From a virus: a stretch of DNA of 36,418 nucleotides. The stretch's first letter is position 1. Every line of letters begins with the position of its first letter. Location: positions 1-36,418 of the IMG/VR virus record IMGVR_UViG_3300035698_008001; one strand, 5' to 3'. The position numbers and the translations under genes are program-made. This document shows, piece by piece, positions 1-36,418 of this stretch. A model generated the notes under the pieces. It was not told where the DNA came from. It ran no database searches and saw only the letters and a list, made by a program, of their open reading frames with translations.

Positions 1-2
1 CA

Positions 3-92
3 AACAATGTAACTAAGATAACACCTGCTGGTGTATCGACTATTCTAGGTACTACAGGTTTAAGTCCAATAAGTATTGCAATAGACTTATAA
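3..92 (+). pseudogene. 3' fragment of a gene with NHL/YVTN-type repeats, outside the prophage
   Basis: The plus strand is open from the window edge and encodes most of a 40-residue repeat (NNVTKITPAGVSTILGTTG, then SPISIAIDL) before a stop. The last two codons read TTA and TAA, and the stop is completed by the first prophage base, so the insertion seems to truncate the gene. The same repeat occurs seven times in the prophage fibre gene (4387-5214) on the other strand, but many codons here differ synonymously, so this is a diverged homologue and not an assembly echo. It could belong to a host surface protein or to the fibre gene of another, adjacent prophage. The right flank does not continue the repeat. 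Confidence 0.6.
86..91. repeat. Left copy of likely target-site duplication (CTTATA)
   Basis: CTTATA occurs just outside the left end motif and again at 36224-36229 just outside the right end motif, in the same orientation. Mu-like transposases make 5-6 bp target duplications, so this pair fits. The exact boundary is uncertain by one or two bases because TTATA alone would also serve. Confidence 0.55.
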
Positions 93-97
93 TCGGC

Positions 98-133
98 AAA
101 TAGAATTGTACTCAAATGCAAATAGAATTGTAC
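98..133 (+). repeat. Left-end transposase binding repeats (two copies)
   Basis: AAATAGAATTGTAC is at 98-111 and again at 120-133. Identity extends to 16 bp (96-111 and 118-133), with a 22-bp period. Near-identical inverted copies sit at the right end. By analogy with the multiple MuA sites in attL and attR these are likely transposase binding sites; that role is inferred from position and symmetry. Confidence 0.7.
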
Positions 134-136
134 ACA

Positions 137-180
137 AAAAACCATTTAAACTACTTTTAAAAGTAGTTTAAATGGTTTTT
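137..180. terminator. 44-bp perfect palindrome, bidirectional terminator of the late operon
   Basis: The two 22-base arms are exact reverse complements around a TTTTAAAA centre, with A-runs on one side and T-runs on the other. It lies 36 bases beyond the last leftward late gene and just inside the end repeats. On either strand the RNA would form a long hairpin ending in U-rich sequence, so it probably stops late transcription from leaving the prophage and host transcription from entering. Confidence 0.8.
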
Positions 181-215
181 AAATTAGGTTTAAGAAACTA
201 TTAGTTTAAAAACAA

Positions 216-563
216 TTAAGTCCCTAAATAAGCAGTCTTCAATGCAGTAAAGGCTTCCTGCAGGGCTATTGTATCTTCCTCTAGATTGGCCATCAACTCT
301 AGTTCCTGCTCCCAGGCGAGCAGCTGTGCGCGCTGACCTCGTCTTAATTGCGATGCACTGATCTGTGAGGTGAGGTCTTTATTTGCGCTAAAAACGAGCG
401 TGTTTTCGTTAAACGTCAAGAACCCGTCTACGGCAAGTAGCGCAATGGCTAGGTCGTAATTTTCTTTCGTTATAACCTCAAATCCCTCTGGTGTTGGCAC
501 ATTGTCGCTGAGCTCTAACAGTGCGATAACTTTCTCTACTTCGCGTTTTAGTAAGTATTTCAT
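216..563 (-). CDS. Last late-operon protein, possible fibre-associated or assembly protein
   Basis: This 115-residue protein is the last gene of the leftward late operon and overlaps the upstream gene by 4 bases (ATGA), which suggests translational coupling. It is rich in leucine, glutamate and alanine, with predicted helix in the second half, and has no signal peptide or membrane segment. I recognise no family. Mu-like phages often keep small fibre-assembly or fibre-chaperone proteins at this place, so such a role is a guess from position only. Confidence 0.7.
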   Translation of the reverse strand: MKYLLKREVEKVIALLELSDNVPTPEGFEVITKENYDLAIALLAVDGFLTFNENTLVFSANKDLTSQISASQLRRGQRAQLLAWEQELELMANLEEDTIALQEAFTALKTAYLGT

Positions 564-1249
564 TGTATGATGTTTATGGTAAATTGATCGCTGTAAAAAT
601 CTGTATTGGCAACGTCTAGCGGCACGATTAAGAACGACGTGCGTGTTACGGTAGTAATCAGAAATGGCAGGCTGTTGCTGCCTACGCCATAGTTCGCTTT
701 GTTAACCAGCGGCACATAGTCGCTACCAGGGTCTGGTATGGTCACCTTGAACCACACGCGGCCGCTTTGCACAATGCGCTCAAAGTTTAGTATGCCGCCG
801 TAAGACACATTGGCGCTAGCATTTGCGCTTTGTGGGACAAAGACCGTACTGACCCTGCCTATAAACGTCAAATTGCCTGTGTCGCGCAATGGGTTAAGCC
901 GCCTGAACTGACTTAAGGGCGTGCCATTAGATGGCGCTGGCCGCAACACCCTGCGCTCATAGGCTGGCAGTGCCGTGGTGCTACCATTGTCATAGTTTAA
1001 CGTCACAACCTCTACAAGCAGCTCTAAATTAGGCTGCGATGCACCGGCAAGTACGGGCAGCAACTCGCCGTTAAAAACAGCCCATCCTGCGGTTATGGTT
1101 GTGCCATTATTAATAACACCTTTTACTATGGTAAAGTCGCCCATGGCTGCAGCCACGGCCTCAAATGGTGGCCTATAGCCGTCTTGTAAACGTCTTAGTG
1201 TCTCGTTGTCAAGCGGGAAGCCTGTGTCTGATATTATTAGCTGATCCAT
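560..1249 (-). CDS. Phage tail or baseplate-distal structural protein
   Basis: The 229-residue protein starts with a segment (FPLDNETLRRLQDGY, residues about 11-25) and a following TIVKG...NG...ITAGW...NGELLP pattern that I associate with tail proteins of Bacteroidota phages, where it usually comes near the fibre genes. The rest looks beta-rich with no membrane segment. It overlaps the preceding gene by 13 bases and the next by 4. The role as a tail or fibre-network component is inferred from context and this N-terminal pattern. Confidence 0.7.
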   Translation of the reverse strand: MDQLIISDTGFPLDNETLRRLQDGYRPPFEAVAAAMGDFTIVKGVINNGTTITAGWAVFNGELLPVLAGASQPNLELLVEVVTLNYDNGSTTALPAYERRVLRPAPSNGTPLSQFRRLNPLRDTGNLTFIGRVSTVFVPQSANASANVSYGGILNFERIVQSGRVWFKVTIPDPGSDYVPLVNKANYGVGSNSLPFLITTVTRTSFLIVPLDVANTDFYSDQFTINIIQ

Positions 1250-1752
1250 AATAGTGTGTGATTTTTAGAGTGATCTTTAAATTTATTTACGGCGGCATTT
1301 ATAAGCGTGTCTTGCCTTGTGCGTGCCGCGGTGGTGGTGCTTCTTATGGGGTTGGGCAGGTACACCACAAAGTTTATCGCGCCCAGGTCTGCCGCGCTTA
1401 GCTCTCGCAAGTAAACGGGCTGATCGTCTGCAGGCTCGTACAAATAAACAGGCCTGTCGTCTCCCGGCTCGTACAAATAAAGCTGCACCTGTGGCTCTAC
1501 ATTGTCTATATATATACGCCGTGCGGTGTTGTCAAATGCATCATTGAGCACTTTCTCTATGCTGCTTTTTGTGTAGTTGTGCTGTAGGCTGTAGAACTCG
1601 CTTTCGCGAAAGCGTGCAAAGTAACCATCTAACCACTCCATAGGGGTCATAAGTGCATCCATGAGCGGCCGCTGGTTGCTGTCGCGATGCTTAACGCGTA
1701 TATGTTCCGTGCCTAACTTTTTAAAGTCAGTGTCAAATAACGCGCTATTCAT
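1237..1752 (-). CDS. Baseplate-region protein (Gp48-like position) with a short tandem repeat
   Basis: This 171-residue protein follows the J-like baseplate protein with an 8-base overlap, the place of Mu Gp48. Residues about 92-116 hold a degenerate tandem repeat of about 11 residues (LYEPGDDRPVY then LYEPADDQPVY, then a half unit), with matching DNA repeats around 1430-1480. A copy of the palindrome GCTTTCGCGAAAGC lies in the gene at 1600-1613 and encodes FRES. The family is not recognised from sequence; the baseplate assignment rests on gene order. Confidence 0.65.
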   Translation of the reverse strand: MNSALFDTDFKKLGTEHIRVKHRDSNQRPLMDALMTPMEWLDGYFARFRESEFYSLQHNYTKSSIEKVLNDAFDNTARRIYIDNVEPQVQLYLYEPGDDRPVYLYEPADDQPVYLRELSAADLGAINFVVYLPNPIRSTTTAARTRQDTLINAAVNKFKDHSKNHTLLWIS

Positions 1753-2644
1753 ACGGCAGGTAGGTTATGATAAATTCCGCATTGTCGATAATAAAATAGC
1801 CGCTGTCCGCAACGCGTATCTGGTCTATTACCCCCGCATTTGCGACGGTTGTGGTCGTATAATCATGCAGCGCATATTTGCTAGCCGCTTCTCTTATTAC
1901 AGGTATTTTAACACCGGGCACACGCTGTAAAGCGTCTGTGTGGTACGCTCTTACATAGCTGTCGTTAAACTCTATGCGCTGTAAAAAGGCGCGTGTTGCA
2001 TCTTCTACAGGACTGTCACCAGTGCCGTCCAGCCGCTTGCCGTCGCTGTCCAGCACCTGTGGGTCAAAATGTATCTCAATCACCAGCTTAATAAGATCGC
2101 CTGAGCCCGTGGTTAAACGCGTGATGCTGCCTGCTGGTGTGTTTGCATTTACAAATGCCTGGCCTGCGGCAAGCTCTGCCGCGCTTACGGCTACCAGCAC
2201 ATCGCCTGCGAGCTTGGCGACTTTACCACGCATTATGATGTTGGTGCTCTCAACGGTTCTGGTGACCGCTGCATATTTAAACACCTTCATGGCGTCTACT
2301 TGTGCAACGGTGAGTGCGCTGTTGTTGTAGTTACCATTGCCGTCTGCCACTGCGCCAAATTGAAACCGCAGTATAGTCTCTTGCCACCATGCCACCGTCG
2401 CCACGCGCTGCGAGGCAATAAGCAGCTCCATACGTGCAAAGGCGGCTTCCATAAGCACCTCTAGATCGTGCTGGCTCAGTGCCATTGCATGCACCAGCTT
2501 GCGCCATTGCGCCACACGGCTTGTGCTGTCTGGTTGCAGCTGCTCAAGCTCTGTCACAGTTAACGCCTGCAAGGGCGAGAGCTCTTGCGAGGCGGCGACT
2601 GCGGCGATGATGGACTGTTGTATTTGGTCGAGAGTTCTTGCCAT
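1745..2644 (-). CDS. Baseplate wedge protein, J/Gp47-like (inferred)
   Basis: The 299-residue protein begins MARTLDQIQQSIIAAVAAS, a start typical of baseplate J-like proteins of Bacteroidota phages. The middle contains alanine-rich and beta segments, and the C-terminal part (about 195-299) resembles the region of gpJ proteins that contacts neighbouring wedges. It shares its start with the stop of the preceding gene (TAATG arrangement) and overlaps the next gene by 8 bases. Overall similarity to Mu Gp47 is weak, so the name is an inference from length, N-terminus and location. Confidence 0.6.
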   Translation of the reverse strand: MARTLDQIQQSIIAAVAASQELSPLQALTVTELEQLQPDSTSRVAQWRKLVHAMALSQHDLEVLMEAAFARMELLIASQRVATVAWWQETILRFQFGAVADGNGNYNNSALTVAQVDAMKVFKYAAVTRTVESTNIIMRGKVAKLAGDVLVAVSAAELAAGQAFVNANTPAGSITRLTTGSGDLIKLVIEIHFDPQVLDSDGKRLDGTGDSPVEDATRAFLQRIEFNDSYVRAYHTDALQRVPGVKIPVIREAASKYALHDYTTTTVANAGVIDQIRVADSGYFIIDNAEFIITYLPYE

Positions 2645-3273
2645 TAGATAAATTTTAAAATGAGTTTATAAGCATCAGTCCAACCCAAAGCAACTAAAAG
2701 TACCACAACACCAGCCAGCACCTTGCGTATGCGGCTGTAGTTGAACGTGTAGCCGTTAGTATATTCTTCAATATATTGAGCAAATTTAGCATCATTAAAC
2801 GGTGCGGTTGTGCTTTGTCGCTTGCTTATGTATTTGCTGTTTAAGTACCTAAATGGCGCGGCTATGTAGAGCAATGCTGCGCGCTTGTCTATGTGATAAG
2901 TGCTATCGCCTAGCTGTTCCATTACCTTAAACAACACCTTGTCTGCGGTTCTTATCTTTTCAATAGACGTGGTGTAGTTCACAGCGTCTAAGTAGTCGTG
3001 CATGATTGCACCTATGTCATACGTGTAGCCGTGTACTTTGTGCAGCTCTACATCGCCACTTGCACCGTCGTATTGCGTTGGGTTTTCGACAAAGTAAGCA
3101 AAGGCTATTGAGAATGTACCTAGAGCAGCAATATCGCACCCTGTATGACGCATTCCATTCAATAAAATTTGCTCGTGCTTACGCAAGGTCTCAGGCTCAT
3201 TTTTTAGCAACCAAAACGGCTGCTTTTTAAAGGCTTCACGATTTGTAAAGCCGCCTATGCTTATTTTTTTCAT
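2644..3273 (-). CDS. DUF1353-like phage protein with C-terminal membrane segment
   Basis: The 209-residue protein has a central block (MHDYLDAVNYTTS, then RTADKVLFKVMEQLG, about residues 90-123) that resembles the HDxLY...AD..F...M pattern of the DUF1353 family found in phage tail and lysis regions. A hydrophobic stretch (VLAGVVVLLVALGW, about 184-198) near the C-terminus could span the membrane. The N-terminal part includes a conserved-looking FKKQPFWLLKNEP. The function of the family is not known; in other phages it occurs next to tail fibre or lysis genes. It is coupled to both neighbours by one-base overlaps. Confidence 0.55.
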   Translation of the reverse strand: MKKISIGGFTNREAFKKQPFWLLKNEPETLRKHEQILLNGMRHTGCDIAALGTFSIAFAYFVENPTQYDGASGDVELHKVHGYTYDIGAIMHDYLDAVNYTTSIEKIRTADKVLFKVMEQLGDSTYHIDKRAALLYIAAPFRYLNSKYISKRQSTTAPFNDAKFAQYIEEYTNGYTFNYSRIRKVLAGVVVLLVALGWTDAYKLILKFI

Positions 3274-3623
3274 TATAATTTATTGGCTTTTATAAAAATT
3301 TCATCCATCTCTAACTCGGATTTGCCGAATGCCTGACCAACTAAAGACATGAGCGCGTTGCTGCGGTCAAAGGTTCCGGCTCTAAGGAAGCTCACTCGTG
3401 CTAGTGTCTTATTAGGCTCTGACAGCGTGTCTATAACTGCGATTATTTGTGATTGCGTTATGCCCTCAAATGATAGCTGCGCAAGAAACTGTATTGCCGT
3501 TACCGTGCTAGGCACTTCTACTGGTGGCTCTAGCAAAGTGATTGTCTCGAACGTTCCTGTTGTGGGCTTAACCTCGTTTATTTGCGTAGTGTTGCCTATT
3601 GTTTGCTTGTATCTAGTTGTCAT
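3273..3623 (-). CDS. Fibre-adjacent protein, possible fibre chaperone
   Basis: This 116-residue protein overlaps the 3' end of the fibre gene by 11 bases and so is translated right after it. Its second half (about 42-115) looks helical and reads like small phage proteins that follow fibre genes (pattern ...IDTLSEP...RVSFLRAGTFDRSNALM...). No membrane or signal segment is present. A role in fibre folding or attachment is suggested by the coupling but not shown. Confidence 0.65.
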   Translation of the reverse strand: MTTRYKQTIGNTTQINEVKPTTGTFETITLLEPPVEVPSTVTAIQFLAQLSFEGITQSQIIAVIDTLSEPNKTLARVSFLRAGTFDRSNALMSLVGQAFGKSELEMDEIFIKANKL

Positions 3624-5736
3624 AAATACGTGGTGTTATTTTGGTTTGAGTTCTTGAATAATAGTCAATAAAAACATCTTGGTTAGTCGTACCCGCAGCC
3701 GTTTTTTGAATTGCAAGAATGTCATGCCCCGTACTTGTATTTATATTTGTGGTGATTGTGGCGACTAAAACGCCATTAATGAAATACGCTATGCTATTGG
3801 GTGTATATTTAATCATTAACCGTACATACGCTGAATCAATTACAGGAATACCAGTGTCTACTACTGTTGAGTTTAAGCCGTTTCTTGTTACTGCTAACCA
3901 GTTGTCGCTTGCCGTTCCTAAATAGCCCCCTGCTTTATCGTAAATAAATCCATAGCAAGTGGTCGAACTTGATATTACTGCGGTGCTTGCGCGACCATAC
4001 ATAAACAAAAATTTGTTTTCTGTTGTTGCTAAATTAGCCACTCTCAATTTAACCATGTATTCTATGTTTTTATAAGCAACTGTTGTGGTGTTTATATTGA
4101 AAAACGCAGCTCTGGAACCCATTAAAGCCGTACATCTTAATATTAAAACATCATCTTCGTCAAATGCTCCGTCGCTCTCTAAACCGATAACACCACCGCC
4201 TGCGCCTTGCGCAAAGAAATTACCGTCGTTTGTGCTTGGACTTAAAAACCCATCAAAATCATTAAAATAACTAGCGCCTTTTACGATGTCAGTTTCTAGC
4301 TGTGAAACGGCTGTTATCTCTTCTGGTAAATCAGTTCTTACAATATTACCAGCGTCGTCTATTGCTAGATTTCTTCTAGTGTCTATTGTAATTTTAGTTA
4401 CGTTGTTTGAATTTTGGTTTGCAGTGTAAATATTACCTTGTAAATCTATGGTAATCCCTTGTGGATTTGAACCTGTAGTGCTTAAAATACTTGATACGCC
4501 AGCAGGTGTTATTTTAGTTACGTTGTTTGAATTAAGATTTGCTGTGTAAATATTACCTTGTAAATCTATAGCAATACCTCTTGGACTTAAACTAGTAGTA
4601 CCTAAAATAGTTGATACGCCAGCGGGTGTAATTTTGGTTACATTCTCTGAGTCAGCATTTGTGGTGTAAATATTACCTTGTAAATCTATTGCAATGTCAT
4701 ATGGACTTAAACCAGTAGTACCTAGAATAGTTGATACGCCAGCGGGTGTAATTTTGGTTACATTGTCTACATCAATATTTGCGGTGTAAATATTACCCAA
4801 TGAATCTATAGCAATACCAAATGGAGTTGACCCTGTAGTCCCTAAAATTGTTGATACGCCAGCAGGTGTAATTTTAGTTACGTTGTTTGAATCTCGGTTT
4901 GCAGTGTAAATATTGCCCGATGAATCTATTGCAATTGCTCTTGGTCTTGTGCCAGTAGTTCCTAGAATAGTTGATACGCCAGCGGGTGTAATTTTGGTTA
5001 CATTTTTTGAATTAAAGTTTGCAGTGTAAATATTACCCAATGAATCTATAGCAATACCTCTTGGACTTAAACCTGTAGTCCCTAAAATTGTTGATACGCC
5101 AGCAGGTGTAATTTTAGTTACGTTGTTTGAACTAACATTTGCAGTGTAAACGTTACCCTGTGAGTCTATAGCAATGTGAGATGAACCTAAACCAGTAGTA
5201 CCTAAAATAGCACTAACAATTTCAAAAGGTGGTATTTTAACGTCTACAACGTCATTTACAATAGTGATGTTTTGACCTGCATCTAAAACAACAGGTGCAA
5301 AAGCATTTACAGGCTGCAACATATAGTCACTTAAAAGCCCGTTTGCTTGCCCCGAATAAATGTAATAAGCATCTACCGTACCGCGAGCCACAACCGCGGG
5401 GTCTTGCGTTGCATCACCTACATAATACAAGGTGTCGCCTGACTGTGTAGCTTGTGCATTAATTAATTCATTTATGTTTTGGTACAGCTCTTGCGGTGCG
5501 CTTTCTGCGTTGCCTAAGCTCTCGATTTGCCATTGTCCCTCTATTCTATTCCACCGCGTTGTGCGGTCGGTGCTAAAGGCATACGTGCCATTTGCAGGCG
5601 TTGGGTGTGCGGTGTTTAAGGCGTTTAATGTCGCGAACGTGCCTAAATAGACCACACGCTCATTTAGCTCTTTAAAATTGTCGTCAACCTCGTCTGGGGT
5701 CAAGTCTTGGTTTTGATCTCTTCTGTATTTTATCAT
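3613..5736 (-). CDS. Tail fibre with seven NHL/YVTN-type repeats and a lectin-like tip
   Basis: The 707-residue protein has three parts. The N-terminus (1-170) begins MIKYRRDQNQDLTPDEVDDN and has the YLGTFATLNAL and GTYAFSTDRTTRWNR segments common at the virion-proximal end of Bacteroidota phage fibres. Residues 175-450 are seven 40-residue repeats with core IAIDSLGNIYTAN and NVTKITPAGVSTILGTTG, like NHL/YVTN beta-propeller repeats. The C-terminus (about 480-700) begins YFNDFDGFLSPS and looks beta-rich, like concanavalin-type lectin folds in phage tips. It most likely binds the host surface. Between repeats, variation clusters at two sites per unit. It sits between Gp46-like and Gp47-like genes, unlike in Mu. 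Confidence 0.85.
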   Translation of the reverse strand: MIKYRRDQNQDLTPDEVDDNFKELNERVVYLGTFATLNALNTAHPTPANGTYAFSTDRTTRWNRIEGQWQIESLGNAESAPQELYQNINELINAQATQSGDTLYYVGDATQDPAVVARGTVDAYYIYSGQANGLLSDYMLQPVNAFAPVVLDAGQNITIVNDVVDVKIPPFEIVSAILGTTGLGSSHIAIDSQGNVYTANVSSNNVTKITPAGVSTILGTTGLSPRGIAIDSLGNIYTANFNSKNVTKITPAGVSTILGTTGTRPRAIAIDSSGNIYTANRDSNNVTKITPAGVSTILGTTGSTPFGIAIDSLGNIYTANIDVDNVTKITPAGVSTILGTTGLSPYDIAIDLQGNIYTTNADSENVTKITPAGVSTILGTTSLSPRGIAIDLQGNIYTANLNSNNVTKITPAGVSSILSTTGSNPQGITIDLQGNIYTANQNSNNVTKITIDTRRNLAIDDAGNIVRTDLPEEITAVSQLETDIVKGASYFNDFDGFLSPSTNDGNFFAQGAGGGVIGLESDGAFDEDDVLILRCTALMGSRAAFFNINTTTVAYKNIEYMVKLRVANLATTENKFLFMYGRASTAVISSSTTCYGFIYDKAGGYLGTASDNWLAVTRNGLNSTVVDTGIPVIDSAYVRLMIKYTPNSIAYFINGVLVATITTNINTSTGHDILAIQKTAAGTTNQDVFIDYYSRTQTKITPRIYDN
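4387..5214 (-). repeat. Seven tandem 120-bp repeats coding for the fibre propeller
   Basis: Seven units of 120 bp (40 codons) repeat without gaps; the last is short by four codons. Nucleotide identity between neighbouring units is high, with fast-changing bases at codons about 9-13 and 27-30 of each unit. Because the period is a multiple of three, gain or loss of units by recombination would keep the frame. A diverged unit on the other strand lies outside the prophage at 3-91. Confidence 0.9.
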
Positions 5737-6236
5737 AGTCTTACGTATCCGTTAAGCACATAGCCCGGCTGTACGTAGCCGTTTGCCTGTGGTGTTATAC
5801 TTAATTCTCTTGTTGCTGCGGTTGCAACCACATAGCCGTCGCGCTTAAATGCGGCCACCAGCTGTGGCCTCAGCACTTGCACCGTTGTGGTGTTTAGGGT
5901 CGCGCCCGCTGTAAGTGCCGCGCTTATGCTGCGGTCGTTTGCAATGGCTATATATACTGCTGCGGCTGCGCTGCCGTGCTCTTGTATCGCGATGTCATAC
6001 AGCGACTGGTTTGCGGCTATAAACACCTGCTGCTGCGCGGTTCTGGTGCTGCTGTAGCTCTTAAACGGTGCCAGCTCATACCGCGCTCCCGGTATGGCTT
6101 GCAGCTGCGTGCCCAGTGCTATGGTTGCACTGGTAGCAATATCATTAACAATGGCCAGCTGCACGGCCGCACTCGCACGGCCGTATGTCGCTACGGCTAT
6201 GTCTATAAGGCTGGTATGTGCTGCTGTGATAGTCAT
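5733..6236 (-). CDS. Baseplate or tail protein with two LysM-like repeats
   Basis: The 167-residue protein contains two similar blocks, SLIDIAVATYGRASAAVQLA (about 9-28) and SLYDIAIQEHGSAAAAVYIA (about 78-97), each followed by an N-D-x-x-x-S segment and a G-x-x-L turn. This is the LysM pattern (sltdiA...yGs...l...N...l..G..L). LysM-like domains are common in baseplate hub or tail proteins of contractile phages, where they bind sugar polymers or organise the baseplate. It ends with a glycine-tyrosine rich tail (NGYVQPGYVLNGYVRL). It overlaps the fibre gene by 4 bases. Confidence 0.75.
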   Translation of the reverse strand: MTITAAHTSLIDIAVATYGRASAAVQLAIVNDIATSATIALGTQLQAIPGARYELAPFKSYSSTRTAQQQVFIAANQSLYDIAIQEHGSAAAAVYIAIANDRSISAALTAGATLNTTTVQVLRPQLVAAFKRDGYVVATAATRELSITPQANGYVQPGYVLNGYVRL

Positions 6237-6238
6237 TG

Positions 6239-6670
6239 TTATTTGTGATTTTCCCTATAAATGTCAAATGCCGCTTTAAGCTGCTGGTACTTTTCTTTCC
6301 ACCCGTCTACCTGCCGTTTAAGGCCTGCAATGTTGCGCTCCAGCTGCTTGTACTTCTCGTCGTTGAGCTCTTTAATGCTCGCAATGCGCCTGTGATAGTC
6401 TTCTTTAGTGTCATCGAGCCGCCGCTTGTAGTCCTCGTCCAGGTGCTGGTGCTTGTTTTTATAAAACGTGTCCAAATCTGCCATTGCAGAGCGGTATTGC
6501 TCCATGATCTGGCCGTTGTTAGCAATTTTTAGGCCCTCTATCTCTGTATTTTTTTGGCTCATGGCACTAAGCAAGTCTGCCTTACTCTTGCGGTTTTGCA
6601 GCCACAGTGTGAGCAAGGCTACAATAGCTATAATTATTTCTGTTATAATGGGGTATAGAATATCGAGCAT
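6239..6670 (-). CDS. Membrane-anchored coiled-coil protein in the baseplate gene cluster
   Basis: The 143-residue protein has one hydrophobic segment at residues about 5-23 (YPIITEIIIAIVALLTLWL) followed by a long charged helix with heptad-like spacing (about 27-138). The layout, a short N-terminal membrane anchor and extended coiled coil, resembles inner-membrane spanin subunits or lysis accessory proteins. The location, between the Gp46-like and LysM genes, is not a normal place for lysis genes. No family is recognised. It could be a second spanin-like protein, a holin regulator, or a tail-tip protein that meets the membrane. Confidence 0.65.
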   Translation of the reverse strand: MLDILYPIITEIIIAIVALLTLWLQNRKSKADLLSAMSQKNTEIEGLKIANNGQIMEQYRSAMADLDTFYKNKHQHLDEDYKRRLDDTKEDYHRRIASIKELNDEKYKQLERNIAGLKRQVDGWKEKYQQLKAAFDIYRENHK

Positions 6671-6940
6671 TTAGGTAAATGTTATATTGTTTTTAAAATT
6701 CTCATAGTCCTTGCCGTCTCTGGTTAGGTGGTTCTTTATTTTCTGCTCGATGCGTATCGGGTCAAAATTGCTCTTTAACATCGTTGTGAGCGCACAGCCT
6801 ATCACCGGATCTTCTTTCCATTCCCCAGGGTGCGACTCTATAATTTCGGCCACTTCTTGCAACTCGCTATCGCCCACGACAAAATCGCCGTTTTCAATAA
6901 CAAAGTTGCCGTAGGTGTCTATAAGGTAGTCCTTAGCCAT
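6671..6940 (-). CDS. Baseplate wedge protein, GPW/gp25 or Mu Gp46-like
   Basis: The 89-residue protein contains NGDFVVGDSELQEVAEIIES and GEWKEDPVIGCAL, the pattern of small Gp46/gp25-type baseplate wedge proteins in Bacteroidota contractile phages. These sit at the inner baseplate ring in each of six wedges. Gene order supports this: it follows the spike gene (8-base overlap), as Gp46 follows Gp45 in Mu. In Mu the next gene is Gp47; here a five-gene block including the fibre intervenes. Confidence 0.75.
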   Translation of the reverse strand: MAKDYLIDTYGNFVIENGDFVVGDSELQEVAEIIESHPGEWKEDPVIGCALTTMLKSNFDPIRIEQKIKNHLTRDGKDYENFKNNITFT

Positions 6941-7496
6941 GTTTAATGTTCTCGTTTTGTATGTCGCTCAAGTTTGCTCTTTGCAAGCTTGTAAATTGTG
7001 TTACCTGCGCTTTTAACGCGGCACCGCCATCGCTAGGTATCGGTGTCCAGCTGTTAAAAACCTGCTGTATTTTTTCTAAAATTGCAGTGTTTTTGTCTAC
7101 TTGCTTTTTAAGCTCGGGTCCTTTCACAAGTCCTGCAAATGCATCTCCATTTAACGTCATTTTACCCTCATTTAAATCTAGTTTAAACCCGGTTAAATCC
7201 TGAAACTCTATCTGCTCTACGGCTTCACAGTCTATTAGCAATGTGTCTACTTGCTCCTTGCCTATCATGGCTATAAGTGCAAGTGATTCTATTGCTGGCC
7301 GAACGTTCATAAATCCCAAACCTAGCCGTATGTCCAAGTGTTCCAAACCGTCTATAAAATCTGTTGCATCCATGGTCTTAGCTTCCCAGTCCACGCTTGT
7401 CACCACCACACGACGCAACGTCATGGGTATGGCTTCGCTGGTGCGCTCCTTGAGCAGTGCGTTAAAAGCGTCTATGTTGCTGCCTTTGTTGCTCAT
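6933..7496 (-). CDS. Baseplate spike (puncturing) protein, Mu Gp45-like
   Basis: The 187-residue protein has an N-terminal OB-like region: RRVVVTSVDWEAKTMDATD, then GLEHLDIRLGLG and SLALIAMIGKEQVDTLLIDC (about 28-108). This matches the Gp45/gpV spike type that seals the tail tube and pierces the outer membrane. The rest contains a beta stretch and a helical C-terminus rich in Q and N. It lies between the hub protein and the Gp46-like gene, with 4-base and 8-base overlaps, exactly as in Mu. Confidence 0.75.
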   Translation of the reverse strand: MSNKGSNIDAFNALLKERTSEAIPMTLRRVVVTSVDWEAKTMDATDFIDGLEHLDIRLGLGFMNVRPAIESLALIAMIGKEQVDTLLIDCEAVEQIEFQDLTGFKLDLNEGKMTLNGDAFAGLVKGPELKKQVDKNTAILEKIQQVFNSWTPIPSDGGAALKAQVTQFTSLQRANLSDIQNENIKHG

Positions 7497-8473
7497 GATC
7501 TTACCAGCTCGTCTATGCCCACCTCTCTACGGTAGAGTGGTGTGCTGTCAAAATATACAACGGTCTTATCGCAATAGTACAAACCATCGCGCTCAGGGTA
7601 GAGCTCACTGCTCAAATTAACTTTAAAACCATGCTTTACCACGGTGTCGCCGTACACCTCACAGTGGCCTGTGTAGCGGTTTACGTTAAATTTTCTTAAA
7701 TCTTCTTGCGCAAGTTTCTTTAGTTCTGCAGGGCTGGTAATGTTATAGTGCGCAACACGCTGCTCCACACCGTCAGTATCGCCTACGGTAACTTCTAGCT
7801 TCTTGCCTGTGCTTAGTGTGCTCACGGCTGTAACCTTTATGGGCTCGTTTTCACGATCTTCGTAAGCCAGATTATTGCCAGTAGCAAAATCTAAGTTTAT
7901 GTCTACCGGTTCTACCAGCGTATCGTCTGCATAAATCTCGCCCACCACAAGTTCGCCGTTGTCCATGTAGCTGTAGAGCTTAAATTTTTCTTGTATAAAT
8001 TCCAACACCTGGGCCGCGGTCGTGTTTGCAAATCGCAAAGGACCTAAGGTATAAGGTGCCACCGCTTTTACTTTATGTTTAGTGATGCTCTTAATAAAAT
8101 CTGGCAGGTAGGTTGTGCGCGTGACCACGTTTACTTTCTCGCGCTTGAGTAGCCACATCGCGTCCTCGCAGCTTATGGTAAATGGCAGCTCATCGCTCAC
8201 ATTTACAATGTAGCCTGTAAACTCCGTGGTGTACTGCATGTTAAATCCCAGCTCTATGACTATGGCGGCACCTGTAGGGAAAATGTTGCGCAGTTGCGTG
8301 GGGTCGTTTAGTTCAAACATTTGAGCAAGGGCGCGACGTGGTAGTGTTACCGTCGCCGTATCGGTAAGCATGCGCCAGCTGCTTTCTATGCGCACAGCTT
8401 CGGGCATGCGCAGCACCACAGGCTTGTTGCCTGCTGCTGTTATCGTTATGCGTGCGTTCATGCTCTTAACCAT
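7493..8473 (-). CDS. Baseplate hub protein, Mu Gp44 (P)/P2 gpD-like
   Basis: The frame can start further upstream inside the previous gene, but ATG at 8473 (MVKSMNARITITAAG) overlaps the preceding stop by 8 bases and gives a 326-residue product; ATG at 8461 is the alternative. Features of the late-control gpD/Gp44 hub fold are visible: an early beta domain ending in GFNMQYTTEFTGYIVNVSD, then LPFTISCEDAMWLLKREKVN, a helix with AAQVLEFIQEKF, and C-terminal beta repeats. The hub trimer carries the spike encoded next to it. Confidence 0.75.
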   Translation of the reverse strand: MVKSMNARITITAAGNKPVVLRMPEAVRIESSWRMLTDTATVTLPRRALAQMFELNDPTQLRNIFPTGAAIVIELGFNMQYTTEFTGYIVNVSDELPFTISCEDAMWLLKREKVNVVTRTTYLPDFIKSITKHKVKAVAPYTLGPLRFANTTAAQVLEFIQEKFKLYSYMDNGELVVGEIYADDTLVEPVDINLDFATGNNLAYEDRENEPIKVTAVSTLSTGKKLEVTVGDTDGVEQRVAHYNITSPAELKKLAQEDLRKFNVNRYTGHCEVYGDTVVKHGFKVNLSSELYPERDGLYYCDKTVVYFDSTPLYRREVGIDELVRS

Positions 8474-8999
8474 TGCTTGTGCCTGTTGTGGCCTCGTATG
8501 GCCTATGTGATTCTGCGCGTATGGCAAATGGTATCTGGTCGGGTCTTCCAACGATCTGTCCAAATGCTATCTCTACAATTTCAATTTCGCTTATGTCCAA
8601 ATCATTAAATCCCTGACCGCTAACTTGTATGGTGTCGGCTATTTGATCCCAAAGCATAATTTGACGCTTTTGGTCGTGAGCCTTTGGGAAATCGCTGCGT
8701 TCGGGGTCGTTAAAAATAAGACCGCGTATGTCTATGAGCCAGCTGGTAGGCAAGTACTGCTCTGTGTGTTCCAGAACACGCAATCGCCGTTTAGACTTTC
8801 TTATGTCCGCAGTGGCTGTTACAGGCAGTAAGAATGCGTTGTATTGCTTTCGCGAAAGCACACCTAAATCATCGTAGACAAGGTAGCTGCCGCCCTCAAA
8901 GGTCATGGCAAACTGCACCGCGCTGCCTAGCCTAGTGTACCTGCTGTCAGGTGTTGCAAACTGTTCGCTCTCTCGCGCTCTTAATTGTAACCTATCCAT
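8466..8999 (-). CDS. DUF6046-like baseplate protein
   Basis: The 177-residue protein has SWLIDIRGLIFND (about 86-98), then a helix, VSGQGFNDLDISEIEIVEIAF (about 127-147, read as two segments) and IPFAIRAESH. This order is like the DUF6046 family, which in Bacteroidota contractile phages sits between tape measure and hub genes and probably corresponds to the Mu N protein or a LysM baseplate adaptor. The start ATG follows the tape-measure stop directly. The gene carries the palindrome GCTTTCGCGAAAGC at 8846-8859, coding LSRK. Confidence 0.65.
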   Translation of the reverse strand: MDRLQLRARESEQFATPDSRYTRLGSAVQFAMTFEGGSYLVYDDLGVLSRKQYNAFLLPVTATADIRKSKRRLRVLEHTEQYLPTSWLIDIRGLIFNDPERSDFPKAHDQKRQIMLWDQIADTIQVSGQGFNDLDISEIEIVEIAFGQIVGRPDQIPFAIRAESHRPYEATTGTSNG

Positions 9000-10841
9000 T
9001 TAATTCATTGCTATTGCGCTGTCTCTTAATCTATCTACGACTATGCCTATAAACTCATCCGCCATTCTGTTCATGTCGGCTGCTTTTCCTTCTATAACAT
9101 TAAAAGTGTTTTTTATGTCGAGCGTCATGTTTATAACACGACCACTGCTGCTATTACCATTTATACCTAGCGCGCCAGTAGGTGTAGCCGGCTTGACCAT
9201 GCCACCTGTGACGCCCGTGCCGCCTGTAGGTGTTGCTGTACCTGCGAGCAGTGCTTGCTCAGCATTGTAAGCCTCTACGGTAGCAGCGTTTTTCTTACCG
9301 TTTGCAATAATGGAATTTGTAAAGCCATTTAAAAAGTCGCCCTTACCATTGCTTAAGGGTGCCGCCATAGCCACCTTAACATCGGTGACTTCTTTTACCA
9401 TGTTGTTTTTCCAGTTCTTTGCGGCACTTGCAGCTGCGCCAAAACCATCTTCTTTAAATGCAGTCCATATATCACCAGCACCTTTAAACGCATTTACCAC
9501 ACCGGCTATCTCTACGGCGAGCTCTTTTATAAACGCTTTTATGCTGGCTATGCGACTGCTAAAAGCCTCTGTAAAACCGTCCACTGCACCACGGGCTATA
9601 AGCAAGAAGTTGTTTATTCCTTGCGTTATGCCGCTTATAAAATCGTAAAAACCTATCTGTAACTCTTTCCAAACGCTAGAAACTTCGGTCGCAAATACTT
9701 TATAACTATCGCTTTCTAGTGCCTCTGCCTGGGCTTCTTTTAGCCTATTATTTTGATTAGCCACATCGCTTAACTTTTGTTCTAGCCCTGAAAGTGCTAT
9801 AGTCTCGCCATTAAGTGATTGGTCTACAATTTTTATGACCTCGGCAAATCCTGCTGCGTCTTCACCAGCGCCTCTAAATAGATCGGCGGTGAGCTGTGCT
9901 TGTTTTTGCGTGTCCAAGCTTGTGACTTTAGCCTCGGCACTTACCATGGCAAGTGCATCACGTGTGGACAGCGAGCCGTCTCTTATGCCTGTAAAAATCT
10001 CATTTGTAAACTTTTTGCCAAAGGCGTTTTCAAGGGCTTCTTTTGCTGGTAACGTTTGCTCTTGAACGCTCAGGCCAAATTCCTTTATAGCGTCAGGCAA
10101 CTTATCTGACCAGACACCTACGGCCTGTGAGTTCTCTATCATGCTCAAGAATTCTTGCGCACTAAACTGGCCTTGTTTAAAGAGTTTTGGGTACTCGCGG
10201 ATAGAGCTTGCAAACTCCTCGTTTTGCGCGCCACCGCGCACCATGCCCAGAGTGTAGGTGTCAAAGGCTTCTTTGCTAGTGATCTCAAAACCCTTTTGCA
10301 AAGAGGTAACGGTTTTTAAATGCTCTGTCCAGTCGCCACCAAAGGTTTCTGCAAGTGCTTCCGCACGCACGCGCAAACCGCTTAGCTCGCCATCGGCGGC
10401 ATTTGTGATGCCTTTTACCTGCACATTTGCCTCGGCCGCTGCCTGGTTAAATTTTACCCATTGCTGGGTTGCAAATCCTATCCCTGCAAGTGCGGCAATA
10501 GCAATACCTATCGGCGATGCTATAAACGCCATAGCCGCTACCTTTAACTCTACAAAGCTACCGGCAAGCGCGCGTATAGATGCGCTTGCGGCTACTGCGT
10601 TTCCCGAAGCGAGCGCGCCAAAGAACTCCAAAGCTGCGCCCTGGGCATCGCCCATAATTGCAACGTTTTCGCCAGTAGACTGTTTAATTTTATCTAACCC
10701 ACTGGTGTCTGGTGTCTCTATCTCGTGGACCAGCTTTTTAAAGTGCTTTTGCAGTTTTAAAACGTCAGTATCGACACCGTCTAGCTTGCGGGACATTAAA
10801 TCCTTAAGCTCAAGTACCCATTCTGTTTTTTGCTGTGCCAT
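9000..10841 (-). CDS. Tail tape measure protein
   Basis: The 613-residue protein is long, alanine-rich and mostly helical, with hydrophobic stretches (for example AAMAFIASPIGIAIAALAGI, about 96-115) and a glycine/threonine-rich linker near 545-570 before a short C-terminal domain. These are marks of tape measure proteins, which set tail length and pass through the membrane during injection. It follows the tail assembly chaperone genes, as in Mu and most tailed phages. At about 610 residues it suggests a fairly short tail. Confidence 0.9.
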   Translation of the reverse strand: MAQQKTEWVLELKDLMSRKLDGVDTDVLKLQKHFKKLVHEIETPDTSGLDKIKQSTGENVAIMGDAQGAALEFFGALASGNAVAASASIRALAGSFVELKVAAMAFIASPIGIAIAALAGIGFATQQWVKFNQAAAEANVQVKGITNAADGELSGLRVRAEALAETFGGDWTEHLKTVTSLQKGFEITSKEAFDTYTLGMVRGGAQNEEFASSIREYPKLFKQGQFSAQEFLSMIENSQAVGVWSDKLPDAIKEFGLSVQEQTLPAKEALENAFGKKFTNEIFTGIRDGSLSTRDALAMVSAEAKVTSLDTQKQAQLTADLFRGAGEDAAGFAEVIKIVDQSLNGETIALSGLEQKLSDVANQNNRLKEAQAEALESDSYKVFATEVSSVWKELQIGFYDFISGITQGINNFLLIARGAVDGFTEAFSSRIASIKAFIKELAVEIAGVVNAFKGAGDIWTAFKEDGFGAAASAAKNWKNNMVKEVTDVKVAMAAPLSNGKGDFLNGFTNSIIANGKKNAATVEAYNAEQALLAGTATPTGGTGVTGGMVKPATPTGALGINGNSSSGRVINMTLDIKNTFNVIEGKAADMNRMADEFIGIVVDRLRDSAIAMN

Positions 10842-10842
10842 T

Positions 10843-11031
10843 TTAAAAAGGTTTTGTAGCGTGTAGTAGTGAGATTAATTCTTTCGTTCTTCGGTCTTCG
10901 AGCCATTTTGCCTCGTTGTACCTGTGCGACCATGTTTTAAGGTCTAGCTTTTCTGGCTCTATAAAAGGAAACGCGCCTCTTATAAGCGCGTTTCCTCTTC
11001 TCAATTCTTGCGCGAAACTATCGCCAGACAC
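10843..11031 (-). CDS. Downstream tail assembly chaperone, possible frameshift extension
   Basis: The 62-residue frame has only a GTG start (11031) and is open further upstream to 11070 in the -1 frame of the preceding gene. It is rich in charged residues and ends directly before the tape measure start. Two short overlapping frames before the tape measure gene usually encode G and G-T chaperones joined by -1 frameshifting. A canonical slippery heptamer is not visible in the 28-base overlap (11043-11070), so a separate GTG start or a non-canonical shift remains open. Confidence 0.6.
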   Translation of the reverse strand: MSGDSFAQELRRGNALIRGAFPFIEPEKLDLKTWSHRYNEAKWLEDRRTKELISLLHATKPF

Positions 11032-11042
11032 TATAGAATCGC

Positions 11043-11390
11043 TTATACTTCCTTTACCTCCGTAACCATTTTAGGTTTAAAAAAACCTACCATTTTGGTA
11101 CACAGGCCTATTTTAAACTCTGGGTCTGTATGCGCAAAATCGCTACCACCTAAGCGGCAGTCTGCAAGCAGCATTTTTCCCGTTTTAATCACGTCCTCGT
11201 TTAAGAACTGAAATGCACTCTGCACCTGTTCAAATGTGGGCTTGCACACATAGGTAAGGTGCGTGACGCCCGCATCGTCTTCCTGGGCAAGCGTAAAGAC
11301 CTTGCCGTACTTTGCTTTCCAAGCCGTTAACTGCTCTGGTGTGGTCTCGCCTATGCTTGGGGTTGATACTTTAACATCTGGTTTTGCCAT
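11043..11390 (-). CDS. Tail assembly chaperone (G/Gp41-like)
   Basis: The 115-residue protein follows the tail tube gene and precedes the tape measure. It contains QLTAWKAKYGKVFTL, YVCKPTFEQVQSA, and MLLADCRLGG followed by D-P, the pattern of small tail assembly chaperones in Bacteroidota phages (WK.KYG...l......a...P.......l...c.l.G). Such proteins coat the tape measure during tail-tube growth. The C-terminus is lysine and valine rich and overlaps the next open frame. Confidence 0.75.
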   Translation of the reverse strand: MAKPDVKVSTPSIGETTPEQLTAWKAKYGKVFTLAQEDDAGVTHLTYVCKPTFEQVQSAFQFLNEDVIKTGKMLLADCRLGGSDFAHTDPEFKIGLCTKMVGFFKPKMVTEVKEV

Positions 11391-11391
11391 C

Positions 11392-11823
11392 TTATCTTAT
11401 GTTTTCCACGATGTCGTGGCAGTTTAACTCGAACGATTTAATTATTCCCTTATCGCCCTGGGCGATTTGCTTACCTGCGCCTTTAAAACGGCAGCCACGC
11501 ACCACGTCTGTGATGGTGTTCAAGTTATAACGATAGGTAACGATCATGTCAAACGCGTCTATGTCCCGCAGTTTTAACCCTGGTGGCAATGCACTGAGAA
11601 TGGCGTTCACCTCTTCTTGGTACAAATCTATACTTGCGGTGTTAATCTTGTTTCCCTTGCCATAACCCACGGCACTTGAACCTGCGCCCATGAGGTATTC
11701 GTCTTCAAATACCTCTTCATAAGACACGTTTACAATGCCTACTAGGTCGCGGCCTAACATGCGCACGGTTACCTCGTTCCAGCCAGCTATCTGGCCTAGT
11801 CTGTTAAAAATGTTTATAGGCAT
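11392..11823 (-). CDS. Tail tube protein (Mu gpM-like)
   Basis: The 143-residue protein lies directly after the sheath gene and reads like a Hcp-type tube protein: GWNEVTVRMLGRDLVGI at the N-terminus, a middle KINTASIDLYQEEVNAIL, and alternating beta segments up to FELNCHDIVENIR. Its size fits the tubes of contractile phages (about 115-170 residues). The sheath-tube-chaperone-tape order supports the call strongly. Confidence 0.85.
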   Translation of the reverse strand: MPINIFNRLGQIAGWNEVTVRMLGRDLVGIVNVSYEEVFEDEYLMGAGSSAVGYGKGNKINTASIDLYQEEVNAILSALPPGLKLRDIDAFDMIVTYRYNLNTITDVVRGCRFKGAGKQIAQGDKGIIKSFELNCHDIVENIR

Positions 11824-11824
11824 C

Positions 11825-13045
11825 TTAAATGTTTTGTGCGCCGCTCAAGTCCACATTGAACTCGAAAACGATGCCGTTATATACTATTGTTGCTTTTACC
11901 TCCAGCGCCGTTTCTCCTACGAGTGCCTGGGCTGGGTTTATGTACACATCGCCCGCGCTTATCTCGCCAGCGTTTACCATGTCTTGTAGCGGCTTGCTCG
12001 CTACACTTTCTAGCTCCCGTGCCTCGCTCGTTTTCACAAAACCAGTTTCTGGATCTTTTAACACATTACGCTTTACGCGTGGTAAAAGAGCGGTGCGCAC
12101 ACCACGAGCTGCTTTGTTCCAAACCCGGTTATTTTCTATGTAGGCATAGTCACTGGTAACTGCAGTACATGTAGGTGAATTTGAAAAGTAGAATCCTGCA
12201 AAACCAGCGTAGCCGCCTATGAAGATGTACCCTTTCTCGTTCAATGCCTGTCGCTCAGCCGCCGTTAAGGCTGCAAAGTTTTTGCCTGATTGCAGTGCTG
12301 CGGTCAGGAAAAGGCCTCGTGCGATGTCGCTCAGTGTCCAGTAGTTAAGCCCTTTGGCATAATCCGGTTTATCATTTGCATCGACCGATCCTAAGTTTTC
12401 ATTTACGCCACGCCGTGATAGTGCCCCCAGAGCTGTTCCCACAGCTGCATAGTTTGCATAGGCTGTTTTAATGGCTGCGACGGCAGGGTCTTGACCTAAT
12501 ATAACAGACACGTTAGGCGTGTTAAGCGCACGTAGGTCAGGATAGGCACTTATGGCGGTAGCAGCAGTAAACTGATCGCTGCCTATAAGAATGCTGTCTA
12601 TTCTAATCTTGTCTTGCAAAAGCTCGTCTATCACTTCAAGTTTTAACGCCGCAACCTCTACGGCAATAGCTACAGGACTAGCGGTCACATTTGCCGCAAT
12701 GGCAAGAAGCTTAATTTGTGGGAAGGTTCTAACAGCCTTCACAATTTCTACATTGCGCGATACGGGCGTTGTAGATACCACATACAGCTCTACGTCTGGA
12801 TTTAAGCGAAACACCTCACTTGCGTGGTGGTGTGCTAGAATGCTGTTAACATCGTCATAGCTGGCAGTTATGCCCATGGTCTCTAAGTCCTTTAAATCAA
12901 GTACTCGTTTTACCGCGTTTAGCGGCAAACCTGCTGTCGCTATAGCATTGCCTATAACCAGCAGCGACACATTGTCACTGTTTGCAGTTGTGCGGCCTAA
13001 ACCACCATCTACACGGTTAACAGTGGCACCATTGAATGGATCCAT
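11825..13045 (-). CDS. Contractile tail sheath protein (DUF2586-like)
   Basis: The 406-residue protein resembles the DUF2586 sheath type of Bacteroidota Mu-like phages: N-terminal SLLVIGNA and VYSILAHHHASEVFR-like region (SILAHHHASEVFRL), a central VSVILGQDPAV segment, and C-terminal NGIVFEFNVDLS that would donate strands to neighbouring sheath subunits. The core GYIFIGGYAGFAGFYFS and RGVRTALLPRVKRNVL are typical sheath signals. It shows that the virion is a myovirus with a contractile tail. Confidence 0.85.
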   Translation of the reverse strand: MDPFNGATVNRVDGGLGRTTANSDNVSLLVIGNAIATAGLPLNAVKRVLDLKDLETMGITASYDDVNSILAHHHASEVFRLNPDVELYVVSTTPVSRNVEIVKAVRTFPQIKLLAIAANVTASPVAIAVEVAALKLEVIDELLQDKIRIDSILIGSDQFTAATAISAYPDLRALNTPNVSVILGQDPAVAAIKTAYANYAAVGTALGALSRRGVNENLGSVDANDKPDYAKGLNYWTLSDIARGLFLTAALQSGKNFAALTAAERQALNEKGYIFIGGYAGFAGFYFSNSPTCTAVTSDYAYIENNRVWNKAARGVRTALLPRVKRNVLKDPETGFVKTSEARELESVASKPLQDMVNAGEISAGDVYINPAQALVGETALEVKATIVYNGIVFEFNVDLSGAQNI

Positions 13046-13046
13046 A

Positions 13047-13331
13047 TTAGTCTACGTTTAATTCAGTTAATCTTCCCTCGATTGCATCTATAACAGATAC
13101 TCGTGGCTTTTTCAATGACGTTTCTGCTTCCAGATAAACAACGAGCGCGTCTTGGTCTGTGCTTTCGGTTGCAAAAGCGATGATCTGATCAGCTTTTGTG
13201 AGCAGTTTTGGTTGTGTATTCCCCCCCGATTTAGTGACGCTCTTGTTACTGAGCGATGCCGCGTGCAGCTTAGCATAGTTTTCGGTCACAAACTTCTGAC
13301 CGTCTGCGGTTGTGTAAGTTACTTTACTCAT
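13047..13331 (-). CDS. Small protein before the sheath gene, unknown
   Basis: The 94-residue protein sits one base upstream of the sheath gene and overlaps the spanin gene by 4 bases. It has no membrane segment; composition is rich in K, T, A and S with a likely helix at the C-terminus (RVSVIDAIEGRLTELNV). In Mu this place holds Gp38 (DUF2635), a small tail-related protein, but I cannot see a match in sequence. It is probably structural or an assembly factor. Confidence 0.65.
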   Translation of the reverse strand: MSKVTYTTADGQKFVTENYAKLHAASLSNKSVTKSGGNTQPKLLTKADQIIAFATESTDQDALVVYLEAETSLKKPRVSVIDAIEGRLTELNVD

Positions 13332-13825
13332 GTGAATGGTGTTTTAATTTTAGATTTTACAAAAAGGAACACCACGGCTATAAGTAGCAAGGCGTTAATT
13401 CCTAGTGAGCCATAAAGGCCTATTTTCCAGTACCAGGGTACAAACTTCTTTTCAACCTCATAGGTCTGTTCAAGCTGCTCAAAGCGTTCACGCTCTATGG
13501 TTAGCACCTGTCGCAGTAGTTCTATCTCTAGCTCGTAAGCATTGCAATCGCTGGTTGCTGTTATCAGGTTGCCTTTTCGCTGTAGCGAAACACTAGACCT
13601 GCCAGTGTCGCTTGTCACCTTAACAGGTATCTCCTTAATAGCGTCTATTAAAAGGCTTATTTGTGAGCGGTCTGCAAGGACACTAACCGTGTCTAAATAC
13701 TTTTCAAAACTGCGTGTTACGACCACACTATCTTTAACTGTACGCGACTGATTTAGCAGCACGGGCTTTTTCGCACCGCAGCTGGTAAGTAGTATCGCAA
13801 TGGCTATGATGTAAACTGCCCTCAT
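13328..13825 (-). CDS. Unimolecular spanin candidate (outer-membrane lipoprotein with C-terminal membrane anchor)
   Basis: A long upstream extension of the frame lies inside the endolysin gene; the ATG at 13825 overlaps the endolysin stop as ATGA and gives 165 residues. Residues 1-16 are a lipoprotein signal with lipobox LTSC (Cys16). Residues about 30-130 are periplasmic with a probable coiled coil (about 95-127), and residues about 134-156 form one membrane segment followed by a basic tail. Lipid in the outer membrane at one end and a helix in the inner membrane at the other is the architecture of a u-spanin such as T1 gp11, which fuses the two membranes in the last lysis step. Its place right after the endolysin supports this. 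Confidence 0.75.
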   Translation of the reverse strand: MRAVYIIAIAILLTSCGAKKPVLLNQSRTVKDSVVVTRSFEKYLDTVSVLADRSQISLLIDAIKEIPVKVTSDTGRSSVSLQRKGNLITATSDCNAYELEIELLRQVLTIERERFEQLEQTYEVEKKFVPWYWKIGLYGSLGINALLLIAVVFLFVKSKIKTPFT

Positions 13826-14253
13826 ATTTTTGCTAGTTGAAAGTGCATGCCATCTTTTCGGGTCCAGGTACCGCCCCAGTGAAGGCCAGCGTCTGTAAAA
13901 CATTTTACGAGCTCTGCGCTCATTGTGGGTTGTGCGCCTAGCCTGTTCCAAGCCGCGTTTATGTCTATGGCAATTCCCCAGGAATGCAAAGACCACGATT
14001 TTAAACCGCGTTTTGCGCGTATGTTAAAACACCCGTCCCACGTTTTTATTTGCTCTTGCAGACAACGTTCTATAATGTTTTCAAAGGCCTTTTGCAAAGG
14101 CGCAACCATGTCATCGTTGCAATAAATCATGTTCGGAATAACGGGTATCGCTTTGTTAATGGCAGCAGGCACGTCCCATAAGGTCATGTGCTTGCGCTCC
14201 ATGGCCACGTCGGGCTTTCCATATTTTTTGAGACATTGTGCAGATGTTACCAT
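13822..14253 (-). CDS. Endolysin, M15-type peptidase
   Basis: The 143-residue protein has the zinc ligands of M15 (VanY/DD-carboxypeptidase-like) endopeptidases: SLHSWGIAID (His90, Asp97) and DGMHFQL (His137). These enzymes cut peptide cross-links in murein. There is no signal peptide, so release to the periplasm would need a holin. The gene is followed by the spanin candidate with a 4-base overlap, and a strong terminator hairpin lies 39-66 bases upstream. No holin is recognisable next to it. Confidence 0.85.
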   Translation of the reverse strand: MVTSAQCLKKYGKPDVAMERKHMTLWDVPAAINKAIPVIPNMIYCNDDMVAPLQKAFENIIERCLQEQIKTWDGCFNIRAKRGLKSWSLHSWGIAIDINAAWNRLGAQPTMSAELVKCFTDAGLHWGGTWTRKDGMHFQLAKI

Positions 14254-14291
14254 TGTTGTGTGGTTGTCTAGCCACGGCTAGTGGTGTTAAA

Positions 14292-14319
14292 AAAAAGGCT
14301 GCTGTGTTGCAGCCTTTTT
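14292..14319. terminator. Hairpin terminator between capsid and lysis genes
   Basis: Two 11-base arms (AAAAAGGCTGC and its complement) enclose a 6-base loop, with an A-run before and a T-run after, so it can act on both strands. In the leftward direction it follows the major capsid gene by about 80 bases and precedes the endolysin start by 39. It probably lowers expression of lysis and tail genes relative to capsid, or is bypassed by a modified polymerase. Confidence 0.8.
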
Positions 14320-14400
14320 GTGTTTATGTTTATTATCACCCGTAGGTGAGCACGCTGCCTGCAATAGGCTAGCGCGCCTCAACTACCTTTTTTAGGTATG

Positions 14401-15432
14401 CTATACGATGGCGTCTACGATTGCGCCCTGTCCTAAATCACGTGTTGGTATTGCGAGGTACCATAGTCTAAAACCTAAAATGGTCTCGCGCCCTTTTGGA
14501 TCATCCTTACTTAATGAGGTATACGCTGTTACAGAACCTCTAGCCTGGGCTGTGGTTTTTGCATGAAATAGTACAGATGCTGAACGACCTGCTGTGGTGG
14601 CACCAAAAGCAATCTTAGTAATCACAGTGGAAACTATGGCGTATTTTGGCGAGAAAATATCTTCATACAGCTCAAAACCGCAATAAGACTTGCTTAACAT
14701 ACCATCCGTGTGGTTGTGTAGTTGCACCTGTAGTGCTTTGTCCTCGAGCAAGAGGTCAGATAAATGATTTGTGCTCAATACTAAAATGCGCCCAGCCTGT
14801 GGTATTTTTAGCAAGTCTAACTTTGTTTTAAGATTCACTAGGTCAGCATAAATCAAACGCTTTCGGGTACCGATAGTAGGCCCTGTAGTCTCTATGATAG
14901 GTGTGTTGACACTGTTTGCATTCGGTGCTAAAGAGTGAAGTGCGTGCTCACGTGTGCGCTCCTCTAAAACCTCACGGTGCTGCATTTGTACACTGCCTAT
15001 TTTATCGTAAGGCAAGCCGTACAGCTCATCGTCAGTCACAACGGTATTTTCTGTATCGTATTTAAAAAGTGAGATTGCAGAGCTTGAGTCTGTGCGCTCG
15101 TTAACTGGTATAGGATAGGTGGTATTGTTTATCAAAACGGCAGGATCTGCGCCCATCGCATTCAGTCTGATCACGTCATTGTTTACCCAGTTATTTTTGC
15201 TGGGAATGCGTGACAACCACGTGCCTTCATGACGGAAGGTCTTGATAAGCTCACGCTCCCGCAGCTCGTTTTTTGCAACCGCAGCCATCGCCGTTTTTGC
15301 ACCCGCTGCTTGCAGGAACATGTTCTCGCCGTCTAAGGCGTTTGTGACAAAATTGCCACCCGGTGATGCGGCTACAAAGAGCGCGAGAAAAGCCAGTCCA
15401 AAAGCCAGCATTATTTTAATTGAGTTTTTCAT
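14401..15432 (-). CDS. Major capsid protein with a signal-like N-terminus
   Basis: The 343-residue protein follows the protease-scaffold gene and is probably the HK97-fold major head protein: the spine-helix-like AKTAMAAVAKNELRERELIKTF, an E-loop region rich in charged residues, and late beta segments (GRILVLSTNHLSDLLL, CGFELYEDIF, SVLFHAKTTAQA). Length fits Mu-like capsid proteins. Residues about 6-24 (KIMLAFGLAFLALFVAASP) form a hydrophobic stretch after a lysine, exactly like a signal peptide, which is unusual for a capsid subunit. It may be removed by the phage protease, or a later ATG (codon 38) may be used. Confidence 0.75.
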   Translation of the reverse strand: MKNSIKIMLAFGLAFLALFVAASPGGNFVTNALDGENMFLQAAGAKTAMAAVAKNELRERELIKTFRHEGTWLSRIPSKNNWVNNDVIRLNAMGADPAVLINNTTYPIPVNERTDSSSAISLFKYDTENTVVTDDELYGLPYDKIGSVQMQHREVLEERTREHALHSLAPNANSVNTPIIETTGPTIGTRKRLIYADLVNLKTKLDLLKIPQAGRILVLSTNHLSDLLLEDKALQVQLHNHTDGMLSKSYCGFELYEDIFSPKYAIVSTVITKIAFGATTAGRSASVLFHAKTTAQARGSVTAYTSLSKDDPKGRETILGFRLWYLAIPTRDLGQGAIVDAIV

Positions 15433-15465
15433 GATCGTGTTTTTTTCGTTTTAAAGATTTACGTA

Positions 15466-16608
15466 CTAGTTTGCGTAGTACACGTCAAGCAATGCTTGCG
15501 CTTTTGTTGGTTCGTTTTCTTGATAAGCATCAAATGCCGCTGCATCGTTGGCCTCTAAACACTCCTTATACGTTTCGTAAGGAAACGCGGTAGGTGTTGT
15601 TCCGCTGGTTGCACCTGGTGCGAGTTGACCACTTATGGGCTGCACAGCTGTTGCGTGTGCTAGAATCGCTTTTACGCTATCTAAGTTTGCCTGTGCCATC
15701 ATCTCATAGTGAGCGCGCAGGTCTGGCGTGATTTTCTTTTCTTGCTCTGCTGTGTCCAGCATTGCCTTAATGTCTGCATCTTTTTGTGCCTTCACCGCGT
15801 TTACAGCGTTGAGTTTAAGAGCAGCGTTCTCACTTTCAACCGTTTGTAGCGCGGTCACTTTTTCAGCGATCTGCGCTTCGGTAGCGTCTTTGGGTAAGCC
15901 CAGCTGTAGGGCTAATACTTCCTGGTTCATATTTTTGCTATTAGGATTCAAATTTTGTGGTGTTACGGTAGCCGCAACCTCGTAGGGTGCACCCATGGCA
16001 GTAATTGCCAGAGCGTCTTCTTGCGTTATAGGCACTGCACCTACAATCTCATCGGCAAAGCCCTCAGTAAGTGCCTCTTGTGCGTTCATCCAGTGGTCGC
16101 CATCGTTCCAAAGCGCGGTGATTTCCTCACTGGTCTTGCCTGTCTTTGTGGCATAAATGGCAACATAGTCGTCTTCAAGCGACTTGAGTAGTTTAAGCTG
16201 CTTTGTGATGCTCTTGTGCGTACCGCTGTAGTAACCTTGTGGCTCATGAATCATCACCTGCGAGTTCTTGCTTAGCTGGTTGGGAAACGAGCAAAGAATA
16301 AACGATGCGGCACTGGCGACGATGGCGCCACCTATAACCAGTACATTGTCGAAGTTCTCTTCTAAAATGTTTACAATCTCGTTTGCCTCTATACAGCTGC
16401 CACCTTCACTATTTATGTACACATGTGCGGTCTTGTGCTTTTTGCCCAAAACAAGAATATCACTGCGCACCGTGCCACTGTTTGCGTCAGACCAGTTAGC
16501 TATCTGGCCTATAATAGAAATTTGCGCAACATTGTCGCCAGACTTGGCCACTATATTTAGCGGCCGCCCTGCGTTTCCTGTTGCGTAAATTTCGTAGCTT
16601 GTGTTCAA
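15466..16608 (-). CDS. ClpP-like prohead protease fused to scaffold
   Basis: The 380-residue frame starts with TTG (16608); no ATG lies in frame upstream before a stop. Residues about 25-195 resemble ClpP: SEGG (67-70), catalytic Ser99 in VASAAS, His121 in MIHEPQG, and Asp171 before HWMNAQEAL..GFADEIV. Residues about 228-380 are helical, rich in alanine, glutamate and lysine, like a scaffold. An in-frame ATG at 15930 (MNQEVLALQLGLP) could give a separate scaffold of 154 residues, as Mu makes Z from within I. It lies just upstream of the capsid gene, the expected order. Confidence 0.85.
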   Translation of the reverse strand: MNTSYEIYATGNAGRPLNIVAKSGDNVAQISIIGQIANWSDANSGTVRSDILVLGKKHKTAHVYINSEGGSCIEANEIVNILEENFDNVLVIGGAIVASAASFILCSFPNQLSKNSQVMIHEPQGYYSGTHKSITKQLKLLKSLEDDYVAIYATKTGKTSEEITALWNDGDHWMNAQEALTEGFADEIVGAVPITQEDALAITAMGAPYEVAATVTPQNLNPNSKNMNQEVLALQLGLPKDATEAQIAEKVTALQTVESENAALKLNAVNAVKAQKDADIKAMLDTAEQEKKITPDLRAHYEMMAQANLDSVKAILAHATAVQPISGQLAPGATSGTTPTAFPYETYKECLEANDAAAFDAYQENEPTKAQALLDVYYAN

Positions 16609-16801
16609 ATGAATCTTGTTTTAAGTAATGGCTTTTATGCCGTTTTGAGATGACAAAGATTAGGCGGTTTTTGCGTTGTAAAAAATGCATGTTTATAGCT
16701 ATAGCCCTGTAACTATAGGCACTAGCCATAAGCCTAAGGTGGTAAACGGCCGTTTTTTACAAAGGTTAATTAGGTTCAATTTTGCATGTATAATTAAGAA
16801 A
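16609..16801. promoter_or_regulatory. Divergent late control region
   Basis: About 190 bases separate the leftward protease gene and the rightward terminase gene, so both late promoters must be here. I see no strong TTG/TAnnTTTG promoter; the best leftward candidate is TAATCTTTG near 16667-16675. Two copies of the self-complementary CTATAG lie 14 bp apart at 16699-16704 and 16713-16718, and a 12-bp palindrome AAACGGCCGTTT at 16745-16756. Weak promoters with symmetric sites fit late promoters that need a phage activator, as Mu late promoters need C. This is inference. Confidence 0.45.
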
Positions 16802-17296
16802 ATGGCAAAGACTACAGAGCGCAGGGCTGCGCGTGAATTTTACATGCAATTTAAAGAGCAAAAAGAAATTGCCAGCCTAGTGGGCGTGAGCGAAAAGACC
16901 GTAACCCAGTGGGTTTCAAAATACGGATGGAAGCAAGAACGCGAAGCCCGTGTTAACGGTTCTAAGAGCCGCATAGGCTCTATTAAAGAAGTTATAGGCA
17001 AACTCACAGACCAGCGGCTATCGCTGTTTGATAAGGTAAAAGAAGCCGAGAATAGGGGCGATAAAGAGGAAAGCCTAGCCCTCTCTAAACAGGCCACAAG
17101 CATAGGCGACGAGGTGAGCAAATACAACAAGACGCTGGAAAATCTAGACGAGAAAAACCGTATTTCGTTAAGTACCTACATTGAGGTACTGGACGATATT
17201 TTTAACGCGCTCAATCGCAAAGAACCACGCCTGTATGTTCAGACCCTAGAGTTTCAAGAAGAGCACCTCACACACATTTCTACCAAATTTAACTAA
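16802..17296 (+). CDS. Terminase small subunit-like HTH protein
   Basis: The frame is open upstream, but the ATG at 16802 (MAKTTERRAAREFYMQ) is the natural start: the earlier codons read through control sequence. The 165-residue product has a helix-turn-helix at about 19-42 (EIASLVGVSEKTVTQWVSKY) and a helical, charged remainder. This layout is that of terminase small subunits or of Mu Gp27-type proteins, which recognise packaging DNA. It is the first gene of the rightward late operon and precedes the large terminase. Confidence 0.75.
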   Translation: MAKTTERRAAREFYMQFKEQKEIASLVGVSEKTVTQWVSKYGWKQEREARVNGSKSRIGSIKEVIGKLTDQRLSLFDKVKEAENRGDKEESLALSKQATSIGDEVSKYNKTLENLDEKNRISLSTYIEVLDDIFNALNRKEPRLYVQTLEFQEEHLTHISTKFN

Positions 17297-17745
17297 TGAA
17301 AAACCGAGATATAACAGTCGTTCAAACCCCGTTTAACAGCCTTTTAAATAGTATTAAAACAACCGCCAGCATCTACTGTTGGTCTGCTAAGAATGTAGCA
17401 AGAATTGCAGCACGCATTTGCGGACAGGTGTTGACAACGCCCGTGTATTTGTGCTATGGGCTTTTCTGGGCTGTGGCCCTGCTTTTTAAAATGGGATTTA
17501 TAATTATAGGGCTATCCTACCACCGTGCCACAATGGCACAATGGCAACTAGAAATAGGGCGCGTTTTCTTAATACACGGTGCAAACCTGCAAGTAGGCCA
17601 GCCAGTGAGGTTTAGAAACCAGCGCGCAGGTAAAGTGATGCATAAATGGGTGGCAAATTTGCACTTTGATTTTCGCAACAACTGCATTAATACAACCTAC
17701 AGCGCGCAGCCTATACCAGGCATGAGCAATCGATTTAAAAAATAG
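17296..17745 (+). CDS. Membrane-associated protein between terminase genes, unknown
   Basis: The 149-residue protein starts on the last base of the small-terminase stop. It has a hydrophobic region at about 45-76 (TTPVYLCYGLFWAVALLFKM, then GFIIIGLSY) that would cross the membrane once or twice, then a soluble, basic C-terminal half with beta character. It is not a known terminase part. Membrane location in a head operon is odd; holin, exclusion protein or a head-membrane factor are all possible. Confidence 0.65.
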   Translation: MKNRDITVVQTPFNSLLNSIKTTASIYCWSAKNVARIAARICGQVLTTPVYLCYGLFWAVALLFKMGFIIIGLSYHRATMAQWQLEIGRVFLIHGANLQVGQPVRFRNQRAGKVMHKWVANLHFDFRNNCINTTYSAQPIPGMSNRFKK

Positions 17746-17747
17746 GT

Positions 17748-19259
17748 ATGCTTAGAAAAGATAAAATAGCCCTAGAACGCTACCGCGAGAAATTAAAACT
17801 TGCGGCTAGTTCTGGTACGATAAATTTTGACGAGACCAAAGACGAAAAGCGCGAGCGGATTGCTCTTTTTAAAAAAGACTATGCCGCTTGTACCACGCAC
17901 TATTTCCCGCACTATGCGACCAGCGCGATACCTGATTTTCACGTAAGGTTTGCAAAAATGGTTCTCAAGGACCCTGCTGGCAAGTTTTTTGCCGAGTGGG
18001 GACGTGCCCTGGCAAAATCTGTGTTATGCGATGTCACCGTGCTATACTGGCTGTGGCTCAATGACGAGGTAAAATATGCCGTAATCATAGGCAACAGCAA
18101 GGACAAAGCAAAACAGCTGCTAGAAGACATACAGGCCGAGTTTGAGGGCAACCCACGAATCATCGCCGATTTTGGCGAGCAAAAATTAGAAGGCCACTGG
18201 GAAGCTGGTGACTTTAGAACACGCAGCGGCTTTATAGGCAAGGCACTGGGCATGGGTCAGAGCGTGCGTGGACTGCGGGTGCAGTCCCAACGCCCCGACA
18301 TTGTCATCTTAGACGATATAGAGACTAAGGATCTGGTTAAGAACCCAAGGCGGCAAGACGAGATGGTGCGGTGGATAGAACGCGACCTGTTGCCTACCAT
18401 GGATGGCCGACGACGCAGAATGCTGTACGCAAACAACAGGTTCTCGCCTCGTATGATACAAACAGAGCTGCAAAATAGACACCCTAAATGGAAGGTGCAC
18501 CATGTTAAGGCCTATAACCCGGTGACCTACGAGCCTACGTGGCCAGGCAAGTATAGCGCGCAATACTTTAAAGATATAGAGAGTGAAATAGGCATACTGG
18601 CAGCAAGAGCAGAGTACCTGAACGAGCCGCACATAGAGGGTAAGATCTTTACGCAAGAGCAAATACAATGGGGCAAGCGGCCAGCGTTAAACCATTTCAC
18701 AATTATTGTCGGACACTGGGACATCGCATACGCAGGTACAGCAACAGCAGATTTTAACGCAGTAAAAGTGTGGGGCCTGCACGGCAAGAATTTTTGGAAT
18801 ATCGACAACTTTGTCAAGCGCACTAAAATGCGCCAGGCACTGGAATGGATGTGCCACGTACAACTTCATTTACCGCCTACAGTGGCTATACACTGGCGGT
18901 ATGAATCGCAGTTTTGGAATGACGAGGTAGAGCGTACCATACGCGAGGTAGAGGCGCACCATAAGATACAGCTCAATTTAATTAAGGTAGACACGCCGCG
19001 AACTAAAAAGTACGATCGCATGATGATGCAACAAGTGTACTACCAAAACGGCCGTGCCTACTATGACGAGAAATTAAAATCGCATAACGATACACAAACA
19101 GGTATCGCGCAGCTCTTGTCGCTAGAACCCGGCTACAATAGCAATGACGATGCGCCCGATGCAGATCAGCAATGCTTTGAGTTCTTAAGTAAACATATAA
19201 TGAGCAGCAATGGCAGGCCTATCGCTATGGGAAATTATGAAACTAAACACCGATTTTAA
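17748..19259 (+). CDS. terL: Terminase large subunit (Mu Gp28-like)
   Basis: The 503-residue protein has the two terminase domains. In the ATPase, a degenerate Walker A (WGRALAKS, 84-91), a Walker B with adjacent acid (DIVILDDIE, 184-192) and the motif MLYANNRFSP (225-234) are visible. The nuclease starts near 320 with GHWDIAYAGTATADF (Asp325) and ends with acidic APDADQQ near 466-472. It packages DNA by the headful mechanism in Mu-like phages, cutting in flanking host DNA. Confidence 0.9.
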   Translation: MLRKDKIALERYREKLKLAASSGTINFDETKDEKRERIALFKKDYAACTTHYFPHYATSAIPDFHVRFAKMVLKDPAGKFFAEWGRALAKSVLCDVTVLYWLWLNDEVKYAVIIGNSKDKAKQLLEDIQAEFEGNPRIIADFGEQKLEGHWEAGDFRTRSGFIGKALGMGQSVRGLRVQSQRPDIVILDDIETKDLVKNPRRQDEMVRWIERDLLPTMDGRRRRMLYANNRFSPRMIQTELQNRHPKWKVHHVKAYNPVTYEPTWPGKYSAQYFKDIESEIGILAARAEYLNEPHIEGKIFTQEQIQWGKRPALNHFTIIVGHWDIAYAGTATADFNAVKVWGLHGKNFWNIDNFVKRTKMRQALEWMCHVQLHLPPTVAIHWRYESQFWNDEVERTIREVEAHHKIQLNLIKVDTPRTKKYDRMMMQQVYYQNGRAYYDEKLKSHNDTQTGIAQLLSLEPGYNSNDDAPDADQQCFEFLSKHIMSSNGRPIAMGNYETKHRF

Positions 19260-19688
19260 ATGGCATACACATTCTTAACACCGCAAGACCTGAAAGCAGG
19301 CATGATAGACAAGTTTCTAACGGAACGTTCAGACGAGCAACCCGAGGTACTTATGGCACTAATCGAGACCAAAAAGATAGCCCTGATAAAGGCAAAACTA
19401 TCGGGACGGTTTGACACCACAGCCATATTTGCCGCCACAGCAGCAGACCGCGACTACCTGATTGTAGACATTTTGGTTAAGTTGTGTCTCTATGATTTTA
19501 TACGTCGCAACGCAGCTCGTAAGGTTCCCGAAGACTACCTAGAGGACTGGAAGTGGGCAAACAAACAACTCGACATGCTGGCAGCTGGAACACTTGCACC
19601 CGATAGTCTGCCGAGACCAGAAACGACCGATACGAGCGGCGATGGTCGTTTTTTTGCAAACATTTATAACACAGACTGGAATATATGA
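19260..19688 (+). CDS. Gp36-like head-tail connector protein (DUF1320)
   Basis: The 142-residue protein has the DUF1320/Gp36 look: MAYTFLTPQDLKAG at the start, then an alpha-helical core ending in DYLIVDILVKLCLYDFIRRN and PEDYLEDWKWANKQLDMLAAG. In Mu-like phages this protein is a head-completion or adaptor factor. Here it lies between terminase and portal, and not after the capsid gene as in Mu. It overlaps the portal start by 4 bases. Confidence 0.8.
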   Translation: MAYTFLTPQDLKAGMIDKFLTERSDEQPEVLMALIETKKIALIKAKLSGRFDTTAIFAATAADRDYLIVDILVKLCLYDFIRRNAARKVPEDYLEDWKWANKQLDMLAAGTLAPDSLPRPETTDTSGDGRFFANIYNTDWNI

Positions 19689-21811
19689 GCCTTATAGATA
19701 GAATTTTTAACCCGTCACGCTTTCGCGAAAGCATTGTAAACAACCTCACAGACGACGAGGTGCGCATGCAGTTTGCAGAACGACACCAGGCACGTGCAGG
19801 TGGCACGCCCAAAACACTGAGCGGGCAAATTAAAGGCAACGCACTGCTGTTTACGCCTAAGACCATAAGCGACTGGAACAACGCATTGCAAACGGCGACA
19901 GACCCTGAAAACCCGACGTTGCAGTTCCTGTCAGAGTTGTACGAAAACCTACTACTGGACTCACACACACGATCTATCATTGAAACACGCGTGATGCGCG
20001 TGACCAAGGCCAAGTTTAAGGTCGTTAATGAAAATGATGAAGAGAACGAGGAGCTTACAGAGCTGCTTATGCGACCGTGGTTTATGGAATTTATACGCTG
20101 TGCCGTATGGTCACATTTTACTGGTGTAAAAGTGATAGAGCTGTATGAGACTGACGTGTTTGGGGAACTTAAAACCATTAAGGACTTGCCCATGGCACAC
20201 CTGCTGCCCAAACGTGGCGAGATTTCTAAAGAGGAAGGTGAGGCCACAGGCATTCCATATCGCCAGGGGTCGTTTGCGCGCTACTACCTGCAAATAGGTG
20301 CAAATGATAGTATAGGTGAGCTGTACAAAATGGCACCGCTCATCTTAGCCAAAAAAATATCCATGGGAAGCTGGCTTAACTATGTTGAAAAATATGGTAT
20401 AGACCCGCGTGTCGCATACACCGCTAACTACACGCAAAAACGAGAAACCGAGCTGCTAACCGCACTGCAAAACCTAAAAAGTGCGGACATTATGGTGCTG
20501 CAAGATGGCGAGCGCATAGAAAGCGTAGGCAGCACAGACAAAGACGCATACCAGATTTTTAAAGAGCTGGGCAGCATGCTGAATGATGAGCTTTCAAAAT
20601 CAGTACTTGGACAAGCTGGAACGGTAGATGCAAAAGAGAAAACAGGCACCTATGGCAGCATGCAAGTAATGCAAGGATTAAGCGAGGACAGACACGAGAG
20701 TGATAGACTCTTTGTACGGCACCTGGTCAACAAAGATTTGCTGCCCAAGCTCGTTGGCATATCGACGTTTTACAGCGCGTTTACCAACCACAGGCTGCAA
20801 TGGGACGACAGCGAAGAGATGGACGCTAAAACGGTTGCAGATCTAGCGGTGAGCCTTACAAATGCTGGTTTTGAACTAGACATAGAAGACTTAAACGAGC
20901 GATTGCCGCTTATTGTTACCGGCTATAGAAATGTGATGCCTGGTTTTATGCCGGGAAAGAATAGGCCCGATGCGTTTGCCAGCGAGATTGCTGCATATTA
21001 TGCAGCCCAAGGCATCGGGCTAGAAGACAACTATGAGCCTGTCGCGGCGGGTTTAAGTGTGTGGAAAAACACCATCACCGCAATAGCGCGCAAGCTTTTT
21101 AATGGAACAATTAAAGCGACCGAGCTAGACGAGGATTTAATAACCCTTATCTATGAAGAGCTAGAAGGTGCTGCTACAGCCGGGCTAGGTGACGACTATG
21201 ACGAGGACGACGAGGAAGTTCCTAACGACAAAAAGGCAACAGCGCGCAAGGTTAAGAGCAATGTCTATCGCTTTGCAGCTGCAAAAACGTATAGTGAAAA
21301 CGTAGCAATGACAAATGCGCTGCTGGACAAGGAAGGAAAGCTGCGCAGCTGGGAAGATTTTAAAAAAGAGGTGCTGCAAATAAATGAAACCTTTAACCGC
21401 AACTACCTGCAAGCCGAGTTTCAAACAGCGCGCAGGTCTGGACAGGCGATTAGACAATGGGAGGATTTTAAAGCAACTGCAGACCTGTTCCCAAATCTGG
21501 AATATAGAACCGTGGGCGATAAACGTGTGCGCGATGATCATGCAGATCTAGACGGTACTATTAAACCCCTGAACGACCCGTTTTGGGACACGTGGTACCC
21601 GCCGAATGCGTTTAGATGCAGGTGTGGCGTGCGGCAAACAGACAAGGCCGTAACAGGTGGAACGATTAGAACGGAACCCGACAAAGGATTTAAACAGCAT
21701 GTGGGCAAGTCGCTTGAAATCTACAGTGACGATCACCCCGTTTTTGTGAACCTGCCCAAAGAAGTAAACGAGGATATAAACGAGCGATGGAAGGAACGCA
21801 ATGAAGAATAA
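19685..21811 (+). CDS. Portal protein fused to Mu F-like minor head protein
   Basis: The 708-residue protein joins two Mu genes. Residues about 40-450 are the DUF935/Gp29 portal (for example SDWNNALQTATDP, ETRVMRVTKAKF, MAPLILAKKISMGSWLNYVE, GTYGSMQVMQGLSEDRHESD). After an acidic linker (DDYDEDDEEVPNDKKA, about 503-518) residues about 545-660 are the Mu F (Gp30) domain, with DDHADLDGT, NDPFWDTWYPPNAF and CRC (645-647). Many related phages encode these separately. A GCTTTCGCGAAAGC palindrome lies near the start (19719-19732). The stop overlaps the next gene by 11 bases. Confidence 0.9.
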   Translation: MSLIDRIFNPSRFRESIVNNLTDDEVRMQFAERHQARAGGTPKTLSGQIKGNALLFTPKTISDWNNALQTATDPENPTLQFLSELYENLLLDSHTRSIIETRVMRVTKAKFKVVNENDEENEELTELLMRPWFMEFIRCAVWSHFTGVKVIELYETDVFGELKTIKDLPMAHLLPKRGEISKEEGEATGIPYRQGSFARYYLQIGANDSIGELYKMAPLILAKKISMGSWLNYVEKYGIDPRVAYTANYTQKRETELLTALQNLKSADIMVLQDGERIESVGSTDKDAYQIFKELGSMLNDELSKSVLGQAGTVDAKEKTGTYGSMQVMQGLSEDRHESDRLFVRHLVNKDLLPKLVGISTFYSAFTNHRLQWDDSEEMDAKTVADLAVSLTNAGFELDIEDLNERLPLIVTGYRNVMPGFMPGKNRPDAFASEIAAYYAAQGIGLEDNYEPVAAGLSVWKNTITAIARKLFNGTIKATELDEDLITLIYEELEGAATAGLGDDYDEDDEEVPNDKKATARKVKSNVYRFAAAKTYSENVAMTNALLDKEGKLRSWEDFKKEVLQINETFNRNYLQAEFQTARRSGQAIRQWEDFKATADLFPNLEYRTVGDKRVRDDHADLDGTIKPLNDPFWDTWYPPNAFRCRCGVRQTDKAVTGGTIRTEPDKGFKQHVGKSLEIYSDDHPVFVNLPKEVNEDINERWKERNEE

Positions 21812-22313
21812 TGCGCCCGATTTTAAAAATATAGGAACACAGCTCATTGCAGACATACCTCGCTATGCGAGCGTTACGGCTCTTAACTTTTTTCAAGACA
21901 GTTTTAGAAAACAAGGCTGGGAAGATGTAACCTTTGCGCCCTGGGCTGGGCGCAAAGATGCGAGCGGCACAGGCCGTGCGATTTTAACAAACACCAGCTA
22001 CCTTCAAAACGAGCTGCGCATAACACAAGCCACTGCCAGAACCGTTAAGATTGTAAATGATGCTCCCTATGCTGCCATACACAATGAAGGTGGCGTGGTA
22101 AGCATGCGCATCACGCCTAAAATGCGCAAGTTCTTTTGGGCAAAATTTTACGAGACCAAAAAAACAAAGTGGAAGTACATGGCGCTTATGCGCAAAAATC
22201 AGCTCACTTTTAAAATGCCCAAACGCCAGTTTATGGGGCACAGCAAAATGATGATGGAGCAAATGGACACGTGGCTTTTAAAGCAGATTTTAACCCGATT
22301 TAAACAAGCATAA
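21801..22313 (+). CDS. Virion morphogenesis protein, Mu gpG-like
   Basis: The 170-residue protein has the gpG/tail completion S-like pattern: ALNFFQDSFRKQGWED, WAGRKDASGTGRAIL, LQNELRIT, APYAAIHNEGG and, at the end, MPKRQFMGHSKMMMEQM. These proteins join head and tail or complete the tail in P2- and Mu-like phages. Its gene overlaps the portal-F gene by 11 bases, the same neighbourhood as in Mu (F then G). Confidence 0.85.
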   Translation: MKNNAPDFKNIGTQLIADIPRYASVTALNFFQDSFRKQGWEDVTFAPWAGRKDASGTGRAILTNTSYLQNELRITQATARTVKIVNDAPYAAIHNEGGVVSMRITPKMRKFFWAKFYETKKTKWKYMALMRKNQLTFKMPKRQFMGHSKMMMEQMDTWLLKQILTRFKQA

Positions 22314-22317
22314 AAGA

Positions 22318-22860
22318 ATGAGCGATATACAGACATTTGAGGAGTTATACGTAGACCTGTGCGAGCAAGTGGCAGCCAAAATGCCCGCTATAAACTGGCA
22401 AGACCTGTGGCACGAGCAGGTGAGTTTTTTAGACACCGAACACCCTTGGGAAGGCAATGCCATATTTTACGAGTTCCGCGGTGTGGATAGTGCAGACTTG
22501 TCACAGCTGGCGCAAGCCGTAGACCTGCAAGTGGACGTGTATTTATTTTACGAAACCTTTTTAGACACCGCACACGGCAGCTATAATCAAGAAGATGCCC
22601 TTCTATACCTGCGCGATTTAAGCACACTTAACAGCATTTTTCATGGCTACAGTAGTGATGCCATAGACGGCATGCGACGTGTGAGTTTTGGCAGAGTAGA
22701 AACGGGAGGTGCGGGCAACTTATACCGCGTAACTTTTATGGGGCAAACAAGAGACCACAGCGCAGTTAAGATGACGCAGGGTGTTGTTCCTGGCGATGCT
22801 GCGGTAAGTGAGGGAGAGCGACCAGAACGGGAACTCAATAACAATTTTATGATTCAATAA
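22318..22860 (+). CDS. Probable tail terminator or head-tail connector
   Basis: The 180-residue protein is the last gene of the rightward operon. It begins with helical residues (TFEELYVDLCEQVAAKMPAI), continues with a strand-rich core (VDLQVDVYLFYETFLDTA, then LLYLRDLSTLNSIFHGYS, then MRRVSFGRVETGGAGNLYRV). This helix-strand-helix-strand order with a long gap is typical of tail terminator proteins (Mu Gp37-like place). The family match is not certain. It converges with the small regulator at 22854-23057 and overlaps it by 7 bases. Confidence 0.6.
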   Translation: MSDIQTFEELYVDLCEQVAAKMPAINWQDLWHEQVSFLDTEHPWEGNAIFYEFRGVDSADLSQLAQAVDLQVDVYLFYETFLDTAHGSYNQEDALLYLRDLSTLNSIFHGYSSDAIDGMRRVSFGRVETGGAGNLYRVTFMGQTRDHSAVKMTQGVVPGDAAVSEGERPERELNNNFMIQ

Positions 22861-23057
22861 CCCGCACGCGCAAAAACAATGTGTTCTATGGTGCTCGATG
22901 CCATGAAGTATCTTTTGGCAATGCGCGTGTATATATACTCGCTGGTGTACTTTTTTACGCCGTTTTCGCGTATAGCATCTAGGTTGCTATATTCTTTGCG
23001 TATAGCCTCAGAGCGCATCTCTATACGTTGCTGGCGGTTAAGTTGGTTGTATTGCAT
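22854..23057 (-). CDS. Small helix-turn-helix regulator after a terminator
   Basis: The 67-residue basic protein has a probable HTH near the end (YTSEYIYTRIAKRYFMASST followed by IEHIV), of a type seen as short transcription factors in Bacteroidota phages. Its ATG lies two bases after a hairpin plus T-tract on the same strand (23061-23093). Transcripts entering from the operon to the right must therefore pass a terminator to reach it. It could be the late gene activator, held back until antitermination, but this is speculative. Confidence 0.65.
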   Translation of the reverse strand: MQYNQLNRQQRIEMRSEAIRKEYSNLDAIRENGVKKYTSEYIYTRIAKRYFMASSTIEHIVFARAGY

Positions 23058-23060
23058 AAA

Positions 23061-23093
23061 AAAAGCGTGTTATCAAAAATAACACGCTTTTGT
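23061..23093. terminator. Bidirectional terminator between convergent operons
   Basis: The arms AAAAGCGTGTTAT and ATAACACGCTTTT enclose a 5-base A-rich loop, with A-runs before and T-rich sequence after. It can end both the rightward head operon, after running through the antisense of the small regulator, and the leftward middle operon. Its leftward U-tract almost touches the start codon at 23057. Confidence 0.85.
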
Positions 23094-23133
23094 TTGTTTA
23101 TACAAGCATATCGTGCTTGCGGTTATTCACAGG

Positions 23134-23310
23134 TTATTCAACTGTTTTATTAGCTTGCTGACCAGGCAACGAGCCGTTCATGCGTTTTATCTCAATGATA
23201 ATAATTTTCTGGTTTGAAATTACTTCATTTATTCGTAACATCCATGCCCCTAGCAGGCGCATTGCGACGATGAAGACTATAAAAGATACTATTGCGATTA
23301 ATGCGTACAT
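23134..23310 (-). CDS. Small single-pass membrane protein
   Basis: A 58-residue frame begins MYALIAIVSFIVFIVAMRLL, one membrane segment with a very short outside part, followed by a cytoplasmic, charged helix (about 24-46) and a polar tail. Codon use and spacing (18 bases after the preceding gene) fit the operon. The family is unknown; small proteins with this layout can be holin partners or exclusion proteins. Confidence 0.6.
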   Translation of the reverse strand: MYALIAIVSFIVFIVAMRLLGAWMLRINEVISNQKIIIIEIKRMNGSLPGQQANKTVE

Positions 23311-23328
23311 AATTTTTGATTTTAAGAT

Positions 23329-23553
23329 TTATAATTTAGGTGCGTGATGTTCTTGTAAATAATCGCCCATTTGGCGCATGTAGCGGGCTATGGCCATGGG
23401 GCGGGCGTCGTTAGTGTCGTTTAGCAGTGTTGTGTTTTGTGAGTCGTTAAACTGGCCTTGCTGCCATATACATACGATGCCGTTGTGCTGGTCTGTGCAG
23501 ACAAACGAGCCTGGTTCCTGGCCTGCTACGACGTGGTATCTAGTTGTGTTCAT
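23329..23553 (-). CDS. Small soluble protein of the middle operon, unknown
   Basis: The frame could start at 23586, but ATG at 23553 (MNTTRYHVVAGQEPGSFVC) overlaps the previous gene by only 14 bases and is preferred. The 74-residue product reads like a small beta sheet (YHVVAGQEPGSFVCT, GIVCIWQQGQF) followed by a helix (RPMAIARYMRQMGDYLQEH). No motif for catalysis or DNA binding is visible. Confidence 0.6.
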   Translation of the reverse strand: MNTTRYHVVAGQEPGSFVCTDQHNGIVCIWQQGQFNDSQNTTLLNDTNDARPMAIARYMRQMGDYLQEHHAPKL

Positions 23554-23728
23554 TTTGAAGAGCTTTTGTGCGGTTGTAGATTGCAATGATGCATTGCTCG
23601 TATTTCACTCGCTTTGGGCTGTTGCCATAGCTGCGGGCGTCCTTAAAGCCTAAAAGCTGTGCAATCGATTCATTGTCTAGCTGCAGTGCGTTGCGCACGT
23701 CTTGTATTGTTGTATTTTTGTCGCTCAT
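23540..23728 (-). CDS. Small DNA-binding HTH protein
   Basis: The 62-residue protein contains TIQDVRNALQLDNESIAQLL followed by GFKDARSYGNS and a basic-aromatic helix (KRVKYEQCIIAIYNRTK). This is a short helix-turn-helix type found beside phage regulatory genes in Bacteroidota. Its leader contains a 15-base sequence (23746-23760) that is repeated before the 24167-24802 gene. A role as middle or late regulator is inferred from position between early and late modules. Confidence 0.65.
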   Translation of the reverse strand: MSDKNTTIQDVRNALQLDNESIAQLLGFKDARSYGNSPKRVKYEQCIIAIYNRTKALQNEHN

Positions 23729-23745
23729 AAGTGATGTTTAAAATG

Positions 23746-23760
23746 TTACTTATTGTTTGA
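23746..23760 (-). repeat. Left copy of 15-bp leader repeat
   Basis: TTACTTATTGTTTGA occurs here and at 24824-24838, each about 20 bases ahead of a leftward gene, with looser similarity on both sides. The pair bounds the segment that holds the two AT-rich genes, which looks like an inserted cassette. Confidence 0.75.
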
Positions 23761-23787
23761 AAAGGATAGCCCGGTGTAGCAAACAGT

Positions 23788-24162
23788 CTAAACGAAATTA
23801 TCGTTATAACGCACGTTAACCAATTCAATTGATTTTAAAAATGCCTCAGTTCTTGTTTTGAAGTATTCAGTTTCTATTTTTGAAATCTCTCTTCCCTCGA
23901 TAGATCCTTCAAAACTTAATCCACCATAATGAAATATTGGCTTAGTATAAATATTCAAACCTACAACATCAAACCATTGAACTAAATAACATATTTGAAC
24001 AATTATAGGTATTTCATAAAACATTACCTTATAAGGTGCAACTTCTTGTTTATCTAACCATTTTTCAAAGTCCAATTTACACTTATCTGAAATCGAGACC
24101 GATTTGCTAACCGCGGTTATACAAGATTGTTGCGGTTCGGTATTTTTTGAAACGTCTTTCAT
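23788..24162 (-). CDS. AT-rich accessory protein (second gene of moron cassette)
   Basis: The 124-residue protein has a possible N-terminal polar arm, then KLDFEKWLDKQEVAPYKVMF, a hydrophobic block IPIIVQICYLVQWFDVVGLN and a C-terminal segment YFKTRTEAFLKSIELVNVRY. The last part (S/TR.EA...SIE..N..YN) is a pattern I associate with small accessory proteins of Bacteroidota phages that follow a hydrophobic strand-rich core. No known activity. Its base composition is clearly more AT-rich than the head and tail genes. It is 4 bases downstream of the 211-residue gene, so both are expressed together. Confidence 0.7.
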   Translation of the reverse strand: MKDVSKNTEPQQSCITAVSKSVSISDKCKLDFEKWLDKQEVAPYKVMFYEIPIIVQICYLVQWFDVVGLNIYTKPIFHYGGLSFEGSIEGREISKIETEYFKTRTEAFLKSIELVNVRYNDNFV

Positions 24163-24166
24163 AATT

Positions 24167-24802
24167 TTAAATGTTAGTGTGTGTTTTTGAAGTTGTTTTT
24201 GATCGCGTAACCCACGTATTTAGCGGCCAGTTAATAGCGTTTAATTCCGCGTCAGACCAGTCTATTGCCTGATTATCTTGATCATATTTAACCAGCTCAT
24301 ATTCTTGTCCATCTTCTAAAGCACTCAAATTTACTTTAGAAAAAGCAGCAAAAGCAGTTTGCAAATCAGTAAATTCTTCTTGAACGTCATTAAATCCCTC
24401 GTTATTAAATGTGACGACATATTTAACGTTTTCGTTTGTGTTGTTTTCAACAGACTCGTTCTGATCTACATCTAAAGCTTCTACTGCATTAAAAAAGGTT
24501 ACGAAAGCTAATTTATAAATCTCTATGTTATTGTGTATTTGGTACGCAACACACCAAGCTTGCTTATCTGAAAGGTTCCATTCATTTAAATAGCTTTTTT
24601 GCGCAATGTCCTTAGTAAAGTCATTTGAGTTCTCAGAAACTAACTTCAACAGAATATCACCGTCGTTATTAGAAAGATAAACTTTACTTGATAAACTAAC
24701 TTTATCTACTACCATGTAGGTGTTTGAAAACAAGTTCTTTATTTGAGAAACATTGTTGGTAACTAGTAATTGGTACGTGTCGTTGTTGTTAATATTTTCC
24801 AT
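24167..24802 (-). CDS. AT-rich accessory protein (first gene of moron cassette)
   Basis: This 211-residue protein is the first gene after a strong Bacteroidota-type promoter. It is acidic and asparagine-rich (residues 108-125 are mostly N, E and V), with no signal peptide, membrane helix or recognisable motif. A short WSDAELNAINWPLNTW region ends the protein. The composition and location between early and late operons, behind a promoter similar to the early one, suggest a moron or early takeover protein. No function can be assigned. Confidence 0.7.
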   Translation of the reverse strand: MENINNNDTYQLLVTNNVSQIKNLFSNTYMVVDKVSLSSKVYLSNNDGDILLKLVSENSNDFTKDIAQKSYLNEWNLSDKQAWCVAYQIHNNIEIYKLAFVTFFNAVEALDVDQNESVENNTNENVKYVVTFNNEGFNDVQEEFTDLQTAFAAFSKVNLSALEDGQEYELVKYDQDNQAIDWSDAELNAINWPLNTWVTRSKTTSKTHTNI

Positions 24803-24823
24803 GATGTTTGATTTAAATTGTTA

Positions 24824-24838
24824 TTACTTATTGTTTGA
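24824..24838 (-). repeat. Right copy of 15-bp leader repeat
   Basis: This is the second copy of TTACTTATTGTTTGA. It lies in the leader between the promoter (-7 element at 24844-24851) and the gene starting at 24802. The homologous leader at 23746-23760 suggests that one leader was duplicated when the intervening genes arrived. Confidence 0.75.
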
Positions 24839-24843
24839 TTCTA

Positions 24844-24879
24844 CAAATATACGTCATAACGTATGTTTAAACCAAATTA
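24844..24879 (-). promoter_or_regulatory. Middle promoter with Bacteroidota -33/-7 elements
   Basis: On the minus strand TTG is followed after 21 bases by TATATTTG (24844-24851), matching the TTG-N19-21-TAnnTTTG form of Bacteroidota housekeeping promoters. The -33 element lies in TTTGGTTTAAAC (complement 24865-24876), a 12-base string identical to one in the early operator-promoter, at the same distance (13 bases) from the same -7 octamer. It should start the 24802-23134 operon and may be recognised by the same repressor. Confidence 0.8.
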
Positions 24880-24895
24880 AAACACGTAATAACGT
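24851..24895. promoter_or_regulatory. Two related palindromes over the middle promoter
   Basis: ACGTCATAACGT (24851-24862) and ACGTAATAACGT (24884-24895) are alike and lie 33 bp apart, about three turns of the helix. The first overlaps the promoter just upstream of the -7 element, the second lies upstream of -33. The second is extended to a 9-bp arm hairpin (AAAACACGT) and could also act as a terminator for plus-strand transcripts. A pair of like, phased sites suggests a dimeric regulator, separate from the TTTGGTTTAAAC core. Confidence 0.5.
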
Positions 24896-24953
24896 GTTTT
24901 ATTTTTGTTTATTTTCATTTTTCCTTATTTTACTGGTGCTTTGAGGGTATAAA

Positions 24954-24980
24954 AAAACCCACTAAAATGTAGCGGGTTTC
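24954..24980 (-). terminator. Terminator at the end of the early operon
   Basis: Read leftward, AAACCCGCT and AGTGGGTTT pair around an 8-base loop and are followed by a T-run (complement of the A-run at 24951-24957). It lies about 30 bases past the stop of the last early gene and separates it from the middle promoter. Confidence 0.8.
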
Positions 24981-25006
24981 TGTAATTGTGTAATAAGAGG
25001 TGTTTA

Positions 25007-25270
25007 TTACGTTTTAGAGGCATGTGGCACAGCGCAGCGGCAATGCAAGGGTTGTGTCGTGGGCTGGTCGCGGGTTGTGAACCACCGCCTGATCACATAG
25101 CCACGTGCAATGCTTATGGCGGTAAAGAAGAGCGTAACGGCCACGTTCTGGCCGCCACTGGTGGTTATGCCCACAAGTGGGAACACAGCAAAGGTGGCGG
25201 CAAGTGAGATGCTAAAGCCCACAGCTGTGTTTGTGAGGCTTTCTATGAGTGATTGTTTTTTTGTTTGCAT
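25007..25270 (-). CDS. DUF7220-type two-pass membrane protein
   Basis: The 87-residue protein reads QSLIESLTNTAVGFSISLAA followed by FAVFPLVGI and VTLFFTAISIARGYVIRRWF: two membrane segments with a short turn and a basic exit. This is the DUF7220 type common in phages of many hosts. Its function is not established; it occurs among early or accessory genes and has been considered a holin-like or exclusion candidate only from topology. It is the last gene before the early operon terminator. Confidence 0.8.
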   Translation of the reverse strand: MQTKKQSLIESLTNTAVGFSISLAATFAVFPLVGITTSGGQNVAVTLFFTAISIARGYVIRRWFTTRDQPTTQPLHCRCAVPHASKT

Positions 25271-25660
25271 TTAGTGTCCTTTTATAATTTCATAGCCCGC
25301 TACAGGTAGGTGCTGTAGCTCATTTTCTAATTCCTGAGAAATGGCGTCTACTGTGCCGTCTGGTTGGGTAACGACGGCTGTGTTGTTATCGTACAAGCGT
25401 TGCATGAGTGCCACCGCAGCTTCTAGGGTTGAGATGTCTATGGAGCGGTCGATGTTGCAATCGTCTAGTTCCAGACATATATAGAGGCCTTGTGACTTTA
25501 CCTTGCCTGTGGCAATGTCTATATCGTTTATTACCTCTATAATGCTGTCACCTTGCGATAAATCAAATGACTGGTACGAGATTCCCTCGTCTGTTACTAC
25601 TTCTTGCTCGCTAAAGCCTAGAAATTTAAGAGCGGCTGTTGGTATTATTGGGTGTTTCAT
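25271..25660 (-). CDS. Early-operon protein of unknown function
   Basis: ATG at 25660 (MKHPIIPTAALKFLGF) is preferred to the upstream ATG because the first 13 residues of the longer frame look like leader. The 129-residue product is acidic with beta strands in the first half (QSFDLSQGDSIIEVINDI) and an alpha helix (STLEAAVALMQRLYDNN) near residue 80-96. It stops one base before the DUF7220 gene starts. No family recognised. Confidence 0.7.
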   Translation of the reverse strand: MKHPIIPTAALKFLGFSEQEVVTDEGISYQSFDLSQGDSIIEVINDIDIATGKVKSQGLYICLELDDCNIDRSIDISTLEAAVALMQRLYDNNTAVVTQPDGTVDAISQELENELQHLPVAGYEIIKGH

Positions 25661-25720
25661 TTTATGGTTTTTGATATTAAATTTTGTTAAAAAACGCAAG
25701 TTTATGCGTCTATCTGCTAG

Positions 25721-25915
25721 TTATCGCTCAGCTTGGTAATTGTCGCTTAAAAGATAAAGTCCAAAAAGAAGTAATCCAATTAAAGCTAAAACAATAACTA
25801 GAGATAATATGAAATACCAACCAGTTTGATAAATATTATAAGCAAAACAGCATATTATCATTATTGCGAAAAGTGATACAATTAAGTATCCGATAATTAT
25901 TTTAAATGTTTTCAT
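25721..25915 (-). CDS. Small two-pass membrane protein
   Basis: The 64-residue protein has two membrane segments (about 4-26, IIIGYLIVSLFAIMIICCF; about 33-56, WYFILSLVIVLALIGLLLFG) linked by a short loop and ends with a polar tail. The layout fits a holin or membrane exclusion protein. It overlaps a small cysteine-containing gene by 14 bases. No family is recognised. Confidence 0.65.
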   Translation of the reverse strand: MKTFKIIIGYLIVSLFAIMIICCFAYNIYQTGWYFILSLVIVLALIGLLLFGLYLLSDNYQAER

Positions 25916-26054
25916 TTGTGTTGTGGAATAAAAAGCCGCAGTGAGAACAGCATATTTGCGCTAGTGGCAGGCTTGGTTTGTGTCCGAAAAGACTCGGATA
26001 GTCTTGATTATTTTTTTGTATTTGTTGGCATTGGTCTTGAATTTCTGCCACCAT
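25902..26054 (-). CDS. Small cysteine-rich (zinc-ribbon-like) protein
   Basis: A 50-residue frame runs from ATG at 26054 to a TAA inside the start region of the next gene, overlapping it by 14 bases. It ends with ICCSHCGFLFHNTNENI: CxxC-G followed by a histidine, as in half of a zinc ribbon, after a polar helix rich in glutamine. Short proteins of this kind are frequent in the early regions of Mu-like phages. The position fills an otherwise unexplained gap between two genes, which supports the call. Confidence 0.55.
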   Translation of the reverse strand: MVAEIQDQCQQIQKNNQDYPSLFGHKPSLPLAQICCSHCGFLFHNTNENI

Positions 26055-26085
26055 CGCAAGATATGTGGAACGTTATAGCACATTG

Positions 26086-26292
26086 CTACTTTTTCGTTTT
26101 CAAAGAAGATTTTAACACCAAATCGTAGTCTTCTGGCATTTGAATTAATTTACTCGTTTCAGATAATTTCGCTAAAAAGAACTGTAACATATTGCTTTGC
26201 TCTGGAGTTAATCCAATTTGTAAAATTCTACCATCTTCTGTTTGTTGGATTAATGCAACTGTTCCAACGTCTGCTGTTTCAAATATTGCCAT
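26086..26292 (-). CDS. Small early-operon protein, unknown
   Basis: The frame extends to 26370, but ATG at 26292 (MAIFETADVGTVALIQQ) is the likely start; the longer N-terminus looks like leader. The 68-residue product begins with two beta strands (GTVALIQQTEDGRILQIGL), then helices containing EQSNMLQFFLAKLSETSKL. No family or motif is recognised. The gene is somewhat AT-rich, like the two small genes that follow it. Confidence 0.6.
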   Translation of the reverse strand: MAIFETADVGTVALIQQTEDGRILQIGLTPEQSNMLQFFLAKLSETSKLIQMPEDYDLVLKSSLKTKK

Positions 26293-26437
26293 AATAATTT
26301 TTAGTTTAAATTCCCCGCAACGTGCTATATCAAGTGTTTGGCAAAAAAGCGGGTTTAGTTTATAATTCAAGTTTTGTAATTCTAATTGCGTTTGATGGTT
26401 TTTATGCTAGCCGCATAGATGATGGCAGGATACTTAT

Positions 26438-26872
26438 TTACTGCTCATCGAGCCATCTTTTTTGGTTTAGGTAGGTGTCCGGGTATTGTTTTGCGATGCC
26501 GTTTGATTGCTTTAGGCTTTGGTTGTATCGTTTTATGTAGCGCAGTGCGCCTATCTTATCTACATCGCTGATCTTTTTCCACGCTCTTTCTGTGAGCAGT
26601 TTTTTTTCTTTCTTGCCGTAGGCGTTCCAAAAGGATTCGAAGGACAAGTCTGGCTCGCCTTGGGTTATGACAAAATTTTTAAGCGGCTGTAAAATGGACT
26701 TAAAACGGTTTTCAGAATACGGGAAACGATTGCCTGTAAATAGCCAGTCTATTTGTTTCTGGTCTAGCGCGCCATCTATAAACTCAAAAGCGCGCAAGTG
26801 GCCAGCTGCGTCGTAGGTAAATTTCCACATGACGCTGGTATTTGCGCCTGTTACGGTGTATGTCGTTTCCAT
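26438..26872 (-). CDS. Early protein with a replication-type C-terminal segment
   Basis: The 144-residue protein ends with a pattern seen at the C-termini of phage replication proteins: SFESFWNAYGKKEKKLLTER followed by AWKKI, a helix, and YPDTYLNQKRWLDE. The first half is strand-rich (YTVTGANTSVMWKFTYDAAG). It probably binds DNA or a replication partner, but this region is found in proteins of different roles, so function is open. It abuts the preceding gene without gap. Confidence 0.65.
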   Translation of the reverse strand: METTYTVTGANTSVMWKFTYDAAGHLRAFEFIDGALDQKQIDWLFTGNRFPYSENRFKSILQPLKNFVITQGEPDLSFESFWNAYGKKEKKLLTERAWKKISDVDKIGALRYIKRYNQSLKQSNGIAKQYPDTYLNQKRWLDEQ

Positions 26873-27244
26873 TTACATGCGGTTTGCGATGTTGTGATTT
26901 TTTTTAAATGCTGCGAGTTCGTCTGTATATGCACGCTCGCCCAGTACTGCACGGCATTGTGCAATGCTGATGTAGCCTTTCATAGCGACAAAAGCCTCTG
27001 CCGGTGATTTACCATTGTCTAATAAGTGGTGCGCGCTAGGTTCTGGCAGCGCAAAAAATGCTGGTGCCATTGTCGCCTTGCTTTGCTTGTGCGCCTGCAA
27101 CAAGGTCTTTGCGCCGTTTATAATCGTGTTGCCCAGGCTTTGCACTGCGTTTGCTCGCTGCGCGTCTATGGTGCCGTCTTGTACGCCTCGTAGGGTTTCA
27201 AAAAGAATGCTGTTAAGCTCGTTCAGGTTGTTATTTTTGCTCAT
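26873..27244 (-). CDS. Early regulatory-region protein, unknown
   Basis: The 123-residue protein begins with two helices (NLNELNSILFETLRGVQDGT, then ANAVQSLGNTIINGAKTLLQ), a start known from small early proteins of Mu-like phages in Bacteroidota and Proteobacteria. The C-terminal half has PAEAFVAMKGYISIAQCRAV, which could be a short helix-turn-helix. No enzyme motif is seen. It overlaps the HNH gene by 14 bases. Confidence 0.65.
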   Translation of the reverse strand: MSKNNNLNELNSILFETLRGVQDGTIDAQRANAVQSLGNTIINGAKTLLQAHKQSKATMAPAFFALPEPSAHHLLDNGKSPAEAFVAMKGYISIAQCRAVLGERAYTDELAAFKKNHNIANRM

Positions 27245-27947
27245 GTTTTAAGATTTTAGATAATTTATTGATTAATTTAATTGCTGTTTTTAACGATTCT
27301 GGGCGGGTTGTATTAACTGCTGCCGTACGCCTGGCACTCTCTGCCATGGTAATGAGTTCTAAATTTGCACAGCTGGGGTCGCTGTTTGTAGCGTCGCCGT
27401 CTATATGCCACACCACATAACCGGCTGGGCAGTCACCGTGTTTTAAACGCCAGTAGTGCGGTGCGGCAGGTGTAAAAGTGCCATTTGCTTTTATGTACTT
27501 GCGGTTTTTTTTATAGATGCGCGTCGCACCTTCATGTGCTCTGGTTTTTTCCCACTTTTTTTTGTTTGCACGGTTGTAAACGCCCTGCTCCTTGTACTGT
27601 TTTTTTACCCGTTTAAAACCTGCTGTGCTGCGGGTAAGACCTAGTAGGCTTAACTTTTTGTCTATTTGTTTTTCTTTAAAATGAGCGCCACAAGTCGCAT
27701 TAATGTGTGCGGCAATCGCGGCGTTGCCCATATAGTTTAAGTTATCGCGCAGGCAATGTACTTGCTGCGGTGTCCATTTAGCTTTGTTAAACCGCTTGTA
27801 GCCGTTAGCATAGAGCTGCGTACGGAATGTGGTGGGCTTTACCACGTGTTCCAACTTTAATGCAGTATACAGCTCTGCCTGCGTGCTGGTGTTGTAATGT
27901 TGCGCAATGTATGCGAGCTGCTGCGGGTTAAAAGTAAATGCGCTCAT
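27231..27947 (-). CDS. HNH endonuclease-like protein
   Basis: The 238-residue protein has an HNH_3-type motif near the end: VVWHIDGDATNSD (His181, Asp183, Asn188) and CANLELIT (Asn195). Upstream, residues about 55-104 (WTPQQVHCLRDNLNYMGNAA then IAAHINATCG) look like a Myb/SANT-type DNA-binding unit, doubled by a weaker one at 7-50. Such proteins are either homing-type nucleases or DNA-processing helpers in phages. It lies in frame with normal operon overlaps (4 and 14 bases) and does not interrupt a gene, which argues for a phage function, not a free-standing homing element. Confidence 0.8.
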   Translation of the reverse strand: MSAFTFNPQQLAYIAQHYNTSTQAELYTALKLEHVVKPTTFRTQLYANGYKRFNKAKWTPQQVHCLRDNLNYMGNAAIAAHINATCGAHFKEKQIDKKLSLLGLTRSTAGFKRVKKQYKEQGVYNRANKKKWEKTRAHEGATRIYKKNRKYIKANGTFTPAAPHYWRLKHGDCPAGYVVWHIDGDATNSDPSCANLELITMAESARRTAAVNTTRPESLKTAIKLINKLSKILKHEQK

Positions 27948-28288
27948 GCCAGTAACTCATTTAGGGCAAATTGTACGGTTGCGCACGCGTGGCGATCATA
28001 GCCCAGGGACATGGTAGCATATTGCTGCGCTAACCATTGTTCCAGCACGCTTGCCTCATGATAGGCCATGTTTACCTTGTACTTTTTAAGGTGGTTGGGC
28101 TTGGTTGAGTGGTTTAGGGATGTTTTGATAAGCTTTCGCGAAAGCGGTATAAGTACAGACATGAGCGCACGTTTTTCACGCGCCTGCCCCATGACGTTAG
28201 GCCACATGCGCTCGTCACGCGGGAAGGTGTCGCAAACGGCCTCTAGCGTGGCAGGCCTTAATTTAATAGAGATTGTGAGATCTTGCAT
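27944..28288 (-). CDS. Early protein of unknown function
   Basis: The 114-residue protein is basic with mixed structure. Its middle part (ALMSVLIPLSRKLIKTSLNH) includes the peptide encoded by the GCTTTCGCGAAAGC palindrome at 28132-28145. The C-terminal part (YHEASVLEQWLAQQYATMSL) is helical. It overlaps the next gene by 4 bases. No family is recognised. Confidence 0.65.
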   Translation of the reverse strand: MQDLTISIKLRPATLEAVCDTFPRDERMWPNVMGQAREKRALMSVLIPLSRKLIKTSLNHSTKPNHLKKYKVNMAYHEASVLEQWLAQQYATMSLGYDRHACATVQFALNELLA

Positions 28289-28291
28289 TGC

Positions 28292-28519
28292 TTAATCGTT
28301 AATGGTGCTAGGTAAATAGAGTGTGTGCGTCTTAATGGTGTCGTTGCGCTGCGCGTAGGGCATGGCCTCTAGGGTTAAAATGTGGTTGTGCAGCTGTGCT
28401 ATCTCGCCGCACAACCTGAGCTTGTCATGTACCGCTGGTGGCCTGTGCGTACCCGTAAGGTAGCTAAGCAGCCGCTTGCGCTGGTTTTGTAGCTTTTTGA
28501 GCTGTGCTTGTCGTGTCAT
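28292..28519 (-). CDS. Small basic coiled-coil protein
   Basis: The 75-residue protein is highly charged: a basic helix first (QAQLKKLQNQRKRLLSYL), then a second helix (DKLRLCGEIAQLHNHILTLE). It may bind DNA or form a helical hairpin. No known family; it is kept here because it sits in a tight operon with normal spacing. Confidence 0.55.
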   Translation of the reverse strand: MTRQAQLKKLQNQRKRLLSYLTGTHRPPAVHDKLRLCGEIAQLHNHILTLEAMPYAQRNDTIKTHTLYLPSTIND

Positions 28520-28547
28520 TTTGTCGTGCGGTTTGAGTTATTGTGTT

Positions 28548-28754
28548 TTATAAATTGCGTCCGCTCCGAACGGCAAAGAATGCCACAATAGCTAAGCCTA
28601 AGCATAACATTATAAAAATCGTCAAGGCGAGTTTAAAGCCTTTAATGCGATAATGTGCTGGCGTGTCTTGCTCGTCTAGGACATAGCAGTATACGAGGTA
28701 ACAGTTGCCTATTATGTAGGCGGTAAGTAAGGTGACAAAGATTAAGTGTATCAT
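28548..28754 (-). CDS. Small two-pass membrane protein
   Basis: The 68-residue protein has two membrane segments (about 3-26, LIFVTLLTAYIIGNCYLVYC; about 42-62, LALTIFIMLCLGLAIVAFF) separated by a charged loop (DEQDTPAHYRIKG). This topology fits class II holins as well as superinfection exclusion proteins. In an early operon the second is more likely; I cannot decide from sequence. Confidence 0.65.
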   Translation of the reverse strand: MIHLIFVTLLTAYIIGNCYLVYCYVLDEQDTPAHYRIKGFKLALTIFIMLCLGLAIVAFFAVRSGRNL

Positions 28755-28792
28755 TTTTAAGAGGTTTAAAGGGTTATTAAAAGGGGTTTAAA

Positions 28793-28927
28793 CTAGCAGT
28801 TTATTACTGGTTCTGTGAGGTGTGTGCCGCACAGCGTACAAAACACTACGGTGGTCTCGCAGCATACCACTGCGGCAATTACTTTAATGACGCGGTTTTG
28901 TGGTGGGTGTGAACATGGCTCTGGCAC
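28793..28927 (-). CDS. Small cysteine-rich protein, zinc-binding candidate
   Basis: A 44-residue frame starts with GTG that shares one base with the TAG of the GemA-like gene (TAGTG), a usual coupling. Cysteine and histidine positions are Cys5, His7, Cys22, Cys23, Cys30 and Cys33 (FCTLCGTHL), then His36 and a final Cys. The pattern CxH...CC...CxxC-G.. resembles a small zinc ribbon, as in Mu Com-like and other early phage proteins. No other frame explains the 170-base gap. Confidence 0.6.
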   Translation of the reverse strand: MPEPCSHPPQNRVIKVIAAVVCCETTVVFCTLCGTHLTEPVINC

Positions 28928-29352
28928 TATTTGTAGCGTTTAGAAATCATGCCAGTCATGCCGTTTATGATCGTGGTAAGCTCTGTCGAGCTCATGGATT
29001 TAAGCGGTTTTCTTACGGGCGATTTGTCGCTTTCTAGCCATGCGCCGAGCCTGTCCATGTCGGCGACGCGGCCGTAGGTCGGGTGGCGTTTGTCCCAGCC
29101 CAGTTGTCTGGTGAGCGACACCACCTTCATGTGCTGCACGTTGCGCTTGTTAAAGATGCCGTAGGCATGCGCCTTTTTGCTGTGTGGCTTCTGGCCTAGT
29201 TTTTCTAGTATCAAATTTGCCTGGTCAAAATTTAAATCGCTGCAACTGGTCTTGCTGTTATCGTCTGTAGCCCACTGCACAAATTCCTCTTTAAGGTCGC
29301 GTGTCGGGGCGTTAATGTGTATTAATTGCTTTTGGGATTTTGTTGCATTCAT
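28927..29352 (-). CDS. GemA-like (Gp16/DUF1018) early protein
   Basis: The 141-residue protein has the layout of Mu GemA: an N-terminal helical region with SCSDLNFDQANLILEKLGQK, then MKVVSLTRQLGWDKRHPTYG, RLGAWLESDKSPVRKPLKSM and a final helix TELTTIINGMTGMI. Mu GemA affects host supercoiling and gene expression early after infection. Position in the early operon between replication-type and regulatory genes matches Mu. Sequence identity to Mu GemA itself is low by eye, so the call rests on motif order and place. Confidence 0.65.
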   Translation of the reverse strand: MNATKSQKQLIHINAPTRDLKEEFVQWATDDNSKTSCSDLNFDQANLILEKLGQKPHSKKAHAYGIFNKRNVQHMKVVSLTRQLGWDKRHPTYGRVADMDRLGAWLESDKSPVRKPLKSMSSTELTTIINGMTGMISKRYK

Positions 29353-29600
29353 GTTTTAAGTATTAAAGTGTGTTTTTAAGCCCATCCCCAGCCCTTCCAG
29401 TATGGGAAGGGAACTGTAAGGACAGTGCTATTTGTGGCATAGCTGCCGATTTTCCTGTGATTGTGGCTATGAATTAAAGCAGCACCATTGACATGTTTTA
29501 GAGGTGAAATTTTACGGCGTTACCTCTAAACACGCATCACAGGCGCATCTACTGAATCAACAGCATTTTGTACCGCTGCACCGCCTTGCAGGCGGGTACG
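29353..29600. other. Non-coding gap in the early operon with hairpins
   Basis: No convincing frame longer than 25 codons is seen on either strand. The gap holds a 7-bp arm hairpin (CCCTTCC at 29392-29398 with GGAAGGG at 29405-29411) next to CCCATCCCCAG, similar to a short repeat I have seen between genes of other Bacteroidota. A second structure at 29581-29609 has three arms that can pair in two exclusive ways. A small RNA or processing site is possible. Confidence 0.45.
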
Positions 29601-29756
29601 TTACCCGCCTACTGTCCTTAAGTGTTTAGAGAAAGTCCGGGCTTCCTCGCTTGTAAGTTCCTCTGTCTCGTGCCACTTTCCATCGCTATCGCGGTAACAA
29701 AAAATGTCATTTACCGTGTAGGTGTCTGCGTCTATTTCCTTAATTATTGTTGGCAT
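29601..29756 (-). CDS. Small acidic early protein
   Basis: A 51-residue frame reads MPTIIKEIDADTYTVNDIFC and then YRDSDGKWHETEELTSEEAR before a short basic end. The strand-turn-helix look (YRDSDGKWHE, then EEARTFSKHL) is that of a small ordered protein. It starts 2 bases before the stop of the upstream membrane-protein gene, and its own stop lies in the 29591-29609 hairpin. No family is recognised. Confidence 0.6.
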   Translation of the reverse strand: MPTIIKEIDADTYTVNDIFCYRDSDGKWHETEELTSEEARTFSKHLRTVGG

Positions 29757-29757
29757 T

Positions 29758-29871
29758 TTACAGGGTGTTTTCGTCGTTATTACTTCTTTCCTCTTCCCTG
29801 TAAACGCCTATCGCGATTACGATAATCACGGCTACTGCCATGCTTATAATTGCTAGATCAAATGTGTCCAT
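29758..29871 (-). CDS. Very small membrane protein
   Basis: A 37-residue frame begins MDTFDLAIISMAVAVIIVIA and continues with IGV, a single membrane helix, then an acidic tail (REEERSNNDENTL). It starts three bases after the DUF3164 gene stops, with a downstream gene coupled to it. Short single-pass proteins with acidic ends occur in early operons of several phages; function unknown. Confidence 0.55.
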   Translation of the reverse strand: MDTFDLAIISMAVAVIIVIAIGVYREEERSNNDENTL

Positions 29872-29873
29872 GG

Positions 29874-30530
29874 CTACAGGCTTGAGAAGTTTAACAAGAT
29901 GTTGTCCCACTTGCCGTCGGCCGCTTTGCGCTTGAACTCATAGCCGTAGCCTTTTAAGTGGTTGCCATAAGACTGCTTAATCAATCGCAGCCCTTCTTGC
30001 CAGCGCTCGTCTTCAAAGCGCGACTCGTGCTTAAACAAGTCCATAACTCGTGCAAATTCTAAGTCGCCTTTTTCATTGCGCTCAATAAAGGTCATCAAAA
30101 CCTCGTATGTGTCTATGTCACGCTTCTTAATGGTGTCACCTAAGAAGTCTTTAATGAGCTCTACCGCCTTTGCGGCGCGCTCGTCCCAAACAGGCTCTGT
30201 GTCGCGGCGGCGAGTAACGCGCAGCGCGCCATTTTCGGTAGTGATTGAGAAACCGCCCTTGCTATTGCTGCGCAGCTTGCCATAGTGGGCTAGTTTAACG
30301 GCATGCTCTTCCATACGAGCGTGGCACAGTGTTTTAAGATTGGTGAGTTGCTCATGCACGTCTACCACGTCTGTGATGATGGCATTTATCATTTTGTCAC
30401 GTGCTTCTACATAGGCGCGTTGCTCGCGCTCTTGGTTTGTTTTAGTTGATTTGCGCTTAGCGGCCAGCATGGCCTCTAGTTGCTCTTCGGTAAGTTCTGA
30501 AACTTGCGGTGTGTCTGTTGTGTTGCTCAT
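29874..30530 (-). CDS. DUF3164 family protein
   Basis: The 218-residue protein shows the DUF3164 features: a coiled, charged start (ELTEEQLEAMLAAKRKSTKT), KMINAIITDVVDVHEQLTNL, then KLRSNSKGGFSITTENGALRV and a DTEPVWDERAAKAVELI segment, ending with SRFEDERWQEGLRLIKQSY. The family is typical of Mu-like phages and is found between transposition and GemA genes. Its role is unknown, perhaps in replication or host modulation. Confidence 0.85.
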   Translation of the reverse strand: MSNTTDTPQVSELTEEQLEAMLAAKRKSTKTNQEREQRAYVEARDKMINAIITDVVDVHEQLTNLKTLCHARMEEHAVKLAHYGKLRSNSKGGFSITTENGALRVTRRRDTEPVWDERAAKAVELIKDFLGDTIKKRDIDTYEVLMTFIERNEKGDLEFARVMDLFKHESRFEDERWQEGLRLIKQSYGNHLKGYGYEFKRKAADGKWDNILLNFSSL

Positions 30531-30534
30531 GGTT

Positions 30535-30774
30535 TTATTGTTGTTTATGGATTTCTAATTGTCTATCGGCGTTGTATTGCACAATGGGTCTCACCCATTT
30601 TTCTTTATCTATAAGCTGGCTTATAGCGGCTATTTTACTTTCTAATTTGGGTGAAAGTTTATGTCCCTGTTGCATGTGCTGGTGTATCACAATGCACTCG
30701 CCTGCATTAAGTGTGCGGGCTTTAATGCTGTTGTAGCACAGCACCTCTCTAATTCTGAATGAGTCTAAGATCAT
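30535..30774 (-). CDS. Small early protein, unknown
   Basis: The 79-residue protein starts MILDSFRIREVLCYNSIKAR, continues with ECIVIHQHMQQGHKLSPKLE and a helix (SKIAAISQLIDKEKWVR). It has no membrane segment. It overlaps the upstream gene by 26 bases and ends 4 bases before the DUF3164 start. No family recognised. Confidence 0.6.
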   Translation of the reverse strand: MILDSFRIREVLCYNSIKARTLNAGECIVIHQHMQQGHKLSPKLESKIAAISQLIDKEKWVRPIVQYNADRQLEIHKQQ

Positions 30775-31108
30775 GCTTTTGTATGGTGTTTATTATGGTT
30801 AGTTTTCTTGCTTGCTGTTTAAGAGCATCGTTATAGTAGCCGTGTATAACATTTGTGTGCTTGAGCCATAGTTTTGTCATTGCTGGACCATCTTTAAGAT
30901 GCACATAGGGCTGCATCTCTTCTATTAAGTCCACTTCTAGCCCAGTGATTTGTACCATAAAAAAGCGGTACATCTTTTTGTTTGCTAGAAGACGCTGCAA
31001 GTCGTTTAAGTTATGCGACTGGCCGTCGCAGTATTTAAAATATAATTTCCATAGCAAGTCGTTGTAAGCTTGCTGTGTAATGCTCATGTGTTCATATATT
31101 GTTTTCAT
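30749..31108 (-). CDS. Early protein next to the ATPases, unknown
   Basis: The 119-residue protein is helical and basic (for example SITQQAYNDLLWKLYFKYCD, LNDLQRLLANKKMYRFFMVQ) with two tryptophan-rich patches. Its start overlaps the stop of the P-loop ATPase gene by 4 bases, so the two are probably made together. It could be a partner of that ATPase. No family recognised. Confidence 0.6.
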   Translation of the reverse strand: MKTIYEHMSITQQAYNDLLWKLYFKYCDGQSHNLNDLQRLLANKKMYRFFMVQITGLEVDLIEEMQPYVHLKDGPAMTKLWLKHTNVIHGYYNDALKQQARKLTIINTIQKHDLRLIQN

Positions 31109-31737
31109 AATTCCCAGTAATTTTTTGCGCCTTCTGACCAGATGTCATAGGGTGCGGTTATTAATCCTCGTGATAAACGGCTGTCAGAAAATGCCCTGTA
31201 GCCCTCTACTCTTATCTTTATGTCTGCATCATATCGTATCGCCTCTGCCAGTGCGCCTTTCGGCTCTTTGCCCTTAGCGTGTGAAATCCATATAAAGAGC
31301 ACCTCTGGATGTTCCTGCTTTAACTCGAAGTACTCTTTTTGCGTTAAAAATGTGTACTGTGCAGAATTTATGATGATGATTTTTGCAGTACGCTTTCGCG
31401 AAAGCCGAAGACGCACGTCATTCATGGTTAGACCTATCAATATTTTAAAGAAACCACGGCGACACTCATGCATGCGACACTCTACAACAGCGTCTCGCAT
31501 GGAACGGCCGGCACCTTCTTCAAGTGAAAGGAACTCGACCTTATTATGCCTTGCGAGTTCTTTGGCAAGCTGTAGGGTAAACGTTGTTTTGCCCGACCCG
31601 CTAGGTCCCCAAATCATCCAGCTACCTTCTCGTGATGGCGTGCCAAGTAGCTTTTTAAAATCTACCGAAAGCGGAATATCAATGAACTCTTTTTTACTTA
31701 TCTCGTCCACCGAGACGGCTCGTTTGAGTCTCGCCAT
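31105..31737 (-). CDS. RecA/RadA-like P-loop ATPase
   Basis: The 210-residue protein has Walker A GPSGSGKT (44-51), a RecA-like SLEEGAGRS after the second strand, and a Walker B position KIIIINSAQ (119-127) where the usual aspartate is asparagine. Strand order follows the RecA fold (FLSLEEG, FKILIG, IIIINSA, VLFIWISH, IKIRVEGY). It starts 3 bases after the MuB-like gene. It could act in target choice, replication or repair of transposition intermediates. It carries the palindrome at 31392-31405 (LSRK). Confidence 0.8.
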   Translation of the reverse strand: MARLKRAVSVDEISKKEFIDIPLSVDFKKLLGTPSREGSWMIWGPSGSGKTTFTLQLAKELARHNKVEFLSLEEGAGRSMRDAVVECRMHECRRGFFKILIGLTMNDVRLRLSRKRTAKIIIINSAQYTFLTQKEYFELKQEHPEVLFIWISHAKGKEPKGALAEAIRYDADIKIRVEGYRAFSDSRLSRGLITAPYDIWSEGAKNYWEL

Positions 31738-31739
31738 GA

Positions 31740-32609
31740 CTACTTAACTTCTAGTGTGCGCTGCTGCTTAGTGCTTCTAGCTAAACGTTGTTTAATCTCA
31801 ATGTCACGCTTCACACGTCGCAAGTCATTGTCGCTGTTTTGATATATGTAGAGGATGTCGTCTTGGTCTGTTATGCCGTTTGCCACAGCGATTGCCTTAA
31901 CATCATTCAGATTTATTGCGTCTAGTTTTATGAACCTGCGGCCTATGCGGCTGTAGAGTTCTGCATAGCCTATTTTATCGCGGTTAAAACCGTTGAGAAC
32001 CCGCTTTTCTAATGCCTTAACACCTGAAATTATAAAGCCTGCATGTCCATTTAAATCGTTATAAAAGTCCATAAACAAGTCTATTTGTGGATCTTTCAGC
32101 TTGTCGAACTGATCTATAATAACGAGCGGGTGCGTGAGGCCTTTTAAGTGGTTTATAAATCGCTCAATAAGCTGCTCTGTAGTTCCCAGACCCTCTAAAC
32201 CAGCCGCAATTAAAAGGTTGCGCATGTAGCTCTTTTTGCTCCACGAGTTCTTACACTGTATGTAAATCACGTTTGTCCCCTGGCGGTCGTAAGCCTTATA
32301 AGCCTCAGTCTTACCGAGCCCAGCTGCATCACTTATGGCCATGGAAACCGACTGTTCCTGGGCGTGGTTTAAAATGCTGTGTATAAGGCCAAAGTTTGCG
32401 GTTTCTACCGTTACCCAGTTGGGATCTATACCTAATGAAACTTTAACACGGGACCACATCTCGTCTGAGATGTTTTCCCAGTTGCCGTTAATCATTTGTG
32501 AGATAGTAGCAGTAGATACTGCACACTGTAGGGCAAGTCTTTTCTGCGATTTGCGCTTGCTCATGCGAGCGAGCTCGCGTGACATCATTGTTTTGGAAGG
32601 TGTGTTCAT
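31740..32609 (-). CDS. MuB-like transposition target ATPase
   Basis: The 289-residue protein has an N-terminal HTH (about 20-43, QKRLALQCAVSTATISQMI) and an AAA ATPase domain with Walker A DAAGLGKT (94-101), Walker B PLVIIDQFD (161-169) and sensor-like FIISGVKALEKRV. This is the MuB architecture: ATP-dependent binding of target DNA and activation of the transposase. It follows the transposase gene (19-base gap), as in Mu. Confidence 0.9.
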   Translation of the reverse strand: MNTPSKTMMSRELARMSKRKSQKRLALQCAVSTATISQMINGNWENISDEMWSRVKVSLGIDPNWVTVETANFGLIHSILNHAQEQSVSMAISDAAGLGKTEAYKAYDRQGTNVIYIQCKNSWSKKSYMRNLLIAAGLEGLGTTEQLIERFINHLKGLTHPLVIIDQFDKLKDPQIDLFMDFYNDLNGHAGFIISGVKALEKRVLNGFNRDKIGYAELYSRIGRRFIKLDAINLNDVKAIAVANGITDQDDILYIYQNSDNDLRRVKRDIEIKQRLARSTKQQRTLEVK

Positions 32610-32628
32610 TTAGTTGAGTTTTAAAAGG

Positions 32629-34626
32629 TTACATTCTTAGTAAAAAGGAGTCAGCCTCGGCAGCTGTGCGCTGCTCTTTAGGAAGCTTGCCGCCAAATTT
32701 GTGTGCTAGTTCTTGCTGGTCTATCATGCTCTCTGGCGTGATGCCCGTGCGCTGTTGTAGCTGTAGATGTTCACGTTCTATACGAGCCATTTCTGTATCG
32801 CGCACCTTGCGCATTTTGTGCGCATGTTCATGATCGCCGGTGGTCATAAGTACTGGAACTTGTTTGAGTTTCTTTACCGGTTGTGCGTCTGCAATGAAAA
32901 CTCGGTCTTTGTTAGGCAGCTCCATGAGCAGGCGTACATAGTTGTCTAGCTGGTCAGGGTCATATTGAATAAAAAACTTAGCCTCTGTGTACTTGTCTCT
33001 AAAGTCTAAGTCTGGCATGCCGTTTTCGTCATAAACCTCAAAGTGATACTGCGTCTTGCCTATTATTGGCTTAATGCCATCGCGCTCATAGCGGCGATTG
33101 TCCTTGGCTGTGACCCAAAACATGTCCATTATCTCAAACATGTTTAACCCTTCTCGCATGATTGCCTCACGATTGTATACCTGATTGCGCGTTTCTTGAA
33201 ACTTTGGGTGGCGCATGGTGTTCCAGTTATTTACCTCTTGTTTAAAGATGATTATAAGCTCCTCAACGGTGTGCAGACGATGCTTGTTAGACATAACAAA
33301 GTCTACATTCATTTTGCTGTTAAGCGTGTGACTGCTCGCGATGCCCTGACCGTCGCTAAACCACTTAGTATTGAGCACCTGTTGTTGGAATCTCTTAAAA
33401 AGCTGCTCAGCTGGTGAGCCGTGTTCCCTTGCGCGGTGCTTGTAGTGCGTTCCGCCGTTTTTTGCGACCATTTTACTATACAAGTCTTGCATGGTAGCGG
33501 TGGTATGGCCGCCTTGACCGTCGTAGTTAATAAGAAATGGGCGTGAGCCGCTTTCGTGCGCTGCCATTTTAAGTGCCTTAAAGTGGTGCTGGTAGTTTTC
33601 GTGTTCAGTGCCTATATAGTAGCCGAGTATTTTCTCAGAAAACACATCGAATACAACGTCTATTTTCATGTCTGCACCCATGCCCATCTTGTTGTCTTTT
33701 ATGTGCATCCAGTCCAGTTTCGTTCCATCTATTGCCCAGTGGCAATTTGGAAACATGTCACTGTGGTCGCGGGTAATCTTATGGCCATATATGCGACGGT
33801 ATTCCTCAGCACCATGGCGAGGTAAAAACCATTTTTTACGTTGCGTGGGCTTTTCTAGCCACATTCCTATTGCTCGTTCAGATAGTTCTGGCCAGCCCAT
33901 GGCATCGCGAGTCTTCATATATTGCGTGTGCAACACAGGCACTACAGGCTTGTTAGGTAAGCAGTAGCTTGCAAGAAGCCAGTCGGCAATGTCGCCTGTT
34001 ATTTTAACGCTGTTAGACACTGAGCCTAGACTACTGTGTATAAGAGTTTTGTAGCCGTCTTTTTTATATGCCGCGAGCTTGCGGTCTAGTGCGCGGAAGT
34101 TGCTGGGGAGCTTGTGCGGGTACTTTGCTTCTTTGCCACCATCTTGGTTAATAGCCTTAAGATCATTTATGACAGCAACGATGTGTTGTTTTGTGCTTGT
34201 CATCTTAATACCCGCGCCCTGGCGTTTCTTACTGGCCATTTTAAGGCACTGCTCTTCGTAAAGGTTGAGAATTATGGCCTCAGCATAGTACTGCACTATT
34301 TTACTTGCAGGTATGCCAGAACCGTTTTCAAACTTATACTTTTCAAAGAATATGGCCGCGGCACTATCTGGTTGCAGCTGGTTGATAAAAGACTTCACGC
34401 TGTCCAAATTGTACGGGTCCCCAAATGCTTTTTTAATCGCAGTCTTAAAATCGGCAGGTACAGACTGCCATGCTATAAGACCGACACGTCCGTTTCCGGC
34501 AGTGCGAAGCCTGCGCAACTTATTGCGCTGCACCCATTTCTTAAAAACTTCATAGTCAAGAAGTCCAAGGTGGTCATAAAATACGCTCTGATCGACGCAC
34601 ATCGTGTTTTGAAATGGGTGGTACAT
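32629..34626 (-). CDS. DDE transposase, MuA-like
   Basis: The 665-residue protein has the size of MuA. The RNase H core has the catalytic triad Asp300 (HWAIDGTKLDW), Asp369 (LINYDGQGGH) and Glu407 (EHGSPAEQLFK). Residues about 10-60 form a Mu-type winged-helix start (DQSVFYDHLGLLDYEVFKKW, RRLRTAGNGRVGLIAW), and 240-285 hold part of the end-binding region. The C-terminus (about 575-665) is helical and basic with QRTGITPESM, likely contacting MuB. It catalyses strand transfer in integration and replication. Confidence 0.93.
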   Translation of the reverse strand: MYHPFQNTMCVDQSVFYDHLGLLDYEVFKKWVQRNKLRRLRTAGNGRVGLIAWQSVPADFKTAIKKAFGDPYNLDSVKSFINQLQPDSAAAIFFEKYKFENGSGIPASKIVQYYAEAIILNLYEEQCLKMASKKRQGAGIKMTSTKQHIVAVINDLKAINQDGGKEAKYPHKLPSNFRALDRKLAAYKKDGYKTLIHSSLGSVSNSVKITGDIADWLLASYCLPNKPVVPVLHTQYMKTRDAMGWPELSERAIGMWLEKPTQRKKWFLPRHGAEEYRRIYGHKITRDHSDMFPNCHWAIDGTKLDWMHIKDNKMGMGADMKIDVVFDVFSEKILGYYIGTEHENYQHHFKALKMAAHESGSRPFLINYDGQGGHTTATMQDLYSKMVAKNGGTHYKHRAREHGSPAEQLFKRFQQQVLNTKWFSDGQGIASSHTLNSKMNVDFVMSNKHRLHTVEELIIIFKQEVNNWNTMRHPKFQETRNQVYNREAIMREGLNMFEIMDMFWVTAKDNRRYERDGIKPIIGKTQYHFEVYDENGMPDLDFRDKYTEAKFFIQYDPDQLDNYVRLLMELPNKDRVFIADAQPVKKLKQVPVLMTTGDHEHAHKMRKVRDTEMARIEREHLQLQQRTGITPESMIDQQELAHKFGGKLPKEQRTAAEADSFLLRM

Positions 34627-34627
34627 G

Positions 34628-34855
34628 CTATAAGTTCTTTAAACGTTCTTGAATGTCTTGCTCTTTTTTTTCCATCAAAAGGTGGTAGGCTCTTTCAACA
34701 TCTGCATTGTCACTTTGGTTGTGAAAGAACCGCCACACAGTAGCCGTGTTCACATTGCTTAATTCAGCTATTCTTATTAGATCACCCGACACTAATGTTT
34801 TTTTATAGTCCGCCCTAACCTCTGCTTTGCGATTTTTATTAACATTCGTTTGCAT
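34628..34855 (-). CDS. Ner-like early HTH regulator
   Basis: The 75-residue basic protein is the first gene from the early promoter. It contains a short HTH (LIRIAELSNVNTATVWRFFH, about 26-45) similar to LacI-type or Ner DNA-binding helices, followed by a charged helix. In Mu, Ner reduces early and repressor transcription after lytic development begins. The location between repressor and transposase and the size match Ner. It ends one base before the transposase start. Confidence 0.75.
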   Translation of the reverse strand: MQTNVNKNRKAEVRADYKKTLVSGDLIRIAELSNVNTATVWRFFHNQSDNADVERAYHLLMEKKEQDIQERLKNL

Positions 34856-34884
34856 ATATTTGTATTTTCTTGATTAGATATGTG

Positions 34885-34925
34885 CAAATATATAACGAAT
34901 GGTTGGTTTAAACCAAACATTCGTT
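34885..34925 (-). promoter_or_regulatory. Early leftward promoter overlapped by a 32-bp operator
   Basis: TATATTTG (complement of 34885-34892) is the -7 element, with TTG 21 bases upstream. The near-perfect palindrome 34894-34925 (arms AACGAATGGTTGGTTT and its complement with one mismatch, centre TTTAAA) covers the -33 element and the spacer. A bound repressor dimer would block early transcription. It also covers an alternative ATG (34899) of the repressor frame, so autoregulation is possible. Confidence 0.85.
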
Positions 34926-34940
34926 AGAAAAAATCTCAAT

Positions 34941-35726
34941 ATGGATGATATAAATATAAGAGTAGGGGAAGTTATTCAATCGTTAGGCCTTACTACAACA
35001 GCAATAGCTAAAAGATTAGGGGTCTCTTGGACTACTATAAATAATTACACAAAAGGTAGAATTCCTGACGGTAGGACCTTAATTTCATTCAAACAAAAGT
35101 TGGATGTAGATGTAAATTGGTTGCTTACCGGTGAAGGTTCTATGTTTTTAAACAAAGAAGGTTGGGTGAAGCCTAGCACGCATAATTTTGTTAGAGACTC
35201 AATGACACCTTATGTAATCTCAGCAAACGCACAGGGTGAAGAGAATGTAATCCTGGTACCTCACTATGCGCAAGCTGGCTATTTAGACGGTTATGGTGAT
35301 CCCGAGTACTTGGAGATGCTTCCATCTTATAGACTGCCGCTGCTAAACAACGGCACTTTTAGAATGTTCGAGGTTAAGGGGCATAGCATGACGCCTACAC
35401 TACACGATAGTAGCATTGCAGTAGGCGAGTGGTGCGAAAACTTTACAGACATACAAGATGATCAGATATATATAGTCGTCACTAAGGACGACGGCATCGT
35501 TATAAAGCGTCTACTAAATCGTATCGATAAATATGGTAATCTCTATCTTAAATCAGACAACAGGTCTGAATACCCATCTTACACTATAAAGCCAGAGGAC
35601 GTCGTAGAGCTCTGGAAACTTAAGACCGCATTTGTATTTAACTTTTCAAACCCCGCAGATTTGTACGATCGGGTTACGGATTTAGAGTCCGAGATGATGC
35701 AGCTGCGCGCTGTTTTGGTCAAATAG
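34941..35726 (+). CDS. CI/LexA-type repressor with S24 autoprotease
   Basis: ATG at 34941 is chosen because the earlier ATG (34899) lies inside the operator. The 261-residue protein has an N-terminal HTH (about 15-42, TTTAIAKRLGVSWTTINNY) and a peptidase S24 domain: cleavage site Ala112-Gly113 in QAGYLDG, nucleophile Ser149 (GHSMTPTL), Lys189 (IVIKRL). The C-terminus adds a short coiled segment. It maintains lysogeny and can probably be cleaved after DNA damage, unlike Mu c. Divergent with the early operon. Confidence 0.92.
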   Translation: MDDINIRVGEVIQSLGLTTTAIAKRLGVSWTTINNYTKGRIPDGRTLISFKQKLDVDVNWLLTGEGSMFLNKEGWVKPSTHNFVRDSMTPYVISANAQGEENVILVPHYAQAGYLDGYGDPEYLEMLPSYRLPLLNNGTFRMFEVKGHSMTPTLHDSSIAVGEWCENFTDIQDDQIYIVVTKDDGIVIKRLLNRIDKYGNLYLKSDNRSEYPSYTIKPEDVVELWKLKTAFVFNFSNPADLYDRVTDLESEMMQLRAVLVK

Positions 35727-35758
35727 TACCGTCTTTCTTGCGGCTTTGTATTCACTCG

Positions 35759-35872
35759 TTAAGCTATAATACTGTATACCAGTAAAATAACTATGTTTAA
35801 ACCTGTATAAACTAGGTATTTTGTATCACTTATAGACGCATAAACGGCACTTAATGGTTCTATTTGGTACAC
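35759..35872 (-). CDS. Candidate small membrane protein at the early end, possibly disrupted
   Basis: From GTG at 35872 the frame encodes 37 residues (YQIEPLSAVYASISDTKYLV, then a hydrophobic YTGLNIVILLVYSIIA). The same frame is open further upstream to about 35961 without a normal start, across three 12-bp repeats coding TVGG. A separate 24-codon frame with ATG (36018-35944) lies just upstream in the neighbouring frame. The protein-like sequence suggests a real gene broken by a frameshift, or read by frameshifting. It is convergent with the repressor. No family recognised. Confidence 0.35.
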   Translation of the reverse strand: MYQIEPLSAVYASISDTKYLVYTGLNIVILLVYSIIA

Positions 35873-35909
35873 TTTGTAGCTGTTATAAGCTTGCTTTGGT
35901 CGCCCGTTT

Positions 35910-35945
35910 GTCCCCCCTACTGTCCCCCCTACTGTCCACCCTACT
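35910..35945. repeat. Three 12-bp tandem repeats with an inverted copy further right
   Basis: GTCCCCCCTACT occurs at 35910-35921 and 35922-35933, and GTCCACCCTACT at 35934-35945. The inverted form GTAGGGTGGAC lies at 36117-36127, an exact 11-base match to the third unit. They may be coding (TVGG on the minus strand) or binding sites, for example a transposition enhancer near the early end. Confidence 0.75.
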
Positions 35946-36100
35946 AAATTGTACCGTTTTTAGGACCCACCTTATCTTGTATTAATGTGTGGTTGTTTAC
36001 CTTTGTATTGCTTGTCATAGCGGCAATGCACGCTATTTAAGCTCATGGTATATCTAGCTGGTTTAAAACGCACTTAAAATGGCTTTAAATGGCATTTAAT
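35946..36100. other. Early-end non-coding stretch
   Basis: Between the 12-bp repeats and the inner right-end repeat no certain gene is seen. It contains the 24-codon minus-strand frame (36018-35944), one lone AATTGTAC (35947-35954) related to the end motif, and AT-rich sequence around 36060-36100. Mu has its internal activating sequence in the comparable place. Confidence 0.4.
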
Positions 36101-36219
36101 GTACTTTTCTATTTACGTAGGGTGGACAAAAAAAAGCCCATAAAAAAAGCCCAATGCTTTGTAAACACTGGGCTTCTTAGACCTTTTTTGAACTTCTTTA
36201 TAATTGTACTATTCTATTT
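36101..36219 (-). repeat. Right-end transposase binding repeats (two copies, inverted)
   Basis: Read leftward, AAATAGAAAAGTAC (36101-36114) and AAATAGAATAGTAC (36206-36219) match the left-end motif at 12 of 14 and 13 of 14 positions. They face inward and lie 105 bp apart, whereas the left copies lie 22 bp apart. Asymmetric spacing of end sites is also a feature of Mu. A weaker relative may be present at 35853-35866. Confidence 0.7.
36147..36175 (-). terminator. Leftward terminator inside the right end
   Basis: A 10-bp stem with one non-pairing position (AAGCCCAGTG read leftward) is followed by a run of seven T, and after ATGGGC by a second T-run. It would stop host transcripts from entering the repressor and early region antisense from the right. 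Together with the palindrome at 137-180 it insulates the prophage at both ends. Confidence 0.75.
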
Positions 36220-36223
36220 ACCC

Positions 36224-36229
36224 CTTATA
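36224..36229. repeat. Right copy of likely target-site duplication (CTTATA)
   Basis: The hexamer matches 86-91 at the left end in the same orientation and lies directly outside the right end motif, as expected of a duplicated insertion target. Confidence 0.55.
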
Positions 36230-36418
36230 CAGGTAGATACCAATCAGTACAAAAATCGCAGGTTTGATTTATTTTTAAAGCTAAAGAAAGACGTACCCAA
36301 AAAAGCCATTGCACCGTACCGCATACGTTCCATAGCCGTTTATCCTAACAATACCATACCGCTAGACAGCGTGCAATTAGATACCACAAGGTTTAATAGC
36401 CGTAGTTACCTACAAAAA
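36224..36418 (+). CDS. Partial host open frame at the right flank
   Basis: The plus strand is open without a stop through the whole flank and to the window edge, coding 65 residues with normal composition (for example TNQYKNRRFDLFLKLKKDV, then IAPYRIRSIAVYPNN). It is cut by the prophage end on its 5' side. If the prophage is removed at CTTATA, the left flank would read into a stop after three codons and this frame would be out of phase by one. The family is not recognised. Confidence 0.5.

Follow-up and report, generated by a model that had tools for sequence, protein, structure and literature searches.

The stretch of DNA analysed here, referred to as the window, covers an entire IMG/VR record (36,418 bases) and comprises a whole virus contig. 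Assembled from a metagenome, it contains a transposable (Mu-like) phage resembling Peternella, probably from a Nonlabens-like flavobacterium, with a Mu-like gene set including a MuA-type transposase, a MuB-type ATPase, a CI-like repressor and a terminase, and with head genes for a portal/head-morphogenesis protein, a head protease and a major head protein. The features relevant to the two ends of the contig are the following:

1..87, + strand: left flank, a fragment of a phage-type fibre gene holding one unit of a 40-residue NHL-type repeat, outside this phage genome
88..133, + strand: left phage terminus (TATAATCGGC), with transposase-type end sites at 98-111 and 120-133, 22 bp apart
2644..3273, - strand: gene adjoining the fibre, which moves with the fibre cassette (window 2684-4298 shares 83% DNA identity with the IMG/VR fibre locus L005)
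3613..5736, - strand: tail fibre, with Pfam matches to SBBP, NHL and Vgb_lyase and unit offsets of 120 nt
17748..19259, + strand: terminase large subunit (phrog_38, E 7e-61; 58% identity to Peternella_1)
31740..32609, - strand: MuB-type transposition ATPase (phrog_296 DNA transposition protein, E 3e-43)
32629..34626, - strand: MuA-type transposase (phrog_310, E 4e-48; 50% identity to Peternella_1, 74% to the metagenomic record G443)
34899..35726, + strand: CI-like repressor with a Peptidase_S24 domain match (phrog_4, E 6e-30)
36100..36228, - strand: right phage terminus (…CTATTTACCCCTTATA), with end sites at 36205-36218 and 36100-36113, 105 bp apart
36229..36418, + strand: right flank, an internal fragment of a host tamL gene (Omp85/POTRA outer-membrane protein; 67 loci, 46-72% identity)

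The phage carries both the MuA-type transposase and the MuB-type ATPase that mark transposable phages of the Peternella/Winoviridae type, as well as conserved termini with inverted end sites, beyond which each record continues into unrelated DNA; the likeness to this type was judged from comparisons of TerL, MuA and the termini only. The short target duplication that surrounds a single insertion is not present in the window, which argues against one insertion accounting for both flanks, not against a transposable phage.

The phage termini

The left-terminus pattern, i.e. TATAATCG together with two end sites 22 bp apart, was recovered from 53 IMG/VR contigs and from 7 of 397 Flavobacteriaceae genomes, while the reversed control of the pattern gave 0 matches. 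It was through this pattern that relatives were found, as a MuA peptide-pattern query of IMG/VR gave no match; neither did a blastn search of phage isolates with window positions 1-400. The DNA preceding the shared terminus varies between records, and one 39,649-base IMG/VR record (G459), apparently Peternella_1 itself, begins exactly at TATAATCG and ends with CCCCTGTA (TA). Because the relatives and this record share a terminus starting with TATAATCG, the left boundary of the phage falls between positions 87 and 88. TATAA (88-92) is thereby the phage's own terminus, common to relatives inserted elsewhere. The sequence-only reading had extended the flank to position 92; its last five bases, along with the apparent TAA stop, are instead the end of the phage.

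At the other end, the end site is an inverted copy of that on the left. Three comparisons define where the phage stops: G443, whose MuA is 74% identical, has an identical CTATTTACCCCTTATA followed by other sequence; the metagenomic record G454 reads CCCCTTATA and then CATA at its right end, matching the CATA ahead of its left end; and the 10 tamL relatives inspected have a phenylalanine codon before the conserved Q/E, where the window has ATA. As these agree, the right boundary lies between 36228 and 36229, and not at 36223 as previously proposed. The left end of the window, with two sites close together on the tail side, corresponds to the right end of Mu, and its right end, with sites 105 bp apart beside the repressor and transposase, to the Mu left end.

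Three other records with the left-end motif deserve description. In L165 (1-359), two left-end motifs face each other at a distance of about 350 bp; we considered it as an insertion into a related phage and rejected this, the two motifs belonging to one phage end. In L166 (11951-14520) the motif directly adjoins an 11.9-kb phage-like flank in which a primase/helicase, a DNA polymerase and a lysozyme are encoded; beyond the motif in the other direction follows a diversity-generating type of reverse transcriptase. L166 may represent a second example of such an end within a different phage. L187 (39-3583) has a left-end flank with a terminase fragment and with a transposase of two genes, IstA/IstB-like as judged by eye, the reading frame of which crosses the phage end.

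A fibre repeat on the left and tamL on the right

The plus strand at positions 3-86 encodes NNVTKITPAGVSTILGTTGLSPISIAID, in which 26 of 28 residues match the repeat of the phage's own fibre ORF (3613-5736), where an NHL/SBBP-type array with a 120-nt period extends over approximately 4387-5247. The match is not due to chance, given E = 3e-11 in tblastn within the window. At the DNA level, 85 nt align with the nearest own unit at 86% identity, corresponding to about 12 base differences, most of them silent, and 2 residue differences. The earlier description, namely that the flank encodes the 40-residue repeat of the fibre in opposite orientation and with many synonymous differences, was hence accurate. 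Derivation of the flank from the phage's own fibre was dismissed, since even the best own unit reaches only 86%; with 2 residues and about 12 of 85 bases differing, the flank represents a genuine allele that has diverged, rather than a copy.

Viral fibre loci in IMG/VR (n = 28) are 50-93% identical to the flank peptide, as compared to at most 43% for the cellular NHL proteins retrieved from Flavobacteriaceae genomes, placing the left flank in the phage fibre repeat family. Such cellular proteins are present in 41 of 397 genomes of the family, and among 23 Nonlabens genomes a single match to the repeat was detected, at 29%. As cellular NHL proteins reach only 43%, the flank is best understood as a fibre allele of another phage or prophage rather than as a host adhesin. 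The 87 bases would fit either a different phage or a variant of the window phage as source. An IMG/VR search with a degenerate pattern made from the variable stretch of the flank did not return the donor of the fragment.

The fibre itself belongs to a mobile unit. Together with its downstream gene (window 2684-5647) it shares 82-89% DNA identity with L005 (274-3480) and L006 (9123-11979), whose fibre repeat units are also 87-88% identical to the left flank. The shared cassette starts within the fibre, from YLGTF onward, after a phage-specific N-terminus (YLGTFATLNALNT...). Outside the cassette, L005 and L006 have no significant DNA similarity to the window except for one 62-bp patch, and they have terminase and portal (L006) or head-protease (L005) genes of their own. 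The fibre cassette is exchanged among otherwise unrelated phages, with the left flank as one more allele. The NHL-type repeat is widespread in fibres of IMG/VR (L005-L032), including those of very large phages (L008 is located in a 430-kb contig), and the whole window fibre yields weak matches only, at 24-31%, among annotated phage isolates.

The right flank aligns with the conserved Q(A)DTNQY...FDLFLKLKKDVP segment of TamL from 67 loci, with the best match (72%) in a Nonlabens MAG, where the full gene encodes Omp85 and POTRA domains. In the 10 tamL relatives inspected, the residues before this segment are TamL (e.g. GYYNFNSGFLIF) and never the repeat; the repeat gene is therefore not a natural neighbour of this tamL segment, and judging from these alignments the host is probably Nonlabens-like. 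No match was obtained when viral contigs were searched with the right-flank protein. The earlier observation that the repeat is not continued in the right flank holds true, the flank being tamL.

Two junctions, probably of one phage population

The flanking 4-mers of the window are GACT on the left and CAGG (or TACA) on the right, with no shared 4-bp target duplication. CTTATA, which occurs at both junctions, was also considered as a 5- or 6-bp duplication and rejected, being located mostly inside the phage termini, while TTATAA is palindromic, so that direct and inverted repeats alias. Among relatives with both ends visible, 9 of 14 have a 4-bp duplication (G155, G352, G394, G419, G444, G445, G446, G454 and G458, all with TA termini; ends within L117-L128 and L216-L232). 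All 7 relatives that come from genomes or isolates are among these, with the source type of an IMG/VR record deduced from its identifier. When left and right ends of different phages were deliberately mispaired, 2 of 182 combinations matched. Discordant flanks similar to those of the window are found in the metagenomic G443, G449, G450 and G460, and G441, with only three flank bases, mismatches as well. G443 (L216-L217), the closest relative, is bounded by CTAG and TGTT; its right flank encodes a SpoU rRNA methylase and a histidine kinase gene.

In the window, the junctions are located exactly at the phage termini, the flanks stem from unrelated genes, no duplication joins them and the left flank is of the phage-fibre repeat family. 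With tamL on the right and no target duplication, the two ends represent two different insertion junctions. The sequence-only reading had instead proposed that the locus was rearranged or that the repeat ended there, a view which the unrelated host gene and the missing duplication now replace. We consider it probable that the contig displays two transposition junctions of one phage population, with the fibre gene of a co-resident phage as one of the targets. Replicative transposition would join copies of the phage genome to many different target DNAs, and a contig from such a population would have a shared body with arbitrary flanks, carrying at each end one junction from two separate insertions. 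The right target would be the host tamL. On the left, the target would be a fibre gene that holds an allele of the same horizontally exchanged cassette and belongs either to a second phage or prophage of that host or to a variant of the window phage. The discordance may then originate from assembly of replicative copies or virion DNA of the population, and the fibre target would be a co-resident phage or prophage. Most simply, the two-junction pattern is a property of a population in a metagenome and need not signify a rearranged locus.

Congruent with this reading, variable host DNA is known to flank the packaged genome on either side in virions of transposable phages (PMC5977238), and hybrid phage/host reads have been reported for Peternella (PMC8776804). 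In one study, the target of 0.4% of transposition events was another copy of the same phage (PMC5977238), and Mu largely excludes its own genome as target (PMC7350765). The heterogeneity of flanks at the termini was deduced from assembled sequence. Flank length was not taken as proof of virion packaging, as the window's left end matches the right end of Mu. Left ends in IMG/VR are positioned less than 150 bp from the contig edge in 20 of about 50 cases, to which provirus trimming by the database may contribute. The following speaks against the two-junction reading: the fibre repeat array is shorter than 1 kb, so that random insertion there is rare and some enrichment or luck is required; flanks are concordant in two metagenomic relatives (G444 and G454); and the IMG/VR search did not yield the donor of the fibre fragment.

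The main rival, which we hold to be unlikely, is a single clonal lysogen in which intramolecular replicative transposition rearranged the chromosome by inversion or deletion, leaving one old and one new flank, namely tamL and the fibre gene of a resident prophage. Exactly true termini, unrelated flanks and the absence of a duplication are all predicted by such an event, and the longer discordant flanks of G443 (369 and about 2,500 bp) suit it too. On the other hand, all seven prophages from genomes or isolates are concordant, suggesting that such products are uncommon among stable lysogens, and the contig stops 87 and 190 bp beyond the phage, where a longer assembly would be expected unless the repeat array halted it.

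Less probable still is a chimeric assembly or library artefact that misjoined a fibre fragment to the phage end. Repeat arrays with multiple alleles in one sample are prone to misassembly; however, a random misjoin would not respect a terminus that is defined independently in other phages, and the repeat and terminus have just a couple of bases in common at the junction. With the join placed precisely at the terminus, a random chimera is improbable.

The sequence-only reading offered three origins for the flank, among which a related phage or prophage entered at its fibre gene fits best. A host adhesin, or another cellular NHL-repeat protein sharing the repeat with the phage by exchange, seems very improbable: the family does encode such proteins, but the tested ones are far below the viral fibres in identity to the flank, and the Nonlabens genomes offered only the one poor match. 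A spare or invertible fibre cassette of the window phage beyond its end we regard as practically negligible, as despite the opposite orientation of the repeat relative to the fibre and the exchange of cassettes between phages, such a copy would sit beyond the terminus used in transposition and be left behind when the phage moves, and other records have different flanks before the same terminus, with no match to the fibre repeat in any flank of at least 30 bp.

The pattern of joins is the ordinary biology of this phage group combined with metagenome assembly, and returning to the two-junction reading, the only unusual remainder is that the left target is of the same exchanged fibre family, a single 87-bp case of little weight. 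It follows for metagenomic contigs of transposable phages that the two flanks need not share one locus, and such flanks should not be read as signs of a host adhesin or of a rearranged prophage locus. The analysis also fixes the termini and the 4-bp target duplication for flavobacterial transposable phages, provides with the tamL flank a pointer to a Nonlabens-like host, and documents a fibre cassette common to otherwise unrelated phages. One may speculate, though we deem it distinctly improbable, that insertion of transposable phages into the fibre genes of co-resident phages is frequent enough to be of consequence as one route of fibre exchange. If so, virions packaging flanking DNA would bring pieces of rival fibre genes to new hosts, homologous recombination with the own fibre could generate new alleles, and transposition would be one route for cassette exchange between the window phage and unrelated phages.

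Relation to known transposable phages

The closest isolate found is Peternella_1, a Winogradskyella phage and hence of a different host genus, with TerL and MuA similar over nearly full length (58% and 50%); its fibre is absent from the matches to the window fibre. Peternella_1 replicates by replicative transposition and has been assigned to the proposed family Winoviridae (PMC8776804). Hankyphage p00 and the Porphyromonas transposable phages (proposed Alisviridae) are likewise transposable phages of Bacteroidota, but far more distant, with a transposase about 28% identical to that of the window in the Porphyromonas phages and a TerL of 29% in hankyphage p00, whereas the window transposase and terminase are much closer to those of Peternella_1. 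Bounding repeats of 4 bp, the length seen in relatives of the window phage, are reported for the Porphyromonas phages (PMC10367356), as opposed to a target duplication of 5 bp for Mu (PMC8705779); that of B3 is 6 bp, compared to 4 bp in the flavobacterial and other relatives. With Mu the window phage shares the MuA/MuB-type transposition genes, the attachment of variable DNA to the genome ends and the arrangement of end sites, two close together at the tail end and two distant at the repressor end, while the termini differ, being TG/CA in Mu and TA in the window phage.
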